Origin: Methylomonas sp. UP202
GTDB taxonomy: Bacteria; Pseudomonadota; Gammaproteobacteria; Methylococcales; Methylomonadaceae
Assembly: GCF_029910655.1 (NCBI RefSeq)
Contig: NZ_CP123897.1
Coordinates: 558,001-622,000 of the forward strand
Length of the DNA: 64,000 nucleotides
Direction: 5' to 3'
Positions 1 through 64,000 of the stretch are shown here, piece by piece. The notes beneath the pieces are model-generated. The model was not told the DNA's origin, did not search any database, and saw only the letters and a program-made list of their open reading frames with translations. The stretch's first letter is position 1. Each line of letters starts with the position of its first letter. Made by a program: the position numbers and the translations under genes.

Positions 1-477
1 TTCGAATTTCAGCGTTCCGGCCGATTGCGCGCCCAGATCGAGTTCCCGAACCACCGTGCCGGTCTCCGGGTCGACGATCTGCACGCCGACGCTGGTTGCT
101 GTGCTGGGTATATCGAGTTCGCCGGATACGCTGCCGCCGGCGCTAAGCAAGGCTTGCGAGCCAGGTGCCACGACGGTATGGCCAACGATGCTGGCCGCCT
201 GCAGGGCTTGGTCGGCATTTAACGAATCCGACAGGGTCTGGAATGAGGTTTGTAACTCCTGAATGCCGGAAACCGCGCTGATCTGCGCCATTTGGCTGAC
301 GAATTCGGCGTTGTCCATCGGTTTGGTCGGATCTTGATGGGTGAGCTGGGTCGTTAACAGTTTCAAGAATTCGCTTTGGCTTAACGACTGGCTTTTGCTG
401 GTCGCGCTGCTGGCGCTTGAGGCCGAGCCGGTCGTGGCCAGTCCCAAACTGTTGAAGGTATCCGTTAGGGTCGTCAT
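1..477 (-). CDS. flgD: Flagellar hook assembly protein FlgD (partial)
   Basis: FlgD is the scaffold that caps the growing hook and lets FlgE subunits polymerise outside the cell. The visible part is 159 codons from the ATG at 477; the C-terminus is cut by the window edge. After a serine-rich N-terminus comes the family signature FLKLLTTQLTHQDPTKPMDN (about residues 37-56) followed by an FVSQMAQ segment. It starts 10 bases after the flgC stop, so flgB-flgC-flgD form one minus-strand operon. Identification is firm from the conserved N-terminal motif and the neighbours. Confidence 0.93.
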   Translation of the reverse strand, partial: MTTLTDTFNSLGLATTGSASSASSATSKSQSLSQSEFLKLLTTQLTHQDPTKPMDNAEFVSQMAQISAVSGIQELQTSFQTLSDSLNADQALQAASIVGHTVVAPGSQALLSAGGSVSGELDIPSTATSVGVQIVDPETGTVVRELDLGAQSAGTLKFE

Positions 478-487
478 GGCTTAGTCC

Positions 488-904
488 TCATTGCCCCATC
501 TTCAGGGTCTGTAGAATTAGGTTTTTAGCGGTGTTAAGCACCTCAACGTTGTTTTCGTAGCCGCGCGAGGCCGACATCATGTTGGCCATTTCCTCGATGG
601 TGTTGACGTTGGGTTTATAGATGTAGCCTAGTTCGTCGGCCATCGGATGATTCGGCGCGTATTCCATGATCGGTTGCGCCTGGCTTTCGACGACGCCGCG
701 GACTTCGACACCGGTGGTGCCGGCTCGGCGGTCGAGCTGGTTTTGAAATTCGGCCGCGAACACCGGCTGCCGCGATTTGTAGACTTGGTCGATGCTGCTG
801 CTGACGCTACTGGCGTTGGAAATGTTGCTGGCCACCAGATTCAGGCGCAGGTTTTGCGCATTCATGCCGCTGCCGGCAACGTCGAAGATTCGCAATGAGG
901 ACAT
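488..904 (-). CDS. flgC: Flagellar basal-body rod protein FlgC
   Basis: This is a proximal rod subunit of the flagellar basal body, 138 residues, the usual size. The N-terminus has the rod/hook signature (FDVAGSGMNAQNLRLNLVAS followed by NISNA) and the C-terminus carries the paired helix typical of axial proteins (MMSASRGYENNVEVLNTAK). It begins two bases after the flgB stop codon and ends 10 bases before flgD. The protein is exported through the flagellar type III apparatus and assembles in the periplasm. No anomalies are seen. Confidence 0.95.
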   Translation of the reverse strand: MSSLRIFDVAGSGMNAQNLRLNLVASNISNASSVSSSIDQVYKSRQPVFAAEFQNQLDRRAGTTGVEVRGVVESQAQPIMEYAPNHPMADELGYIYKPNVNTIEEMANMMSASRGYENNVEVLNTAKNLILQTLKMGQ

Positions 905-906
905 GG

Positions 907-1302
907 TTATTCTCCCTTGATGGCTCTGACCAGCCCGGCAAAGTCGTCGCTGACGAAGCGCAGACTGGCTTGGTATTGCACGGCGTTTTCGGCGTATTTC
1001 GCCTGTTCGATATTGGTCTCGACGGTATTGCCGTCCAGAGAGGCTTGATACGGCGTCCGGTACAGCAGTTCGGCACCGAGCAAGGCATTGGGGCCGGTCA
1101 TGTGGCCCTGATGGGTGCGACGTAGGTCGCCGCTAGCGTCCGCCAGGGATTGCTGGAATACCGATTTGAAGTCCAGATCCCTGGCTTTGTAATCGGGGGT
1201 GTCCGCATTGGCGAGGTTCGCCGCCAAAATTTCGCTACGTTTTTCGCGTAGGGTTAGCGCTTGCGGATGAACGCCTAATGCTCGGTCGAAATTGATTGAC
1301 AT
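907..1302 (-). CDS. flgB: Flagellar basal-body rod protein FlgB
   Basis: FlgB is the proximal rod subunit at the base of the flagellar axis. The reading frame is open further upstream, but the ATG at 1302 gives 131 residues, the family length, and the N-terminal axial motif EILAANLANADTPDYKARD. It is first in flgBCD. A sigma-54-type promoter lies 35 bases upstream of the start (1337-1352), in line with FlrC/FleQ-type control of middle flagellar genes. Confidence 0.94.
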   Translation of the reverse strand: MSINFDRALGVHPQALTLREKRSEILAANLANADTPDYKARDLDFKSVFQQSLADASGDLRRTHQGHMTGPNALLGAELLYRTPYQASLDGNTVETNIEQAKYAENAVQYQASLRFVSDDFAGLVRAIKGE

Positions 1303-1336
1303 GGTTTGCCGCCTCTTCGAGTTGATACCCGTATTC

Positions 1337-1352
1337 AGCAGAAAATATGCCA
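1337..1352 (-). promoter_or_regulatory. Candidate sigma-54 promoter for flgBCD
   Basis: Read on the minus strand the site is TGGCATATTTTCTGCT. GG and GC have the canonical 10-base separation and 9 of the 12 defined positions of the -24/-12 consensus match. It sits 35 bases upstream of the flgB ATG, leaving room for a short leader. Sigma-54 control of rod and hook operons is established in Pseudomonas and Vibrio. Confidence 0.72.
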
Positions 1353-1560
1353 GAAATAAAAAGTCTGAATAAATCAGTTGGATTGGCTGGAGTGGCGTCT
1401 GGACGAGCGTCAAAATTTGCCGTTTGCCGCGCGGCGGCAAAATTTTTCCGCATGACCGGTGCGTAATTTTGCGGGGTTGAGACCGGCGCTTAGGCGAGGT
1501 GCGTCAAGATTCCGGCGGAGGGGGCTGGCCGGGTTGCGTCGCGGGATTCCGTGGGCTGGC

Positions 1561-1597
1561 GGGGGGCGGTGGGGGGTGGTGGGGGGCGGTGGGGGGG
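1561..1597 (+). repeat. G-rich tract with quadruplex potential
   Basis: The plus strand holds four runs of six or seven G separated by CGGT or TGGT, just after the stop of the membrane-protein gene ending at 1602 and upstream of flgB. The rest of the gap 1303-1601 holds the flgB promoter and no other gene. Whether the tract acts as a transcription barrier between the two minus-strand genes is inference. Confidence 0.55.
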
Positions 1598-1601
1598 CCT
1601 A

Positions 1602-2129
1602 TCAATCGACGCGAGAGCGCATGAAGGACGCGGCGACGACGAGAGCCGCCAGTCCGGCGCAAATCCACATGAAGGGCTGGAAGAAAGCGATGATTAATGC
1701 GCAGCCGACCAGAAAGAAGCCGAGCAGGCTGAACTGCCAGCCGATGTGATATCCGTCCAGCATCGTCGATTGGCCCAATATCAGCAGGATCAGCATATCG
1801 CTTGAGACGCCGACCATTTGGCCGGATTTGTTCAACATGGATGCGGCGGCCACGACGACTATCGTATGTAGCCAATGCATTGCCTGGGCTTTTACGATTT
1901 TGCCCAGATCCGCTTCGTTGCTTTTGGCGCGCAGGCGGGCCACGAAAATCGACAGCAGTCCGAACACGAAGACCATCGCCAGCCAATAACCGTAGCCGTC
2001 GTCGGGGTTGAAGTCGGTGATAAAAATGCCCACCAGCGACAGCAAGATCAGCAGGATGAATACGGTTTGTTCGATGCCGAAATGGCGCTTGGTGGGCTGG
2101 CTTTCGGTCGGGATTTCGTCGTCGGTCAT
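1602..2129 (-). CDS. Hypothetical multi-pass membrane protein
   Basis: I do not recognise this 175-residue protein. The reading frame extends upstream, but the ATG at 2129 gives a short polar N-terminus (MTDDEIPTESQ) directly ahead of the first membrane helix and avoids an improbable basic leader. About five hydrophobic segments follow, including TVFILLILLSLVGIFIT near residue 22 and two close to the C-terminus, which ends with a short basic tail. It lies between flgB and cheR on the same strand but with sizeable gaps, so a flagellar role is not shown. It is probably an inner-membrane protein. Confidence 0.65.
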   Translation of the reverse strand: MTDDEIPTESQPTKRHFGIEQTVFILLILLSLVGIFITDFNPDDGYGYWLAMVFVFGLLSIFVARLRAKSNEADLGKIVKAQAMHWLHTIVVVAAASMLNKSGQMVGVSSDMLILLILGQSTMLDGYHIGWQFSLLGFFLVGCALIIAFFQPFMWICAGLAALVVAASFMRSRVD

Positions 2130-2279
2130 GGTTCGGGTCCGGTGGTGTGGCGGAGAATAGGGTTTTGGGAGTAATACCGGTTGGCTTGAATCCGTCGAGC
2201 CTGGACGCTGGCCGCCGTTTGGCAACCTGCCCGTGCATCGAGTACTGCTCGATATCGGGGTCGGTTGTCAAAGCCCGGT

Positions 2280-3137
2280 TCAGCCGCGCTTTTTGAAATA
2301 GGTTGATTGACCGTTGCGAACGGGTTCAAACGCGCCGAGACCGGTCGGCATTGACTCGGTGCTGCTCAGAAACAGATAGCCGCCGGTTTCCAAGTTCTCG
2401 GCCATGCGGCCAATAATGTCACGCTTCACCGCGTCCGAAAAGTAAATCAACACGTTGCGGCAAAATATCACGTCGAAACGGCCGAGCGCGGCGAAGGATT
2501 TAAGCAGATTGAATTGCTGAAAGCGCACGAGTTGGCGGACGTCGTCGTTGAGCGTGTAGCCTTCGTAACTCTTTTGGAAGTAGCGGGCTTGAGTGGCGCT
2601 GTCCACGCCGCGCGATAAAGCCAACTCGGAATACACCGCGCGTTTGGCGTCCGCCAGCACGGTTTCGGAGATATCGGTACCGATAATCTGGATATTGCGG
2701 TTTTTACCCGTGCCGCGCAGGACTTCGAGCGCACAGATGCTCAGCGAGTAAGGTTCTTGACCGGTAGAACACGCCGCCGACCAAATCCGCAGGCTACCGT
2801 TTTTTTGGTTCAGTAACTCCGGTAATACCCGGTCCTTAAAGTCGGAAAACTGTTTGTCGTCGCGAAACCAGTAGGTTTCGTTGGTGGTCATCGCGTCGAT
2901 GACCGCGCTTTTTAGTTTGGCGGAGGAAAACGCGGCGGATTGCAGGGCTTGAGCAAGTTCGTTGAAATCCGCTAATTCGAACTTGACCAGCAACGGCAGC
3001 AAGCGGCTTTTTGCGAGATATTGCTTGCTGTTGCCGAGCACGATGCCGCAGTTCTGGTCCAGGAACTCGCAGATGCTTTGGTAAGCGGCCGAGCTTAAAT
3101 TCGGCTCGCCGCCGGCCGAACCGATAAGATTGGACAT
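2280..3137 (-). CDS. cheR: Chemotaxis protein methyltransferase CheR
   Basis: CheR methylates glutamates of chemoreceptors with S-adenosylmethionine, giving adaptation in chemotaxis. The protein has 285 residues from the ATG at 3137; a TTG four codons earlier is less likely. An N-terminal helical domain is followed by the methyltransferase fold, with SAACSTGQEPYS as the SAM-binding loop and FDVIFCRNVLIYF as the conserved later motif. It follows cheV after 39 bases on the same strand. The order cheR-cheV-flgA-flgM-flgN-flgZ is that of Pseudomonas. Confidence 0.95.
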   Translation of the reverse strand: MSNLIGSAGGEPNLSSAAYQSICEFLDQNCGIVLGNSKQYLAKSRLLPLLVKFELADFNELAQALQSAAFSSAKLKSAVIDAMTTNETYWFRDDKQFSDFKDRVLPELLNQKNGSLRIWSAACSTGQEPYSLSICALEVLRGTGKNRNIQIIGTDISETVLADAKRAVYSELALSRGVDSATQARYFQKSYEGYTLNDDVRQLVRFQQFNLLKSFAALGRFDVIFCRNVLIYFSDAVKRDIIGRMAENLETGGYLFLSSTESMPTGLGAFEPVRNGQSTYFKKRG

Positions 3138-3176
3138 GCTGGAAGTCAAGCGTGGTACGCCGGGAAACGGTCGGCG

Positions 3177-4109
3177 TTAATGGTGCGTGGCATGCTGATG
3201 TTTAAGTTGCTTTTGAATGGAATCCAGCAAGGCATCCGGGTCGAATTTCGCGAGGAATTCGTTGGCGCCGACTTTCTGTACCATCGAGGTATTGAAGACG
3301 CCGCTCAACGAGGTGTGCAGGATCAGATAGATGTGCTTCATGTTGGCATCGGCCTTGATTTTGGTGGCTAGCGTGTAGCCGTCCATGCGCGGCATTTCCA
3401 CATCCGAAATAATCATCGCGTAACGATCCTCGATTTTGACGCCGTCGGCGATCAGATCGCTCAAATGGTCCCAAGCCTCCTGCCCGTCTTTCAGCAGGGT
3501 ACACTCCAGGCCGATTTGCTGACACACGCGCTTGACTTGATTGCGGGCGACCGAGGAATCGTCGACGACCAGAATATGGTCGTTTTTGCTGGCGATGTCG
3601 ACTTCAATGTTTTCGGCGGCGGCTTCTTCCCGGCCGCCAATGACTTCCTTCATCACTTTTTCGACGTCTATCACTTCGATCAGCTCGCCGTCCACTTCGG
3701 TGACCGCGGTCAGGTAACTTTCCTTGCCGGTGCCGGTGGGTGGCGCTTTGACCTGCTCCCAGCCGATATTGATGATTCTATCGACCGATCCGACCAGAAA
3801 GCCTTGAATCGAGCGATTGTACTCGGTCACGATCACGTAGCAGCCCGCATCTCTGGTCAAAGGGCGCATGCCGATGGCCATCGAAAGATCGAGGACCGGA
3901 ATAGTTTTGCCTCGTAAATGGGCGACGCCGCAAATCACGGAGTGGGAATTGGGAATTTGGGTCAACGGCGGGCATTGAATAACCTCTTGAACCTTGAAGA
4001 CGTTGATCCCGAAGCGTTGCTGGCTGGTCAGCTTAAACAGCAGCAGTTCGAAACGGTTGTGCCCCGCCAATTTAGTGCGCTGATCGACGCCGTCTAAGAC
4101 TCCGGCCAT
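3177..4109 (-). CDS. cheV: Chemotaxis coupling protein CheV (CheW-REC fusion)
   Basis: CheV couples receptors to the kinase CheA and has its own receiver domain that tunes the response. The 310 residues contain a CheW-like domain (about 18-165) and a REC domain (about 188-305) with the acidic pair in VVDDSS, the phosphoacceptor Asp in IISDVEMPRMDG and a terminal LAKFDP segment in place of the usual KP motif. GGGGA stands seven bases before the ATG. The gene is divergent from flgA and upstream of cheR. Confidence 0.95.
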   Translation of the reverse strand: MAGVLDGVDQRTKLAGHNRFELLLFKLTSQQRFGINVFKVQEVIQCPPLTQIPNSHSVICGVAHLRGKTIPVLDLSMAIGMRPLTRDAGCYVIVTEYNRSIQGFLVGSVDRIINIGWEQVKAPPTGTGKESYLTAVTEVDGELIEVIDVEKVMKEVIGGREEAAAENIEVDIASKNDHILVVDDSSVARNQVKRVCQQIGLECTLLKDGQEAWDHLSDLIADGVKIEDRYAMIISDVEMPRMDGYTLATKIKADANMKHIYLILHTSLSGVFNTSMVQKVGANEFLAKFDPDALLDSIQKQLKHQHATHH

Positions 4110-4142
4110 AAAATTCCCCTGGAATGACAGTGTTCCAAAATT

Positions 4143-4169
4143 ATAGCGACTTTGCCTTGGTTTACTTTA
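4143..4169 (-). promoter_or_regulatory. Possible sigma-28 promoter for cheV
   Basis: On the minus strand TAAAGTAA is followed by 11 bases and GTCGCTAT, against the FliA consensus TAAAGTTT-N11-GCCGATAA; the -35 half fits well and the -10 half only partly. It ends 33 bases before the cheV ATG. An overlapping TATAAT could instead serve sigma-70. Confidence 0.42.
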
Positions 4170-4177
4170 AAAAATGC

Positions 4178-4193
4178 TGGCATGTTTAGTGCT
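4178..4193 (+). promoter_or_regulatory. Candidate sigma-54 promoter for flgA
   Basis: TGGCATGTTTAGTGCT matches 10 of the 12 defined positions of the -24/-12 consensus with the right GG-to-GC spacing. It lies 36 bases before the flgA ATG, almost the same distance as the similar site before flgB. Confidence 0.66.
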
Positions 4194-4229
4194 GGATTGA
4201 CGGCATAGTCAAAAAACCGACAAGCGAAT

Positions 4230-4913
4230 ATGAAAGCCTTAGCAATAGCAAGCCTGTTGGCGGCCGGGCAAGCGGCCGCCGCGCCAACCCAGCCGGTGCA
4301 AGAGATACGGGACAGCGTGACCCAGTTTGTCGGCGCCGCGTTGGAGCCTGGCGGCCGCTACGAAGTGGTCGTCGCCCAGATCGACCCGCGCTTGCAACTA
4401 CCGATGTGTGCCCAGCCGCTGCAGGCCTTCGCCCAGTCAGGTGAGATCAAGCCGGGGCGCAATACCGTTGGTGTGCGTTGCCAGGCTGATAAAGGCTGGA
4501 CGGTGTACAGCGTTGCTATGGTCAAGGCCTTCAAACAGGTCGCGATCCTCAACAAGTCGTTGCGCCGCAACGATGTGATTCGTGCCGAGTATCTAAATTT
4601 TGAAATCCGCGATGCCGGCATGATGCAGGCCGGTTATGTGACCGATGCCAGCCAAGTGGTCGACAAACAAGCGGTTCGCAATATCCCCGCCGGCAGCGTG
4701 CTGAATCGTCAACATTATGCCGAACCGACCTTGGTCCGACGCGGCGAGCGGGTCAACATACAGTCGGGCAAGTTCGGGATGTTGATTACCGCGATGGGGA
4801 CTGCGTTGAACGATGGCACCGAAGGCCAGAGAATCAGTGTCAAAAACCTGTCGTCGCAACGGGTGATCCAGGCCGTCGTGGTCGGTTCCGGACAAGTGAC
4901 GGTCAATTTTTGA
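4230..4913 (+). CDS. flgA: Flagellar P-ring chaperone FlgA
   Basis: FlgA is the periplasmic chaperone for assembly of the FlgI P-ring. The protein has 227 residues and starts with a signal peptide (MKALAIASLLAAGQAAAA). Its C-terminal SAF-like region is visible from about residue 100, with the stretch RRNDVIRAEYLNFEIRD and the terminal VKNLSSQRVIQAVVVGSGQV typical of the family. It is divergent from cheV and opens the flgA-flgM-flgN-flgZ series. Confidence 0.95.
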   Translation: MKALAIASLLAAGQAAAAPTQPVQEIRDSVTQFVGAALEPGGRYEVVVAQIDPRLQLPMCAQPLQAFAQSGEIKPGRNTVGVRCQADKGWTVYSVAMVKAFKQVAILNKSLRRNDVIRAEYLNFEIRDAGMMQAGYVTDASQVVDKQAVRNIPAGSVLNRQHYAEPTLVRRGERVNIQSGKFGMLITAMGTALNDGTEGQRISVKNLSSQRVIQAVVVGSGQVTVNF

Positions 4914-4921
4914 CCGATGCC

Positions 4922-4948
4922 TAAAGGAATTTATGATGATGCCGCTAA
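4922..4948 (+). promoter_or_regulatory. Candidate sigma-28 (FliA) promoter for flgMN
   Basis: TAAAGGAA, exactly 11 bases, then GCCGCTAA: the -10 half differs from the FliA consensus GCCGATAA at one base. It lies 34 bases before the flgM ATG. Expression of the anti-sigma factor from a promoter of the sigma it inhibits is the known late-flagellar feedback loop. Confidence 0.72.
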
Positions 4949-4982
4949 CAGCTCCAGATAAAACTCTTTTAGGAACGTCGCC

Positions 4983-5291
4983 ATGGCTATCGAATCCATC
5001 AATGGTAAAGCTTTCAGCACGGTGGTGCCCGCAAAAACGGCCGCGAAAGATCTGGTCGAAGCCAACAAAGACCAGTCGGCGAGCGCGCTGGACACGGATA
5101 CCGTCAACATTACCGCGACGGCGCAAGGCTTGGCCGAGGCCGCCGCGACCAGTGCATCCTCGCCCGCCGTGAACGAAGACCGCGTCGCCGAAATTCGCGC
5201 GGCGCTGCAATCCGGCACTTACTCGTTCGACCCGGAGCGAATTGCTCGCAAAATGATGCAATTCGAGGATAAATTACCAGACAGTTCCTGA
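4983..5291 (+). CDS. flgM: Anti-sigma-28 factor FlgM
   Basis: FlgM binds FliA in the cytoplasm and is exported once the hook is complete, freeing FliA for late genes. The protein has 102 residues with a disordered, alanine-rich first half and the FliA-binding C-terminal part NEDRVAEIRAALQSGTYSFD ending in KMMQFEDKLPDSS, as in the family. flgN starts four bases after its stop codon. Confidence 0.93.
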   Translation: MAIESINGKAFSTVVPAKTAAKDLVEANKDQSASALDTDTVNITATAQGLAEAAATSASSPAVNEDRVAEIRAALQSGTYSFDPERIARKMMQFEDKLPDSS

Positions 5292-5295
5292 CGCC

Positions 5296-5790
5296 ATGAT
5301 AGAGAAAACCTTCCCCATCGCCGAAAAACTTCTGATTCACGGTCATAAGGCTACCGGAAAATTGTTCGAGCTGTTAAAAGCGGAAGCCGAACAGCTCGGA
5401 CGGGCCGCCGATCCTGATGTCATCTCACGCATTGCCGCCGAGAAAAAAGAGATGGTGGCCGAACTCGATCAATTCACCCGTCAATTCGGCCAAGTGCTGG
5501 CCACCGAACGACTCGGCGTCGGCGGCGATGGTGTCAAAAACTACCTCGTCAAAGCCAAGGCCGCCGGTCTGAGCGTGCTGGAGGCGTGGAATCTTTGGCG
5601 GCAAATCGTGGCGGTTTCGCGGCAATGCAAAGCCATCAACGAGCAAAACGGCGCAAGCATCGCATTACTCAGTCGCCACACTCAACGATCCCTGCAAATT
5701 TTGCGCGGCAAATCGCCGTTGGCCGCCACTTACGGCCCGGACGGTTCGACGCGGAGCGAGCTGTTTTCTCATACCTTGATTTCGGTGTAG
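5296..5790 (+). CDS. flgN: Flagellar export chaperone FlgN
   Basis: FlgN escorts the hook-filament junction proteins FlgK and FlgL to the flagellar export apparatus. This 164-residue, mostly helical, cytoplasmic protein has the family size and sits directly behind flgM. The C-terminal RHTQRSLQILRG and the loop around YGPDGSTRS are typical. Sequence conservation in the family is low, so synteny carries part of the call. Confidence 0.88.
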   Translation: MIEKTFPIAEKLLIHGHKATGKLFELLKAEAEQLGRAADPDVISRIAAEKKEMVAELDQFTRQFGQVLATERLGVGGDGVKNYLVKAKAAGLSVLEAWNLWRQIVAVSRQCKAINEQNGASIALLSRHTQRSLQILRGKSPLAATYGPDGSTRSELFSHTLISV

Positions 5791-5824
5791 ACTGAAATCC
5801 GCTTACAAGGTAGGGTCGTTTTAC

Positions 5825-6607
5825 ATGCTCAAAAAACTTAAGCAATGGTTTGCCAAATCCGATGAGCCGGCGCCGGAATCGGACGACAGCGATTTTTTCG
5901 CGTTCGAAAATCCGAATTTTTTGACGGACCCGGATCGCATCGCCAAATTGCTGGCCGAAATCGAGACTGGATCGCCATTGTGTACGATACAAATCGAAGG
6001 TTGTCAGGAAGACTTCAGTTCTTCGATACTCGGCGTCAAGCTCGATAAAAACGCCATCATTCTCGACGAACTCGTGCCCAAGCACGGCAATGATTTGTTA
6101 TTGCGCAGCCGGTCGCTAAAGTTATCGACCTTTCATAAGGGCATTCATTTGTCATTCAATCTGAGCGCGATCGAAATCGGCCATATGCGCGGGATCAGCT
6201 ATTACAAGGCACCGTTTCCGGACCGTATTTTTTATCCGCAACGCCGCCGCTCGCCGCGCTTGGAGATTGCCACTCTGGAAATTCCGTTCAACGGCATTGT
6301 CCAGCGCACCGGCATGTCGATCGGCGGATATTTGTTCGATTTGTCGCGCGGCGGTGCCGGCATTAACATTCCCGCCAATCGGGCGCGGGTCCAACGCGGC
6401 GACAAAATCAAGGGTTGCCAGATTCAGTTCGAGGATTACGCGATGGATTTCGACTTGATCGTCCGTTTCGTCAAGCCTATAGGGCAGAGTTCCAGCAAGG
6501 TTCAAATCGGTGGATTCTTCGAGAGTCTGTCATCCAAAAGTCAATCCAAGCTGTCGTATTTCATCACCTCCCTGGAGCGGGTGGAAATCCGAAAACAAAA
6601 GTCCTAA
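5825..6607 (+). CDS. flgZ: c-di-GMP-binding flagellar brake protein FlgZ/YcgR
   Basis: The protein senses cyclic di-GMP and slows or biases the flagellar motor. It has 260 residues: an N-terminal YcgR-type beta domain (about 30-125) and a C-terminal PilZ domain with both ligand motifs, RRRSPR near residue 140 and DLSRGGAGI near residue 176. The position behind flgMN matches Pseudomonas flgZ. It begins 34 bases after flgN, so cotranscription is likely. Confidence 0.9.
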   Translation: MLKKLKQWFAKSDEPAPESDDSDFFAFENPNFLTDPDRIAKLLAEIETGSPLCTIQIEGCQEDFSSSILGVKLDKNAIILDELVPKHGNDLLLRSRSLKLSTFHKGIHLSFNLSAIEIGHMRGISYYKAPFPDRIFYPQRRRSPRLEIATLEIPFNGIVQRTGMSIGGYLFDLSRGGAGINIPANRARVQRGDKIKGCQIQFEDYAMDFDLIVRFVKPIGQSSSKVQIGGFFESLSSKSQSKLSYFITSLERVEIRKQKS

Positions 6608-6639
6608 TCAAAAGGGCTGTGTTAAAATTCGCGGTCTAA

Positions 6640-6716
6640 GTCCCGGTAGCTCAGCAGGATAGAGCGGTCCCCTCCTAAGGGACAGGTCGGACGTTCGAAT
6701 CGTCTCCGGGACGCCA
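6640..6716 (+). tRNA. tRNA-Arg (anticodon CCT)
   Basis: The 77-base gene has a full cloverleaf: a 7-bp acceptor stem GTCCCGG/CCGGGAC, D-arm GCTC/GAGC, anticodon stem GTCCC/GGGAC around loop CTCCTAA (anticodon CCT at 6674-6676), T-arm with TTCGAAT, discriminator G and an encoded CCA. From the anticodon loop onward the gene is part of a 51-bp repeat found again at 16034, so its 3' part was supplied by the integrated element. The first T-stem pair is G-T here and would be T-T in the distal copy. Confidence 0.97.
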
Positions 6717-6722
6717 TATAAA
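6672..6722 (+). repeat. attL: left 51-bp direct repeat
   Basis: It covers the anticodon loop to just past the CCA end of tRNA-Arg and six bases beyond. It is identical to 16034-16084 except G6689 versus T16051. The repeats mark the crossover region of the tyrosine integrase. Confidence 0.93.
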
Positions 6723-6764
6723 TCAAACTGTTAGGCGTTTTCGTTTAGCTTAAAAATTCTCGGT

Positions 6765-6782
6765 GGGGCACACACGGGGCAC
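6765..6782 (+). repeat. Paired GGGGCAC repeats near attL
   Basis: GGGGCAC occurs at 6765-6771 and 6776-6782, one helical turn apart, about 45 bases inside attL. Such phased short repeats near an att core are typical of arm sites for integrase or excisionase. The function is inferred. Confidence 0.4.
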
Positions 6783-6804
6783 TTTTGAGAAAAGAGGACT
6801 GCAT

Positions 6805-6843
6805 AAAAAAGCCGGCACCCTAAATAGGGCAGCCGGCTTTTTT
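6805..6843. terminator. Bidirectional intrinsic terminator
   Basis: A six-base A run, GCCGGC, a 15-base loop, GCCGGC and a six-base T run form a symmetric hairpin usable from either side. It insulates the tRNA side from the element. Confidence 0.8.
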
Positions 6844-6892
6844 ATGCTCTGTGCTTTTCTATCTTTACATCTGGCGTGGAATAAAATCGAAA

Positions 6893-7023
6893 GTGTTAAA
6901 TTGAGTATACATTCTTTTACACTCTCGACCATGCCCACGAACCAGCATTCCACCGTGTAAAGTAAACTTGATTTGACATTTTATTTACAAGTGTTAAGCT
7001 ACCTTTAAAACATTTATTTACAC
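6893..7023 (+). promoter_or_regulatory. Candidate res site with three inverted subsites
   Basis: Three consecutive imperfect dyads with GTGTnAA and TTTACA(C) arms occur at 6893-6922 (centre GTATAC), 6955-6989 and 6991-7023, ending 12 bases before the resolvase ATG. Three subsites within about 130 bp, directly upstream of the gene, match the design of Tn3-family res sites, where subsite I is the crossover point and II/III bind accessory resolvase and repress the gene. Confidence 0.6.
6973..7000 (+). promoter_or_regulatory. Likely sigma-70 promoter of the resolvase gene
   Basis: A perfect TTGACA is followed after 16 bases by TAAGCT. Both boxes overlap res-like subsites II and III, so the resolvase would repress its own synthesis. 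Confidence 0.5.
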
Positions 7024-7035
7024 AAGGTGGCAGCA

Positions 7036-7593
7036 ATGAAAGGTCAAAACGTCGGATACATTCGGGTTAGCTCAACAACACAGAACACCGAACGCCAGTT
7101 GGCGGATGTGGCGCTTGATCGAGTCTTTACCGAGAAAGTCAGCGGCAAGGATACCAACCGCCCCGAGTTGGCAAACTGCCTTAACCACTTGCGCGAAGGC
7201 GACGTGTTGCACGTGCATTCCATCGATCGCATGGCGCGCAACCTGAAAGACCTGCAAAACATCATCGAGCAATTGACCAGCAAAGGCGTATCGGTGAAGT
7301 TTTACAAAGAATGCCTCACCTTCGAAGCAGCCGGCGCGTCGCCCATGCAAACTCTTATGCTGCAAATGCTGGGCGCGTTCGCCGAATTCGAGCGGACCTT
7401 AATCAAAGAACGCCAACGGGAAGGCATCGAAGCGGCCAAGGCCCAAGGCCGTAAGCTTGGGGCGCCGGCCAAAATGACCGCCGACCAGGCCGCAGAGATT
7501 AAAGCCAGGATCGAAGCCGGCGAAGAGAAAAGCGCGGTGGCTAAGGCTTACGGTATCAGCCGGCCGACGTTGTACAAGCTGTTGGCCGCGTAA
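7036..7593 (+). CDS. Serine recombinase, Tn3-type resolvase
   Basis: This is a small serine site-specific recombinase that would resolve cointegrates or multimers of the element. The 185-residue protein starts at the ATG at 7036, ten bases after AAGGTGG; a GTG at 7027 is less likely. The catalytic domain begins GQNVGYIRVSSTTQNTERQL with Ser at about 11, continues with the IDRMARN motif and LMLQMLGAFAEFER, and ends with a helix-turn-helix (AVAKAYGISRPTLYKLLAA). It is the only major plus-strand gene of the island. Confidence 0.93.
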   Translation: MKGQNVGYIRVSSTTQNTERQLADVALDRVFTEKVSGKDTNRPELANCLNHLREGDVLHVHSIDRMARNLKDLQNIIEQLTSKGVSVKFYKECLTFEAAGASPMQTLMLQMLGAFAEFERTLIKERQREGIEAAKAQGRKLGAPAKMTADQAAEIKARIEAGEEKSAVAKAYGISRPTLYKLLAA

Positions 7594-7614
7594 ACAATCG
7601 CCGCCCTATAAAAA

Positions 7615-7656
7615 AACAAAAGCCGGCAAGCCTTCAAGGCCGCCGGCTATTTTGTT
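7615..7656. terminator. Intrinsic terminator after the resolvase gene
   Basis: AGCCGGC and GCCGGCT form the stem, flanked by an A-rich arm on the left and TATTTTGTT on the right. It separates the resolvase gene from the convergent minus-strand small-gene cluster and could serve both. Confidence 0.68.
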
Positions 7657-7677
7657 ATTGACTAACGATCTTGGTAC

Positions 7678-7920
7678 TTATTCGAACCGGCTTTTTTGCC
7701 AAGCTTCCAACATCTTTATCGCGTCGTTCGCTTCCATTTGTATCGCGTGAGCGGCAGCCGGGGTGCTGTCACGCGACAAGCCGCCATCATCCAGCCGGTT
7801 AGCTACCGCAACAACATTGGCAATGCCGGCTATACGGTTCATGACATCCAACATGCTTTCGTAAAAGTCGCTGTTGATGCGGTGGGAAAAATCGATAGCG
7901 GTGGTTTCTGTGTTACTCAT
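7678..7920 (-). CDS. Small hypothetical protein of the island
   Basis: The 80-residue protein is not recognised. It is hydrophilic and helical, without cysteines, signal peptide or membrane segment. Its ATG overlaps the stop of the preceding gene by four bases (ATGA), which supports real translation. It is the last gene of a four-gene minus-strand cluster (8600 to 7678). Confidence 0.6.
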   Translation of the reverse strand: MSNTETTAIDFSHRINSDFYESMLDVMNRIAGIANVVAVANRLDDGGLSRDSTPAAAHAIQMEANDAIKMLEAWQKSRFE

Positions 7921-8231
7921 GGCTGATTGCTCCCGTTGCTGGCGGCATCTCGCTTGTCATAGCATTCTAAAAAAGCGGCGGCGTCCTCCAATTCCAGGCG
8001 GATGGCCTGGCCAACATGGCGCAATAGCTCGCCGTTGAGACACCCGCCGCCGTCTTGTTCGGCGGCAATTTCCAGCAAATCGGCAATAGCACTGGCGCGT
8101 TTGATCGACGGCTCCACTGTATCGATTATGCTTCCTTGGCAAACATCATCGTGAAGTGTCCAGGGGATACGGTGTTTCAGTTTAATGGTTTGGGCTTGCT
8201 CGATTCGAGCGTCATTTGATGCGCTTTGCAT
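7917..8231 (-). CDS. Small hypothetical protein, paralogue of 8376-8600
   Basis: This is a 104-residue protein of unknown function. The first residues MQSASNDARIEQAQT and the bases just before the ATG (GGAGAAACCACC) are almost the same as those of the gene at 8376-8600 (MPSASNPARIEQQQT), so the two share a duplicated start region. The rest is acidic and helical with three cysteines. It is coupled by ATGA overlap to the gene ending at 7678. Confidence 0.62.
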   Translation of the reverse strand: MQSASNDARIEQAQTIKLKHRIPWTLHDDVCQGSIIDTVEPSIKRASAIADLLEIAAEQDGGGCLNGELLRHVGQAIRLELEDAAAFLECYDKRDAASNGSNQP

Positions 8232-8256
8232 GGTGGTTTCTCCAATACTTGAATGA

Positions 8257-8379
8257 TTAAACTGCCGCCTTGATGATTTGCTCTTCGGTCAGTGCTCGGC
8301 GGGTGCGGTATTTGCCGGCCGCGTCGGCGACGAAATACGGCAGTTTTAACGGTGCCGGCTTGTTGGTTGATGGCCTCAT
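8257..8379 (-). CDS. 40-residue hypothetical protein
   Basis: This is a very short gene supported by a strong ribosome site (GGGAGGTG, six bases before the ATG at 8379) and a four-base ATGA overlap with the stop of the preceding gene. The product is basic with the C-terminal stretch RTRRALTEEQIIKAAV. I do not recognise it. Confidence 0.55.
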   Translation of the reverse strand: MRPSTNKPAPLKLPYFVADAAGKYRTRRALTEEQIIKAAV

Positions 8380-8600
8380 GGTTGCACCTCCCGTAATTGT
8401 CCGCGTAGCGACAAAGACAGCGCCAACAGTTCTTCGCAATCGCTTTGCAGGCCGACCAGCGCCGAGCCGGTCAGTTCGCCGCGTTCGGCTTCCTTGATGG
8501 TGTTGCCATAGCTGAACGCCAGATTGGCAAAGGCCAGGTGTAAGGGGCGGGTAAGGGTTTGTTGTTGCTCGATTCGAGCGGGGTTGGATGCGCTTGGCAT
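8376..8600 (-). CDS. Small hypothetical protein, first of the cluster
   Basis: This 74-residue protein is of unknown function. The ATG at 8600 follows AAGGAGAAACCACC, an excellent ribosome site. The frame stays open upstream to 8813 and that upstream part has a cysteine-rich stretch reminiscent of phage Ash/Icd-like proteins, so a longer 145-residue product cannot be excluded. The N-terminus is shared with the gene at 7917-8231. It overlaps the 40-residue gene by four bases. Confidence 0.6.
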   Translation of the reverse strand: MPSASNPARIEQQQTLTRPLHLAFANLAFSYGNTIKEAERGELTGSALVGLQSDCEELLALSLSLRGQLREVQP

Positions 8601-8770
8601 GGTGGTTTCTCCTTGTCGATTGGGATAAACCGCCGCTTTGCTTCCTACGGCATGGGCGGCGGACTTGCAAGGGGTAGGAAATACCGCGACAAGGTGCGGC
8701 CGACCCGAAGGCCGCCCAAACAAGCCCGCCATTATGCAGGCGCAGCGAAGCCGCGCTGAATGTCGGGCAT

Positions 8771-8794
8771 AAAAAAGCCACTGGCTAAAGTGGC
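8771..8794 (-). terminator. Intrinsic terminator upstream of the small-gene cluster
   Basis: Read on the minus strand, GCCACT, a short loop and AGTGGC are followed by a T run. It would stop transcription coming from the repeat-rich region before the small genes. P4-like satellites use early termination in the comparable place; that parallel is inference. Confidence 0.5.
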
Positions 8795-8956
8795 GATTCT
8801 CGCCTTGTCTCAAACGGGTTTCCTACGCCCGGCCAGTCTGCGGACTGGCGCGGCCATTGTGGGCGTTATCGGCTGGCGGTGTCAATGGCTGTTTTATGCT
8901 CCCCCATGCCCGCGACGGTTACGCCATGTGGGTGGCGGCGAAGGCCGGGCGGTTGC

Positions 8957-9115
8957 TGGTGCCGATCCGTCGGCCAGGGCGGCGCTGGTGGGGCTGGTGG
9001 GGCTGGTGCCGATCCGTCGGCCAGGGCGGCGCTGGTGGGGCTGGTGGGGCTGGTGCCGATCCGTCGGCCAGGGCGGCGCTGGTGGGGCTGGTGGGGCTGG
9101 TGGGGCTGGTGGCGA
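8957..9115 (+). repeat. 47-bp GC-rich tandem repeat with GGGGCTGGT sub-repeats
   Basis: GCCGATCCGTCGGCCAGGGC recurs at 8961, 9008 and 9055, a period of 47 bases, and each unit ends in two or more GGGGCTGGT motifs. Because 47 is not a multiple of three the open frames across it cycle through low-complexity proline, glycine or tryptophan runs, so it is more likely non-coding. Confidence 0.85.
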
Positions 9116-9337
9116 TCCTGAATACAACACAACCTCCCCCGGCCCCGATCATATACGCCACGGGGTGGGCGGCGGTTTCGGGCGTGGTTCCGGACGGATG
9201 GATAACCCGCGAAGGCTGGCAACGCGGGACGCTCGAACGATGCAAGTTATCCACAGGATTGGGTAGTTTTACGTTACTTATCAACAAATTATGTGGCTTT
9301 TTGGATCTGCAAAAATGCTTCCAGCGAAAATTTAGCT

Positions 9338-9536
9338 GGGGCGACGCAAAGGCCGGCCCACTTGCTAGACTTTTTACCCGCCCCCCCTGTGGATAATACC
9401 CAATGCTGTGCATGGTCCTGGCAATCGTTGACCATTCAAGCCAAGGGGCTTTTCCTATCTATTTTCCGATCCGCATGAACAAGAAAGGGGCGACGCAAAG
9501 GGGCCTAGAGTCAGTGGACTTTTAACCCGCCCCCCC
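9338..9536 (+). repeat. Imperfect 50-bp direct repeat, two copies
   Basis: The copies are 9338-9387 and 9487-9536. Both begin GGGGCGACGCAAAGG and both end in GACTTTT(T/A)ACCCGCC plus a C run; the middle differs. The inverted DnaA box at 9388 directly abuts the first copy. Confidence 0.75.
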
Positions 9537-9602
9537 GGCGGTGGTACGTCGACCGGGCAACTCGATAAAAATATAACTGCCCTATACCTTATGTAAAAAA
9601 TT

Positions 9603-9874
9603 GGGGGAATTGGGGGAGATAGCCCTCCAGGCCACGGCTGGCGCGGCTTGCAAGCTCCCCCACTTCTTCGAAAAACGGGGGAACTCCCCCAATTTATCGG
9701 GGGAGTCTGGGGGAGTTTGGTCGATTTGACGCGCTGGCGGCGACCGATACCAAACCATGCAACTCGGCGTTGCTCCCCCAATTTTGGGGGAATCTCCCCC
9801 AACGTTCAAAAAATTGGGGGAGCCTGAAAGCCTTGGTACATAAGGCTTACAGCTATATCTCCCCTAATTCCCCC
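9603..9874. repeat. Cluster of 12 GGGGGA/TCCCCC hexamers
   Basis: Exact copies start at 9603, 9612, 9656 (reverse), 9677, 9685 (reverse), 9699, 9709, 9774 (reverse), 9786, 9795 (reverse), 9816 and 9869 (reverse). Most are embedded in TTGGGGGA(A/G). The dense two-orientation pattern beside replication genes suggests iteron-like binding sites for the island helicase-primase. Confidence 0.75.
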
Positions 9875-9983
9875 AGTTTTTTACCTATACCCCCTTAGTC
9901 GGTTTTGCCGGCTTGGCTTGTTGATCGACCAGACGACACGGCCACCAGCCACCCTATGGCGTCATCGACTAGGGGAACGGGGA

Positions 9984-11957
9984 TTAACCGGACTCCACTA
10001 ATTCAGCCGACAAAACCAACACCCGCACCGAACGCCCGGCGACCGTACGCTTAACTGTCGTCTTTACTCGCCCGGTCTTGCTATCTGGCTCGACCTTGAG
10101 GAATAAGCCACGTTCGACCATGCGACGCCACAACGATGCAGCGGACAATAAGAAGGCATCGCCCTGGCGCCGGGAGAATTCCTGCACGATCTTGAACGCG
10201 GTATTGGGTTCCAGCCACACTTCGGCCGGCGGGTTGGTGCTGCCGTCTACATGCCAGCCACAACAATCGCCTTGCGGGTTGTAGAGTCTTTCCCCGCTAA
10301 TATCGGTACCGTTCTCGCGCCAGCCCCAAGCATGCGGCCTAGACTTCGGCGGCCCTTGATCCAGGCGGTTGGCTATGTGGCAATCGCCGGCAATGAACGC
10401 CGCCCGCAGTAGATTAAGGAAACGCTCCACTTCGTCCTGTTCCGATTGGTAAGCGCCTTGCTCTTTGAATGCGGCTTGCAGGTTGGTTTCCAGGTCGATC
10501 AACAACCCGTCGCTTTGTTCGCTGCTGACGGCGCCGGCGTCCTGCAAAAATTCCAAAAAGGTTTCGGCGCCGGCCAACAGATTGCCGTAAATGTCGCCGG
10601 CCCTTGGGTGGCTGCTGGCGAAGCCGTCGCGCTGGGCGGCGTTGCGGAATTGTTCGACGGCGGCCGGTAGCTCCGCCTTGAATTGATCGATTCGCGGCGC
10701 CAGCCATTGCAGGTAGGCGGCCATCAAGCCGGCGAAGCGGCCGGCGCGGGCGGCTTCCTGTAGTTTGGTCAAGGTCGCGTTGTTCACGTCGTCCCGGCCG
10801 ATCTCCAGTACCAGCAACCGGCCCAGCAACGAGGCCCCTCGAGGCAAATCCTCAGCAGTGACGATCATCATGGAACGGTTAAACGGCGCGGCTTGCGCCT
10901 GCATGTTGGCGGTACGGCGGCCGCGGCCGCTTTGGTTGCCGGTGCCGCGTACCAAACGTTCGGCCATCGCGTGCTGCTTCTCGGCTTCGACTCGATTAAC
11001 GCTGGGCTTGAAATCATCTACGACGAAGATGCCGTCCTTGGCTTGGTGGGCCTTGGCTTCCACGTCGTTGACCGAATCCGACCAGTTCGCCGGAAAGTTG
11101 CGGGCGGTGAAGTCGCCGAAAAACGCCAAGGCAATGGCAGCAACCGCCGACTTGCGGGAACCGGTCAAGCCATGCAGCCACAAGGCGTAGTCGGTGCAAT
11201 GCGCTTCGCCCAGCGGCGCCCGAGCCACGGCGGCCAGCAAGGCCGCGCCGACTTGCGCCCGCGACGGTGCCACGTCCAGCAATTGCAAGGCGTCCGCCAC
11301 CGCCTGTTTTAGTGCATCGCCGGCCAACGGTGCCGGCAATTGATAGCGCGACATGTGGCCCGGCCCAAGATCAACCTGTATCCCATCGATCGGCCCGGCG
11401 GCACCAATCGCGCCGCCACCGTGCAGGTAATGCCAAGCACCGTCTAAGCACTTCCAACCGATGAACTTGTAAACCACGCGGCGGGGAATGTCGCCGTTCA
11501 AGGTCGAATACAGGTGAACGCAGGCCCGCAGGTTGTCTTTTTTGGCCTGGCCAGGATAGACAAAAGCGCGGCTGCCCCACGCTTCGTTGATCCAGTTGCC
11601 TTGATTGCTGAAAAACGACTTGGCCGGTACATCGACCAAGGGCAGCGGTAAACCGTCGCGGCGCCGGCCCTCGATCCGGATAAAACTGGCGTCGTTTAAG
11701 CCATCTTCGGCGGTGACTTCCTCGACGATCTTGCACGTGAAGTCGCACAGCGGCCATTCGTCGAAGCCGTCATCCTTGGTTTTGGTCTGATAAAACGCGC
11801 CGTTATTGACCCGATAGGCGCCAAAGCGGCCATCTTTGCCGGTGCCGCTACCATGACCGCCGCCGCTGCCGCCGGTCGGTCTTTTGGCTGCCGGCTTAGG
11901 CTTTTGGGCACCGTCAACGACTTCCAGAATGGGCGGCGTTTTTGACTTATTCGACAT
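9984..11957 (-). CDS. DUF927-domain replicative helicase-like protein
   Basis: This is probably the ATP-driven helicase that starts replication of the element. The protein has 657 residues with a glycine-rich linker near residues 28-42, a central DUF927 ATPase and a C-terminal winged-helix-like tail. A Walker A variant GLTGSRKSA lies near residue 268 and a Walker B-like GIFVVDDF near 312. The start overlaps the end of the primase gene by 11 bases, so both are translated from one message. In P4, one alpha protein does both jobs; here they are split. Confidence 0.85.
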   Translation of the reverse strand: MSNKSKTPPILEVVDGAQKPKPAAKRPTGGSGGGHGSGTGKDGRFGAYRVNNGAFYQTKTKDDGFDEWPLCDFTCKIVEEVTAEDGLNDASFIRIEGRRRDGLPLPLVDVPAKSFFSNQGNWINEAWGSRAFVYPGQAKKDNLRACVHLYSTLNGDIPRRVVYKFIGWKCLDGAWHYLHGGGAIGAAGPIDGIQVDLGPGHMSRYQLPAPLAGDALKQAVADALQLLDVAPSRAQVGAALLAAVARAPLGEAHCTDYALWLHGLTGSRKSAVAAIALAFFGDFTARNFPANWSDSVNDVEAKAHQAKDGIFVVDDFKPSVNRVEAEKQHAMAERLVRGTGNQSGRGRRTANMQAQAAPFNRSMMIVTAEDLPRGASLLGRLLVLEIGRDDVNNATLTKLQEAARAGRFAGLMAAYLQWLAPRIDQFKAELPAAVEQFRNAAQRDGFASSHPRAGDIYGNLLAGAETFLEFLQDAGAVSSEQSDGLLIDLETNLQAAFKEQGAYQSEQDEVERFLNLLRAAFIAGDCHIANRLDQGPPKSRPHAWGWRENGTDISGERLYNPQGDCCGWHVDGSTNPPAEVWLEPNTAFKIVQEFSRRQGDAFLLSAASLWRRMVERGLFLKVEPDSKTGRVKTTVKRTVAGRSVRVLVLSAELVESG

Positions 11958-12888
11958 GGTCGCCGCCTTGTCGCCGATAAGCGGCGTAGTCGTTGAAGTC
12001 GCTATCCGGAATCGGCGGCACCGTGACCGAACCGCCGACGGCTGCCGCCGCCTCGGTGGCTTTGGTCAGACCAGGATTGCCGGCGGTTTCGGTGTCGTTA
12101 TCGGCGGCAAACACAATCTCGGCATTCGGTAGCTTGTCGCGCACGATCCGGCCGACCGCCAACAGATTGTTGGCCGTAAACGCCAGGTAAACACGCAAGC
12201 CGGTTTCTTCGTGCAGGGTGGCGCCGGTAGCGAAACCCTCGGCAATCAGTACCTTATCAGTGCGTCGCCCAATGAAGCCGAACAGGCCAGCCAGGCCACC
12301 GCCTGGTAAAAAGTCCTTGTTGCGATTGCCGAACAACGGATGCTTGGCGGGGAATATGGCCTGCAAACTGCGAATGGTGCCGGCCGCGTCGAACATTGGC
12401 ACCAGTAGCGCGTTCTCGATCAATACCGTTTGCTTAGCGCCTTCGTTATCGATAACCCGCCGCCAGGTTGCTACACGGGCGCAATGCGGTTGGATGTGCT
12501 TGGCGACCAGATAAGGATGCTCGGCCGACGCGGGTGCGGCCGCTTGCCAGATGGACACGGCACGCTTGGCGGCCCGGTCCATCCGCGCCATTTCTTCGGC
12601 CTGGCGGCGTTTGCGTGCGCGGTCGATACGCTGGCGCTCGGCTTCCGACAACTGGCTATCGGTGCCGGCAGCATTCAGAAAAAACGACCGCTTTTCGCCG
12701 GTGCGCCAGTTCTGCACAAACCCGCCAAGGCCATCGGGGTAGACTTTCACCCGGCCGGCGTTGTCGCCCGGTTTGCCGTCAATTGCGCCGACGACAAGAA
12801 ACTTACCGTAAGCAAAATGCTTAGGCGGAGCCAAGCCGTAGTCGGCCAACGCCGCGCGGGCGGCGTCTTCAATGTGCTGAAAGCTCAT
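11947..12888 (-). CDS. Toprim-domain DNA primase
   Basis: This primase would make primers for replication of the island. The protein has 313 residues starting at the ATG at 12888, which overlaps the previous stop in ATGA; the frame is open 33 bases further up. The C-terminal half has the Toprim motifs: the glutamate of VLIAEGFATGATL and the acidic EIVFAADNDTE. The N-terminal half resembles the region found in phage and plasmid primase-helicases. No zinc-binding cysteine cluster is present, but the preceding small gene has one. Confidence 0.86.
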   Translation of the reverse strand: MSFQHIEDAARAALADYGLAPPKHFAYGKFLVVGAIDGKPGDNAGRVKVYPDGLGGFVQNWRTGEKRSFFLNAAGTDSQLSEAERQRIDRARKRRQAEEMARMDRAAKRAVSIWQAAAPASAEHPYLVAKHIQPHCARVATWRRVIDNEGAKQTVLIENALLVPMFDAAGTIRSLQAIFPAKHPLFGNRNKDFLPGGGLAGLFGFIGRRTDKVLIAEGFATGATLHEETGLRVYLAFTANNLLAVGRIVRDKLPNAEIVFAADNDTETAGNPGLTKATEAAAAVGGSVTVPPIPDSDFNDYAAYRRQGGDHVE

Positions 12889-13148
12889 TGGCGGCCCCCG
12901 TTTTCTAAATCGTGTCCGCAATGTATACAGGTGGCAGGCTCCAGCATCGCAAGCTCAAGCTCAACAAACAGGTTGCCGACTATGTCCGACAGTTTTTGGC
13001 ATTGCGTGCGACTCGATCCGGGGAACTTGGCCGCAGTATCGGCAATTTCTTGTTTCAAGCGCCGCTCGGTTGTGGTTTCGGCTTGGGCTGCTGAGAGTGT
13101 GTGGCGAATTTTGGATATTTCTTGTTGAGGTGCTTTTTTTACTGGCAT
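12885..13148 (-). CDS. Small protein with C-terminal CxxC
   Basis: This is an 87-residue protein of unknown function. The ATG at 13148 follows GGAGGTG, and the stop overlaps the primase start by four bases. The first part is a charged helix; the end CIHCGHDLENGG has one CxxC pair that could bind zinc. Its place directly before a primase that lacks a zinc finger suggests a helper role, which is inference. Confidence 0.6.
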   Translation of the reverse strand: MPVKKAPQQEISKIRHTLSAAQAETTTERRLKQEIADTAAKFPGSSRTQCQKLSDIVGNLFVELELAMLEPATCIHCGHDLENGGRQ

Positions 13149-13402
13149 CCAGCACCTCCGTTTTGTGATTCCAACCACGCAAAGTACTTAGGCTCATTGA
13201 TTAAAACCCGTCGGCCATTGCGAACAATGGCCCCGGATTTTTTCAGGCCGTTGGTTTCTTCGTTGAAGATTTGGTGGCGCAAGGTTCCGACCGGAAAGGC
13301 TGGATGTTTTTGGTTGAATTGCTGCACGGTCAGGTAAAGCCATGCATTTTGGATTGCCGCAGCGGTCGCCGTGGCGGTGTTGGTGTGGTTGCTTGGTGTC
13401 AT
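13139..13402 (-). CDS. Excisionase/AlpA-like DNA-binding protein
   Basis: The protein has 87 residues and starts at the ATG at 13402 after GGGGTGAAT. The pattern LTVQQFNQKHPAFPVGTLRH, then a SGAIVRNGRRVLINEPKYFA segment and a WLE end, is that of winged helix-turn-helix excisionases and AlpA-like regulators. It heads the replication operon and overlaps the next gene by 10 bases. It probably controls excision, the operon, or both. Confidence 0.72.
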   Translation of the reverse strand: MTPSNHTNTATATAAAIQNAWLYLTVQQFNQKHPAFPVGTLRHQIFNEETNGLKKSGAIVRNGRRVLINEPKYFAWLESQNGGAGCQ

Positions 13403-13510
13403 ATTCACCCCGAGTTTGTTTAGGTTAAACAAAGTTCGCCGCTGTTGATCTTTGCGGCTCGGGGTTTATTTTGGTGATTCAAAACTGGTAAGCCCTAGGC
13501 TGCTTACCAA

Positions 13511-14209
13511 CTAATAAATATGCCTCCGAATAGTATTGGGAGAGTCGGCCAGGCCAAGCCGACGTTTCACCTGTCTAGCCAACTCGCTCTTAGATTTAAT
13601 ATGCTTGCGCTCTGTTTTGATTGCTTCGGCGCACTGCCGCCACCTTTCCCACTCGCGTTCCCGTTCTTCGGTTTGCTGTTTCCCGCGCTCCTTTGCAAAC
13701 CTCTCTTGGTTTTTTCTCGTTGATTTTCCTAGCTCAACATCTGGCTTGATTTCGATAAATTTATCCCTCATCAAGGCCGTGAGTTCGTCCTTTCGTTGAT
13801 CTAGGTGCAGCATGCTACATGCCAGCATGTTAGCCATTGAAATGATGGCCTTTTCCATTTCACCAAAATGAATATGATCTCTTAGACTTGATGATTCTAT
13901 GATGGCAAATGCTGCTGCCATTACTTCGGGGTCTGGGTGTTGCTTTAGGTGTATTGCCTCGTTGACCCAGTCACTTCTGTCTGACTGTTTGCGAGCCTCC
14001 CAATTTTCTGATGGGGATAACTCCGGATCGTCAACATAGCCGTAAATGTCTAAATGCGGGTGATAGCCTTTGCTGGCTAAAACCTTCCTTGCTGATTCTT
14101 CCGAAACCCTCGCTATGGAATCAATCGTGTAGCTATCTTCGAAGCCGCTTTTGAGGTTTTGTATAGCGTGTATCAACTCAACCGGCCCAATAAGGTCTGA
14201 GTCAATCAC
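13511..14209 (-). CDS. Hypothetical protein, AT-richer island cargo
   Basis: I do not recognise this 232-residue protein. It is strongly charged; a long Arg/Glu-rich helical stretch (about 165-200) is followed by KSELARQVKRRLGLADSPNT near the end, which looks like a small helix-turn-helix. Codon use and base composition are clearly more AT-rich than in its neighbours, a sign of separate acquisition. It stands alone between the excisionase-like gene and the coiled-coil gene. Confidence 0.6.
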   Translation of the reverse strand: MIDSDLIGPVELIHAIQNLKSGFEDSYTIDSIARVSEESARKVLASKGYHPHLDIYGYVDDPELSPSENWEARKQSDRSDWVNEAIHLKQHPDPEVMAAAFAIIESSSLRDHIHFGEMEKAIISMANMLACSMLHLDQRKDELTALMRDKFIEIKPDVELGKSTRKNQERFAKERGKQQTEEREREWERWRQCAEAIKTERKHIKSKSELARQVKRRLGLADSPNTIRRHIY

Positions 14210-14250
14210 AATTAGCCACTAATCAGCTTGCTATTCATACGCTCGACCCA

Positions 14251-14613
14251 CTAAATCAAGTGGGCGATTTTCAGCAATACGCCAATAATCAAACTGGTTT
14301 GCAGAAACCCGGCGCCGATGATCCAGCGGGTTAAATCGGCTTTGGTTTCGGCAATCCGTTGATTGGTTTCGGCAATCATGCGCCCGGTCTCGGCTCTTAA
14401 CAACTCGGTTTCGTGACGTAATGCGGTTTCCATTTCTTTCAGGTCGCGCTTGGTGGCTACGTCGTCAAGGTGATAATCGTGACGGGCCTGCTCAAGCGTG
14501 TTGTCGGTGGCGGTACGTTGCAGTTCGGTTAATACCTGTGCTTGTTCTTCGCTGAAACCCACGGATTTAAGACGATTGGCAAATTGCAGGGTATCAAATG
14601 GAATAGCGTTCAT
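14251..14613 (-). CDS. DUF1640-type coiled-coil membrane-anchored protein
   Basis: The protein has 120 residues. A start region (TLQFANRLKSVGFSEEQAQ) typical of DUF1640 is followed by a heptad-rich coiled coil (about 45-95) and one C-terminal membrane helix (IIGAGFLQTSLIIGVLLKIA). Related proteins are common in gammaproteobacterial islands and are often placed beside integrases, as here; their role is unknown. Confidence 0.75.
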   Translation of the reverse strand: MNAIPFDTLQFANRLKSVGFSEEQAQVLTELQRTATDNTLEQARHDYHLDDVATKRDLKEMETALRHETELLRAETGRMIAETNQRIAETKADLTRWIIGAGFLQTSLIIGVLLKIAHLI

Positions 14614-14628
14614 AGTTGTTCCAGTAGA

Positions 14629-15747
14629 TTAAGGGTTAGCGCCGAATATTCGGCTGTTCATGCGCTCGACCACGTTTGCGATATGACCGTCTGATAAGTG
14701 GCTATATCGCTTCACCATGTCCAAGGTTTTATGACCCAGTACCGCCGCGATTTCGACCATTGAAGCGCCGCCCATCGCCAGATAAGACGCGGTGCAATGC
14801 CTCAAATCATGCCAGCGAAAGTTATTGACCTCGGCCCGTTTCAAGGCGTTCAGCCAGGCTTTTTTAAGCTCAATCGGCTGGCTTGGGTGGGTGGGGCTGG
14901 GAAAGACTAGCGCAGAATCAAGCCGCCTAACCTTGTTGAGCTTTTGCAGTTCGGCTAGGGCTTGGCTTGCCAACGGCACCCGCCGCCGGTCGCCATTCTT
15001 CGTTTCGTGCAAGATGATGCAGGATTCCGCCAGATTGACCACACCCCACGCGGTTTCGCTGGGTGGCGTTTCCGGTTCCCGCCAATACAGGTTCATGGTT
15101 TCGCTTTGCCTCATCCCGGTTGAGATAGCCAGTACAAAGGCCGGATACAGCAAAGGGTTTGGCGATTCCTTACAAGCGGCTGTCAGCCGGTTAAGTTCGT
15201 CATCGTCCAAAAAGCGAACGATTCCGCGCGGCAGCTCGGGCATTTCGATAATGCTTTCTTTTAGCGGGTTGCGGTCCATCCAGCGCCATTCCATCTGGCA
15301 AAGCTTCAACACATGACCAATTGCCACAAAGTGGCGCTTAATGGTGGCCGCCGCCAGCGGCCGGCCTTGGTTTCCGCCGTGATTGATTAGGGTATCCCGA
15401 CAACTGACAAAATGAGTTGCGCTTAAATCGGCCAGCACTAAATGCCCGATTTGAGATTTCCACCAATTCAAAATAGGCCCGCGTATTCTGACTTCGTTGG
15501 CTCTAAACTTTTGGGGCATCACGCTTTTTTGGTAGCGGTCGATGGCTTCCGCCAAGGTGTGCCGTTTGGCTTCGTTGGTTTTGAAGTGCCGGCCCTCCCT
15601 AATCGCGCTTTCGGTGGATGCCGCCCATTTTTTGGCATCGGTCAGGCGCTTGAAAGTGGCGGTTTGTAAGGGGTAACCTTTAAGCCGCACCCGGACGAAA
15701 TAGGAAACGTCGCCTTCGTCGCTGGTACGTTTAGTGATGCTTGCCAT
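14629..15747 (-). CDS. Tyrosine-family integrase
   Basis: The protein catalyses integration and excision at tRNA-Arg. It has 372 residues: an N-terminal arm-binding domain (KRTSDEGDVSYFVRVRLKGY), a SAM-like core-binding domain (about 65-165) and the catalytic domain with Arg in STGMRQSETMNL, HDLRH, and the final LGHKTLDMVKRYSH holding the nucleophilic Tyr. It lies about 290 bases inside attR and is transcribed away from it, the usual arrangement. Confidence 0.95.
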   Translation of the reverse strand: MASITKRTSDEGDVSYFVRVRLKGYPLQTATFKRLTDAKKWAASTESAIREGRHFKTNEAKRHTLAEAIDRYQKSVMPQKFRANEVRIRGPILNWWKSQIGHLVLADLSATHFVSCRDTLINHGGNQGRPLAAATIKRHFVAIGHVLKLCQMEWRWMDRNPLKESIIEMPELPRGIVRFLDDDELNRLTAACKESPNPLLYPAFVLAISTGMRQSETMNLYWREPETPPSETAWGVVNLAESCIILHETKNGDRRRVPLASQALAELQKLNKVRRLDSALVFPSPTHPSQPIELKKAWLNALKRAEVNNFRWHDLRHCTASYLAMGGASMVEIAAVLGHKTLDMVKRYSHLSDGHIANVVERMNSRIFGANP

Positions 15748-15896
15748 AGCTGCCCCCGTGGGATAGCAATCGGCGTTTTGGTATGATACTTCCAGCCATT
15801 GCTTAACCTGTCGCGTTAAGTGAATCGGTCAGGGCTTGGTTGGTGTTGGTAGCACCGCCGGGCCCGTTTTGTTTGTGGACTTTGATTATATTTCAA

Positions 15897-15916
15897 TGAT
15901 CCACTGATGATCCACT
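15897..15916 (+). repeat. Phased TGATCCACT repeats between int and attR
   Basis: TGATCCACT occurs at 15897-15905 and 15908-15916, 11 bases apart, as do the GGGGCAC pair near attL. They are candidate integrase arm or excisionase sites. The short inverted repeat of A6/T6 near 15926-15942 follows. The rest of 15748-16033 holds no gene. Confidence 0.45.
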
Positions 15917-16033
15917 AGCCGGTAAAAAACGTCGTTTTTTCTCGGTAACGCTCGACAACAAAAACATAATAAGTAATTGATTTTTATTGACTACATTTAC
16001 CGACAATTGCCGGCGTGTTTTATAAAAATCGCA

Positions 16034-16084
16034 CTCCTAAGGGACAGGTCTGACGTTCGAATCGTCTCCGGGACGCCATATAAA
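16034..16084 (+). repeat. attR: right 51-bp direct repeat (tRNA-Arg 3' fragment)
   Basis: It repeats the tRNA-Arg 3' half from the anticodon loop to past CCA with one mismatch at 16051. It has no 5' half, so it is not a functional tRNA. Confidence 0.93.
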
Positions 16085-16274
16085 ACAATGATTTGAAGTG
16101 TTGTCAAAAAGCCTGAAAACAATCCAGGGCATTCGCGGAGCAGTTGAAAATAAATTGCTTCCACCGCGTAGATAAAAAGGCTTGTGCGTACCCCAATTCG
16201 AAACCATGCTCTACCCCACCCGATATGGGTACCTGTGTTTGGACTAGTTTCTAACTCACTCACTTTGCCTCGTT

Positions 16275-16290
16275 TGTAGCAGAGCCGACA
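16275..16290 (+). promoter_or_regulatory. Candidate NifA upstream activator site
   Basis: TGT, ten bases, ACA, in the context TTTGT...ACAAA, the same extended form as the site before nifV. It lies about 98 bases upstream of the sigma-54-like element at 16387. Confidence 0.55.
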
Positions 16291-16386
16291 AAACCACTGA
16301 ATTTTATACGGTTGTTGCCAGCCGGCGGCCGGCATCCGAATTCCAGATGCCTTGCCGTACATGGGCTGGCAAGGCGCCGGTAAAAT

Positions 16387-16402
16387 TGGATTGAAATTTG
16401 CT
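16387..16402 (+). promoter_or_regulatory. Possible sigma-54 promoter for the SIR2-like gene
   Basis: TGGATTGAAATTTGCT has the invariant GG and GC at correct spacing and a perfect TTGCT half, but the -24 half is poor (mismatches at positions 4-6). It lies 42 bases before the ATG. Confidence 0.45.
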
Positions 16403-16444
16403 TTACCCCGGTATCCTTCACCTTCTTTATACATGGGGCGCAAT

Positions 16445-17302
16445 ATGTCGAACAGTGTTTTTTCCGAAATCTTGAGCGGCTTGTACGACAATCAAGTCAT
16501 ACCTTATCTGGGACCCGGCGTGGTGTTCGACGCCCAGAACAAACTGACTCGCGAGCCCATGCCGGCCGATAGCGATAGCTTGATTCTGGCGATGAACGGT
16601 GGCAAACCGATGGCGCCGAAATTGATGTACGAATTTCCGCGCGCCGCGATGAATCAGGAACTGAAGCGCGGCCGCTCGTTTCTGACCCAGTTTCTGGACA
16701 AAACTTACGGCGATGCCCAATACACTCGGGCGGCGCTGCACGATTGGCTGGCCGAATGGCGGCCCAAATACGTCATCGATATCAACCGAGACACCCAGTT
16801 GCAGGATAGCTATTCCGACGAAGAGCATACCTTGGTCGTCGGTGTCGCTCGGATTACCGCTACCGCGTTCCGGTTTAGAATTTACCATTACGACGGCTCC
16901 AGCTATTTCGAAATCCCGCAAGAACAAGTCGACAAGAAGTTGCCGGTACTGTTTAAGCCGATGGGCACGCCACGCCCCGAAGCTAACTATGTCGCTTCCG
17001 ATGCCGACTATGTCGATTACATCACGGAGCTAATGGGCGGCTTCGCGATTCCGGATTTCTTGAAGGATTACCGCAAAGGCAAGAAATATCTGCTGATCGG
17101 CTTGCCGCTGAACCGCGACTCCGAGCGCATGGTGATGAGCGACATCGTCTATTCCGCCGCCGAGCCGAAAGGTTGGTTCATGCGCAAGAATCCGACCCCC
17201 AAGGAAATACGCTTTAGCGAACGTCTGGGCTTTGAATTGATCGACGCCGATGTGCAAGAGTTCTTGCAGGCCGTGCAAGGCAGCGCGGTCGCCGCGGCGT
17301 AA
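16445..17302 (+). CDS. SIR2-like domain protein, possibly nif-regulated
   Basis: The protein has 285 residues from the ATG at 16445, which lacks a strong ribosome site; the frame opens 31 codons earlier. The N-terminus (VIPYLGPGVVFDA) and the segment RPKYVIDINRDTQLQDSYSD resemble the nucleotide-binding fold of SIR2_2 proteins, where the second region is usually a TTNYD-like motif. No catalytic assignment can be made. A NifA-type site and a sigma-54-like element lie upstream, suggesting expression with nitrogenase. It lies just outside the island's right end. Confidence 0.6.
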   Translation: MSNSVFSEILSGLYDNQVIPYLGPGVVFDAQNKLTREPMPADSDSLILAMNGGKPMAPKLMYEFPRAAMNQELKRGRSFLTQFLDKTYGDAQYTRAALHDWLAEWRPKYVIDINRDTQLQDSYSDEEHTLVVGVARITATAFRFRIYHYDGSSYFEIPQEQVDKKLPVLFKPMGTPRPEANYVASDADYVDYITELMGGFAIPDFLKDYRKGKKYLLIGLPLNRDSERMVMSDIVYSAAEPKGWFMRKNPTPKEIRFSERLGFELIDADVQEFLQAVQGSAVAAA

Positions 17303-17673
17303 TCCTTGGCCGTAAGCAAACCCGGTTCGGTCGTCAGGCGCGGATTGGGTTTGCGCTTTCTGGCCGAACGAACCGTGGCAATAGTGGTTCGCCAGCGGCA
17401 AACCCCGATAACTCCCGTCGTTTGGCCAAAATCCAAGCTTTTAACACCGCAAGCGTAACGTAGTTTGTCTTGTTGATCGGGCTCTGGTCGAATCGTCGGC
17501 GCGATGTGTTATTGGTTCGGTTTGCGGACGGAAGGACCGCTCGCGCTAAACACGGGCAATGCGCGTCACTCCATCCGCGCCGGCACAAACCGGCTGCCTC
17601 ATTAACCTTTTACGATGTTATTGGTTTGGCTGTCCGCCTCGGCTTACGGGGATTGTTGTTCCGGATAGCGGTC

Positions 17674-17691
17674 CTGTCACATTCCTGTAAC
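17674..17691 (+). promoter_or_regulatory. Pho box (PhoB-binding site)
   Basis: CTGTCAC, four bases, CTGTAAC is the 7-4-7 direct repeat bound by PhoB, with one mismatch to CTGTCA in the second half. It lies 57 bases before the phoU-like ATG. The remaining gap 17303-17673 shows no gene. Confidence 0.65.
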
Positions 17692-17748
17692 TTGTTGGGC
17701 TTACAGTCAGGCATTTCCGGCTTTGGGCCGTTTTACGAGTGGCGAACG

Positions 17749-18453
17749 ATGACGACTTTGAGCGAGAGCGCGACTGGCGCGCACACTGTGCGGGCATTCG
17801 ACGATGAATTGCAGCAGTTACACAGCTTGTTGCTGACGATGACCGAACTGCTGATGCGGCAGTTGGAACAGGCGATGCGGGCACTGGACGCCGGCGATAT
17901 GGATTTGGCGGAGAAGGTACTGGCGCGTGCCAGCAAGGTTAAACATTGCGAAACCCGAATCGACAACGAGGTCTTGGCGCTGATCGCCAGACGTTGCCCG
18001 GTGGCTAACGATCTTCGCACGGCAATTTCCAGTTCGAAAATCGTTGTCGAGCTGGCGAAAATCGGCGAGGAGCTTGCGGACTTCACCCGATTGATCACGG
18101 TGCTGTACGATCCGGATACCAGCGACCCGAATCCCAAGCTACTGGCCGACATTATCAAGATCGGCGATTTGATCAGGCTGATGTTGAGCAAGTTGATTCA
18201 GGCGTTGGAGCAGAGCGACACCGAACCGGCCTACGCCTTGTTGCGTCACGACAGGGATTACGAAATCGAGTTGCAGGAAGGTATACGCCACCAGTTGGCT
18301 CTGGTGCTGAAGGACGTCAGGATGACGCGCCGCGCGCTGGATGTGATGCAAATGATGAAAGCGCTAGAACGCTGCGGCGAGCATAGCCGTAATATTGCTC
18401 AGTACTTGATTTTCATGCTGGACGGTATCGACGTACGCCACGCTCGCGGTTAA
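17749..18453 (+). CDS. phoU: PhoU-family phosphate signalling regulator
   Basis: PhoU-type proteins restrain the PhoR/PhoB system and phosphate uptake. The 234 residues form two repeated three-helix PhoU units, with ETRIDNEVLALIARRCPVAN in the first and RRALDVMQMMKALERCGEHS plus RNIAQYL in the second, the metal-binding E/D patches of the family. The ATG at 17749 follows a Pho box, so expression should rise in phosphate starvation. No pst genes are adjacent. It is a clear family member; the exact orthologue is less certain. Confidence 0.88.
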   Translation: MTTLSESATGAHTVRAFDDELQQLHSLLLTMTELLMRQLEQAMRALDAGDMDLAEKVLARASKVKHCETRIDNEVLALIARRCPVANDLRTAISSSKIVVELAKIGEELADFTRLITVLYDPDTSDPNPKLLADIIKIGDLIRLMLSKLIQALEQSDTEPAYALLRHDRDYEIELQEGIRHQLALVLKDVRMTRRALDVMQMMKALERCGEHSRNIAQYLIFMLDGIDVRHARG

Positions 18454-18579
18454 TCTCTTCACGCCATTTGGCGTTCCAATCCTACACGGCGTGGGGCATT
18501 CGGTCCGCCCCTCGTCGCTCCTGGCTGCAATTACGGTTAAAATAGCCGGCTATCACTGACTTCGTTGTGGCTTATCGGC

Positions 18580-19302
18580 ATGAAAAGACTATTGAACCAG
18601 AGCTTTCTAACCAACCTTATTTCGTTGGTGGTGATCGTCGCAGGCTACGTCAGTCCCTACTATCCCGAAACCTTGAAGGCTATCGGTTTTTTCGCGTTTT
18701 CCGGGGCGATTACCAACTGGCTGGCGATTCATATGTTGTTCGAGAAAGTGCCGTTTTTGTATGGCTCAGGCATCATTCCGGCGCGCTTTCAGGAGTTCAA
18801 GGCGTCGATCAAGGCCTTGATGATGGAACAGTTTTTTACCGTCGCGAATATCGAACAATTCATCGAGCGCGAGGAAGCCCAAGGCGGCCGGGTGTTGAAC
18901 CTGGAGCCGTTGCTGAATGCGGTCGATTACGACAAGGTCTACGAAGGTTTGGTGGCGTCCATTATGAATTCGTCATTCGGCGGGATGCTGTTGATGATGG
19001 GCGGCGAGGAAGCCCTGCAACCGTTGAAGCAACCGTTTACCGATAAGATGCGGCTGACCTTGGAGGAAATGGCCGAGTCTGACCGCTTCAAGCAAGCGCT
19101 ACGGCAAGGTTTGAACGCGCACCGCATCGGCGAGGATTTGACAGGCAAGATCGAGGCCGTCATCGACAATCGCTTGGCGGAATTGACGCCGAAAATGGTC
19201 AAGGACATGGTGCAAGGCATCATCAAGCGGCATTTGGGTTGGTTGGTGGTTTGGGGCGGCGTATTCGGCGGGGTGCTCGGCGCCGTGTTCGGTTTTGCCT
19301 GA
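18580..19302 (+). CDS. DUF445 family membrane protein
   Basis: The protein has 240 residues from the ATG at 18580 (a GTG at 18565 is also in frame). It has a membrane segment near the N-terminus (SLVVIVAGYVSPYY), the family motif FSGAITNWLAIHMLFEKVPF, a long helical middle part and a C-terminal hydrophobic glycine-rich helix. DUF445 proteins (YheB/YjiN types) have no firmly assigned function. The next gene starts eight bases after its stop, so they are probably cotranscribed. Confidence 0.83.
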   Translation: MKRLLNQSFLTNLISLVVIVAGYVSPYYPETLKAIGFFAFSGAITNWLAIHMLFEKVPFLYGSGIIPARFQEFKASIKALMMEQFFTVANIEQFIEREEAQGGRVLNLEPLLNAVDYDKVYEGLVASIMNSSFGGMLLMMGGEEALQPLKQPFTDKMRLTLEEMAESDRFKQALRQGLNAHRIGEDLTGKIEAVIDNRLAELTPKMVKDMVQGIIKRHLGWLVVWGGVFGGVLGAVFGFA

Positions 19303-19309
19303 GACGCGC

Positions 19310-20086
19310 ATGACGACGCTCGAACTGGCCTACGAGAGTTACGGCGAACCAGGCGATACGCCGCTTTTGTTGATTCATGGTTTCATGGCGTCCTCGCGCA
19401 ATTGGCGGACCGTCGCCAAACAACTGGCGCGGCGTTACCATGTTTATGTATTGGACATGCGCAACCACGGCGCGTCGCCGCATGCGACGCTGCTAGACTA
19501 TCCGAGCATGGCGGCCGATTTAGCGGCGTTTATCGACAATTTGGGATTGGATCGCGTGCATTTGCTGGGGCACAGCATGGGCGGTAAGGTGGCGATGTGG
19601 CTGGCGTTGAACCAACCGCAGCGGATCGATCGCTTAATCGTCGCCGATATCGCGCCGGTTGGCTACCGGCACAGTTTCGATGCGCTGATCGACGCGTTGC
19701 GGGCCGTGCCGGTGGACAGCATAGTTAACCGCAAGCAGGCCGAGGAGGCTCTGGCGGACGGCATTCCCGATCAGGCCTATCGGCAATTTCTGCTGCAAAA
19801 CCTGTTGCTGAAAGATGGCCGTTACCAGTGGCGCATCGATTTGGACATTATTCGGGATAACGCCCATCACATCGTCGGCTTCCCGGACGCGGCGGGCCGG
19901 GCGTATTCGCGGCCGGTGCTGTTTATCGGCGGCGGCAAGTCCCGCTACCTCGATCGCGCGGCGATTGGTCGATTGTTTCCGCTCGCCAGCGTCTCCGAAA
20001 TTCCCGATACCGGGCATTGGCTGTATGTCGAGGCGCCGCAAGCCTTCTGCGGTTTGGTGGACGACTGGCTTGCCGGGCCGGATTAG
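19310..20086 (+). CDS. Alpha/beta hydrolase, YbfF-like esterase
   Basis: The protein has 258 residues and the full alpha/beta-hydrolase layout: oxyanion region LLIHGFMASSRNW, nucleophile elbow GHSMGGKVA with Ser near 93, and a late His in DTGHWLYVEAP. The lid region between about 125 and 185 and overall length match the YbfF acyl-ester hydrolases. The substrate is not known. It follows the DUF445 gene. Confidence 0.87.
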   Translation: MTTLELAYESYGEPGDTPLLLIHGFMASSRNWRTVAKQLARRYHVYVLDMRNHGASPHATLLDYPSMAADLAAFIDNLGLDRVHLLGHSMGGKVAMWLALNQPQRIDRLIVADIAPVGYRHSFDALIDALRAVPVDSIVNRKQAEEALADGIPDQAYRQFLLQNLLLKDGRYQWRIDLDIIRDNAHHIVGFPDAAGRAYSRPVLFIGGGKSRYLDRAAIGRLFPLASVSEIPDTGHWLYVEAPQAFCGLVDDWLAGPD

Positions 20087-20226
20087 CTGCTCGGGCCGGT
20101 TTTGAACCTTGGTACACTTGCCGGAATTCGCTAACGCTTTAAGCTGGCTTTCCCACTTGTTCCGACCGCCGGGTCGAATCGACAAGCGGCGGAATTCTCA
20201 GTTTGAAACGCGCGGGGCAGCCCAAA

Positions 20227-20511
20227 ATGACAGATCTTTTCTTCCGCAGGCGCCGGTTTCGGCGGATCGGCAAGTCGGCATTGACGTTGGCCGAGTTGTT
20301 GGCGACCGGCCGGAACGCGCCGCTGAGCGATTATCTATCGTTATCGCTCAGCGATTGCGGGCAGTACACCAAGATCAGTCTGACCACGACCGATGCCGAA
20401 CCGGTCACTTATTCAGCCCTGTTGACCGACGCTTCTCAAGCCGATCTGCAATCCCTGGTCTTCGTCGCCCAAAACGGCCGGCAAGCCACCGACCCCCGTA
20501 TCACTTCCTGA
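20227..20511 (+). CDS. Hypothetical small protein (uncertain)
   Basis: A 94-residue frame starting at the ATG at 20227. The start MTDLFFRRRRFRRIGKSALT is basic; the rest is neutral with SLSLSDCGQYTKISLTTTDA. No family is recognised and the ribosome site is weak. It fills a 560-base gap between the esterase and phosphofructokinase genes, and coding-like third-position bias is modest. It may be real or spurious. Confidence 0.35.
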   Translation: MTDLFFRRRRFRRIGKSALTLAELLATGRNAPLSDYLSLSLSDCGQYTKISLTTTDAEPVTYSALLTDASQADLQSLVFVAQNGRQATDPRITS

Positions 20512-20644
20512 TTCAGCTTCGGTCCGGGCCTGTGCTAAAATCGCCGGCCTAGCGGCGCGCGGGCCTAAGCACATCCAAACGCCGCGAATGCGGATTCCGC
20601 ATCGAGTACCATCACTTTCTCAACCGATAACCATCAACACGCTC

Positions 20645-21874
20645 ATGAACAAACCCAAAAAAGTCGCAATCCTTACGGCCGGCGGTTTGGCGCCATGCCT
20701 GAACTCCGCCATCGGCAGCCTGATCGAACGTTACACCGAGATCGATCCCAGCATCGAAATCATTTGCTACCGGGGCGGCTACAAAGGCCTGTTGTTGGGC
20801 GATTCGTATCCGGTGACCGCCGAAGTGCGCCAAAAAGCCGGTTTGCTGCAACGTTTCGGCGGCTCGGTGATCGGCAACAGCCGGGTCAAATTGACCAACG
20901 TCAAGGATTGCATCAAACGCGGTTTGGTTAAGGAAGGCGAAGATCCGCAAAAAGTCGCGGCCGACCAATTGATCAAGGACGGCGTCGATATTCTGCATAC
21001 CATCGGCGGCGACGATACCAATACCGCGGCGGCCGATCTGGCGGCATTTTTGGCGAAGAACAACTACGGTCTGACCGTGATCGGTTTGCCGAAAACCGTC
21101 GACAACGACGTATTCCCGATAAAGCAATCGCTGGGTGCCTGGACCGCCGCCGAGCAGGGCGCGCGTTACTTCATGAACGTGGTGGCCGAGAACAATGCCA
21201 ACCCGCGCATGCTGATCGTCCACGAAGTGATGGGCCGCAACTGCGGCTGGCTGACCGCCGCGACCGCCCAGGAATACCGCAAATTGCTGGATAAAGCCGA
21301 GTGGTTGCCGGAGTTGGGCTTGAGCCGCGCGTCCTACGAAGTCCACGCAGTATTCGTTCCGGAAATGGCGATCGATCTGGAAGCCGAAGCCGCTCGCCTG
21401 CGCGAAGTCATGGACAAGGTCGATTGCGTCAACATCTTCGTATCCGAAGGTGCCGGCGTCGAGTCCATCGTCGCCGAAATGCAAGCTAAAGGTCAGGAAG
21501 TGCCGCGCGACGCGTTCGGCCACATCAAGCTGGATGCGGTCAACCCCGGCAAATGGTTCGGCGAGCAATTCTCGCAAATGGTCGGTGCCGAAAAAACCCT
21601 GGTGCAAAAATCCGGTTACTTCGCCCGTGCCGCCGCATCCAATATCGACGACATGCGCTTGATCAAGTCCTGCGCCGACTTGGCGGTCGAATGCGCGTTC
21701 CGCCGCGAATCCGGCGTGATCGGCCACGACGAAGACCAGGGCAATGTGTTGCGGGCGATCGAGTTCCCGCGCATCAAAGGCGGTAAACCTTTCAATATCG
21801 ACACCGACTGGTTCAACACCATGCTGGGCGAAATCGGTCAACCTAAAGGCGGCAAGGTCGACGTCAGCCATTAA
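20645..21874 (+). CDS. pfp: Pyrophosphate-dependent 6-phosphofructokinase
   Basis: This enzyme reversibly phosphorylates fructose 6-phosphate with pyrophosphate, the form used by many methanotrophs in the RuMP cycle. It has 409 residues from the ATG at 20645. The motif TIGGDDTNTAA has Asp at the position where ATP-dependent enzymes have Gly, and GLPKTVDNDVFPIKQSLG contains the catalytic PKTVDND. MGRNCGWLTAAT forms part of the sugar-phosphate site. An intrinsic terminator follows 25 bases after the stop. Confidence 0.93.
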   Translation: MNKPKKVAILTAGGLAPCLNSAIGSLIERYTEIDPSIEIICYRGGYKGLLLGDSYPVTAEVRQKAGLLQRFGGSVIGNSRVKLTNVKDCIKRGLVKEGEDPQKVAADQLIKDGVDILHTIGGDDTNTAAADLAAFLAKNNYGLTVIGLPKTVDNDVFPIKQSLGAWTAAEQGARYFMNVVAENNANPRMLIVHEVMGRNCGWLTAATAQEYRKLLDKAEWLPELGLSRASYEVHAVFVPEMAIDLEAEAARLREVMDKVDCVNIFVSEGAGVESIVAEMQAKGQEVPRDAFGHIKLDAVNPGKWFGEQFSQMVGAEKTLVQKSGYFARAAASNIDDMRLIKSCADLAVECAFRRESGVIGHDEDQGNVLRAIEFPRIKGGKPFNIDTDWFNTMLGEIGQPKGGKVDVSH

Positions 21875-21899
21875 GCCGCGTTCGGTTTTTGGTCTTTTA

Positions 21900-21925
21900 G
21901 GGGCGGATTGATCCGCCCCTTTTTA
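21900..21925 (+). terminator. Intrinsic terminator after pfp
   Basis: GGGGCGGAT, a two-base loop and ATCCGCCCC are followed by TTTTT. It is a perfect nine-base stem. Confidence 0.9.
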
Positions 21926-21960
21926 TTGGCGCCGCCGCCATTTGCCGAGACCGGTCGGTT

Positions 21961-22428
21961 TCACAATCCCAATTCGGTTAAACCGGCATGGTCGTCCGGG
22001 CGCCGGCCCAGCGGCCAATGAAACAAGCGCTCGCCGTCGGCGATCGTTAAATCGTTGATGCTGGCGAAGCGGCGTTGCATCAATCCGTATTCGTTGAACT
22101 CCCAATTCTCATTGCCGTAACTGCGGAACCAGCGGCCGGTGTCGTCGTGCCACTCGTAGGCAAACCTTACCGCGATGCGGTGGTCGGTAAACGTCCACAA
22201 CTCCTTGATCAGCCGGTAATCCAGTTCCCGGGCCCACTTGCGCTGTAAAAACTCCTTGATCTGTTGCCGACCGACCGGAAACTCGGCGCGGTTGCGCCAG
22301 CGGCTGTCCTCGGTATAAACCTGCACGACCCGGTCCGGATCGCGGCTGTTCCAGGCGTCTTCGGCCATCCGCACTTTTTGCGCGGCGGACTCGGCGGTAA
22401 AGGGGGGTAAAGGCGGTTTGGTTTCCAT
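21961..22428 (-). CDS. DUF1348 (NTF2-like fold) protein
   Basis: The protein has 155 residues. The motifs [29 protein letters not shown] and [20 protein letters not shown] are those of the DUF1348 branch of the NTF2-like superfamily, a small cone-shaped fold with an unknown ligand. GGAGC precedes the ATG. Two identical GTAGAC-N6-GTCTAC dyads lie 31-85 bases upstream of the start, so it is probably under a TetR-type repressor; the gene for one is located two genes upstream on the same strand. Confidence 0.85.
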
Positions 22429-22458
22429 GATGTGCTCCGGATAAGGAAAATTGCCAGG

Positions 22459-22514
22459 GTAGACAGTTTTGTCTACAGGTTGATCGTATCAGGATGTAGA
22501 CTGATTTGTCTACA
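22459..22514 (-). promoter_or_regulatory. Two GTAGAC-N6-GTCTAC operators
   Basis: Perfect inverted repeats occupy 22459-22476 and 22496-22513, with the second extended by one base pair on each side. Start-to-start distance is 37 bases. Equal arms in two adjacent copies point to a dimeric repressor of the TetR type, NemR-like in arm sequence. Confidence 0.65.
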
Positions 22515-22568
22515 TGAGGCTCGGTATTCCAGAGTTAAGTGATCTTGAACGGCTTTCCCGCGAGCTCT

Positions 22569-23120
22569 TTATTCTGTTCGATTTAAGACCGCCGCCGGAG
22601 TTTTTCGTTCGGCTTTGGGCACGAAAGTCGATTCTTCGATCAGCGCCATTTTATGAATGTAGCGCGGGCAATTTGGGAACATTTCTCTAAGGCTTACCCG
22701 TACTACCAGTTCCGCTTCCGGCCATTCGCCGCGCAGAACATCGTCGACTTCGATGTAAGCGTCGCCGTTGAACCGCAAACGCGCTTGACGTTGAAAATCG
22801 ACGAACAGCAAGCTGACATGCGGAATGATAGACACATTGCCGGCGGACAGATACATGCCGCTGCCGTCGTATAGCGGGAAGGCAATGGTCGTTTCGTCCA
22901 AGACCCTGACGAAGCCGGTGGCGCCGCCCTTGTAAGAACAGTTGGGTCGGCCGGCTTCGTCGACGGTTGCCAGGAAAAACATGTTTTGCGCTTCGATAAA
23001 CTCCCGGTCTTCCGGGCCGATTTGCGTGTCCACAATCGCTTCCCGCAAGCGGTCGGCCAACGCGCGGGTTTCGAAACGATCTTGGAAGCGCCGGCTCCCC
23101 TCGTGATAAAAGTCGGTCAT
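22569..23120 (-). CDS. Pyridoxamine 5'-phosphate oxidase-like flavoprotein
   Basis: The protein has 183 residues. The split-barrel FMN-binding fold is shown by FIEAQNMFFLATVDEAGRPN, the CSYKGGATGFVRVLD region and LYDGSGMYLSAGNV. It is closer to uncharacterised PNPOx-like flavin reductases than to PdxH. AGGAC stands six bases before the ATG, and the start overlaps the TetR-gene stop in ATGA, so the regulator and this enzyme are translationally coupled. The substrate is unknown; an electrophile or quinone detoxifying role is inference. Confidence 0.82.
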   Translation of the reverse strand: MTDFYHEGSRRFQDRFETRALADRLREAIVDTQIGPEDREFIEAQNMFFLATVDEAGRPNCSYKGGATGFVRVLDETTIAFPLYDGSGMYLSAGNVSIIPHVSLLFVDFQRQARLRFNGDAYIEVDDVLRGEWPEAELVVRVSLREMFPNCPRYIHKMALIEESTFVPKAERKTPAAVLNRTE

Positions 23121-23731
23121 TCGTTAGTCCTGGTTTGATGGTGGTTGGCTGCCGCTGGTATGGCGGACGCCTGTTGGTAGGTGGCGATCAAAATTTCAGC
23201 CACTCGCTTGGCCTGCCGCGATGCGCCGGCATGGCGTTTCATTTGTTCCGAGACGATGGCGCCTTCGACCAGTAATGTGATTTGCGTTGCCAGACTATCG
23301 TGACCAACGATGCCGCATGCCGCGGCGAGGCTGCTGATGAAGGCCGAGAATTTGTCGTAAAACTCGGCGGAAAGTTGGTGGACCGGATTGCCCTCTACCG
23401 GAAATTCGGCGGCGGCATTGATAAAGGCGCAGCCGCGAAAACTCGGAACCGACATCCAATCCTCGATCACGTCGAAAATCGCCAATATCTTGTCCTTGGG
23501 ATGCTCGGCTTTGTTGTTGAGTTGCTCGACGAACCAGTGCGTAAAGTCTTCATCGCGCTTGCGTAGAAAAGCCAGCACCAACTCGTCTTTCGACGAGAAA
23601 TAGTTGTACAGCGTCATTTTGTTGGTGCCGGCCAATTTGACGATGGCGTCGATGCCGGTGGCCTTGATACCTTGGCTGTAAAACAGCTCGGTGGCCGCGT
23701 CGAGCAAGCGTTGTTGTAGGTTTTTTGCCAT
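23117..23731 (-). CDS. TetR-family transcriptional regulator
   Basis: The protein has 204 residues from the ATG at 23731; an ATG seven codons upstream is also possible. The N-terminal helix-turn-helix reads LFYSQGIKATGIDAIVKLAG and NKMTLYNYFSSKDELVLAF, the canonical TetR pattern, followed by a ligand-binding domain with FRGCAFINAAAEFP. It shares about 175 bases with the divergent membrane-protein gene, where an ACTTACCGGTAAGT palindrome lies. It leads the PNPOx-like gene and the DUF1348 gene. Confidence 0.9.
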   Translation of the reverse strand: MAKNLQQRLLDAATELFYSQGIKATGIDAIVKLAGTNKMTLYNYFSSKDELVLAFLRKRDEDFTHWFVEQLNNKAEHPKDKILAIFDVIEDWMSVPSFRGCAFINAAAEFPVEGNPVHQLSAEFYDKFSAFISSLAAACGIVGHDSLATQITLLVEGAIVSEQMKRHAGASRQAKRVAEILIATYQQASAIPAAANHHQTRTNE

Positions 23732-23800
23732 ACGGATGTTATGTCGGTCCAATTTGCCAAGCGGTCAAGGGCGGCGGATACGATAAGGCCAATTTCTCGT

Positions 23801-23829
23801 TTGACAGCTTACTTACCGATCAATATACA
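23801..23829 (+). promoter_or_regulatory. Sigma-70 promoter of the membrane-protein gene
   Basis: TTGACA, 17 bases, TATACA. An ACTTACCG half-site (23811-23818) lies inside the spacer and a full palindrome follows the -10 box. Confidence 0.72.
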
Positions 23830-23837
23830 ATAAATTA

Positions 23838-23851
23838 ACTTACCGGTAAGT
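23838..23851. promoter_or_regulatory. ACTTACCGGTAAGT operator palindrome
   Basis: A perfect 14-bp palindrome lies nine bases after the -10 box of the plus-strand promoter and between the divergent TetR and membrane-protein genes. A half copy at 23811 lies in the promoter spacer. It is a likely binding site of the adjacent TetR protein. Confidence 0.65.
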
Positions 23852-23928
23852 AAGTTTTCGAGATTCGCGTCCGGGATAGGTCTTGAATCAGAACAGGGTA
23901 TTTTTTCAAATCAGACAAAGAGGTTGTG

Positions 23929-24327
23929 ATGAGTGTATTACTGTTGGGTGCGGCTGCCTGCATCTTGGCGTTGATATTGTCGGCGTGGTTGATGACGTTT
24001 GCCCGCTGGTTTCCTATCGAAGGCATCGACGGCAAGTTTCTGGTGGATTACAAAACCATGATTCGGGCGCATGTGGATTACGCCTTGATGGCTTTATTCA
24101 ATTTGGGCTTTTACGGCATCGGCATCGATCTGCCGATAGTGGCTTGCTGGTGCGTCGCTATCGGCGGCTTCGCCAATCCGACCGTATTTACCATCGCCGC
24201 CTTCGATACCGATTTTTGGCGGAAGGCGCATTGGCGCGTTTATACCGCAGCTTCGTTCGTCGTTTCGACGATCGGTTTTTTGTGGATAGCCTGTGTGCTG
24301 GCCCAAGCCGCCTTGGCCGCGCTATAG
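23929..24327 (+). CDS. Small four-helix membrane protein
   Basis: The protein has 132 residues and four hydrophobic segments. The motif MIRAHVDYALMA after the first helix pair recalls the RAH signature of styrene-oxide-isomerase-like and MAPEG-like membrane proteins, but similarity is too slight for a name. A good promoter with a repressor palindrome precedes it and it is divergent from a TetR gene, so it is probably induced by a small hydrophobic compound. The ATG follows a GTG in frame by one codon. The gap 24328-24673 after it holds no gene or clear signal. Confidence 0.68.
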   Translation: MSVLLLGAAACILALILSAWLMTFARWFPIEGIDGKFLVDYKTMIRAHVDYALMALFNLGFYGIGIDLPIVACWCVAIGGFANPTVFTIAAFDTDFWRKAHWRVYTAASFVVSTIGFLWIACVLAQAALAAL

Positions 24328-24673
24328 ATTTTGGGAAGAAACCGTCTGGAAAGAAACCGACCAATAAGGCTGGTAGGTCGTCGTTAACAATCCATCGGCT
24401 GTCTCTGCGGAAGGTCCGTCGAAGTTAACCTGAATCTTCGAATAGTGCATCGCGAACCCTACGCGCAAGCGGGCGAACATAAGAGTTCGCTTGCCAGGCG
24501 GTCTGGTTGGGTACTTGCATCCCGTTGCGAATAAACGATGTGTCACGGAATTAAATACGGTTGCCGCCACCGCCGCGTTCCGGCTAAACGCGGTCATTTG
24601 ATCCGGCCGGACTGGCGTCGTGATTGGGTTCGGTGGGAGCGCCGGCTCGACAATCCGCGCTACAATCGCCAAC

Positions 24674-25300
24674 ATGAATGACAAGAGTCCATCGATAGCC
24701 GATAAACCGCCGCGCGAGCGTATTTTGCTGACCGCGCACGATCTGTTTTACCGTGACGGAATCCGCGCCACCGGCATCGACAAAGTCATCGCCGAATCCG
24801 GCGTGACCAAGGTGACGTTTTACCGGCAATTCCCTAGCAAGAACGATTTGATTCTGGCGTTCTTGAATTACCGCCACCAGCGTTGGATGGCGTGGTTCGA
24901 GGACGCGCTGGCCCGCCACGGCGGCCGGGACGGTGGCGGCCTGGCGCCGGTAAGCTTGGCGCTGGCGGAGTGGTTCGACAACCCGTTGTTTCGCGGTTGT
25001 GCGTTTATCAATAGCGTCGCCGAGTTAGGCGGGGCGATGCCGGACGTGGTGGCGATCTGTCGAGACCATAAACAGGATATGGAGCGGGTAATAGCCCGCT
25101 TGCTGCCGGATGGCCCGATGCGCGGCCGTCTGGCCGAGGCGGCGGCGATTGCGGTGGATGGCGCCATCATCCGGGCGCAGGCCGAGCCTAATCGCCCAGA
25201 CGACGAGGCCGCGCGGCGAGCCGCGCTACGCGGCCTGGAAACCTTACTAACGGCGTTGTCGGCCGCCGGCTTAGCCGGGGTTGAAGCGGCGCCAGATTAA
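24674..25300 (+). CDS. TetR-family transcriptional regulator
   Basis: The protein has 208 residues from the ATG at 24674. The helix-turn-helix region is LFYRDGIRATGIDKVIAESG and VTKVTFYRQFPSKNDLILAF; the effector domain shares FRGCAFINSVAELG with the TetR protein at 23117, so the two are relatives. The last 30 bases overlap, tail to tail, with the end of the P-type ATPase gene. No operator of its own was found upstream. Confidence 0.88.
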   Translation: MNDKSPSIADKPPRERILLTAHDLFYRDGIRATGIDKVIAESGVTKVTFYRQFPSKNDLILAFLNYRHQRWMAWFEDALARHGGRDGGGLAPVSLALAEWFDNPLFRGCAFINSVAELGGAMPDVVAICRDHKQDMERVIARLLPDGPMRGRLAEAAAIAVDGAIIRAQAEPNRPDDEAARRAALRGLETLLTALSAAGLAGVEAAPD

Positions 25301-27994
25301 TTTTTCTAGCCCCACCATTGCATAAATCACCCAGCCGACCGCGACGATTAACAACCATTCCTCGCTGCCGATCGGCGCGCTGCCGAACAAGGCTTGCATG
25401 GTCGGCCAATAAGTGAATAGCAGTTGCAGTCCTATCATGCTTAATACGCCAAATATCACCCAGGGGTTGGAAAACACCCCGACCTTGAACATCGAGTAGC
25501 GCAACGAGCGGCAATTGAACAAATAAAACAATTCACCGAATACAAAGACGTTGACCGCGACTGTGCGGGCCTTGGCGAGCGGTTCGCCGTGACTCAATTC
25601 CCACTCGAACAAACCGAACGCGCCGGCCAGCAACAGCACCCCGACCAGGCAAATTCGGAATGCCAAGTGCTTGGTGAGTATCGGTTGGTCGGGGCTGCGC
25701 GGCTTGCGCCGCATCAGGCCGGGTTCCTTGGGTTCGAAGGCCAGCATCAAGCCCAGCAAGACGGCGGTGGTCATGTTGATCCACAAAATTTGCACCGGCG
25801 TGATCGGCAGGGCAACGTTGGCAAACACTGCGGCCGTTATCACCAAGCCTTCGCCGAGATTGGTCGGTAGGGTCCAGGCGATGAATTTGATCAGATTGTC
25901 GAACACGCCGCGGCCTTCCTCGATCGCGGCTTCGATGGTAGCGAAGTGGTCGTCCGTCAAAATCATCGCCGCGGCTTCCTTGGCGACTTCGGTGCCGCCC
26001 ATGCCCATCGCGACGCCGATATTGGCTTGGCGTAGCGCGGGTGCGTCGTTGACGCCGTCGCCGGTCATCGCCACGACGTGGCCGGCCGATTGTAGCGCTT
26101 CTACCAGTGCCAGCTTTTGTTCCGGGGCGATGCGGGCGTAAACCGAGCAGGCCGCTAGCGTTGCAGGGTAATCGGCCGGCGCGAGCCGTTGCAACTCAAC
26201 GCCACTGATCACTCGCTCGGCCTGGCGCATGCCGAGTTGCTTGGCGATGGCCAGCGCGGTGACCGGATGGTCGCCGGTAATCATTTTGACGGCGATGCCG
26301 GCCCGGTAGCAGGCGGCAATCGAGGCTACCGCTTCCGGCCGGGGCGGGTCCATCATTGCTTGCAGGCCGATCAGCGTGAGGCCGCCGGCGACTTCGGCGT
26401 GGGCCAGCGCGTCGTCTTGATGGTCGCGGCGGGCGAAGGCCAATACCCTCAGGCCCTGTTCGGCCATCTCTTCCAGTTGGCGAATCAGGCGCTCCTTGTT
26501 GAGCGCGACCGGCTGCATATGGGGGTCCAATGCGCTGTCGCAGCGGGCCAGCACGCTTTCCAAGGCGCCTTTTACATAGATCCGCCGACTGTCGGTCGTC
26601 GGGTCATGGTTCAGCGTTGCCATGAATTGGTGTTGCGATTCGAACGGGATCGCGTCCAGGCGGGGATGGGCGGTGCTGACGGCGGCATGGCGCAGACCGG
26701 CCTTGCGTGCGGCCACCAGCAGCGCGCCTTCGGTAGGATCGCCTTCGATGCGCCAGTGGTTGGATTCGGCGATCAGACGGGCGTCGTTGCACAATAAGCC
26801 GGCCTTCAGGCATTCCATTAGTGTCGGATAGCTTAGGTAGTCAATCGCTTGGCCGTTATGGCGAAACTCGCCGTCCGGCGTGTAGCCGGAGCCGCCGACC
26901 TGGAAATAGTCGCCGCCGGCGTATATTGCTTGTACCGTCATCTGGTTTTGGGTCAGCGTGCCGGTTTTGTCGGAACAGATGACGGTGGTGCTGCCCAAGG
27001 TTTCGACAGCCGGCAATTTGCGGACGATGGCGTTGCGCTTGGCCATCCGCGATACGCCGATCGCCAACGTGATCGTAATCGCGGCCGGCAAGCCTTCCGG
27101 TATCGCGCCGACCGCCAGCGCGACCGAGGCCATGAACATCTGCAGCATCGATTCGCCGCGCCAGACGCCGACCGCAAAGGTCAGCACCGCACAGCCGACG
27201 ATGACCCACAACAGCCATTGGCTGAATTCACTCATTTTTTGGGTCAGCGGCGTATCCAGCTCGGTGGCGCTGGCGATCATCCGGTTGATTCGGCCGATTT
27301 CGGTACGGTCGCCGGTTTCGACGACGACGCCGACGCCACTGCCGAACGTGACCAGCGTTGACGAATACGCCATGTTAGCGCGGTCGGCTAGCGCGGTTTC
27401 GTCGGCCAGCGTCATCTGGCGTTTTTCGATCGGCACCGATTCGCCGGTCAGGGCCGATTCGTCGATTTGCAGATCGCGGATGCGTAGTAGGCGCAGGTCG
27501 GCCGGCACCTTGTCGCCGGACTGCAACACGACGATGTCGCCGGGTACCAATTCCGGCGCGGCGACGGCGCGGCGCTGGCCGTCGCGCAACACCGTGGCGC
27601 CAACGCTTAACGCGCGCGCCAGGGCGTCGATGGCTCGGATCGCGTTGTATTCCTGAACAAAGCCGATCAGTGCGTTGACCACTACCACACCGAAGATGAC
27701 GCTGCTGTCCACCCATTCTTCCAGGAATGCGGTAACCGCTCCGGACAGCAATAGGATGTAGACTAACGGTTGGTGAAATTGCGACAAAAATAGCCGGACC
27801 GGTCCCTTGCCGCGACGCGGCGTTAATCGGTTAGCCCCGCAATCGGCTAGGCGTTTTTCGACTTCCTCGGCCGCCAGGCCCTGACCGATGTTGACGCGCA
27901 ATTCGCGGAGCAGTCGATCTTCGGCGACGGCGTGCCAAACGGTTTTTTCGGCGGAGGGTGAACCGGCTTTAGCGGCTCGTTTTCTAATGGGCAT
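25271..27994 (-). CDS. Cation-transporting P-type ATPase (Ca2+-type P2)
   Basis: This is an inner-membrane ion pump of 907 residues. It has the cation-ATPase N-terminal domain, the TGES loop (ESALTGESVPIEK), membrane helix 4 with AVGAIPEGLPAAITITLAIG, the phosphorylation site ICSDKTGTLTQNQMT, the ATP-binding region, and MTGDGVNDAPALRQANIGVA. The PEGLP helix and the C-terminal six-helix domain place it with P2-type Ca2+ or Mn2+/Na+ pumps; the ion cannot be fixed from sequence alone. AAGGAAG precedes the ATG. Confidence 0.9.
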   Translation of the reverse strand: MPIRKRAAKAGSPSAEKTVWHAVAEDRLLRELRVNIGQGLAAEEVEKRLADCGANRLTPRRGKGPVRLFLSQFHQPLVYILLLSGAVTAFLEEWVDSSVIFGVVVVNALIGFVQEYNAIRAIDALARALSVGATVLRDGQRRAVAAPELVPGDIVVLQSGDKVPADLRLLRIRDLQIDESALTGESVPIEKRQMTLADETALADRANMAYSSTLVTFGSGVGVVVETGDRTEIGRINRMIASATELDTPLTQKMSEFSQWLLWVIVGCAVLTFAVGVWRGESMLQMFMASVALAVGAIPEGLPAAITITLAIGVSRMAKRNAIVRKLPAVETLGSTTVICSDKTGTLTQNQMTVQAIYAGGDYFQVGGSGYTPDGEFRHNGQAIDYLSYPTLMECLKAGLLCNDARLIAESNHWRIEGDPTEGALLVAARKAGLRHAAVSTAHPRLDAIPFESQHQFMATLNHDPTTDSRRIYVKGALESVLARCDSALDPHMQPVALNKERLIRQLEEMAEQGLRVLAFARRDHQDDALAHAEVAGGLTLIGLQAMMDPPRPEAVASIAACYRAGIAVKMITGDHPVTALAIAKQLGMRQAERVISGVELQRLAPADYPATLAACSVYARIAPEQKLALVEALQSAGHVVAMTGDGVNDAPALRQANIGVAMGMGGTEVAKEAAAMILTDDHFATIEAAIEEGRGVFDNLIKFIAWTLPTNLGEGLVITAAVFANVALPITPVQILWINMTTAVLLGLMLAFEPKEPGLMRRKPRSPDQPILTKHLAFRICLVGVLLLAGAFGLFEWELSHGEPLAKARTVAVNVFVFGELFYLFNCRSLRYSMFKVGVFSNPWVIFGVLSMIGLQLLFTYWPTMQALFGSAPIGSEEWLLIVAVGWVIYAMVGLEKLIWRRFNPG

Positions 27995-28114
27995 CGGCTT
28001 CCTTGAGGCTGGCGAAAATTTGCGCTTGTTCCCCGGTAATTATAGGGTTATAGTCCGAATCGAGGCCTAAGGCCTTATTTTAGAAAAATAAAAACAAAAC
28101 AATCGGAGGTAGTT

Positions 28115-28318
28115 ATGGGTGGAGTCATCGAGCTGATGGTGCTGATGTTGATCATTGCCGTGTTCGCATTCGCGCCGCTAGGGTACTTTATTTACATGTA
28201 TACGATGAAAAACGGCGAGCCTTTCGGCGACATCGAGCCGCACGGCGATAGCGAGTCGGCGTTGTTGAGCAACGTTGCCAGAATCATTGAAATGGTCAGG
28301 CATAAAATCGGCAAATAA
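28115..28318 (+). CDS. Small membrane protein with AFAPLG motif
   Basis: This is a 67-residue protein with one N-terminal membrane helix (VIELMVLMLIIAVFAFAPLG), a YFIYMYTMKNGEPFGDIEPH stretch and an amphipathic helix at the end. ATCGGAGGTAGTT before the ATG is a strong ribosome site. The helix and AFAPLG resemble those of the 103-residue protein at 49283, so they are probably relatives. Function is unknown. An intrinsic terminator follows. Confidence 0.72.
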   Translation: MGGVIELMVLMLIIAVFAFAPLGYFIYMYTMKNGEPFGDIEPHGDSESALLSNVARIIEMVRHKIGK

Positions 28319-28333
28319 GTGTTAGGCGCATCG

Positions 28334-28360
28334 AAAAAGCCGGGGCAACCCGGCTTTTTT
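28334..28360. terminator. Bidirectional intrinsic terminator
   Basis: AAAAAGCCGGG, loop GCAA, CCCGGCTTTTTT. It separates the small membrane-protein gene from the convergent moeB-like gene and works on both strands. Confidence 0.9.
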
Positions 28361-28364
28361 GCGA

Positions 28365-29120
28365 CTATCGGTGTGAAACGCTGCCGCAGGTTGGGCAAGC
28401 CGGGTTGCGTTTTAGGCGCATGCCATGCCATTCCATCGTTAAACCGTCCAATAGTAGTAATCGGCCCGTCAACGGCTTGCCGCAGCCGACTAGCAGCTTT
28501 ATCGCTTCCAGCGCCTGCATGCTGCCGACGATGCCGGTGATTGGCGCTATCACGCCGTTTCTGGCGCAGTTTTGCAATTCCTCGCCGTCGTTTTGGTACA
28601 AACAGTTATAACACGGACTGTCGTCCCGGCCCGGTGTAAATACGCTGATTTGACCTTCGAAACGGATGGCCGCGCCGGACACCAGCGGTTTGCCGGCCGT
28701 TACGCAGGCGCGGTTGATCGCGAAACGGGTCGGAAAGTTATCGCTGCAATCCAGTACCAAGTCGGCTTCGGCAACTTCGCGCGTCAGAGTGTCTCCCGCA
28801 AGTTTTGCCTTGTGGGCCTCTACCGAGACCCCCGGATTGATCTTTTTCAAGGTCGCTCGGGTTGAAATCACTTTATCCAACCCTATATCGGCGGTGTCGT
28901 GAGCGATCTGGCGCTGTAAATTGCTCAAGTCCACTTGGTCGTCGTCGTAAACCACCAGTTTGCCGACGCCGGCGGCGGCCAGATACATCGCGGCCGGCGA
29001 GCCAAGCCCGCCCGCACCGACGATCAGCACCGAGGCGGACAGTAGTTTTTGTTGGCCGGCGATGTCGACCTGCGGCAGCATGATCTGACGGCTGTAGCGG
29101 AGTAATTGTTCGTCGTTCAT
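28365..29120 (-). CDS. moeB: Molybdopterin-synthase adenylyltransferase (MoeB/ThiF/HesA)
   Basis: The enzyme adenylates the C-terminal glycine of a MoaD- or ThiS-type sulfur carrier. It has 251 residues from the ATG at 29120. The start NDEQLLRYSRQIMLPQVDIA, the nucleotide loop VLIVGAGGLGSPA, CSDNFPTRFAINRAC and two CxxC zinc pairs (PCYNCLYQ, CPTCGS) are as in MoeB. ThiF and HesA are close relatives, and the lack of neighbouring moa or thi genes leaves the carrier open. HesA-type proteins also occur in nif clusters. Confidence 0.85.
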   Translation of the reverse strand: MNDEQLLRYSRQIMLPQVDIAGQQKLLSASVLIVGAGGLGSPAAMYLAAAGVGKLVVYDDDQVDLSNLQRQIAHDTADIGLDKVISTRATLKKINPGVSVEAHKAKLAGDTLTREVAEADLVLDCSDNFPTRFAINRACVTAGKPLVSGAAIRFEGQISVFTPGRDDSPCYNCLYQNDGEELQNCARNGVIAPITGIVGSMQALEAIKLLVGCGKPLTGRLLLLDGLTMEWHGMRLKRNPACPTCGSVSHR

Positions 29121-29163
29121 ATCTTGTAAGGCTGTCGGCAAGGACCAGATGATGCCAAAGAGC

Positions 29164-29191
29164 TTGACAGAGTGCAAAAGCGGGATATTAT
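29164..29191 (+). promoter_or_regulatory. Sigma-70 promoter of groES-groEL
   Basis: TTGACA, 16 bases, TATTAT. The -10 box abuts the CIRCE element, so a bound HrcA would block transcription initiation. Confidence 0.72.
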
Positions 29192-29217
29192 TAGCACTCG
29201 TCGATAGAGAGTGCTAA
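29191..29217 (+). promoter_or_regulatory. CIRCE element (HrcA operator)
   Basis: TTAGCACTC-N9-GAGTGCTAA is a perfect CIRCE inverted repeat, upstream of groES and overlapping the -10 edge of its promoter. It shows control by the heat-labile repressor HrcA. Confidence 0.96.
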
Positions 29218-29329
29218 TAACTCGGATGCGGTTTAAAAGCCGGTCCTTCGGATCGCCGGGGCTGAGTTTTAAAACGTTTCTTAACTTGTAACTTGTAACT
29301 TTAACTTTATCCATATTGAGGAGACCTTG

Positions 29330-29617
29330 ATGAACATTCGTCCGTTACATGACCGTGTAGTCGTTAAACGCGTGGAAGAAGAAACCAAAACCGCCGGCGG
29401 CATCGTGTTGCCCGGTTCCGCGGCCGAAAAACCGAGCGAGGGTGAGGTGTTGGCGGTAGGTGCCGGCAAACCGCTCGATAACGGTCAAGTGCGCCCAATG
29501 GCGGTTAAAGTTGGCGATAAGGTGCTGTTCGGTAAATATTCCGGTACCGAAGTGAAAGTCGACGGCGAGCAATACATCGTCATGCGCGAAGAAGACATCA
29601 TGGGTATCCTGGGTTAA
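29330..29617 (+). CDS. groES: Co-chaperonin GroES
   Basis: GroES forms the heptameric lid of the GroEL folding chamber. It has 95 residues, the standard length, starting [18 protein letters not shown] with the mobile loop [16 protein letters not shown] and the end [23 protein letters not shown] lies just before the ATG at 29330. groEL follows after 56 bases, and the pair is under CIRCE/HrcA control. Confidence 0.98.
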
Positions 29618-29670
29618 TCCCGGATTGCCTAACACACCACATTGATTTCAAACTCATTTTTAGGAATTAA

Positions 29671-31314
<1,644 letters not shown>

Positions 31315-31340
31315 TCGTGCCGTTTAGCTCACGCTAAATC

Positions 31341-31373
31341 AACCCCGGTCTTCGCAGGAAGCCGGGGTTTTTT
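31341..31373 (+). terminator. Intrinsic terminator after groEL
   Basis: AACCCCGG, a loop, CCGGGGTT and a run of T. It ends the groESL transcript before the receiver-HPt gene. Confidence 0.88.
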
Positions 31374-31407
31374 ATTGCCGGCGGAAAGATCGGCGCGAAG
31401 AAAAAAG

Positions 31408-32142
31408 GTGGCAGTGGTGGTGCAAAACTTCTCGGTGTTGATTGCCGACGACAACGATCTCAATCGCTGGTTGTTGCGCGAACAACTGGAAAATTGGACG
31501 GGCAATATCCACGAAGCCAGCGACGGTTTGCAAGCTTGGCACACGTTGCGACAGACCGAATTCCGCATCGTGTTCCTGGATGTGAATATGCCGGGACTCG
31601 ACGGTCTGGCGTTGATCGACAAATTGCGTACTAGCGAAGTGAGCTGGAACGGTGTTCCGGCCGTAGCGGTGACCGCTCATGCCGGCGAGGACCAACGTCA
31701 AGCCGCGATGGCGGCCGGATTTGACGATTATTTGGTAAAACCTATCCGGCTGGAGCACTTGCGGCAAGTCCTGGACCGATGGTTGGAGCCCGAGAGGCCC
31801 GGTGAATACGGCGCTTGTCTGTTGCGTAAAACCGGCGACAACCGCCGCCTAACGTTTAATTTGTTGGAACAGTTTTTCGCGGAATTGCCCGGCCAAGTTG
31901 CCGACATAGATGACGCGCTGCAGCAGGGGCGCGACGAAGAGGCCTGGAAGATCGTGCATAATTTGCACGGCACGTTTTGCTTTTTCGAGTTCGCCGATTG
32001 CCGGGCGCTAGTGGCGGCGTTGGAAACGGCTATCAAACATGATTCACGGTTGGTTCCGGCGAGTTTTCGAGCATTTCAAGTCAGAATGACATGGCTAACG
32101 GCGAACAAAGCTGCCGTTATGCAAGGCTTGATTGCCGACTAA
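31408..32142 (+). CDS. Response regulator with receiver and HPt domains
   Basis: The protein has about 244 residues. A receiver domain (about 10-130) shows IADDND, the phosphoacceptor in IVFLDVNMPGLDG, the TAHA switch Thr and YLVKP; the C-terminal half is an HPt-like four-helix bundle with VHNLHGTFCFFEF holding the His. There is no output domain or kinase, so it is a phosphorelay shuttle for an unlinked hybrid kinase. Several in-frame GTG codons (31408-31420) follow AAAGGTGG; the exact start is unclear. Confidence 0.78.
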   Translation: MAVVVQNFSVLIADDNDLNRWLLREQLENWTGNIHEASDGLQAWHTLRQTEFRIVFLDVNMPGLDGLALIDKLRTSEVSWNGVPAVAVTAHAGEDQRQAAMAAGFDDYLVKPIRLEHLRQVLDRWLEPERPGEYGACLLRKTGDNRRLTFNLLEQFFAELPGQVADIDDALQQGRDEEAWKIVHNLHGTFCFFEFADCRALVAALETAIKHDSRLVPASFRAFQVRMTWLTANKAAVMQGLIAD

Positions 32143-32157
32143 ACCAAGACAAGACCC

Positions 32158-35088
32158 TTATTTCAGCTCGTCCAGCAGGGCTTGAGCGGCGGCTTGCTGT
32201 TGTTTGGAGCCCTTTTCGAGGACATCGTTGGCGATGGATTTCGCGGTTTCGGTATCGCCCATGTCGATGTAGGCTTTGGCCAGATCGATTTTGGTCTCGA
32301 ATTCGTCCATATCGGTCAGGTCGGCAACGCCTAAGTCGGGCGTGCCGTCCGCGCTGGTCGGTACGATCGGCGCGTCGAAGTCGAAATTGAAATCGAACTC
32401 GTCGTCGCTGGTCGTCAAACCGGGCGATTCGCTGGTGCTGGCAGATTTAGAGTTATCCTCAAAACCGGAAAAATCGAAACTATCCAGTTCTAGGGTTTCA
32501 ATGGTTGGCGACGTGTCCTTGGGTTTCGGTTTGGCGGGTTCGGAAAAATCCAGTTCGAAGTCGAAATCGAAGCTGTCCGGCACCGTGGAACTTGCCGTCT
32601 GTTTCGGATCGGCGGCTTTGTCCGCGGGAATTTCCAGGCCCGAAAGGTCGAACGACTCTAGTTCCAGCTCCGTGCCGGCCGGCGTGGGTTCCGGTGTTCT
32701 GTGGGACTGTTTAGGGAGGGGCGCTTGCTCGACATCGAAGTTGAAGTCGAAACTTTCCAACTCGTCGGTATCGGTCGCGAGCTGCTTAGCGCTAGCCGGT
32801 TCGTCCTGGGGTAGCTCGGTCGGCGTTTCCAGAGCGGTCAAAGAGAACTCAAAGCTCTCGATTTCAGGTTCCGCGCGAGCCGTTGTCGGCGTGACCGCTT
32901 CGGTAACGGCTTTGCTGTCCGCAGCAAAGGCGACCAGATCGAAGTCTAAAGAATCGGGCGTCGAAACGACGGCGTCGGACTTGCGGGTTGCCGATTGGAC
33001 CGTGCCGATTTCGAAATCCAGACTTGCCAGGTCATCGTTAGTCGTGGATGATGCGGAGGTCAGATCGTTTAAGTCGAAATCCAGGCCGTCACTTAAACTG
33101 GCGTTGAGATCCAAATCCAATTCGGCGAAGTCGTCGTCCAGCGAAAACTCGGTCTCGGCGCTTTGCGCGGCGACCGGTGCCGGTTTGACGGTTTCGACCG
33201 GAGCGGGCGCCGCGACGCCGCTTCCACCGAATAGCGGCAGATCGGGAGCGATTTCCATCGCCATGTCGCTGACCTTGTTCCAAAAGGTCTTGTCGGCGGT
33301 TTTGCCAGCCGCGGCGAGCTCTTCGACAAATTGCACGAATCCGCTTCTGTTCTCGCTGGCGTAAAAAATTTCCAGCAGCTTCAGTTTACATTCATCGCGG
33401 TGCGGTTGTTCGCTGATCGCGGTGCGCATCAATTCTTCGGCTTGTTGGTAGCGGCCGTAAGCGAGATAGACATCGGCTTCCGAAATCGGGTCGATTTCGT
33501 TTTGATCGGTATCGAATGCGTCGAAATCGCTAGGCGTGAAGTCGCTGATAAACGAGCTTTCGCCAACGGTACCGACGTCGTAATCGTCGGTGCTGCTGAT
33601 GTCCATGACCGGCACCGACAGGCTGCTTTCGGTGTCCGGCATCCGGATTTGGCTGGCCGATGCGAACATGCTTTCGGTGTTGGTACGTTCGTCGATTTTC
33701 CGCTTACGCCATAGCAGCCAGCCGAGCAGACCCAGCATGCCGGTGCCCAGGCCGCCGACGCCCCAGTAATATAAATCGGAATCGAAGAAACTCGGCTCCT
33801 CGACAGGCGGCGGTACCACAACGGGCGGTGGCGGTCGTTTTCGCGGTTTGGCGGGCTCTGCTTGGGCCGGCGCCGGTTGTGCGACCTCGGCTACCGGCGC
33901 CGGCGTGGTCACGGCGGGCGCGGGAGGAGGCTCGGGAGCGGCGACCGGCGGCTGAGTCGGAGTCGCGGACGCTTGTTGGCTAGGCGCGGGTTGCGGTTGG
34001 GGCGGCGGTGCGACGGAATCCGCTGGCGTCTGGGCCGGTTTGTTGTTTTGCAAGGTGGCGAGTTGTTGGTCCTTTAATGCCAACAACTGTTGCATCATGC
34101 CCAGTTGTTGTTCCAGCTTTTCGATTCGGGCCTGCAGTTCCAGCGCCTTGCCGTCGCCGGTCTGATCCGAAGTGCCGCCAATACCGGCTTGCGCGGTTTT
34201 TTCGGCGGTCTTGGCTTGGTTGGCGACTACCGCGTGTTCCGGAATTTTCGACTCGGCAGGTGCCACCAGTTCCAGCGGTTTGGCGGTCGTGGCTTCGGCC
34301 GGCTTGCGGGCGCTGGATTTCGCGGTTTCGGCGCGCGGCGGTTTCGCTTGGGCTTGCGCCATGCCGTCGGCCGCCGGAATTTTCAGAACCGCGCCTTCCT
34401 TCAGCGAATTGATATTGCCGTTGAAAGCGCCGGGGTTCGCTTTGTACAAAGCATTGAGCATCTGTTGCGCCGATACGCCGCGTTCTTCACTTAGTTGCGT
34501 CGCGATGCTCCACAAGGTGTCGGAACGTTGCACCGGGCCGAACTCGCCGTCGGTCGAGATGGGTTGAGTCGGTTCGGGGGGGGCGGCATTGCGGATCGCC
34601 TTTCGCGGCGCGCTACGTATTGGTCGTTGCACGGGTTCCAGCGGTTCGGCGCTGAAGGGCGTCGCATCGACTGCCGGAAGTACCGCTTGATTATAGCTGG
34701 TGGGCGGATCGATCAGCAGTGTGAACTCTCGCGTCATACTGCCTTGCGGCCAAGTGACTTCAAGCAGGAAATCCAGAAAAGGTTCGGTGACGACTTCTCG
34801 GGTTGTGACTTTGACCAGGATGCCGCCGTCGGCCTGTACCACCGGTTCTAAACGAAGCTTGGACAGGAAGTAATTCCAAGGTACGCCGGCCTGATCGAAC
34901 TTTTCCGGCGGCGCCAATCTGACCGAGACGTCGCTAGGGTTCTCGCCGTCGGCGACGCTTAGGCGGATTTGCGCATTCAGGTTTTGGTTCAGCGAAGAGT
35001 GCAATTGTATGTCGCCAATGCCCAGCGATTGACCGCTGACGGGGGCCAGCAGGGAAACAACCGCTAAAGTCTTAGTAAAATGGCGCAC
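32158..35088 (-). CDS. fimV: Pilus assembly / polar hub protein FimV
   Basis: FimV is an inner-membrane peptidoglycan-binding protein that organises the cell pole and is needed for type IV pilus function. The protein has 976 residues with a GTG start at 35088 chosen because AAGGA lies seven bases upstream; another GTG is five codons earlier. Visible are the signal peptide, the FimV N-terminal domain (SLNQNLNAQIRLSV), a LysM motif (SDTLWSIATQLSEE), a coiled coil, a proline-rich segment, one membrane helix, a long acidic region rich in DFDF repeats and the TPR-like cap (AKAYIDMGDTETAKSIANDV). It follows asd. Confidence 0.93.
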   Translation of the reverse strand: MRHFTKTLAVVSLLAPVSGQSLGIGDIQLHSSLNQNLNAQIRLSVADGENPSDVSVRLAPPEKFDQAGVPWNYFLSKLRLEPVVQADGGILVKVTTREVVTEPFLDFLLEVTWPQGSMTREFTLLIDPPTSYNQAVLPAVDATPFSAEPLEPVQRPIRSAPRKAIRNAAPPEPTQPISTDGEFGPVQRSDTLWSIATQLSEERGVSAQQMLNALYKANPGAFNGNINSLKEGAVLKIPAADGMAQAQAKPPRAETAKSSARKPAEATTAKPLELVAPAESKIPEHAVVANQAKTAEKTAQAGIGGTSDQTGDGKALELQARIEKLEQQLGMMQQLLALKDQQLATLQNNKPAQTPADSVAPPPQPQPAPSQQASATPTQPPVAAPEPPPAPAVTTPAPVAEVAQPAPAQAEPAKPRKRPPPPVVVPPPVEEPSFFDSDLYYWGVGGLGTGMLGLLGWLLWRKRKIDERTNTESMFASASQIRMPDTESSLSVPVMDISSTDDYDVGTVGESSFISDFTPSDFDAFDTDQNEIDPISEADVYLAYGRYQQAEELMRTAISEQPHRDECKLKLLEIFYASENRSGFVQFVEELAAAGKTADKTFWNKVSDMAMEIAPDLPLFGGSGVAAPAPVETVKPAPVAAQSAETEFSLDDDFAELDLDLNASLSDGLDFDLNDLTSASSTTNDDLASLDFEIGTVQSATRKSDAVVSTPDSLDFDLVAFAADSKAVTEAVTPTTARAEPEIESFEFSLTALETPTELPQDEPASAKQLATDTDELESFDFNFDVEQAPLPKQSHRTPEPTPAGTELELESFDLSGLEIPADKAADPKQTASSTVPDSFDFDFELDFSEPAKPKPKDTSPTIETLELDSFDFSGFEDNSKSASTSESPGLTTSDDEFDFNFDFDAPIVPTSADGTPDLGVADLTDMDEFETKIDLAKAYIDMGDTETAKSIANDVLEKGSKQQQAAAQALLDELK

Positions 35089-35158
35089 ATTGCTTTCCTT
35101 CACTGGTATATACCTCGGTACTGGCGGAATCGCAGGTTGGACATGGGCTAAGGTTAGC

Positions 35159-36181
35159 CTAGATGTAACTTTTTACCAGGACCTCGGCGATCTGCACACT
35201 GTTAAGCGCGGCACCTTTCCGGACATTGTCGCCGACCACCCACAGGTCGATTCCCGTCGGGTGGGAAATGTCCTCGCGGATGCGTCCGACGAACACATCG
35301 TCGTTGCCGGCCGACTCGGTTACCGCGGTCGGATAGCCGCCGTTCGCCCGTTCGTCCAACAGGGTCACGCCAGGAGCCTTGCTCAGCAGTTCGCGCACTT
35401 GCTCGGCGCTGATCTTTTGCTTGGTCTCGATGTGCACGGCTTCGGAATGGCCGAAGAACACCGGTACCCGCACCGCCGTCGGGTTGACCAGAATACTGTC
35501 GTCTCCCATGATTTTGCGGGTTTCCCAGACCATTTTCATTTCTTCCTTGGTGTAGCCGTTGTCCATGAACACGTCGATTTGCGGCAACACGTTGAAGGCA
35601 ATTTGCTTGGGGTAAACCTTGGGTTCGATCGGCTTGGCGTTGAGCAGGTTAGCGGTTTGAGTTGCCAGCTCCTCGATCGCTTCCTTGCCGGTACCGGACA
35701 CGGCCTGGTAAGTCGCGACGTTGATGCGGCTGATGCCGACCGCGTCGTAGATTGGTTTCAAGGCCACCAACATTTGTATCGTCGAACAGTTCGGATTGGC
35801 AATGATGCCGCGATTTTTGTAATCGGCGACTTTCTCCGGATTGACCTCGGGCACGACCAACGGAATATCGTCGTCGTAGCGAAATTGCGAAGTGTTGTCG
35901 ATGACCACGCAGCCCGCGGCGGCCGCCTTCGGCGCGTACTCGGCAGACACCGAGGCACCCGGCGAGAACAGGCCGATTTGGACTTTGGAAAAATCGAAAG
36001 TCGCCAGATCTTCGACGACCAGCGAGCCGCCCTTGAACGGAATGCGCTTGCCGGCGGAGCGTTCGCTGGCCAGCGCATAGACTTTTCCGACCGGAAAATT
36101 GCGCTGTTCCAGGATTTCGATCATCGTCTCGCCGACCGCGCCGGTGGCGCCGACGACGGCCACATCATAGGTTTTTGCCAT
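35159..36181 (-). CDS. asd: Aspartate-semialdehyde dehydrogenase
   Basis: The enzyme reduces aspartyl phosphate to the semialdehyde for lysine, threonine, methionine and diaminopimelate. It has 340 residues with the NADP loop VVGATGAVGETMIEIL, the catalytic cysteine in NPNCSTIQMLVAL and the substrate His region FFGHSEAVHIETK. It starts four bases after leuB and is followed by fimV, the same order (leuB-asd-fimV) as in pseudomonads. Confidence 0.97.
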   Translation of the reverse strand: MAKTYDVAVVGATGAVGETMIEILEQRNFPVGKVYALASERSAGKRIPFKGGSLVVEDLATFDFSKVQIGLFSPGASVSAEYAPKAAAAGCVVIDNTSQFRYDDDIPLVVPEVNPEKVADYKNRGIIANPNCSTIQMLVALKPIYDAVGISRINVATYQAVSGTGKEAIEELATQTANLLNAKPIEPKVYPKQIAFNVLPQIDVFMDNGYTKEEMKMVWETRKIMGDDSILVNPTAVRVPVFFGHSEAVHIETKQKISAEQVRELLSKAPGVTLLDERANGGYPTAVTESAGNDDVFVGRIREDISHPTGIDLWVVGDNVRKGAALNSVQIAEVLVKSYI

Positions 36182-36185
36182 GGTC

Positions 36186-37268
36186 TTAAGCTCCTTTCAA
36201 CGCGCCGAGGACGGCGTCGCCCATGCCGGAAGTACTGACTTTGGTCGTGCCTTCCGAGTAGATGTCGGCGGTGCGGACGCCGCTGTCCAACGCACTATTG
36301 ACCGCTTGCTCGATGCGCTCCGCGGCATCGTTGCGATTGAAGGTGTAGCGCAGCATCATCGCCACCGACAATATCGTCGCCAGCGGATTGGCGATGCCCT
36401 GGCCCGCGATGTCGGGCGCCGAGCCGTGGATCGGTTCGTACATGCCCTTGGCATTGGCGTCCAACGAGGCCGACGGCAGCATGCCGATCGAGCCGGTCAG
36501 CATCGCGGCGATATCGGACAGAATGTCGCCGAACATATTGGTGGTGACCAACACGTCGAACTGCTTGGGCGCGCGCACCAATTGCATGGCCGCGTTATCG
36601 ACGTACATGTGGCTCAGCGCCACGTCCGGATAGTCCTTACCGACTTCCGTCATCACGCCGCGCCACAGTTCGGTGACTTCCAACACGTTGGCCTTATCCA
36701 CCGAACACAACTTCTTGTTACGTTTTTGGGCGATCTTGAAGGCCGAATGGGCAATACGGCGGATTTCCGATTCGCTGTAGATTTTGGTATTGATGCCGAC
36801 TTTCTCGCCGTTTTCGGCGACATGCACCCCGCGCGGCTGGCCGAAATAGATGCCGCCGGTCAATTCGCGGACGATCATGATGTCCAGGCCGGACACCACT
36901 TCCGGCTTCAGCGTCGAGGCATCGACCAGTTGCGGATAGAGAATCGCCGGCCGCAAATTCGAGAACAGATTCAGTTCCGAACGAATGCCGAGCAGGCCGC
37001 GCTCCGGGCGCACCGCGTGAGCCAACGGCTCCCATTTCGGGCCGCCGACCGCGCCGAGCAGCACCGCATCGGCATTTTTGCACAGGTTCAGGGTTTGCTG
37101 GGGCAGCGGCGTGCCGAAGGCGTCGTAGGCGGCACCACCGACTAGCGCATTTTCAAAACTCAAGCCCAAACCCATGTCGGCGTTCAGAAAGCTCAGCACT
37201 TTCACCGCTTCGGCAACAATTTCCGGGCCTATGCCGTCGCCGGGCAATACTGCGATTTTTTTAGTCAT
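36186..37268 (-). CDS. leuB: 3-isopropylmalate dehydrogenase
   Basis: This NAD-dependent enzyme carries out the third step of leucine synthesis. The 360 residues contain [18 protein letters not shown], the substrate motif [20 protein letters not shown], the catalytic Tyr/Lys region and the NAD site [20 protein letters not shown]. It lies 12 bases after leuD in the leuC-leuD-leuB-asd series. No attenuator is seen within the operon. Confidence 0.97.
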
Positions 37269-37280
37269 CTATCTACCTAT

Positions 37281-37925
37281 CTAAACTGAAGCGTTCTGAA
37301 ACAGCCACGGAGCGCGTTTGGCGCGTTCGACCTCGTAGGCTTTGATTTTGTCGGCATGCTGCAAGGTCAAACCAATATCGTCCAAGCCGTTCAACAAGCG
37401 GAAACGGCGGTTTTCATCCACGCTGAACGCGATCGTCGCGCCGCCGGGCGTGGTGATGGTTTGCTCGTGCAAATCAATGGTCAATCGGTAGCCGTCCGCA
37501 ATTTCCTTGAACAAACGGTCAACCGTTTCCGCCGGCAATACGATGGGCAGGACGCCGTTCTTGAAGCAATTATTGAAGAAAATATCGGCAAAGCTGGGTG
37601 CGATGATGGCCCGGAAACCGTAATCTTCCAAGGCCCATGGCGCGTGTTCGCGCGATGAGCCGCAGCCGAAGTTCTCGCGGGTCAGCAGGATTTGCGCGCC
37701 TTGATATTGCGGCTGGTTCAGTACGAAATCCGGATTCAGCGGACGCTGGCTGCAATCCATCTCCGGTTCGCCGCGATCCAGATAACGCCATTCGTCGAAC
37801 AAGTAGGGGCCGAAGCCGGCGCGGCGGATCGATTTCAAAAATTGCTTGGGAATGATTGCGTCGGTATCGACGTTGGCCCTGTCCAGCGGCGCGACCAATG
37901 CTGTTAAGGTGGTAAAGGCCTGCAT
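37281..37925 (-). CDS. leuD: 3-isopropylmalate dehydratase small subunit
   Basis: LeuD and LeuC form the isomerase that converts 2- to 3-isopropylmalate. The protein has 214 residues from the ATG at 37925, two bases after the leuC stop. [20 protein letters not shown] and [20 protein letters not shown] are the defining swivel-domain motifs. Confidence 0.97.
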
Positions 37926-37927
37926 GA

Positions 37928-39334
37928 TTAGCGTTCCTCCGCGATATTGACGAAATGGCCGGCGATCGCGGCAGCGGCAGCCATCGCCGGGCTGACCAAG
38001 TGGGTGCGGCCGCCGTAGCCTTGGCGGCCTTCGAAGTTGCGGTTCGAAGTCGAGGCGCAATGTTCGCCGGCTTCCAGGCGGTCGGCATTCATCGCCAGGC
38101 ACATCGAGCAGCCGGGCTCGCGCCATTCGAAGCCGGCGGCGGTAAAGAGCTTGTCCAAGCCTTCGGCTTCGGCTTGCTGTTTGACCAGGCCGGAGCCGGG
38201 CACGATCAGCACTTGCTTGACCGAATCGGCCTTGCGGCGGCCGTTAATGACCGCGGCGGCGGCGCGCAGGTCTTCGATGCGCGAGTTGGTGCAGGAACCG
38301 ATGAAGACCCGATCGACCGGGATGTCGGTAATTTTTTGATTGGCCCGCAAGCCCATGTATTGCAAGGCGCGCAACATGCCTTCGCGTTTGACCGGATCGC
38401 TCTCGGCGGCTGGGTCGGGTACGGCGGCATCGACCGCCACCACCATTTCCGGCGAGGTGCCCCAGGTGACTTGCGGTTTGATGTCGGCGACGTTCAATTC
38501 GACGATTTTGTCGAATTTGGCGTCGGCGTCGGAATGCAGGTTTTGCCAGTAGCGCACCGCCATGTGCCAGTCATCGCCTTGGGGCGAGTAGGGGCGACCG
38601 TGGTAATAGTCGATAGTCACATCGTCGACCGCCACCAGTCCGGCGCGGGCGCCGGCCTCGATCGCCATGTTGCAGACCGTCATGCGGCCTTCCATGCTCA
38701 GCGCGCGGATCGCATCGCCGCCGAATTCTATCGTGTAACCGGTGCCGCCGGCGGTGCCGATCCGACCGATAATGGCCAGCACGATGTCCTTGGCGGTGAC
38801 GCCCGGACCGGCTTGGCCGTTCACTTTAATCAGCATGTTCTTGGCTTTCTTTTGCATCAGGCATTGGGTCGCCAGCGCGTGTTCGACCTCGGAGGTGCCG
38901 ATGCCGAAAGCCAGCGCCGCCGAGGCGCCGTGGGTCGAGGTGTGCGAGTCGCCGCAAACCACGGTCATGCCGGGCAGCGTCGCGCCCTGTTCCGGGCCGA
39001 TCACGTGGACGATGCCTTGACGCAAGTCGTTCATGTCGAATTCGGTGATGCCGAATTCGGCGCAGTTTCGGTCCAGGGTTTCGACTTGCAAGCGCGATAC
39101 CGGATCGGCGATGCCTTGGTGGCGGTCGCTGGTCGGCACGTTGTGGTCGGCGACAGCCAGGTTGCGGGCGATGCGCCAAGGCTTGCGGCCGGACAGGCGC
39201 AAACCGTCGAAGGCTTGCGGCGAAGTCACTTCGTGCAGCAATTGCCGGTCTATATAAATCAGGCACGAGCCATCGTCTTCGGTGTGAACGACGTGATCGT
39301 CCCAGAGTTTGTCGTATAAGGTTTTACCTGCCAT
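37928..39334 (-). CDS. leuC: 3-isopropylmalate dehydratase large subunit
   Basis: This is the [4Fe-4S]-binding subunit, 468 residues from the ATG at 39334. The cluster ligands are in FIGSCTNSR and [31 protein letters not shown] is a second family signature. It is the first gene of the minus-strand leu block. Upstream, between it and adk, lies a nested inverted repeat rather than a clear leader peptide. Confidence 0.97.
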
Positions 39335-39353
39335 CGCGGGTTCTCTTTTATCT

Positions 39354-40150
<797 letters not shown>

Positions 40151-40186
40151 TTATCGCAATTGACTGGGCTTGCCGTCAAAAACTTG

Positions 40187-40981
40187 TCAAGGATTTTCTG
40201 CTGGAAAATCGGCATGGTTGGCCAGTTGTGCAAACTCGGCCAGCGAGATCGACTCGGCGCGTAAATTGGCGTCGATGCCCAGTCGCTCGAACAGTTCGGG
40301 ACCGACCAAGCCCTTCAGCGAGTTGCGAACGGTTTTGCGGCGTTGGGTGAAGGCCTGGCCGACCAGTTGCGAGAAATTGCGGAAATTCGCGACGTCGACC
40401 GGTGCTCGTGCGTGCGGCGCCAGTCGGACGATGGCCGACATCACTTTGGGTGCCGGATCGAAACTTTCCGGCGGGACGTCGAATAACGCTTCGGTTTCGC
40501 AGAAATACTGCATCATCACGCTGAGGCGGCCGTATTGTTTTCCGCCCGGCTCGGCGCAGATCCGCTCGACGACTTCCTTCTGCAGCATGAAATGCATGTC
40601 TTCGATACAACGGGTGTTTTCCACTAAATGGAACATCAGCGGCGTCGAGATGTTGTAGGGCAGATTGCCGATGACGCGCAACTTCTCGCCGGGTTGGGCG
40701 AGCGCGGCGAAGTCGAAAGTCAGGGCGTCGGCGCTGTGTATCGTCAGTTCGGCGCGGCCGGCGTATTGTTTTTGCAGGCGGGCGACCAGATCGCGGTCCA
40801 GTTCGACGACGTCGAGCCGGATGCCGCTGTCCAGCAAGGGTTTGGTCAGCGCGCCCAAGCCGGGACCGATCTCGACCCAGTGCTCGCCGGCTGCCGGGTG
40901 GGCGTGCGCCAAGATATTGTTGATGATCGCGGAATCGTGCAAGAAGTTTTGGCCGAAGCGTTTACGGGGCTGGTGAGTCAT
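40187..40981 (-). CDS. rsmA: 16S rRNA dimethyladenosine transferase RsmA (KsgA)
   Basis: The enzyme dimethylates two adenosines in helix 45 of 16S rRNA. It has 264 residues from the ATG at 40981. The start KRFGQNFLHD, SAM motif VEIGPGLGALTKPL, and catalytic NLPYNISTPL are diagnostic. It is divergent from nifV; the 310 bases between the genes carry the NifA site and sigma-54 promoter of the nif operon. Confidence 0.96.
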   Translation of the reverse strand: MTHQPRKRFGQNFLHDSAIINNILAHAHPAAGEHWVEIGPGLGALTKPLLDSGIRLDVVELDRDLVARLQKQYAGRAELTIHSADALTFDFAALAQPGEKLRVIGNLPYNISTPLMFHLVENTRCIEDMHFMLQKEVVERICAEPGGKQYGRLSVMMQYFCETEALFDVPPESFDPAPKVMSAIVRLAPHARAPVDVANFRNFSQLVGQAFTQRRKTVRNSLKGLVGPELFERLGIDANLRAESISLAEFAQLANHADFPAENP

Positions 40982-41105
40982 GGGCGATGCGGAGTCGAGG
41001 GTGGCGGAGTGTGTCGGCCTCGCGGCCGCAAAGCCGGAGATTGTAGGGCATTTGCTTGGTCCGCGGGCAATGTAGAGAGTGGGCGGAAGGTCGTTGCGGG
41101 GCATT

Positions 41106-41121
41106 TGTAAGGTTTGCGACA
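41106..41121 (+). promoter_or_regulatory. NifA upstream activator site of the nifV operon
   Basis: TGT, ten bases, ACA, within TTTGT...ACAAA. It lies 84 bases before the start of the sigma-54 element, the usual NifA spacing. Confidence 0.8.
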
Positions 41122-41205
41122 AATTTCTCGCCGCCGGCCGGCTTGTCATGTCGGTGTTGCGCCAAGCGGCCGGGGAAGTCCGCAAAATCCCTGGATTTAC
41201 GCACT

Positions 41206-41221
41206 TGGCAAGTGTTTTGCT
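41206..41221 (+). promoter_or_regulatory. Sigma-54 promoter of the nifV operon
   Basis: TGGCAAGTGTTTTGCT matches 11 of the 12 defined -24/-12 positions. It lies 69 bases before the nifV ATG and has a NifA site upstream. Confidence 0.85.
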
Positions 41222-41290
41222 TTAAGCCTAGCAAGGGTGAGGTTAAGCCCAAATCACCGAATTGTTGCTGATTTGTATCGAGGTTCCAGC

Positions 41291-42415
41291 ATGACATTTC
41301 CCGCTCGTTCCATCGTAATCGACGATACCACGCTCCGCGACGGCGAACAGTCGGCCGGTGTCGTGTTCTCGCTGGACGAAAAGCTGAATATCGCCAAACA
41401 ACTGGCCGAACTAGGCGTGCCCGAGTTGGAAATCGGCATCCCGGCGATGGGCGAGCAAGAGCGGGAAGAGATCAAAGCCATTGCCGCGTTGGGCTTGTCC
41501 AGTCATTTGCTGGTGTGGTCGCGGATGCGTCAGGAAGATTTACAACACTGTTTGGGCTTGGGTGTCGATACCGTCGATTTGTCGATTTCGGCTTCGGACC
41601 AGCACATTCAGCACAAACTGAAACAAAGCCGCGCCTGGGTGTTGGCAACGATAGATCGTTGCGTCAAGGCGGCGCTGGATGCCGGCATGCGAGTTTGCGT
41701 CGGTGCCGAGGATGCTTCCCGCGCCGATAGCGATTTCCTGGCGCAAATGGCCGAAACGGCGCAAGCCGCCGGTGCTTGCCGAATCCGGTTCGCCGATACC
41801 GTCGGCGTGATGGAGCCGTTCGGCGTTCACGACGCGATTCGCAAGCTGCGGGCCGTGACCGACATGGACATCGAAATGCATGCCCACGACGATCTGGGTT
41901 TGGCGACCGCCAACACCTTGGCCGCCGCGCTAGCCGGAGCGACTCACGTAAATACCACCGTCAACGGTTTGGGCGAACGCGCCGGCAATGCCGCGCTAGA
42001 GGAAGTCGTGGTCGGCTTGAAGCAACTGTATGGTATCGAGTCCAGCGTCGATTTACGCAATTTTCCGGCCTTGTCTCATCGAGTGGCGACCGCGTCGGGC
42101 GACACGATAGGCAGTCGCAAAAGCCTGATCGGTCGCGACGTGTTCAGTCACGAAGCCGGCATCCATGTCGATGGTTTGTTGAAAGATCCCGCGAACTATC
42201 AAGGTGTCGATCCGGCGCTGGTCGGCCGCAGTCATCAATTGGTGCTGGGCAAGCATTCCGGCAGCCAAGGCGTCGTCCACGCCTACCGGCAACTCGGTAT
42301 CCAGATTAACCGCTGGCAGGCCGGCCGTCTGCTACCGATGATCCGGCAATTCGTCAGCGTCAACAAACGCGCGCCGCAATCGGCCGATCTGAATCAGTTT
42401 TTACATAGCCTATAA
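41291..42415 (+). CDS. nifV: Homocitrate synthase NifV
   Basis: NifV condenses acetyl-CoA and 2-oxoglutarate to homocitrate, the organic ligand of FeMo-cofactor. It has 374 residues from the ATG at 41291. IDDTTLRDGEQSAGVVFS is the catalytic signature, HAHDDLGLATANTLAAALAG the metal-binding HxH region, and GLGERAGNAALEEV the second family motif; HVDGLLKDPANYQG separates NifV from isopropylmalate synthase. It leads the operon running to nifF. Confidence 0.95.
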   Translation: MTFPARSIVIDDTTLRDGEQSAGVVFSLDEKLNIAKQLAELGVPELEIGIPAMGEQEREEIKAIAALGLSSHLLVWSRMRQEDLQHCLGLGVDTVDLSISASDQHIQHKLKQSRAWVLATIDRCVKAALDAGMRVCVGAEDASRADSDFLAQMAETAQAAGACRIRFADTVGVMEPFGVHDAIRKLRAVTDMDIEMHAHDDLGLATANTLAAALAGATHVNTTVNGLGERAGNAALEEVVVGLKQLYGIESSVDLRNFPALSHRVATASGDTIGSRKSLIGRDVFSHEAGIHVDGLLKDPANYQGVDPALVGRSHQLVLGKHSGSQGVVHAYRQLGIQINRWQAGRLLPMIRQFVSVNKRAPQSADLNQFLHSL

Positions 42416-42427
42416 GCGAGGTGTCCG

Positions 42428-42595
42428 ATGAGTAGCAAGCGTCAAAAATCAGCCGTGCCGGTCAACGGTAAAGTGGAAGCGCCGATTAGCAATTTGCCGC
42501 GGGACGAAGCGCCGGACGATCGTTATCCGGGGACCTTTTTCCGGGTGCCGGGCGTGCCAATGCCGGGTAAAACGACTTGGAGCTTAGCAAAATGA
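42428..42595 (+). CDS. 55-residue nif-operon protein
   Basis: This short gene has its ATG 12 bases after the nifV stop, and its TGA overlaps the cysE ATG in ATGA. The product is hydrophilic and proline-rich ([20 protein letters not shown], then [15 protein letters not shown]) with no known domain. Tight coupling on both sides supports it being real. I do not recognise it; a cofactor or cysteine-supply accessory role would be a guess. Confidence 0.6.
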
Positions 42596-43371
42596 TGTTC
42601 TTCTCGCCCTCCCGCATCGCTGCCACACCCGGCTTATGGCGGGATTGGCGGGAAGACGTGGCCTGCGTATTCGCTCGCGATCCCGCCGCGCGCGGTTGGT
42701 TGGAAGTCTTGTTGGCCTATCCCGGCGTGCACGCGGTATTGCTATACCGGGTCACTCACCGTTTATGGTTGGCCGACTGGAAGTTGACGGCCCGATTGTT
42801 GGCTGCGTTCGCCCGCTGGCTGACCAACGTCGATATCCATCCGGGCGCTACGATAGGTAAGCGCTTTTTCATCGATCATGGCGCTTGCGTCGTGATTGGC
42901 GAGACCGCCGAAATTGGTAACGACGTGACGATGTACCACGGCGTGACCTTGGGCGGTACCACTTGGAACAAGGAAAAACGCCACCCGACGCTCGGCGACA
43001 ACGTACTAATTGGAGCCGGCGCCAAAATACTCGGCGCGATCACGCTCGGTAACAATGTCCGGGTGGGCGCCAACTCGGTGGTCATCAAGGACGTACCGGC
43101 CTGCTGTACCGTGATTGGGATTCCCGGCCGGATCATTCAGCAAAAAGGCGTGAAGATTCAAGATCCGCGCGGTATCGATCTGGATCACCACCTGGTCCCC
43201 GATCCGGTCGGTAAAGCCATCAACTGTCTGGTTGAGCGTTTGGACGAGCTGGAAAACAATCAGAAACGTTTCGTGGTGGCCGAGGAAACCTGCGGCAGCT
43301 GCGAGGCGGAAGGGGTTTGCCACGGCGAAGAATCGCCGGTCAAACTGCGAACCGCGGCGGGTGGCAAATAA
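42592..43371 (+). CDS. cysE: Serine O-acetyltransferase, nif-linked CysE
   Basis: The enzyme acetylates serine to O-acetylserine, boosting cysteine supply for Fe-S cluster assembly by NifS/NifU. It has 259 residues from the ATG at 42592. The left-handed beta-helix repeats are clear ([59 protein letters not shown]). An acidic, Cys-containing tail ([16 protein letters not shown]) is longer than usual. A cysE copy after nifV is known in Azotobacter. Confidence 0.93.
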
Positions 43372-43904
43372 TGGATTTGTTACAGTTCGACGCTCAGGAT
43401 TTGTATTACGAGCAGGATGACTCTCAGGAAGTGCAGGATTTGATCAAATATGCGTCCGAGCGCTATGCCAACGGCGATGCGGAGTTGCCGCTATTGCAAG
43501 CCTTCCTGAGGGCGCCCGAGTCATTGAACGTTTTGGTCTCGTTGAATCGTTTCTACTATTACCAGCACCGCTTGGCGGAAGCCTTGATCATTTCGGAGCG
43601 GGCGCTGGCCTTGATTCGGCCCGGCATCGATTTCCCGGAAGATTGGCGAGCACTGGAACGTAGCCATGTTACCGAAGCGCCTAAGGAATTATTGACCCGC
43701 GTTCGCTTCTACCTGTTTACGTTGAAGTCGATCGGATTTTTGAACATGCGTTTGGAAAATCTCGAGTTGAGCCGGGCCATATTCGAAAAACTGGTGGCCT
43801 TGGACGATAAGGACCGGATCGGCGCGCAAGGCTTATTGGAATTGGTGGTGCGGCGCCAGGAAGCGGCCGAAGGTATTTTTCGGTTGCCGGACGTGTTCGG
43901 GTAA
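43371..43904 (+). CDS. Nif-operon protein of unknown function, helical-repeat-like
   Basis: This 177-residue soluble protein has its ATG sharing one base with the cysE stop (TAATG). It is helical and contains segments that look like degenerate TPR units (LNRFYYYQHRLAEALIISER; MRLENLELSRAIFEKLVALD). I do not recognise a named family. Its fixed place between cysE and nifW suggests an assembly or protein-interaction role in nitrogenase maturation, which is inference. Confidence 0.65.
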   Translation: MDLLQFDAQDLYYEQDDSQEVQDLIKYASERYANGDAELPLLQAFLRAPESLNVLVSLNRFYYYQHRLAEALIISERALALIRPGIDFPEDWRALERSHVTEAPKELLTRVRFYLFTLKSIGFLNMRLENLELSRAIFEKLVALDDKDRIGAQGLLELVVRRQEAAEGIFRLPDVFG

Positions 43905-43977
43905 GCATAGCCCCCGCGACGGAAGTAAATAACCCTGGGCGATATTGTTTCGCTCACTCAACCTGAAGGTGAATGCC

Positions 43978-44106
43978 GTGATTAAACGAAAATCCGATCC
44001 GTTTTTAGCGCAGACCTCGACGATGTTATTGATTTTATTGGTCGTATACCTGACTGGCGCCAATGCGGCGCTGCCTGGTGTCGATTTCCCGTTATCGATG
44101 AGGTAA
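43978..44106 (+). CDS. Possible 42-residue membrane peptide
   Basis: A GTG-started frame preceded by GAAGGTGA encodes a peptide with a basic start (MIKRKSDPF), a membrane helix (TMLLILLVVYLTGANAALPG) and a short end. It ends five bases before the nifW ATG. It could equally be a secreted leader or chance. It is too short to identify. Confidence 0.4.
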   Translation: MIKRKSDPFLAQTSTMLLILLVVYLTGANAALPGVDFPLSMR

Positions 44107-44111
44107 TTCTG

Positions 44112-44426
44112 ATGAGTTTTGAAGAAGAAATGGAAGAGATGGAAGCCGCCGAGGACTTCCTGGTGTATTTCGGGCTGGAATACGACGCGACCGTGGTTCA
44201 CGTCAATCGGCTGCACATTTTGCAACGTTTCCACGATTATCTGAGCCAAGCCAAGAGCAGCATGCCGGAAGACGAAGATGCGATGCGGGAAGTGTATAAA
44301 AAACTATTGCAACGCGCTTACGGCGATTTCGTCGGCTCCGACGCGCAAACCGAGAAGGTTTTCAAAGTCTTCAAGATGATGGAACCGCAAACCGTATTCG
44401 TATCACTGGGCGATATAAAAACATGA
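44112..44426 (+). CDS. nifW: Nitrogenase-stabilising protein NifW
   Basis: NifW binds the MoFe protein and helps its maturation and protection from oxygen. The protein has 104 residues, the usual length, with the family pattern DFLVYFGLEYDATVVHVNRL and LHILQRFHDYLSQAK. The stop overlaps the nifZ start in ATGA. nifW-nifZ-nifM are in the Azotobacter order. Confidence 0.92.
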   Translation: MSFEEEMEEMEAAEDFLVYFGLEYDATVVHVNRLHILQRFHDYLSQAKSSMPEDEDAMREVYKKLLQRAYGDFVGSDAQTEKVFKVFKMMEPQTVFVSLGDIKT

Positions 44427-44902
44427 TAGAAGAACGCTTCGACGAAGAACGCTTCGAATTCGGCGAAGCCGTTCGGGTCACCCGTAACGTGCGCAACGAC
44501 GGCACCTATCCCGGCATGGAAATCGGCGATTTGCTGATACGGCGGGGTAGTGTCGGCAACGTCATCGAAGTCGGCACTTTTTTGCAGGACCAGGTGATTT
44601 ACACCGTGCACTTCCTGAACCACGGCCGCATGGTCGGTTGTCGGGCCGAAGAGTTGATCTCGGCCGACGCGGTTTGGAAGCCCAGTCGCTTCGAGTTTCG
44701 CGACAAGGTCAAATGCACGATAGACCTGGGCGTGCAAGGCAACGTCATCGCCGCCAAGGGTAGCGACGGCGAGATATTGAAGGTGCTGCGCGAAACCGAA
44801 CCCTTGCAATACCACGTGCGCTTTCCCGGCCGAACCCTGCAAGTGCCGGAGAGCGTGTTGGAACCGGCCGATCCGAGCAAGTTCCGCGAACCGGAGGAGT
44901 AA
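44423..44902 (+). CDS. nifZ: Nitrogen fixation protein NifZ
   Basis: NifZ supports formation of the second P-cluster of the MoFe protein. The protein has 159 residues; the SH3-like beta unit appears twice (FGEAVRVTRNVRNDGTYPGM; FRDKVKCTIDLGVQGNVIAA). VIYTVHFLNHGRMVGCRAEE is a typical NifZ strand pair. It is coupled to nifW and is followed two bases later by nifM. Confidence 0.92.
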   Translation: MIEERFDEERFEFGEAVRVTRNVRNDGTYPGMEIGDLLIRRGSVGNVIEVGTFLQDQVIYTVHFLNHGRMVGCRAEELISADAVWKPSRFEFRDKVKCTIDLGVQGNVIAAKGSDGEILKVLRETEPLQYHVRFPGRTLQVPESVLEPADPSKFREPEE

Positions 44903-44904
44903 CG

Positions 44905-45765
44905 ATGAACCAGACGGCGGACGTCAAAATAGAGCCCTATACTTTGCTGCGAGCGGCGTTGAACCTGTTCAAGAAAGCGCCGGCCGAACTTGAGCAACCA
45001 CAGTTGAAGCAAGTCGAGATACAGGCCCGCAACGAATTCGAAATCGAGAACCGGGTGTTGAGCTCCGACGAGGCCACCGGGGTGGTGATTTCCGATATCG
45101 AACTGGAAAGGGCTTATCAGGACGTGCGCGGTCGTTTCGAGGACGAAGACGGTTTTATCGCGGCCTTGGAGGCCAATCATCTGGACGAACAGGCGTTGCG
45201 GAGCGCCTTACATCGGCAATGTCGGGTCAATACGGTACTTGAGCGCGTCGCGGCGCGGGCGCCGAAGGTTAACGAGGTCGAGATCGGCATTTTCTACCAC
45301 TCGCATCCCGAGAAATTTCACAAACCCGAGCAACGCAAGGCTCGGCATATCGTGATCAGCATCAATCCGGATTTTCCGGAAAACACTCGGGAGAAAGCCC
45401 TGGAGCGGATGACCGAGGTACTCGAAACGCTGCATCGCAAGCCGCATAAATTCGCCGATCTGGCCTTGAAGCATTCGGAGTGTCCGACCGCGATGCAAGG
45501 CGGAGAGCTGGGTACCGTGGCGGCCGGTGTGTTATATCCGGAACTCGACGCGGTCTTGTTCGCGCTTAAGGAAGGCGGCTTTAGCGATGTTGTGGAGACC
45601 GAAATGGGCTTTCACGTGATTCAATGCCTAAAAATCATCCCGGCGGAAACGCTGTCGTTGAAGAAAGCAACCCCAAAGATTCAGCAAATCATGCAGGATC
45701 GTTATCGCAGAAACTGCCAGCGCACTTGGTTGGCCAGTCTGCCCGCAATCAAGAGGAGTGTTTAA
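44905..45765 (+). CDS. nifM: Peptidyl-prolyl isomerase NifM
   Basis: NifM is the parvulin-type isomerase needed to mature the Fe protein NifH. It has 286 residues: an N-terminal helical domain and a C-terminal parvulin domain (about 135-245) with ARHIVISINPDF, HSECPTAMQGGELGTVAAGV and VVETEMGFHVIQCLKI. There is no signal peptide, as expected for the cytoplasmic NifM. clpX follows directly. Confidence 0.93.
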   Translation: MNQTADVKIEPYTLLRAALNLFKKAPAELEQPQLKQVEIQARNEFEIENRVLSSDEATGVVISDIELERAYQDVRGRFEDEDGFIAALEANHLDEQALRSALHRQCRVNTVLERVAARAPKVNEVEIGIFYHSHPEKFHKPEQRKARHIVISINPDFPENTREKALERMTEVLETLHRKPHKFADLALKHSECPTAMQGGELGTVAAGVLYPELDAVLFALKEGGFSDVVETEMGFHVIQCLKIIPAETLSLKKATPKIQQIMQDRYRRNCQRTWLASLPAIKRSV

Positions 45766-45766
45766 C

Positions 45767-47062
45767 ATGGTAAAAGAACCCAAGCATTGTTCGTTTTGCG
45801 GCATAGAAGCGTCAGCCTCGGTGCCTATGATCGCGGGCACCGAAGGTTACATCTGCGAAGCCTGTGTTACGTTGGCTAGCCAGGTGGTTTCCAGCTGGGG
45901 CAAGAAGAAGGAACTGGCCGACATGCAAGGCCCGTTGCCCAAGCCCAAGGAAATGAAAAAAATGCTCGATCAATACGTGATCGGGCAAGATTTGGCCAAG
46001 GAAATTCTGTCGGTCGCCGTTTACAATCACTACAAGCGCCTCAAGCACGAGACCAGCAAAACCGGCGGTTTGGGCGATGCCGACCCGAAAGTCGAAATCG
46101 GCAAATCCAACATCTTGATGATAGGCCCCTCAGGCACCGGTAAAACCCTGTTGGCCAGTACCTTGGCGAAAATCGTCGGCGTGCCCTTCGCGGTGGCCGA
46201 TGCGACGACGCTGACTCAGGCCGGCTACGTCGGCGACGATGTCGAAAACATCCTGGTACGTTTGCTGGACGTGGCCGACGGCCAGATCAGCAAGGCCGAG
46301 TGGGGTATCGTCTACATCGACGAAGTAGACAAGATCGCGCGCAGTCCCGAGCAAGCCTTCGGTACCCGAGACGTGTCCGGCGAAGGCGTGCAGCAAGCGT
46401 TGTTGCGTTTGGTGGAAGGCTCGCAAGTCAAGGTGCCGACCAAAGGGCGCCGTAAGGACCACAGCGGCAGCGATTCGGTGATGGTCGATACCAGCAATAT
46501 TCTGTTCATCGCCGGCGGTGCGTTTCCCGGCTTGGAAAAGCACGTCGAAAAACGCTTGCAACCGCCGAAAACCGCGATCGGCTTCCACGCCGAAGTCAGC
46601 AATCCCGACGACAAGCCGACCCTGGAAGCGATGTTGAACGCCACCCAGCCGGACGATTTGAAACGTTTCGGTTTGATTCCGGAATTCATCGGTCGCTTCC
46701 CGGTCTTGGCGCCGCTGGAACCGCTGGACGTCGACGCGTTGATTCAGGTGTTGACCGAACCGAAAAACGCGCTGGTCAAGCAATATCAGCAATTGTTCGC
46801 CTTCGACGACGTCGAGTTGGAGCTGACCCAAGACGCCTTGGTGGAAATCGCCGAGAAAGCCATCGCCCGCAATACCGGGGCGCGCGGTTTACGCGGCATC
46901 ATGGAACACGTCTTGCGTAAAACCATGTTCGAGTTGCCATCCAAGGATAACGTGACTCGCTGTATCGTCAATGCCGAAGTCATCCGCGGCGAAGCGGAAA
47001 TTCAGGTGGTCGAGCGCGACAATCCGGACGAACCCGATTTGCAACGCTCGTCGGCGGGCTAA
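45767..47062 (+). CDS. clpX: ClpX-type AAA+ unfoldase, nif-linked copy
   Basis: ClpX unfolds proteins for ClpP or remodels them. The protein has 431 residues from the ATG at 45767, after AAGAGGAG. It has the N-terminal C4 zinc domain (HCSFCGIEAS, YICEACV), Walker A GPSGTGKTLLAS, Walker B IVYIDEVDKIA and the sensor 2 region NTGARGLRGIMEH. No clpP is adjacent. A nif-linked clpX2 in Azotobacter degrades nif proteins such as NifB and NifEN when fixation stops; the same role here is inferred. Confidence 0.92.
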   Translation: MVKEPKHCSFCGIEASASVPMIAGTEGYICEACVTLASQVVSSWGKKKELADMQGPLPKPKEMKKMLDQYVIGQDLAKEILSVAVYNHYKRLKHETSKTGGLGDADPKVEIGKSNILMIGPSGTGKTLLASTLAKIVGVPFAVADATTLTQAGYVGDDVENILVRLLDVADGQISKAEWGIVYIDEVDKIARSPEQAFGTRDVSGEGVQQALLRLVEGSQVKVPTKGRRKDHSGSDSVMVDTSNILFIAGGAFPGLEKHVEKRLQPPKTAIGFHAEVSNPDDKPTLEAMLNATQPDDLKRFGLIPEFIGRFPVLAPLEPLDVDALIQVLTEPKNALVKQYQQLFAFDDVELELTQDALVEIAEKAIARNTGARGLRGIMEHVLRKTMFELPSKDNVTRCIVNAEVIRGEAEIQVVERDNPDEPDLQRSSAG

Positions 47063-47069
47063 CCGCCAA

Positions 47070-47095
47070 GGACGCCGGCCACTTGGCCGGCGTCC
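47070..47095 (+). repeat. Strong hairpin between clpX and grx-bolA
   Basis: GGACGCCGGCC, four bases, GGCCGGCGTCC: an 11-bp perfect stem without a T run. It probably stabilises or punctuates the nif transcript rather than ending it. Confidence 0.65.
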
Positions 47096-47123
47096 TCATT
47101 CCCAATTCAATCAGGCTTAATTT

Positions 47124-47750
47124 ATGAGCACTCAAACCACCAAAGAAAAGATCTTGCAACAATTGGCCGAAAACCCGGTGATTATTTATATGAAAGGCGT
47201 GCCCAGCGCGCCCGAATGCGGTTTTTCGGCGAAAGCGGTCGGTATCTTGAATGAAACCAAGGTGCCGTTTACCTACGTTAACGTGATGAAAGCGCCGTTC
47301 ATTCGCGAACGTTTGCCTTCGGTCTCGAAATGGCCAACCTTTCCGCAATTATTCATCAACGGCGAACTGATTGGTGGGGCCGACATCGTGGAATCGATGT
47401 ACAACGACGGCAGCTTGCTACCGTTGCTGCAAGCGGCGGTGACGCCGGCCGATCCGGTTGCCGCCAGCCAAACCATTACCCATTCCGAAGTCGAAGCCTT
47501 GATTCTGAGCGCCTATCCCGGCGCCAAAATCGAAATCGAGGGCCAGGGCTGCGACTTGGGTATCGTCGTCGTCAGCGAACTGTTTGCCGGGCAGACTATG
47601 ATTAAGCAACATCAAGGCGTCATGGAAACCCTGAGCGAGCCGTTGGCTTCCGGCCGTTTGCACGCGGTGACGCTGAAGACGTTTACGCCGGAACAACAAG
47701 CCGCGCAGCAACCGGCCGCCAATCCGGGCTTGCTGCAAATTCAACTTTAA
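47124..47750 (+). CDS. Monothiol glutaredoxin-BolA fusion protein
   Basis: The protein has 208 residues joining two partners that normally bind one Fe-S cluster as separate proteins. Residues 1-105 are a Grx4-type monothiol glutaredoxin with the CGFS active site (SAPECGFSAKAVGIL) and TFPQLFINGELIGGADIVES; residues about 118-190 are BolA-like (ALILSAYPGAKIEIEGQGCD; LASGRLHAVTLKTFTPEQ). A proline/alanine tail follows. Its place before nifF suggests an Fe-S carrier for nitrogenase. Confidence 0.9.
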   Translation: MSTQTTKEKILQQLAENPVIIYMKGVPSAPECGFSAKAVGILNETKVPFTYVNVMKAPFIRERLPSVSKWPTFPQLFINGELIGGADIVESMYNDGSLLPLLQAAVTPADPVAASQTITHSEVEALILSAYPGAKIEIEGQGCDLGIVVVSELFAGQTMIKQHQGVMETLSEPLASGRLHAVTLKTFTPEQQAAQQPAANPGLLQIQL

Positions 47751-47774
47751 TTTCGTCAACAAGGAGTAAACCAT

Positions 47775-48305
47775 ATGGCAAAAGTAGGCATTTTCTTTGG
47801 AACCGATACCGGCAACACCCGCAAGTTTGCCAAGCAAATCTCCAGCAAGCTGGGCGACGTCGCGGACAAACCGGTTAACATTAACAAAGCTTCGGTCGAT
47901 GACCTGCTGGCTTACGATGTATTGATCCTGGGCTCGCCAACGTATGGCGAAGGCGAATTGCCGGGCATGAGCGCGGGTCACGACAACGAAAGCTGGGAAG
48001 AATTTCTACCGACCGTCACCGGCGCGGATTTCAGCGGCAAAACCGTCGCGCTGTACGGCTTGGGCGACCAGGAAGGCTATCCCGGCCACTTCGTCGATGC
48101 GCTGGGCTTTTTGTACGATGCGTTCGCCGACGCCGGCGCCAACATCGTAGGCTTTACCAGTACCGAAGGTTACGAGTTTAAAAAGTCCAAAGCGTTGATG
48201 GGCGACCAGTTCGTCGGTTTGGCGCTGGACGAAGACAATCAAAAAGAGTTGAGCGAAGGTCGTCTGACCGCTTGGCTGGATTCGATTTCTTCCGCCTGGG
48301 CATAA
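47775..48305 (+). CDS. nifF: Flavodoxin NifF
   Basis: NifF is a long-chain flavodoxin that donates electrons to the nitrogenase Fe protein. It has 176 residues. GIFFGTDTGNTRKFAKQIS binds the FMN phosphate, SPTYGEGELPG and GLGDQEGYPGHFVDALGFLY surround the isoalloxazine ring. AAGGAG lies before the ATG. It closes the nif gene series. Confidence 0.94.
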   Translation: MAKVGIFFGTDTGNTRKFAKQISSKLGDVADKPVNINKASVDDLLAYDVLILGSPTYGEGELPGMSAGHDNESWEEFLPTVTGADFSGKTVALYGLGDQEGYPGHFVDALGFLYDAFADAGANIVGFTSTEGYEFKKSKALMGDQFVGLALDEDNQKELSEGRLTAWLDSISSAWA

Positions 48306-48311
48306 CGGCCC

Positions 48312-48758
48312 ATGATCGAAGAACAGGCTGTGGTGACCCGAGTCGGCCTTGATGGACGGCCTTGGATCAAAAGCCTGCAAACCAGTGCCTGCGGCGCTTG
48401 TCTGCAAAAGCAGTCGTGCGGTACCGCAACGCTGGCAAAAGTGTTACCCAAGCGTGAATTCGCCGTCGATTCCGAACTGGCCCTGCAAGCCGGAGATCGG
48501 GTCGTCGTCGCGATCGATGACAGTCATTTGGTGTTGACTTCGCTGTTACTGTATTTGCTACCGCTATTGCTGATGTTCGGGGGGCTAGGGCTGGCGCAAT
48601 GGCTAATACCGGCCACGCTGATCGATGTTTGGTTACCGGAAATTGCCCTGTCCACGCTCTTGCTTGGTTTCTGGCTGATACACCGCGCGCAAAATCTGTT
48701 GTTGCTGCAACTCTGTTTTCGACCTCAAATTATCCGCAAATTGGCGGCCGAAGCCTGA
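48312..48758 (+). CDS. rseC: RseC/MucC family membrane redox protein
   Basis: The protein has 148 residues: an N-terminal Cys cluster (SACGACLQKQSCGTATL), a small beta domain, two membrane helices and a basic end. This is the RseC layout; RseC associates with Rnf/Rsx complexes, which supply low-potential electrons, and with SoxR reduction. The start is six bases after nifF, so it is probably cotranscribed and may assist electron flow to flavodoxin; that link is inferred. The gap 48759-49042 holds nothing clear. Confidence 0.87.
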   Translation: MIEEQAVVTRVGLDGRPWIKSLQTSACGACLQKQSCGTATLAKVLPKREFAVDSELALQAGDRVVVAIDDSHLVLTSLLLYLLPLLLMFGGLGLAQWLIPATLIDVWLPEIALSTLLLGFWLIHRAQNLLLLQLCFRPQIIRKLAAEA

Positions 48759-49042
48759 TCGTTGGCTTACCTCTCGATTTCCTACCCTCGCTCCGAAAAT
48801 CTTGGCATTTTGCCTTTTCGGGTAAACGGCATGCCAACGGCCGGGCGCTCGAATATTAATCTGCGCGTCATCCTACTCCTTGAACTCGTTGGATTTAGAT
48901 CAATTCAAGTTGGAATGATCGATAGTCGCCGGATTTATAAGGCGTTCTATCGTGCAAAGCCAAGTTGGCGAAGGCGTACCGCTCAAGATCGGTGAAAAGC
49001 GCTTTGCAAGCGCCTCGCGTTCATGTGCTGACTGTTGAAAAT

Positions 49043-49058
49043 TGTCGCGGGCGCGACA
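49043..49058 (+). promoter_or_regulatory. Candidate NifA upstream activator site
   Basis: TGT, CGCGGGCGCG, ACA: a TGT-N10-ACA site that is also a near-perfect palindrome (TTGTCGCG/CGCGACAA). It lies 115 bases before the start of the sigma-54 element at 49174. Confidence 0.68.
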
Positions 49059-49173
49059 AATCCTTGGGCAAATTGTTGTGTTGTTGGACACCGCACTCGA
49101 ATTCGACGCCGGATTTCTGGACGAAATCGGTTAAAACCCTGTATATAAGCGGGTTTTATCGTCCTGATTTTGA

Positions 49174-49189
49174 TGGCACCTAAATTGCT
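49174..49189 (+). promoter_or_regulatory. Strong sigma-54 promoter
   Basis: TGGCACCTAAATTGCT matches 11 of the 12 defined -24/-12 positions, including a complete TGGCAC and TTGCT. The next gene begins at 49283. Confidence 0.8.
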
Positions 49190-49282
49190 TAACAGAGGCT
49201 TGAAAATCCCGGATTTTCAGCGTTGCGGCGAACGAGGGACGCGGTTCGTCGTCGGTGTAAGCTCAGTTGTAGAGGTGATGAA

Positions 49283-49594
49283 ATGATCGAAGTGTTGATG
49301 GTATCCCTGGTAATGCTGGTGGTGGCGGTTTGCGCGTTTGCGCCGCTGGGCTGCACGATATTCGCGCAATCCAAAACGGCGGTAGCGGCGAAAGCCAAGG
49401 CCGGCGAGTCCGTGACGGAGTTTTCCGGTATTTTGGTACCGGAAGATTCGGTTTTAAAACGCCATTTTCTGGCGCAGTTGCAAGCCGAAATTGAAGCGAC
49501 GCTGTTTCCGCGTCCAACCGATTCGATGCTGCAACGTCACTATGACGCGTTGGTCGCGTCGGAGTTGGAAAGCCGTTTGGCCGGTGGCCGTTAA
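49283..49594 (+). CDS. Membrane-anchored protein with internal repeat, likely NifA/sigma-54 controlled
   Basis: The protein has 103 residues from the ATG at 49283 after AGAGGTGATG. It has an N-terminal membrane helix (MIEVLMVSLVMLVVAVCAFA then PLG), a short linker and two copies of a helical unit: VPEDSVLKRHFLAQLQAEIE followed by ATL, and RPTDSMLQRHYDALVASELE followed by SRL. It lies behind a sigma-54 promoter and NifA-type site, next to the nif operon, so a role in nitrogen fixation is likely but unknown. The helix resembles the 67-residue protein at 28115. Confidence 0.75.
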   Translation: MIEVLMVSLVMLVVAVCAFAPLGCTIFAQSKTAVAAKAKAGESVTEFSGILVPEDSVLKRHFLAQLQAEIEATLFPRPTDSMLQRHYDALVASELESRLAGGR

Positions 49595-49613
49595 ACGCCA
49601 CGGTTAGGCGGAG

Positions 49614-49650
49614 AAAAGGGTCGCCGGCTTTGCCGCGCGACCCTTTTTTT
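49614..49650 (+). terminator. Intrinsic terminator
   Basis: AAAAGGGTCGC, a loop, GCGACCC and a T run, 20 bases after the repeat-protein stop. The region from here to 49989 has no gene. Confidence 0.87.
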
Positions 49651-49989
49651 GTGTGGATGGCTGCTGCATCACGCTTGTTAGCCAATGCTTTCAAATGTCG
49701 CTATCGGCGTCTGTATGACGGAAAGCGTTTTTTCCTAAGAAAGTCGCCGGACGCGGTCGCCCAATTCGGTGTCGGAGCGTTGTCAATCGCGGCTAAAGCC
49801 GCTCCCTCGCCATTGACTTTCATTTGCCGAGGTGACGCAGTCGTTTCATCAGCGTTAGTAGGGCTAACATTCTTCCGGTAACCAGTCGCCGCACGCGGTC
49901 ATGACCGTGATTTACGGAAAACCATTTTCAACGGACCAACCCGTGTCGCATATCCAATCACGCCGGGCGGGCTGGCGCGAGTCTCGCGG

Positions 49990-50715
49990 CTAGGATGCGT
50001 CCATCTTGTAACCGAAGCCGCGCACGGTCTTCAACAATTTTGGCTCGTAGTCGTCGTCGATTTTTCGGCGCAATTGTCGGATATAGACGTCCACGACATT
50101 GGTCAGCGGGTCGGCGCTGTATCCCCACACTTGTTCGAGAATACGGGTACGGCTTAGTACCTTGCCGGGCATGCGCATAAAGCATTCCAGCAATGCGAAT
50201 TCCTTGGGCGTCAGCTCGATCGGGCTATCGCCGCGGCGGACTTCGTGGGTCTCGCCGTTCAGCGTCAGATCGGCGATGCGCAATTCCTTGGCGTCCACTT
50301 TCAATTCGCCGCCGCGTCGCCGCATCAAAGCCTCAATGCGGGCTAATAATTCTTCGAAAGCGAAGGGCTTGGTCATGTAATCGTCGGCGCCCGCGCGCAG
50401 GCCGGTGACTTTATCTTGTACGGTATCCTTGGCGGTGAGCATCAAAATCGGCGTTTCGACGCCGTTTTCGCGCAGACGTTCGCAAACCTCTCGGCCGTTT
50501 ATGTCGGGCAGGCCCAGGTCGAGAATAATGACTTGAAAGCCGCCTTCGGCGGCCAACAAGATCGCTTCCTGGCCGCCGCCGGCCCGCTCCACCGCATAGC
50601 CTTCCGCTTTCAAGCCGCGCTGCACGAAGTCGACGATGCGCTTGTCGTCTTCGACCAGTAGGATTCGCATATAGCCGTTTTCGGGGGAGGGGGTATATTG
50701 GTTTTTTTCGTTCAT
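49990..50715 (-). CDS. OmpR-family response regulator
   Basis: The protein has 241 residues: receiver domain with LLVEDDKRI, phosphoacceptor VIILDLGLPDING, MLTAKD and KPF, and a C-terminal winged helix with ELTPKEFALLECFMRMPGKV and VDVYIRQLRRKID. It starts two bases after the sensor-kinase stop. An ATG 15 codons later (50670) gives the more usual length; neither has a good ribosome site. CusR/QseB/PmrA-like in type; target genes are not evident. Confidence 0.9.
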   Translation of the reverse strand: MNEKNQYTPSPENGYMRILLVEDDKRIVDFVQRGLKAEGYAVERAGGGQEAILLAAEGGFQVIILDLGLPDINGREVCERLRENGVETPILMLTAKDTVQDKVTGLRAGADDYMTKPFAFEELLARIEALMRRRGGELKVDAKELRIADLTLNGETHEVRRGDSPIELTPKEFALLECFMRMPGKVLSRTRILEQVWGYSADPLTNVVDVYIRQLRRKIDDDYEPKLLKTVRGFGYKMDAS

Positions 50716-50717
50716 GG

Positions 50718-52304
50718 CTAGCCAGTGGATTGCTTGGACAAGGGAAGAGCGATCGTAAACGTCGAACCGGCGCTCTCGGTACTGCTGACCGAGATCCGCC
50801 CGCCGTGGGCCTTCAATATCGACTTCGCCATCGGCAGGCCTAGGCCGGTGCCGTCGTCGCGGGAGTGTAACGCGTTTTCGCTACGAAAGTGGCGGTCGAA
50901 GATGCGCTCGAGGTCGCCGGCCGGAATGCCGATGCCTTGGTCGCTGAGACTAAACACCGCTTCGCCGTTTTCGACCACTAGCATGGCGGCGATATGGCCG
51001 TCGGGATTGGAATAGCGGCAGGCGTTGTCGCCGAGGATGAACAACACCTGACGCAGGCGTTGTTTGTCGCCGCGCACCCAGACCGGGTGATCGGGCAGGC
51101 GCAGGGATACCGACAAGGCGTTTTCCTCGGCCATGACTTTAAAATCTTCGATGGCGCCGCCAATCAATTCGGCGAAGTCCAGTCCATCCCATTCGAACTG
51201 CATCATCGTGGTTTCGGCGCGCGCCATGAATAGCAAATCGTTGACGTATTTACCCAGTTGTTCGGACAGTTCGACGATGCGGTGCAGGGCGTCTTGATAC
51301 TCTTCGGGATCGCGTTCGCGGCCGCGCAGCGTGACTTCGGCCTCGCCGCGGATTACCGTGATCGGCGTGCGCAATTCGTGGGAGATGTCGGCGAAAAATT
51401 CGCGGCGGGCGTTGTCCAGCCTTTGCAGTTCTTCGTTGAGCTGGCGCAACTCTTGGGTTCGTTCGGCGACGCGGCGTTCCAGCACGGATCGGCCCTTGCG
51501 CAATTTTTCCTGCTGGCGTTCGAGTTCCTGGGCCATTTGGTTGAAATGCTTGGCCAGGTAGGCAAATTCGTCGCCGCTGTCCAGCGCCAGCCGATAGCGC
51601 AGATTCCCGGAGGCAATTTCGTTGGTGCCGGCCATCAAGGCTTCCAACGGCTTACGCAAACCGCGCATCAAGTAAAGGCCGGACGTCAGGCTAAAGGCCG
51701 CGGCCAGTAGGGCGCTGCCGATCGCCAGCCAGCGCGAACGCTTGACCAGCGCTTCCAATTCCTCGCGGGCCTTGTCGGCCTTGGCACGCTCCGCATTGAT
51801 CGCGACGTCGATCAAGGGTTGAAATTTGCCGTCGATTTCCTCTTCCGAAAATTTGGACAGCAACTGGGTGGCTTTTTCGCGCTTACCTTGTTGGCGCAAG
51901 CGCTCGACTTCGTCGAAACGGTATTTGCTGGCGTCCAAGAAGGCGGTGAAATGGGCGACGCGCTCCAGTTCCGCGGATTTGCCGGACCAATCTGATCGGT
52001 CCTCCGCCGAGGGTTGGACCGCCGTCGCGCGTAACGCGGAAACCGCGTCGTAAAGGTGTTGCTTGGAGGTGTCGACGCCGGCTTGGGCGGCCGGGCTGTC
52101 GGTTATCAACCGGTCCAGCCGTTCTTTAAAATGCCGGTAAGCTTCCAGCGACAGGCGCTGATAATGGTCGAAGGCCTCGTAAGCGCGTTGGCTGCGTTGG
52201 AAATAACCGGCGACCTGATTCGTTTCCCAGAACATCGTGCCGCCCATGGTTAGCACGAAGCCGAACGAGATGGCGATGACCAGCGTCAGGCGGCGGCGAA
52301 ACAT
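50718..52304 (-). CDS. Sensor histidine kinase
   Basis: This membrane kinase has 528 residues: helix 1 (about 8-28), a helical periplasmic domain, helix 2 (about 190-212), HAMP, a coiled coil, the phosphoacceptor FADISHELRTPITVIRGEAE, N-box ILGDNACRYSN, G1 DQGIGIP and G2 DGTGLGLPMAKSILKAHGG. It pairs with the adjacent response regulator. The gene is four bases... short of the regulator start, with the lipoprotein gene upstream after six bases. Confidence 0.9.
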   Translation of the reverse strand: MFRRRLTLVIAISFGFVLTMGGTMFWETNQVAGYFQRSQRAYEAFDHYQRLSLEAYRHFKERLDRLITDSPAAQAGVDTSKQHLYDAVSALRATAVQPSAEDRSDWSGKSAELERVAHFTAFLDASKYRFDEVERLRQQGKREKATQLLSKFSEEEIDGKFQPLIDVAINAERAKADKAREELEALVKRSRWLAIGSALLAAAFSLTSGLYLMRGLRKPLEALMAGTNEIASGNLRYRLALDSGDEFAYLAKHFNQMAQELERQQEKLRKGRSVLERRVAERTQELRQLNEELQRLDNARREFFADISHELRTPITVIRGEAEVTLRGRERDPEEYQDALHRIVELSEQLGKYVNDLLFMARAETTMMQFEWDGLDFAELIGGAIEDFKVMAEENALSVSLRLPDHPVWVRGDKQRLRQVLFILGDNACRYSNPDGHIAAMLVVENGEAVFSLSDQGIGIPAGDLERIFDRHFRSENALHSRDDGTGLGLPMAKSILKAHGGRISVSSTESAGSTFTIALPLSKQSTG

Positions 52305-52310
52305 GGCGGC

Positions 52311-52883
52311 TTATTTGGCGTCGCCGCCGCTTTCGTCGAGTTGCTTTTCCATTGAGCGAATGGCTTCCAGCTTTTCCCGCAATAACCGGGTCTCGTCGGT
52401 TTTCGGCGTTCCGACATCGCTCTTTTCCTTCGCTTCCGCCGGGTGCACGGTTCGCTGTTTACGTTCCAGGTTGCCAAGTTTTTTCGAATAACCTTGAAGT
52501 TGCTTCAACGTCGCGGTTTGGGTGGCGACGAATTGTTTCATTGCTTCGTCCGGCAAGGCCGCCGGCGGTAGGCTACCGATGTCGTCAAGAATTTTCGTAA
52601 TGTCGCCGCAGGTCTCGGACAAGACCCGGCCAACCAGAAGTTGCAGCCGGTTAGTCAAATTCGGCGCGTCCTTGTTTTGTTTGACCAGCGCCTTGCATTG
52701 CTCGGCGCGAGCCGCCGGGGTCAGCTCGGCGGTTTTCGCGGCGAATGCAAGCAGGCGGTCGAAGTCGCTGGCTACTTTCGGCGGTGTGTAGCATTCCGGG
52801 GTCGGCGGGCTGGGTTGGGGTTCCATTTGGGCGCATCCGGATATTAGCGCGATACTCAGAACGGCGAACTTGGGTTTCATCAT
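52311..52883 (-). CDS. Lipoprotein, possibly QseG/YfhG-like
   Basis: The protein has 190 residues with a lipoprotein signal (FAVLSIALISGC, lipobox Cys near 19). The mature part is helical with a C-terminal coiled coil (about 130-185) and four further cysteines in the first half. The start is one of two adjacent ATGs (52883 or 52880). In enterobacteria a lipoprotein gene (qseG) follows a membrane kinase gene (qseE/glrK), the same order as here, but direct similarity is slight. Confidence 0.7.
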   Translation of the reverse strand: MMKPKFAVLSIALISGCAQMEPQPSPPTPECYTPPKVASDFDRLLAFAAKTAELTPAARAEQCKALVKQNKDAPNLTNRLQLLVGRVLSETCGDITKILDDIGSLPPAALPDEAMKQFVATQTATLKQLQGYSKKLGNLERKQRTVHPAEAKEKSDVGTPKTDETRLLREKLEAIRSMEKQLDESGGDAK

Positions 52884-52921
52884 CGGATTATTACACGGGT
52901 TAAACAACGATTTTACCGGTT

Positions 52922-54337
52922 CTAGTCGAGCATCGGTAGCGATAGTCGAAAGCGGTTGCCGTGTAGGCCGGGTTCGCCGTCCACCCAAGCCAATTTACCT
53001 TGGTGGTTGGCGATGTAGGTTTTGACGGTTTCCAGGTTCAGTTCGGCCAAATCGCCGAAAGAGCCGGCCGGAAACCGGAAAAACGGCTCCAGGATCGCGC
53101 TGCGTAGCGCCGGATTGATGGCGGGGCCTTCGTCTTCGATTTCCAGCTCCAATTCGGTATCCTGGAGACGTAAGCGCAACGTGATTTCGCTGTCTTCCGG
53201 CGCATGAGCCCAAGCCAGCAGCAATAGCTGTTCGACGATCAGATGCAATTGGTCGGCAACCCCGGAAATCACCGCCGCTTGGGTCTGTTTCTTCAAATGC
53301 AGCGACTTGGCGCGTAACTTGGCGCGCAGTCCGCTGACCACTTCGTCTATCAAATTTTCCAGATCGATCAAGTCTTTTTCTTCCGGTTCCTGGCTGAATT
53401 GACTGTCGTTCAACTGTCGCAGGCAGTCGTCGTACAGTGCTTGCAGGTCGGCGACGGCGTCGTGCAGGTTGCTCGGATCGCCGCCACGGCCGACCGAGTG
53501 TAGGCCGGTCTTCAACGCGGCCAACGGGGTGGCGATCTGTCGGGTCATGCCGGCCATGGTTTGATGTTTGGCGTATTCCAGTTCGTGTAGGCGGTTTCTC
53601 AACCATTCCAGGCGATTCCCGAGTTGTCGCCAATCTTCCAGGCCGTCCAACAGTATCGGTTCGGCCAGACCGCCGCTCAGGCCGCGTACCGCGCGTTCCA
53701 ACTGGCGGATCGCACGCATTTGCACATAGACCAATCCGATCACCAGCAAGACGGAAATCGCCGCTAGCAAGCCGCCCTTGATCATGACATCCCGTTCCAG
53801 CGCGGCCGATTGGCGGTTCAATTGCCGAAAGCGCTGATCCACGTAGGTTTCAAAATCCCTGGACAGGGTGGCGGCCGATTCACGCAAGCTTTGAAAGGCT
53901 TCATCCAACGGAAGCTTGATATCGTCTTCGCTGGCCGAACCGATGATTTGTTGGTAAATCAAGACTTCTTTCTCGGCCAATTCGTTGGCCAACAGCGCGA
54001 TGCGGTTGTCGACTCGCAGCTTCAACAGTTCGTTCAGCGCTTGCTTAAACGTGGTTCGGGTGGCTTCGTAGGACTCGCGCTCGTAGGGTTGGCGCAGCGC
54101 CGGATCAGACAGCAAAACGAACAAGCGCGCCTTGCGCTCCACGTCCGAGGTCTTTTGCAGCACCAGCCGAATGTTTTGGGTTTGCTCGAATATTCGGGTA
54201 TTCAATTCTCTGCCCAATGCCGAGGCCTCGCGCATCGTGGCCGCCGAATGAACAGCGGCAACGAACAGCGGGATTGCGGTCGCGACGAAGCCCAGCGCGG
54301 TCAGGGCCTTGAAAGAAATCAGTTTTTTAAAGTTCAT
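52922..54337 (-). CDS. Histidine-kinase-like membrane protein lacking the phosphoacceptor His
   Basis: The protein has 471 residues from the ATG at 54337: membrane helices near 11-30 and 187-208, a helical periplasmic domain, a HAMP-like segment, and a HisKA/HATPase-like part. Where kinases have SHELRTPL this protein has TRQIATPL (Arg266 instead of His); the N-box Asn is also missing (EQLLLLAWAHA) while IEDEGPAI keeps one ATP-lid motif. It is therefore probably a sensor without autophosphorylation. Layout recalls GlrK/QseE. It precedes the lipoprotein gene. Confidence 0.78.
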   Translation of the reverse strand: MNFKKLISFKALTALGFVATAIPLFVAAVHSAATMREASALGRELNTRIFEQTQNIRLVLQKTSDVERKARLFVLLSDPALRQPYERESYEATRTTFKQALNELLKLRVDNRIALLANELAEKEVLIYQQIIGSASEDDIKLPLDEAFQSLRESAATLSRDFETYVDQRFRQLNRQSAALERDVMIKGGLLAAISVLLVIGLVYVQMRAIRQLERAVRGLSGGLAEPILLDGLEDWRQLGNRLEWLRNRLHELEYAKHQTMAGMTRQIATPLAALKTGLHSVGRGGDPSNLHDAVADLQALYDDCLRQLNDSQFSQEPEEKDLIDLENLIDEVVSGLRAKLRAKSLHLKKQTQAAVISGVADQLHLIVEQLLLLAWAHAPEDSEITLRLRLQDTELELEIEDEGPAINPALRSAILEPFFRFPAGSFGDLAELNLETVKTYIANHQGKLAWVDGEPGLHGNRFRLSLPMLD

Positions 54338-54716
54338 CCTAACGTCGCCGCCTTGGTCATAATGCAATAGTAGTGGGAATTCCGGAATTCGGTAGGTTCG
54401 CGCCCGCCTGCTTGCCGCGAAATGGATGGGATAATGCCGGGTGGTCTTCATTTAATTTTAATCAAAACTTCAGGGTTAATCTCATCTGGATGGGCTAATC
54501 TCAGGTCCCGTATACGCTCGAAAAAGTACCGGCATAAGAGAAACAATGGCTTAGGCGTGGTATCTGGATTGTTTTTCATAAGCTCTCGAGTTCACTGGCA
54601 AGGGCGCTAACGAGGCAAGCCGCGAGGCAGGGTTCAGCCCCGCGATGATCGAAATCCTACACTGGCTCCCAAAGTAAACTGGGAGTGCGGTCACTGAAAT
54701 TTAAAGGAGTATTCAC

Positions 54717-55469
54717 TTGGTTTTCCAGCAGCACACCTTCGATAGTTGTTTCGAGGTCGTTTTGGCAGATACCCCCGAGAGCCAGCGTATTCATTACAAT
54801 CTGAGGTACCAAGTCTATTGCGACGAAATGGGCTACGAAGACAAATCGCGTTTTCCGGACAAAATGGAGTACGACGAATGGGACCATCATTCGGTGCATT
54901 TTTTGGTGCGCGATAAACTCTCCAAGCAATGGTTGGGCGGATTGCGTTTGGTATACCCGCAGTGCTTCGAGTTTCCGTTCGAGCACAAATGCAACGATGT
55001 CGCGCCGATTTCGGAAGAGCAATATCTGCAGGCGGTGGAGATCTCCCGCTTATGCGTGATCAAGCAGGCCCGTCGCGTGGCTCAGCCGGGCAGCGAGGAT
55101 TTGGGCGGCAACGTCACGATGTTGCGGGCTTACCGTCAACAGAGTAAAAGCCTGATGTGGGGTTTGTACCGGGCGGCCGTGCTGTATTGCGCCCGTAACG
55201 GCGTCAAGCATTGGTTTATTCTGGTGTCGCCATCCTTGGCTCACGCGGTAAAAAAAGAAGGCTTCCAGATGACGCAAGCCGGCAATCCTTGTGAGTTCCG
55301 CGGCCAGCGCATACCTTATATACTGGACGTCGATCAAATTCTGGCGAATCCGTTCTGGCTGACCGATTACCGAAACGAATATCTGCGGTTTTCCCAACTC
55401 GACCGCGTCGCGCCGGCGGCGCTCAAAGCGACGGCGTCAGGTCGCTCGCAGTTCGGATCAGTTCGCTGA
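54717..55469 (+). CDS. PEP-CTERM/exosortase-associated acyltransferase (FeeM-like GNAT)
   Basis: The protein has 250 residues. The N-terminus (RIHYNLRYQVYCDEMGYEDK), the acidic DEWDHHSVHFLVRD and the VEISRLCVIK strand are typical of N-acyl amino acid synthases related to LuxI and annotated as exosortase-system acyltransferases. The TTG at 54717 is chosen as start since AAAGGAGT lies eight bases before it and no other start fits. It overlaps the 3' end of oxyR by 47 bases. The product is unknown. The gap 54338-54716 shows no gene. Confidence 0.8.
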   Translation: MVFQQHTFDSCFEVVLADTPESQRIHYNLRYQVYCDEMGYEDKSRFPDKMEYDEWDHHSVHFLVRDKLSKQWLGGLRLVYPQCFEFPFEHKCNDVAPISEEQYLQAVEISRLCVIKQARRVAQPGSEDLGGNVTMLRAYRQQSKSLMWGLYRAAVLYCARNGVKHWFILVSPSLAHAVKKEGFQMTQAGNPCEFRGQRIPYILDVDQILANPFWLTDYRNEYLRFSQLDRVAPAALKATASGRSQFGSVR

Positions 55470-56313
55470 GTTCGCGGATCAGCGCGTCCCTGGCGCTGGT
55501 CTTGCGCCAAACCAGGCCTATCGTTCGATTCGGTGCCGGCGGCTGAAACGGTAGATAGCGAAGCCCGGCCTCGGCGCGCGCCGCGATACGCGGCACCAAG
55601 GTAATGCCGGTTCCGGCTCTGACCATCTGTCGCAAGGTTTCCAGGCTGGTGGCGCGTACGTCCTGCTCCTCGTCCGCGCCAACCGTCCGACAGACTTGCA
55701 GGGCGTGACCGCGCAAGCAATGGCCTTCGTCCAGTAGCAGCAAGCGTTCGCCGTTCAAATCGTCCGCCGCGACCGTCGCCTTGCCGGTTAACGGGTGGTC
55801 GTCGTGCACCGCCAATAAAAACTCGTCGTCGAACAGGGGCTGGCTATCCAAAAAGTCCTCGTAAATCGGCATTGCCAGCAACGCGCAGTCCAATTGCCCA
55901 CTACGCAGTTGTTGCAACAGCTGCTCGGATTTTTCCTCGACCAGTATTAAGCGTATGCGCGGTAAAGCGTGTTTGATCAGCGGTACCAGCTGTGGAAACA
56001 AATAGCTGGCCAACGTCGGAAACGCGCCCAAGCGCAGATTCCCGGACAGCGGGTCTTGAGCGGTGGCGGCCAATTCCTTGATGTTGGCTTGTTCCTTCAG
56101 GATGCGTCGGGCCGAGGCGATGATTTGCTCGCCGAGTTCGGTCGGCAATACCTTTTTATTGGTGCGTTCGAAAATTTGTATACCCAATTCGTCTTCGAGC
56201 TTTTTGATTTGAGTGCTCAAGGTCGGTTGGCTGATGAAACAGCGTTCGGCGGCTTGGCCGAAACTGCGCAAATCGGCGACGGCAATCAGATATTGCAAGT
56301 CACGTAGATTCAT
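55423..56313 (-). CDS. oxyR: Hydrogen-peroxide-responsive regulator OxyR
   Basis: This LysR-type activator is switched on by peroxide through an intramolecular disulfide. It has 296 residues: winged helix (AAERCFISQPTLSTQIKKLE) and effector domain. GHCLRGHALQVC supplies the two redox cysteines nine residues apart, matching E. coli Cys199 and Cys208, which separates OxyR from other LysR proteins. It is divergent from an ankyrin-protein gene, and its 3' end overlaps the acyltransferase gene tail to tail. Confidence 0.93.
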   Translation of the reverse strand: MNLRDLQYLIAVADLRSFGQAAERCFISQPTLSTQIKKLEDELGIQIFERTNKKVLPTELGEQIIASARRILKEQANIKELAATAQDPLSGNLRLGAFPTLASYLFPQLVPLIKHALPRIRLILVEEKSEQLLQQLRSGQLDCALLAMPIYEDFLDSQPLFDDEFLLAVHDDHPLTGKATVAADDLNGERLLLLDEGHCLRGHALQVCRTVGADEEQDVRATSLETLRQMVRAGTGITLVPRIAARAEAGLRYLPFQPPAPNRTIGLVWRKTSARDALIRELSELIRTASDLTPSL

Positions 56314-56482
56314 CGCGTGCGATCGGAGGGGCGGGAGTTTTTAAACGGCATGGCGGTTACTATAGCCTATCCCTTTGAATGGGTAGCGGCTCTCGGTAGC
56401 CCGCATGGTTTGTTGACCTCCTGATTGGGTGCGGAGCATCTCATGCTGGTTTGTGCCATTCTTGATTGAATCGGAGATACCG

Positions 56483-57025
56483 ATGAATTCTAAACTCATT
56501 CGTTTAGCCGGCATCGCGCTGGCCCTGGTCGCTGACCCCTTGCCGGCGGCGGACATCTACGAATTGTCTCGCGAAGGTAATCTGGCCGGAATTGCCGAGT
56601 ACGTACAGCGCGGCGGCGCGGTGAATACGATCAACGCAGACGGCTATCCGCCATTGATTTTGGCCGCTTACCACGGCCATCTACCGGCCGTGCAAGCGCT
56701 GCACGCGGCCGGCGCCGACGCTTGCGCCGAAGATACCAAGGGTAACGATGCCTTGATGGGCGTCGCATTCAAGGGAGACCTCGAGACCGCGCGCTGGCTG
56801 GTTGAAAGCGCCGGTTGCAACGTCAATCACCGTAATCGGCTCGGCCAGACCGCGTTGATGCTGACCGCGCTATTCGACCGCGAGACCATCGCCGAACTGC
56901 TGCTGCGACACGGTGCCGATCCCGAGCTGCGCGACGCGTTGGGCAACAGCGCAGCCAGCCTGGCGCGGAGCCAGGGCCAGGACCGGTTCGTGGCGAAATT
57001 GCGGCCGCTCGCGAGCTTGCGTTGA
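56483..57025 (+). CDS. Exported ankyrin-repeat protein (AnkB-like)
   Basis: The protein has 180 residues with a signal peptide (MNSKLIRLAGIALALVADPL then PAADIY) and about four ankyrin repeats (DGYPPLILAAYHGHLPAVQA; LGQTALMLTALFDRETIAEL). It is divergent from oxyR. In Pseudomonas a periplasmic ankyrin protein, AnkB, supports catalase KatB in the OxyR regulon; a like role here is inferred since no catalase gene is adjacent. Confidence 0.85.
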   Translation: MNSKLIRLAGIALALVADPLPAADIYELSREGNLAGIAEYVQRGGAVNTINADGYPPLILAAYHGHLPAVQALHAAGADACAEDTKGNDALMGVAFKGDLETARWLVESAGCNVNHRNRLGQTALMLTALFDRETIAELLLRHGADPELRDALGNSAASLARSQGQDRFVAKLRPLASLR

Positions 57026-57029
57026 GCCT

Positions 57030-58142
57030 TCAGTCCCACGCCAACGCGCCGCCGCTCTGGTATTCGGTGACGCGAGTTTCGAAAAAGTTTTTCTCCTTGC
57101 GTAGATTGGCCTGTTCGTCCAGCCACGGTAAGACGTTTTTGGCGCCGGGGAAAGGCTCGATGAGGCCAAGCTGCCGGGTGCGACGATTGGCGACAAAGCG
57201 GAATTGCTCGATATGCAAGCCGGCGTTGTAGCCCAGGATCGGTTCGCGTAGCAGGTAGCCGGCGTAATCTGCTTCCGCCGCTTCGGCTTCGTCCCACATT
57301 CGGCGGAGCGCATCGGCGTCGAGGACCAGGTTCTCTTCATCCAATAATTGCCGCACCACGCGAATGCCGAACGCGCAATGCAGCACTTCGTCGCGCATGA
57401 TGTACTGGAGTTGCTCGGCGGCGCCGGTCATCAGGCCGCGCCGCTGCAACGCAAACACCGGGCTGAAGCCGTTGTAAAACCAGCAGCCCTCGAACACGGC
57501 GGCGAAAAACAGATAAGCCATCGCAAATTCGTGCAGCGCGTCGCGGTCGGTCAACGGCCGGCCGGATTGCAGCACGCCGTGCAAGCGGCGGTTGGCCAGC
57601 GCGATCTTGGCCTGAATTTCCGGCACCACCCGGTAGCGGTTATAGATTTCGCGCTGGTCCAGCCCCAGGGTTTCGATGCAATGCTGGTAGGTCCAAGTGT
57701 GCAGCGCTTCCTCGTAAACTTGCCGGGCCTGGTAGATTTGCAATTCCGGTGCGGTCATTTTTTCCATCACCGCCAGGCCGATGTTGCGCATCGCCAGAAT
57801 GTCGGAAGTGGTTAAGTAAGCCAGCACGTTCTCGAACACATGGCGCTCGGCCGGCGTCAGTTTGTGCTGGTAATCGTGTACGTCCCGCGCCATCGAGATT
57901 TCCAACGGCGTCCAATGGTTGCGGTTGGCATTCAGGAAAAACGACCAGGCCCACGGGTACTTGAACGGCGCCAATTGGTTGATGTCGGCCTGGCCGTTGA
58001 CCACCCGCTTTTGCTCGGTCTGGATCGGCGGCAAGGCCGCATCGGCCCGACCTCCATCGCTCCGGCCGCCGGCCTCGGAACTTTCCGAGTTCGGCGGCGC
58101 GGTTGGCAAATCCCAATCGTCGAATGCTAAGCCGGCCTTCAT
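57030..58142 (-). CDS. nrdB: Class Ia ribonucleotide reductase beta subunit
   Basis: NrdB houses the diiron-tyrosyl radical cofactor. It has 370 residues from the ATG at 58142, overlapping the nrdA stop in ATGA. Metal ligands and the radical Tyr are in EEALHTWTYQH (Tyr four residues after His), VFEGCWFYNGF and MRDEVLHCAFG. The C-terminal TRVTEYQSGGALAWD end binds NrdA. Expression is governed by signals upstream of nrdA. Confidence 0.94.
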   Translation of the reverse strand: MKAGLAFDDWDLPTAPPNSESSEAGGRSDGGRADAALPPIQTEQKRVVNGQADINQLAPFKYPWAWSFFLNANRNHWTPLEISMARDVHDYQHKLTPAERHVFENVLAYLTTSDILAMRNIGLAVMEKMTAPELQIYQARQVYEEALHTWTYQHCIETLGLDQREIYNRYRVVPEIQAKIALANRRLHGVLQSGRPLTDRDALHEFAMAYLFFAAVFEGCWFYNGFSPVFALQRRGLMTGAAEQLQYIMRDEVLHCAFGIRVVRQLLDEENLVLDADALRRMWDEAEAAEADYAGYLLREPILGYNAGLHIEQFRFVANRRTRQLGLIEPFPGAKNVLPWLDEQANLRKEKNFFETRVTEYQSGGALAWD

Positions 58143-61018
58143 TGGCAGGCCTCGCAATCCTGGTCGGCGATCGAGCAGACTTTTATATCGTTCCCACGCT
58201 CAGCGTGGGAATGCAGTTCTAACCGCTCTGCGGTTCCCGCCTCTGGAGCGTCCTCCACCGGGTTTCCACGCGAAGCATAGGAACCGTAATCGCTAGTGCC
58301 GCCGGCTTTTTCCATCGCCGTCGCCCCCAATCCGCGCAAATAGTAAGTGGTCTTCAAGCCGCGTTGCCAGGCTAGCCGGTACAAACGGTCCAGTTTACTG
58401 CCGGTCGGCGCGGCGACGTACAAATTCAGCGACTGCGACTGGTCTATCCACTTCTGGCGGCGGGCGGCGGCTTCGATCAGCCATTCCGGGTCGATTTCGA
58501 ACGCGGTGGCAAAACGCGCCTTGAGGTCGGCCGGCACCCGTTCGATGGCGGCCAGCGAGCCGTCGAAGTATTTCAAGTCGGCGACCATCACCGCGTCCCA
58601 CAAACCCAGCGCCTTCAACTCGCGGACCAGTGCGGCGTTGACCACGGTGAATTCGCCGGACAGATTGGATTTGACGTACAGATTTTGATAAATCGGCTCG
58701 ATGGTCGCCGACACGCCGACAATGTTGGCAATGGTCGCGGTCGGCGCAATCGCGATGCAGTTGGAATTACGCATGCCGACTTGGCCGATGCGCTCGCGCA
58801 AGGCTTGCCAATCCATGACCCCACCGGCCGGCACGCCCAAGTCGCCGCGCGTTTCGCTTAAGCGGTCCAGCGTATCCGGCGGCAACAAACCTTGTTGCCA
58901 CAAGCTGCCGCCAAAACTGCTGTAGCGGCCGCGTTGCTCGGCCAAATCCGCCGACGCTTGGTAGGCGTGATAGCACAGCATTTCCGCCGAGCGGTCGGCG
59001 AATATCAGTGCTTCCGGGCTGGCGTAACCGAGCCCCATGCGCTGCAGACAATCGGCGAAGCCCATCATGCCCAGCCCAACCGGACGGTGGCGCAGGTTGG
59101 CGTTACGGGCCTTGGCCGTCGCGTAATAGTTGATGTCGATGACGTTGTCCAGCATCCGCATCGCGGTGGCGACGGTGCGGCGCAGCTTGTCGTTGTCCAA
59201 TTGCCAGACGCCGCCGCGTTCCACCAAATGCGCCGGCAGATTCACCGAACCCAAGTTGCAAACGGCGGTTTCGTCGACCGAGGTATTCAGCGTGATTTCG
59301 GTGCACAGATTGGAGCTATGAATGACCCCGGCGTGTTGCTGCGGCGAACGCAGATTGCAGGCGTCCTTGAAGGTAAGCCACGGCTGGCCGGTTTCGAACA
59401 GCACGGTCAGCATCTTGCGCCAAAGTTGTACCGCGCCGATGCGTTTAAACAATTTAATCTCGCCGCGCTCGGTCTTGGCCTCGTAGGCTCGGTAAGCTTC
59501 GGCGAAGGCCGAGCCGTAAAGCTCGTGCAAGTCCGGCGTGTCCACCGGCGAAAACAAGGTCCAGTCGCCGTTATTTCTTACCCGCTGCATGAACAGGTCC
59601 GATACCCAGGCGGCGGTGTTCATGTCGTGGCAACGGCGCCGATCATCGCCGGTGTTTTTGCGCAGCTCCAGAAATTCCTCGAAATCCAGATGCCAGTTTT
59701 CCAGGTAGGCACACACCGCGCCCTTGCGCTTGCCGCCCTGATTGACCGCGACGGCGGTATCGTTGACCACTTTCAAAAACGGAATCACGCCCTGGCTGTG
59801 GCCGTTGGTGCCCTTGATCCGGCTGCCCAGCGCCCGGACCGGCGTCCAGTCGTTGCCCAGGCCGCCGGCGTATTTTTGCAGTAGGGCGTTTTCCTTGATG
59901 GCTTGATAGATGCCGTCCAAGTCGTCGGAGACCGTGGTCAGATAGCACGACGACAGTTGCGGGTGGCGGGTGCCGCTGTTGAACAAGGTCGGCGTCGAGC
60001 ACATGAAATCGAAGCTGGACAGTAGACGGTAAAACTCGATCGCCCACGCCTCGCGGTCGATTTCGTTTAGCGCCAAGCCCATCGCCACCCGCATGAAAAA
60101 CCACTGCGGCAATTCGATGCGGCGGCCGTCGACGTGCAGGAAATAGCGGTCGTACAGGGTTTGCAAGCCCAGATAGTCGAATTGCAGATCGCGCTCGGCC
60201 AGTAGAGCCTGACCCAGCTTTTCCAAGTCGAATTCGGCCAGACGCGGGTCCAGCAATTCGGCGGCGATGCCGGCCGCAATAAATGCCGCGAAATCGGCGG
60301 GGTAATGTTTGCTCATCGCCGCCATGCCCAGTACTTCCAGGCGCAGATTGCTCAATAACAAGCGCGCGGCGACCTTGCCGTAATCGGGTTCGGCTTCGAT
60401 CAAGGTCCGCGCGGCCAGCACCAGGGCCTGACGCACAGCCGCCAGCGGCATGCCGTCGTACAGATTGGGCAGGGTTTGCGTCCAGACCGTCTCGGCATCG
60501 ACATCGCTCAGTCCGGCGCAGGCCTCGCGGCACATGGCGATGAACCCGGCGCTGTCCAAGGGCAGGCGTTGGCCGTCGTCGTCCACGTGCAAAGCGGGAG
60601 CGGGTTTGTCGCCGGCTTGCCGGGCAGCGCGTTGCTCGGCGTGTTTCTCCCGGTACAGTACGTAGGCGCGGGCTACGTCGTGGGCGCCTGAACGCATCAA
60701 AGCCAATTCCACCTGGTCCTGAATATCCTCGATAGGCACGGTGCCGCCGCCGGGCAAACGCCGGGCTAGTGCTTCGACGACGTTGGCGGTCAACCCGGTC
60801 ACTTGCTCGCGAATCCGCGCCGAATTGACGCCGTGTTGGCCTTCGATCGCCAAAAAGGCCTTGGTGATGGCAACGGCGATTTTTTCCGGCCGAAAGGCGA
60901 CCACGGAGCTATCGCGGCGGATGACTTCCAAGCCGCTATCGCGCGCGGGTAGTGGGCTGTGATGAACGGCTTCGGTGCCGGAGGTGTTGGTGATAGGTCG
61001 GGCGGTGGCGGTGTCCAT
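58139..61018 (-). CDS. nrdA: Class Ia ribonucleotide reductase alpha subunit
   Basis: NrdA is the catalytic subunit that reduces ribonucleoside diphosphates. It has 959 residues from the ATG at 61018 (after GTGGAGAATCGC); the frame runs on into the riboswitch. An ATP-cone (about 30-120) gives dATP control. Active-site cysteines are in LSSCYLTTVSDD, HSSNLCTEITL and AVCNLGSVNLPA, and the redox tail ends CSIADQDCEACQ. Before that tail about 34 residues are encoded by an interspersed repeat inserted in frame (58189-58290). Confidence 0.95.
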   Translation of the reverse strand: MDTATARPITNTSGTEAVHHSPLPARDSGLEVIRRDSSVVAFRPEKIAVAITKAFLAIEGQHGVNSARIREQVTGLTANVVEALARRLPGGGTVPIEDIQDQVELALMRSGAHDVARAYVLYREKHAEQRAARQAGDKPAPALHVDDDGQRLPLDSAGFIAMCREACAGLSDVDAETVWTQTLPNLYDGMPLAAVRQALVLAARTLIEAEPDYGKVAARLLLSNLRLEVLGMAAMSKHYPADFAAFIAAGIAAELLDPRLAEFDLEKLGQALLAERDLQFDYLGLQTLYDRYFLHVDGRRIELPQWFFMRVAMGLALNEIDREAWAIEFYRLLSSFDFMCSTPTLFNSGTRHPQLSSCYLTTVSDDLDGIYQAIKENALLQKYAGGLGNDWTPVRALGSRIKGTNGHSQGVIPFLKVVNDTAVAVNQGGKRKGAVCAYLENWHLDFEEFLELRKNTGDDRRRCHDMNTAAWVSDLFMQRVRNNGDWTLFSPVDTPDLHELYGSAFAEAYRAYEAKTERGEIKLFKRIGAVQLWRKMLTVLFETGQPWLTFKDACNLRSPQQHAGVIHSSNLCTEITLNTSVDETAVCNLGSVNLPAHLVERGGVWQLDNDKLRRTVATAMRMLDNVIDINYYATAKARNANLRHRPVGLGMMGFADCLQRMGLGYASPEALIFADRSAEMLCYHAYQASADLAEQRGRYSSFGGSLWQQGLLPPDTLDRLSETRGDLGVPAGGVMDWQALRERIGQVGMRNSNCIAIAPTATIANIVGVSATIEPIYQNLYVKSNLSGEFTVVNAALVRELKALGLWDAVMVADLKYFDGSLAAIERVPADLKARFATAFEIDPEWLIEAAARRQKWIDQSQSLNLYVAAPTGSKLDRLYRLAWQRGLKTTYYLRGLGATAMEKAGGTSDYGSYASRGNPVEDAPEAGTAERLELHSHAERGNDIKVCSIADQDCEACQ
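58189..58290 (-). repeat. Interspersed repeat inserted in frame in nrdA
   Basis: Nested inverted repeats, TTCCCACGCT/AGCGTGGGAA at 58191-58211 and AACCGC/GCGGTT at 58221-58235, plus a third imperfect one to about 58290, form a REP-like unit of the GTTCCCACGC family common between genes in gammaproteobacteria. Here it sits within nrdA, coding for a linker between the catalytic core and the cysteine tail. Confidence 0.8.
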
Positions 61019-61144
61019 GCGATTCTCCACGAAGGCAGCGGGGAGGCGCAAAGCCGCAACGGTGGGCGCGCGACCGGGTAAGGCCCAATCCGCGACATCG
61101 ACCATCGCCCTCGGAGACACCCCGCTCCCGGTTGATAAAGGTTT

Positions 61145-61335
61145 CGAGGGCAGGTCTCCTGGCTCTCGGGTCGTCGCCTGGGTTCGCCTTCCCGGACTCG
61201 CGTCCAGTGACATGCTTGAACCAAGACTCGCCGATTACAGTTGCGGGGGCAGCTCCGGCTTTCCGGCGATCATGCGAGAAACGCAAGCGCCGACCGGATT
61301 CCCTTTTAATCCCCTTCGGGGGGAACCGTCTTGGC
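61145..61335 (-). ncRNA. Cobalamin riboswitch upstream of nrdAB
   Basis: On the minus strand the region holds AAAGGGAATCCGGT, GCTGCCCCCGCAACTGTAA, CACTGG, GGGAAGGC and the B12 box AGCCAGGAGACCTGCC (61149-61164), in the order of the cobalamin riboswitch. It ends about 127 bases before the nrdA ATG. When adenosylcobalamin is plentiful, class Ia reductase would be turned off, which implies a B12-dependent reductase (NrdJ) elsewhere in the genome. Confidence 0.95.
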
Positions 61336-61340
61336 GAGGG

Positions 61341-61369
61341 AGTTTAGGCGGGGCAAAACGATCTGTCAA
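61341..61369 (-). promoter_or_regulatory. Sigma-70 promoter of nrdAB
   Basis: On the minus strand TTGACA (61364-61369), 17 bases, TAAACT (61341-61346). The transcript would begin just before the riboswitch. NrdR boxes lie directly upstream. Confidence 0.72.
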
Positions 61370-61377
61370 GGCGATAT

Positions 61378-61424
61378 TCACTATATATTGTGAATATTTT
61401 ATTGGAATTTCCCGTATATAGTGC
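61378..61424 (-). promoter_or_regulatory. Tandem NrdR boxes
   Basis: TCACTATATATTGTGA (61378-61393) is a near-perfect NrdR box and sits in a longer palindrome; a weaker copy (61409-61424) begins 31 bases further on, the spacing NrdR needs. NrdR represses ribonucleotide reductase genes when dATP is high. Confidence 0.8.
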
Positions 61425-61528
61425 CTGGGAATCGATACCGGCAGGCCGCCGCCCGCTTCGGTGACTGTCCTGCCGGATGGTTGGCGAACGCTGCGTTGGA
61501 ATCTGTCGAGACACTCCGAAGGCTTGAT

Positions 61529-61557
61529 TGACGTGATACGGACGCGGGGATATATTG
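61529..61557 (+). promoter_or_regulatory. Promoter of the vapBC operon
   Basis: TTGACG, 17 bases, TATATT. The -10 box is part of an AT-rich inverted repeat ATATAT...TATATA (61551-61567) that could be the operator for the antitoxin. Confidence 0.6.
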
Positions 61558-61584
61558 CTTGTATATAGCATTCCGGAGGCGCCC

Positions 61585-61818
61585 ATGACGACCAGTACCG
61601 TATTTACCAACAACCGCAGTCAGGCCGTGCGCCTGCCCGCCGACATGCGCTTTCCCGACAGCGTCAAAAAAGTTGAGGTTCGTGCCGTCGGGCAGGAGCG
61701 CATGATTGCCCCGGCGGACGCGGCCTGGGACAGTTTTTTTCTCGACGGTCCCAGCGTCAGCGACGATTTTCTAAACGAACGCCCTGGCCAGCAGCAAGGC
61801 GAGCGCGAGAGTTTTTAA
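61585..61818 (+). CDS. vapB: VapB-type antitoxin
   Basis: The protein has 77 residues; CCGGAGG precedes the ATG at 61585. The N-terminus (TTSTVFTNNRSQAVRLPADM) is the AbrB-like DNA-binding fold of VapB/VagC antitoxins, and the acidic, Phe-containing tail would bind the toxin. The toxin gene begins four bases after its stop. It probably represses its own promoter at the AT-rich palindrome. Confidence 0.88.
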   Translation: MTTSTVFTNNRSQAVRLPADMRFPDSVKKVEVRAVGQERMIAPADAAWDSFFLDGPSVSDDFLNERPGQQQGERESF

Positions 61819-61822
61819 GCGC

Positions 61823-62224
61823 ATGCTGAAATATCTGCTCGACACCAACATCGTCATCTATGTGATTAAGCGGCGACCGATCGAGGTGTTGGCGACCTTC
61901 AACCGGCATCACGGCCGCATGGCGATTTCCGCCGTGACCCTGGCCGAATTAATCCACGGTGCCGAGAAAAGCCAATTTCCCGAGCGAAATCTTGCCACGG
62001 TAGAAGACTTTTGCAGCCGTTTACAGGTATTGCCTTACAACGACAGCGCCGCGATGCATTACGGCGGCATACGCGCCGCGTTGGAGAAGATCGGCCAGCC
62101 GATAGGCGTCAACGACCTGCATATCGCCGCTCATGCCCGCAGCCATGGCTTGATACTGGTCAGCAACAACTTGCGGGAGTTCGAACGCGTGCCGGGGTTA
62201 TTGATGGAGAATTGGTTGGAGTGA
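61823..62224 (+). CDS. vapC: VapC-type PIN-domain ribonuclease toxin
   Basis: The protein has 133 residues. The PIN domain acidic residues are in YLLDTNIVIYVIK, VTLAELIHGAEKS and IGVNDLHIAAHARSHGLILV; it ends with a usual FERVPGLLMENW motif. VapC toxins cut specific tRNAs or rRNA when the antitoxin decays. It pairs with vapB and is followed by the 360-bp repeat. Confidence 0.92.
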   Translation: MLKYLLDTNIVIYVIKRRPIEVLATFNRHHGRMAISAVTLAELIHGAEKSQFPERNLATVEDFCSRLQVLPYNDSAAMHYGGIRAALEKIGQPIGVNDLHIAAHARSHGLILVSNNLREFERVPGLLMENWLE

Positions 62225-62265
62225 TTTTTCTGGTTAGGATGTGCTGAACGGTAGCGAAGCGCATT

Positions 62266-62625
62266 GATCGCGGACGATACGTGGAGGTTGTTTGGCGAGT
62301 CCTACGGGCCTTGATTAGTTGGGTGTCGCTGGCGCGACGGCTTGATTGAATGCCGGTTCCCGCACCGGCGGGCGGGTTTCTTTGGCTACAAAAACCCTCC
62401 CTGGTTTTCGCCCGTCGGGCCAGCCACTGGCTGTTCAAATTCGCTCCCGGCGAATTTGTGCTTGTCCTCGGCAATTGCTCCTGCATTGCTCTACCTCCTG
62501 CATCCATGCAGTCGAAAGAAAAGAAAACAAAAGACAAAGCTGCCGGGAGCAGATTTGGACGCCAACGTCGCACGAAGTGCGAGTGCCCGGATGGCACGAG
62601 TCAGCAGGCGACCCGGATGCCGCTT
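62266..62625. repeat. Long interspersed repeat, copy 1
   Basis: It starts GATCGCGGACGATACGTGGA and ends GATGCCGCTT, and aligns over its whole length with 63634-63995 at moderate to high identity with small indels. Several overlapping open frames cross it but none has a start signal or family match. The gap 62225-62925 holds this copy and an additional 200 bases with short inverted repeats (CTCCTGGAGGAACTGGGGAG area). Confidence 0.82.
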
Positions 62626-62925
62626 GTATCCTGCGCTCCGAAGGATTTGAACGGGGTTTTCCGAAGGGGCATTCCAACCCCTGCGGAAAACGCGATGCAT
62701 CCTTGCATCGCCCCTGACGGGCAACGCCGCTCAAATCCTCCAGTGCTCGGCACGGCAAAACGGGAGAAAACCCTCCTGGAGGAACTGGGGAGGGATTTGG
62801 TGGTGGTAGGCCGATGACGAGGCATGCGGTTTTTTCCTGCCGCTGTTTATGGGATGATTCGCGCATATCGTAGGTTTTGGTCCAAGGGAAATCCCATCAA
62901 CGCCTTTTAATTCGGAGTTCGTGCC

Positions 62926-63192
62926 ATGAGTGTTTTTACCCAACAAATTCTCGAAGATATGGAAAAACTGCCGCCGGAAATGCAGGCTGAAGCCTTGGAC
63001 TTTGTAAATTTTCTAAAATCCAAATGGATTAGAACCGAAGCGGACTCGAAACTCAGAGCAAGCAATAGCGGCGAAGCGGTCGCCGTTATGACGGAAATAG
63101 CCGCTAGAGCGACGGCGTTTCAGGGCATTGATACGCCGGAGGCTTGGCAAAGAGAAGTTCGCCAGGATAGGCCTCTGCCGGGAAGAGACTGA
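62926..63192 (+). CDS. DUF2281-like antitoxin
   Basis: The protein has 88 residues starting TQQILEDMEKLPPEMQAEAL with DFVNFLKSKW, the DUF2281/VapB pattern of small antitoxins. The C-terminal part is likely to bind the toxin. The stop shares one base with the start of the PIN gene (TGATG), so translation is coupled. Confidence 0.82.
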   Translation: MSVFTQQILEDMEKLPPEMQAEALDFVNFLKSKWIRTEADSKLRASNSGEAVAVMTEIAARATAFQGIDTPEAWQREVRQDRPLPGRD

Positions 63193-63575
63193 TGCTGTTG
63201 GACAGCAATATCTTGATTTATGCAGTGCTGCCGCAATATGCGTCGTTGCGGCAATGGTTTGTGCAACAAGCAAACTTAGGCGTATCCGAAATCAGCCGCT
63301 TGGAAGTGCTTGGCTATCATCGGCTCGCTGAGACGGATAAACAGGATTTTCGACGGATGTTTAATATGTTGATGGTCTATCCGATTTCCTCGGTCGTTAT
63401 CGACTCAGCCATTCATTTACGTCAGCAACGCAAAATGTCGGTAGGCGATGCGATTATCGCCGCGACAGCATTGGAAAACCGTCAAACGTTAGTGACCCGA
63501 AACATGCAGGATTTCGCTTGGCTGGAGGGATTGAAGGTGGTCAACCCGTTGTCGGACTTGGATATTGAGGGTTGA
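63192..63575 (+). CDS. PIN-domain toxin
   Basis: The protein has 127 residues with the PIN acidic residues in LLDSNILIYAV, VSEISRLEVLGYH and MSVGDAIIAATALENRQTLV, plus TRNMQDFAWLEGLKVVNPL. It belongs to a different PIN subfamily from the VapC at 61823, pairing with a DUF2281 antitoxin. Its activity as an RNase toxin is inferred from the family and the coupled gene. Confidence 0.88.
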   Translation: MLLDSNILIYAVLPQYASLRQWFVQQANLGVSEISRLEVLGYHRLAETDKQDFRRMFNMLMVYPISSVVIDSAIHLRQQRKMSVGDAIIAATALENRQTLVTRNMQDFAWLEGLKVVNPLSDLDIEG

Positions 63576-63633
63576 TCAGTCAAACTCGATAAGCTGCGCT
63601 AAATTACGATGGCGGATAGGCGTCTGCCGACGC

Positions 63634-63995
63634 GATCGCGGACGATACGTGGACGTTGTTTGTCGCTTCCTAGGGGACTTGATTACTTGGGTGTCGCTGG
63701 CGCACGGCTTGATTTTTGATGTTGGTTCGCGGACCGACAGCCGCGATACTTTCGCTACGAAAACCATCCTTGGTTTTCGCCCTTCGGGCCAGCCTATCGG
63801 CTGTTCAAATTCGTTCCCAACGAATTTGTGCGTCGCCTCGGCAACTGCTCCCGGCGTTGCCCTAACTCCTGCATCCATGCAGTCGAAAAGAAAGTATCCA
63901 AAGACAAATCTGCCTGGAGCAGATTTGGACGCCAACCGCGCACGGAGTGCGAGTGCCTGGATGGCGCGAGTCAGCTGGCGGCCCGGATGCCGCTT
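63634..63995. repeat. Long interspersed repeat, copy 2
   Basis: This is the second copy of the 62266-62625 repeat, in the same orientation, 58 bases after the second toxin gene. Copy 1 has related sequence beyond its end, so this copy may continue past the window edge. No gene is seen in 63576-64000. Confidence 0.82.
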
Positions 63996-64000
63996 AGCTA

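Follow-up and report, generated by a model that had tools for sequence, protein, structure and literature searches.

Gammaproteobacterial methanotrophs fix nitrogen alongside oxygen-dependent methane oxidation. How these two processes are reconciled is among the matters discussed for an alphaproteobacterial methanotroph (PMC12727197). In the Methylomonas sp. UP202 genome, the promoters of nifH, nifE, and iscA-nifU have the same layout as that of ORF103, the gene described here: a -24/-12 sigma-54 site with TGT-N10-ACA 60 to 131 bp upstream. The former three drive genes for nitrogenase or cofactor assembly, whereas the ORF103 promoter drives a protein without known family. NifW and NifZ are short proteins, as is ORF103, and are encoded in one gene cluster with it, probably with a common activator; however, both have family models, while ORF103, a protein with a membrane helix, matches neither. 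The N-terminal membrane helix and the PEDS/PTDS-RH hairpin domain of ORF103 are shared with long proteins of the Methylococcales (e.g., L055, L062, and L068), but these have 200 to 540 amino acids and 2 to 4 domains, and no sigma-54 promoter was found in 45 tested.

The window, the whole stretch of DNA that was analyzed, is 64,000 bp long. An earlier note had described in it a TGT-N10-ACA site, a sigma-54 promoter, and a 103-aa gene with its own terminator as a separate unit. Table 1 shows that all these features were found where the note had placed them. The TGT-N10-ACA sequence at 49043 is taken here to be a NifA-type site. The start of TGTCGCGGGCGCGACA is 131 bp from the start of TGGCACCTAAATTGCT, which is 109 bp from the ATG of ORF103. 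The terminator hairpin folded with a z score of -4.0 and was equaled by none of 200 shuffles; it was absent from the output of a simple terminator scan. ORF103 begins 524 bp past the end of the nifV...rseC cluster. In the same genome, nifD is found at C1:985908 and modB at C1:2208408, the latter far from ORF103.

Table 1. Features of the ORF103 locus (positions in the window)
Feature	Position	Strand	Basis or remark
nifV-like gene	41114
cysE	42577
195-aa protein, unnamed	43317-43904	+	weak TPR match below threshold
nifW	44112		best model below its cut-off
nifZ-domain gene	44423
nifM	44905
clpX	45758-47062	+
Monothiol glutaredoxin-BolA fusion	47124-47750	+
Flavodoxin (nifF)	47775
rseC-like gene	48312
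NifA-type upstream activator site TGTCGCGGGCGCGACA (TGT-N10-ACA)	49043..49058	+	exact pattern match
Sigma-54 -24/-12 promoter TGGCACCTAAATTGCT	49174..49189	+	exact match
Ribosome-binding site GAGGTG	49272..49277	+	5 nt 5' of ATG
ORF103, 103 aa: membrane helix (residues 2-22), linker, helical hairpin	49283..49594	+	ORF, AlphaFold2, alignments
Hairpin domain: helix 56-73, turn FPRPTD, helix 81-102	49448..49588	+	AlphaFold2
Intrinsic terminator hairpin with final T run	49611..49650	+	folding vs shuffles

The nif operon contains a ClpX gene immediately 3' of nifM, a glutaredoxin-BolA fusion with 79 to 81% identity in relatives that have the cluster, and the 195-aa protein with the sub-threshold TPR match, which is kept at 80 to 86% in the nif operon of relatives. 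Upstream of nifV (likely ATG, 41291), a TGT-N10-ACA site (41106-41121, plus strand) and a one-mismatch sigma-54 site (41206-41221, plus strand) lie 100 bp apart. Judged from the sequence, this pair is probably the promoter of the nifV...rseC operon.

AlphaFold2 predicted a helix at residues 2 to 22, a linker at residues 21 to 50 with pLDDT below 50, and helices at residues 56 to 73 and 81 to 102. The confidence was low overall (mean pLDDT, 66.4; pTM, 0.39), with a block of pLDDT 83 to 89 at residues 61 to 100. The one membrane helix and the two-unit repeat of about 23 residues reported in the earlier note were both recovered, the unit being about 25 residues long (PEDSVLKRHFLAQLQAEIEATLF and PTDSMLQRHYDALVASELESRLA), but the two copies are better seen as halves of one hairpin domain of about 50 residues, because larger relatives repeat the pair. 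Alignments showed invariant P, D, L, R, and H/Y positions in this domain. The N terminus had a net charge of -1 or -2 in 19 of 19 members, and the stretch after the helix was net positive in 15, zero in 3, and negative in 1. By the positive-inside rule, the acidic N terminus, together with a mostly Lys-rich segment past the helix, suggests an N-out, C-in topology, which would place the C-terminal part in the cytoplasm.

The searches of Pfam, NCBIfam, and PDB returned no relative of ORF103 (best E value, 0.11 in Pfam and 0.059 in PDB), in agreement with the earlier view that it resembles no named nif gene, and a Foldseek search with the predicted structure returned nothing significant (best E value, 4.3). 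The ORF103 sequence held no pointer to a DNA-binding or signaling domain. A type IV pilin was rejected, the match to Pfam Pilin_N (E value, 0.11) being below its cut-off. A lipoprotein was also rejected: the N terminus is acidic, and C17 and C24, as read from the alignments, are not invariant (L051, L049, and L052). In the main texts of the open-licence literature searched, no paper on the gene was found, and four peptide motifs of the family likewise gave none. ORF103 is a real and conserved gene that is undescribed in the literature and libraries searched.

The hairpin domain was found in at least 213 of 301 Methylococcales genomes and at least 35 of 50 genera, non-diazotrophs included, whereas nifD was present in 149 of the 301. 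In a class-wide sample, the domain was matched in 4 of 369 genomes, 2 of the 4, weakly, being outside the Methylococcales; short relatives likewise came from Thauera, Thiodiazotropha, and other gammaproteobacterial genomes. The expectation that homologues are confined to diazotrophs thus failed for the domain, which occurs in many non-diazotrophs, but is borne out in part by the short sigma-54 subfamily, which is concentrated in nif+ genomes.

Within 300 bp of the start, a sigma-54 score of 10 to 11 of 11 was found for 39 of 99 distinct proteins, of which 38 were short membrane proteins and the other was a short, soluble protein of Thauera. The 45 long proteins, with lengths from 172 aa up, all scored 8 or lower; among 486 control upstream regions, 22 reached at least 10. 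A score of at least 10 was also reached by 21 of a further 40 short or partial members, and 19 were without a strong sigma-54 site; the 19 included soluble forms and a second short membrane type (L156, L158, L162, L167, L168, L172, L173, L185, and L186). L184 is a sigma-54 member without a clear membrane helix. It is the short protein together with the sigma-54 site that tells the nif branch from its relatives. Long membrane proteins with 2 to 4 hairpin domains, two of which are encoded in this genome (C1:1222150 and C1:2324135), are common in the Methylococcales and are without sigma-54 promoters. Around five long paralogues, the neighboring genes offered no hint of function and no visible link to mod genes.

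Full-length orthologues at 57% identity or more were present in 17 of 36 Methylomonas genomes, this one included, with 57 to 70% identity to ORF103 in the 16 further genomes of the genus; a 98% identical protein was found in Methylomonas koyamae R-45383 (L045). The -24/-12 site aligned in all 17 orthologues at 65 to 114 bp 5' of the start and was the best-conserved upstream block. It was an exact TGGCAY-N5-TTGCW in 16 and began with AGG in L017. In addition, AGGTGATG stood 5' of the start in 16 of the 17 (AGGTGTG in L017), and an exact TGT-N10-ACA was found in 9 of the 17 promoters, that of ORF103 included (8 of the 16 others). In the window, TGT-N10-ACA was seen 5 times against 6.45 expected, which alone is not significant, and one-mismatch sigma-54 matches were seen twice against 1.14 expected, also not significant. 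The exact site is rare: the 5.68-Mb genome had 23 TGGCAY-N5-TTGCW sites, and the reversed pattern occurred 7 times. It is the pairing of the sites and the conservation of this pairing that exceed chance, not the single sites.

We examined 21 of these 23 exact sites, 20 fetched and ORF103's own. TGT-N10-ACA was found within 150 bp upstream at four of the 21, namely, nifH (-114), nifE (-60), iscA-nifU (-112), and ORF103 (-131), where the first three names were read from sequence and position; a fifth had it at -209. NifA was above its family cut-off at C1:1200123-1201619 (640 bits versus 528.85), and likewise over the cut-off in genomes G010 and G139. Among 57 short-member promoters, which are related sequences picked for their sigma-54 site, an exact TGT-N10-ACA was present within 190 bp in 24, with 22 at -140 to -60; in 300 mononucleotide shuffles the mean was 2.85 and the maximum was 8.

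The Methylobacter-type promoters had an exact TGT-N10-ACA in only 3 of 16, one of them at an implausible -23, and had ACAAATTGT in common about 84 to 100 bp upstream. In G139, which is of this type, 5 of 19 fetched sites had a NifA-type site within 150 bp, including those of nifH and an iscA-like gene; the short-member promoter was without one in that range and had ACAAATTGT at -84 instead. The pattern ACAAATTG-N60-90-TGG-N-A-N6-TTGC matched 16 times in 20 genomes, compared with 2 for the reversed control, and the 16 matches were distributed as 12 before the ORF103 gene family, 2 before nifH, and 2 elsewhere. In 11 of the 12 family matches, a TGN at the right distance before the ACA made a one-mismatch NifA-type site. 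At the two nifH promoters that carry ACAAATTGT, this sequence was not the right half of TGT/TGN-N10-ACA. The site patterns at sigma-54 promoters, together with the presence of NifA, indicate that NifA is likely the activator in Methylomonas and make it only plausible elsewhere.

The earlier note had placed ORF103 just after the nif operon. This position, directly after rseC, was found in 8 of the 17 orthologues, ORF103 included, but 2 were 5 to 6 kb off and 7 were elsewhere. The orthologue in G006 adjoins nifS-nifU-iscA, and that in G030 has none of the rseC/nif, mod, or nifSU neighbors. Outside Methylomonas, short members adjoin modEABC (L053), nifS-nifU (L059), or a NiFe hydrogenase (L051), while no nif, mod, or hydrogenase link was found at the locus in L050, L054, and L058. 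In L024, L029, and 12 other Methylomonas loci (14 of the 17), modB-modC lies directly 3' of the orthologue, and 9 of the 14 orthologues are flanked on the opposite side by the nif cluster. At those 14 loci, transcription of the molybdate uptake genes might also start from the NifA promoter.

We also compared the occurrence of the short sigma-54 member with that of nif. In Methylomonas (36 genomes, G115 left out), it was present in 28 of 31 nif+ genomes and in 0 of 5 nif- genomes (Fisher P = 1.5e-4); G030 was scored nif+ because nifM exceeded its cut-off and the nifD model matched at 313 bits, although neither nifD nor nifH was over its cut-off. In four genera with both nif states, the counts were 40 of 50 and 3 of 21 (stratified exact P = 2.4e-5). 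Among Methylococcales genomes at least 90% complete, they were at least 44 of 127 and at least 3 of 101 (P = 4.7e-10, kinship ignored); these order-level counts were gathered by hand, may undercount carriers, and include G014 and the weak site of G172. The latter genome has a weak sigma-54 site on its short member and is without nif. The member was present with no nifH over the cut-off in G287, G262, and G030, which are 78 to 88% complete; G287 and G262 were classed as nif-less. G177, G090, and G250 (83% complete), which belong to two genera other than Methylomonas, each carry a short member and its sigma-54-like site but none of nifD, nifH, or NifA over the model cut-offs. The nif+ Methylomonas genomes G001, G003, and G026 are without a sigma-54 short member, which is thus not essential to every diazotroph.

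It could be proposed that the sites are chance matches and the reading frame is spurious, and neither site alone was significant in the window at the stringency tested. This has a negligible probability and is already refuted by the conservation of the full-length protein and its promoter across 17 genomes. The strongest alternative on regulation accepts sigma-54 control but assigns activation to a different enhancer-binding protein, either NtrC or one specific to methanotrophs, and places the gene in a wider nitrogen or redox-stress response. Many further sigma-54 activators are encoded in the genome, where the NifA model matched 18 times at E values up to 1e-60, the Methylobacter-type promoters share ACAAATTGT and not the exact NifA site, and in G177, G250, and G090 the activator cannot be NifA, as none is over the cut-off and the gene and its sigma-54-like site are retained. 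On the other hand, exact TGT-N10-ACA was far above the shuffled mean in the short-member promoters, an NtrC-like GCAC-N7-GTGC was exact in 0 of the same 57 and within one mismatch in 4 (raw counts), and nif and mod genes are the neighbors. We consider another activator rather unlikely. Membership in the NifA/sigma-54 regulon, as the earlier note had suggested, agrees with the conserved promoter, the site layout of nifH, nifE, and iscA-nifU, the nif and mod neighbors, and the co-occurrence with nif, and NifA/sigma-54 control in Methylomonas is very likely on these sequence patterns.

The strongest alternative on function, though an improbable one, is that ORF103 assists or regulates the molybdate ABC transporter ModBC and is induced by NifA to feed FeMo-cofactor synthesis. 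The modB and modC genes follow the orthologue even where the nif operon is elsewhere, a short member is beside modEABC in L053, and the distance to modB was 151 to 297 bp in the 7 loci tested, with a strong hairpin-T run in only one, so that co-transcription is possible. However, in this genome modB is far off and ORF103 has its own terminator, no modB match was found within about 12 kb in L050, L051, L054, L057, and L058, and no mod link was seen at the five long-paralogue loci read. About equally doubtful is the proposal that ORF103 is one of many methanotroph membrane scaffolds, e.g., of intracytoplasmic membranes, whose sigma-54 promoter only tunes dosage without a specific role in nitrogen fixation. 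The domain is indeed more widespread than nifD, and many family proteins hold 2 to 4 copies behind a membrane helix, but the short sigma-54 members track nif within genera and adjoin nif, mod, and hup genes. A nif-specific role of ORF103 is probable in our judgment.

Our preferred reading, in which we have good though not full confidence, is that ORF103 is an unnamed accessory nif gene of gammaproteobacterial methanotrophs under NifA and sigma-54, encoding a membrane protein with a cytosolic hairpin that may serve as a tether. When fixed nitrogen is exhausted, NifA would bind at 49043 and drive sigma-54 RNA polymerase at 49174, as the conserved sites suggest. The product would be a single-pass inner-membrane protein with its C-terminal part in the cytoplasm, and the predicted flexible linker of about 30 residues would present the two-helix hairpin at the membrane surface. 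The most likely job of the hairpin would be that of a tether or adaptor that recruits a binding partner to the membrane while nitrogen is being fixed; we infer this mechanism tentatively. Because of the neighboring genes, the partner may belong to electron supply (flavodoxin or RseC), molybdate import (ModBC), or cluster assembly (NifS-NifU).

A broader and more speculative idea, to which we give little weight, is that methanotrophs have their own family of membrane-tethered helical-hairpin scaffolds, one branch of which was captured by NifA so that nitrogen fixation is organized at the membrane, with molybdate import, electron delivery, or respiratory protection located beside nitrogenase. 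If true, such a branch would organize nitrogenase at the membrane of cells in which methane is being oxidized with oxygen simultaneously. A conserved gene on what is very likely the NifA switch, with a domain undescribed in the libraries searched, is a testable candidate for an overlooked part of methanotroph nitrogen fixation.
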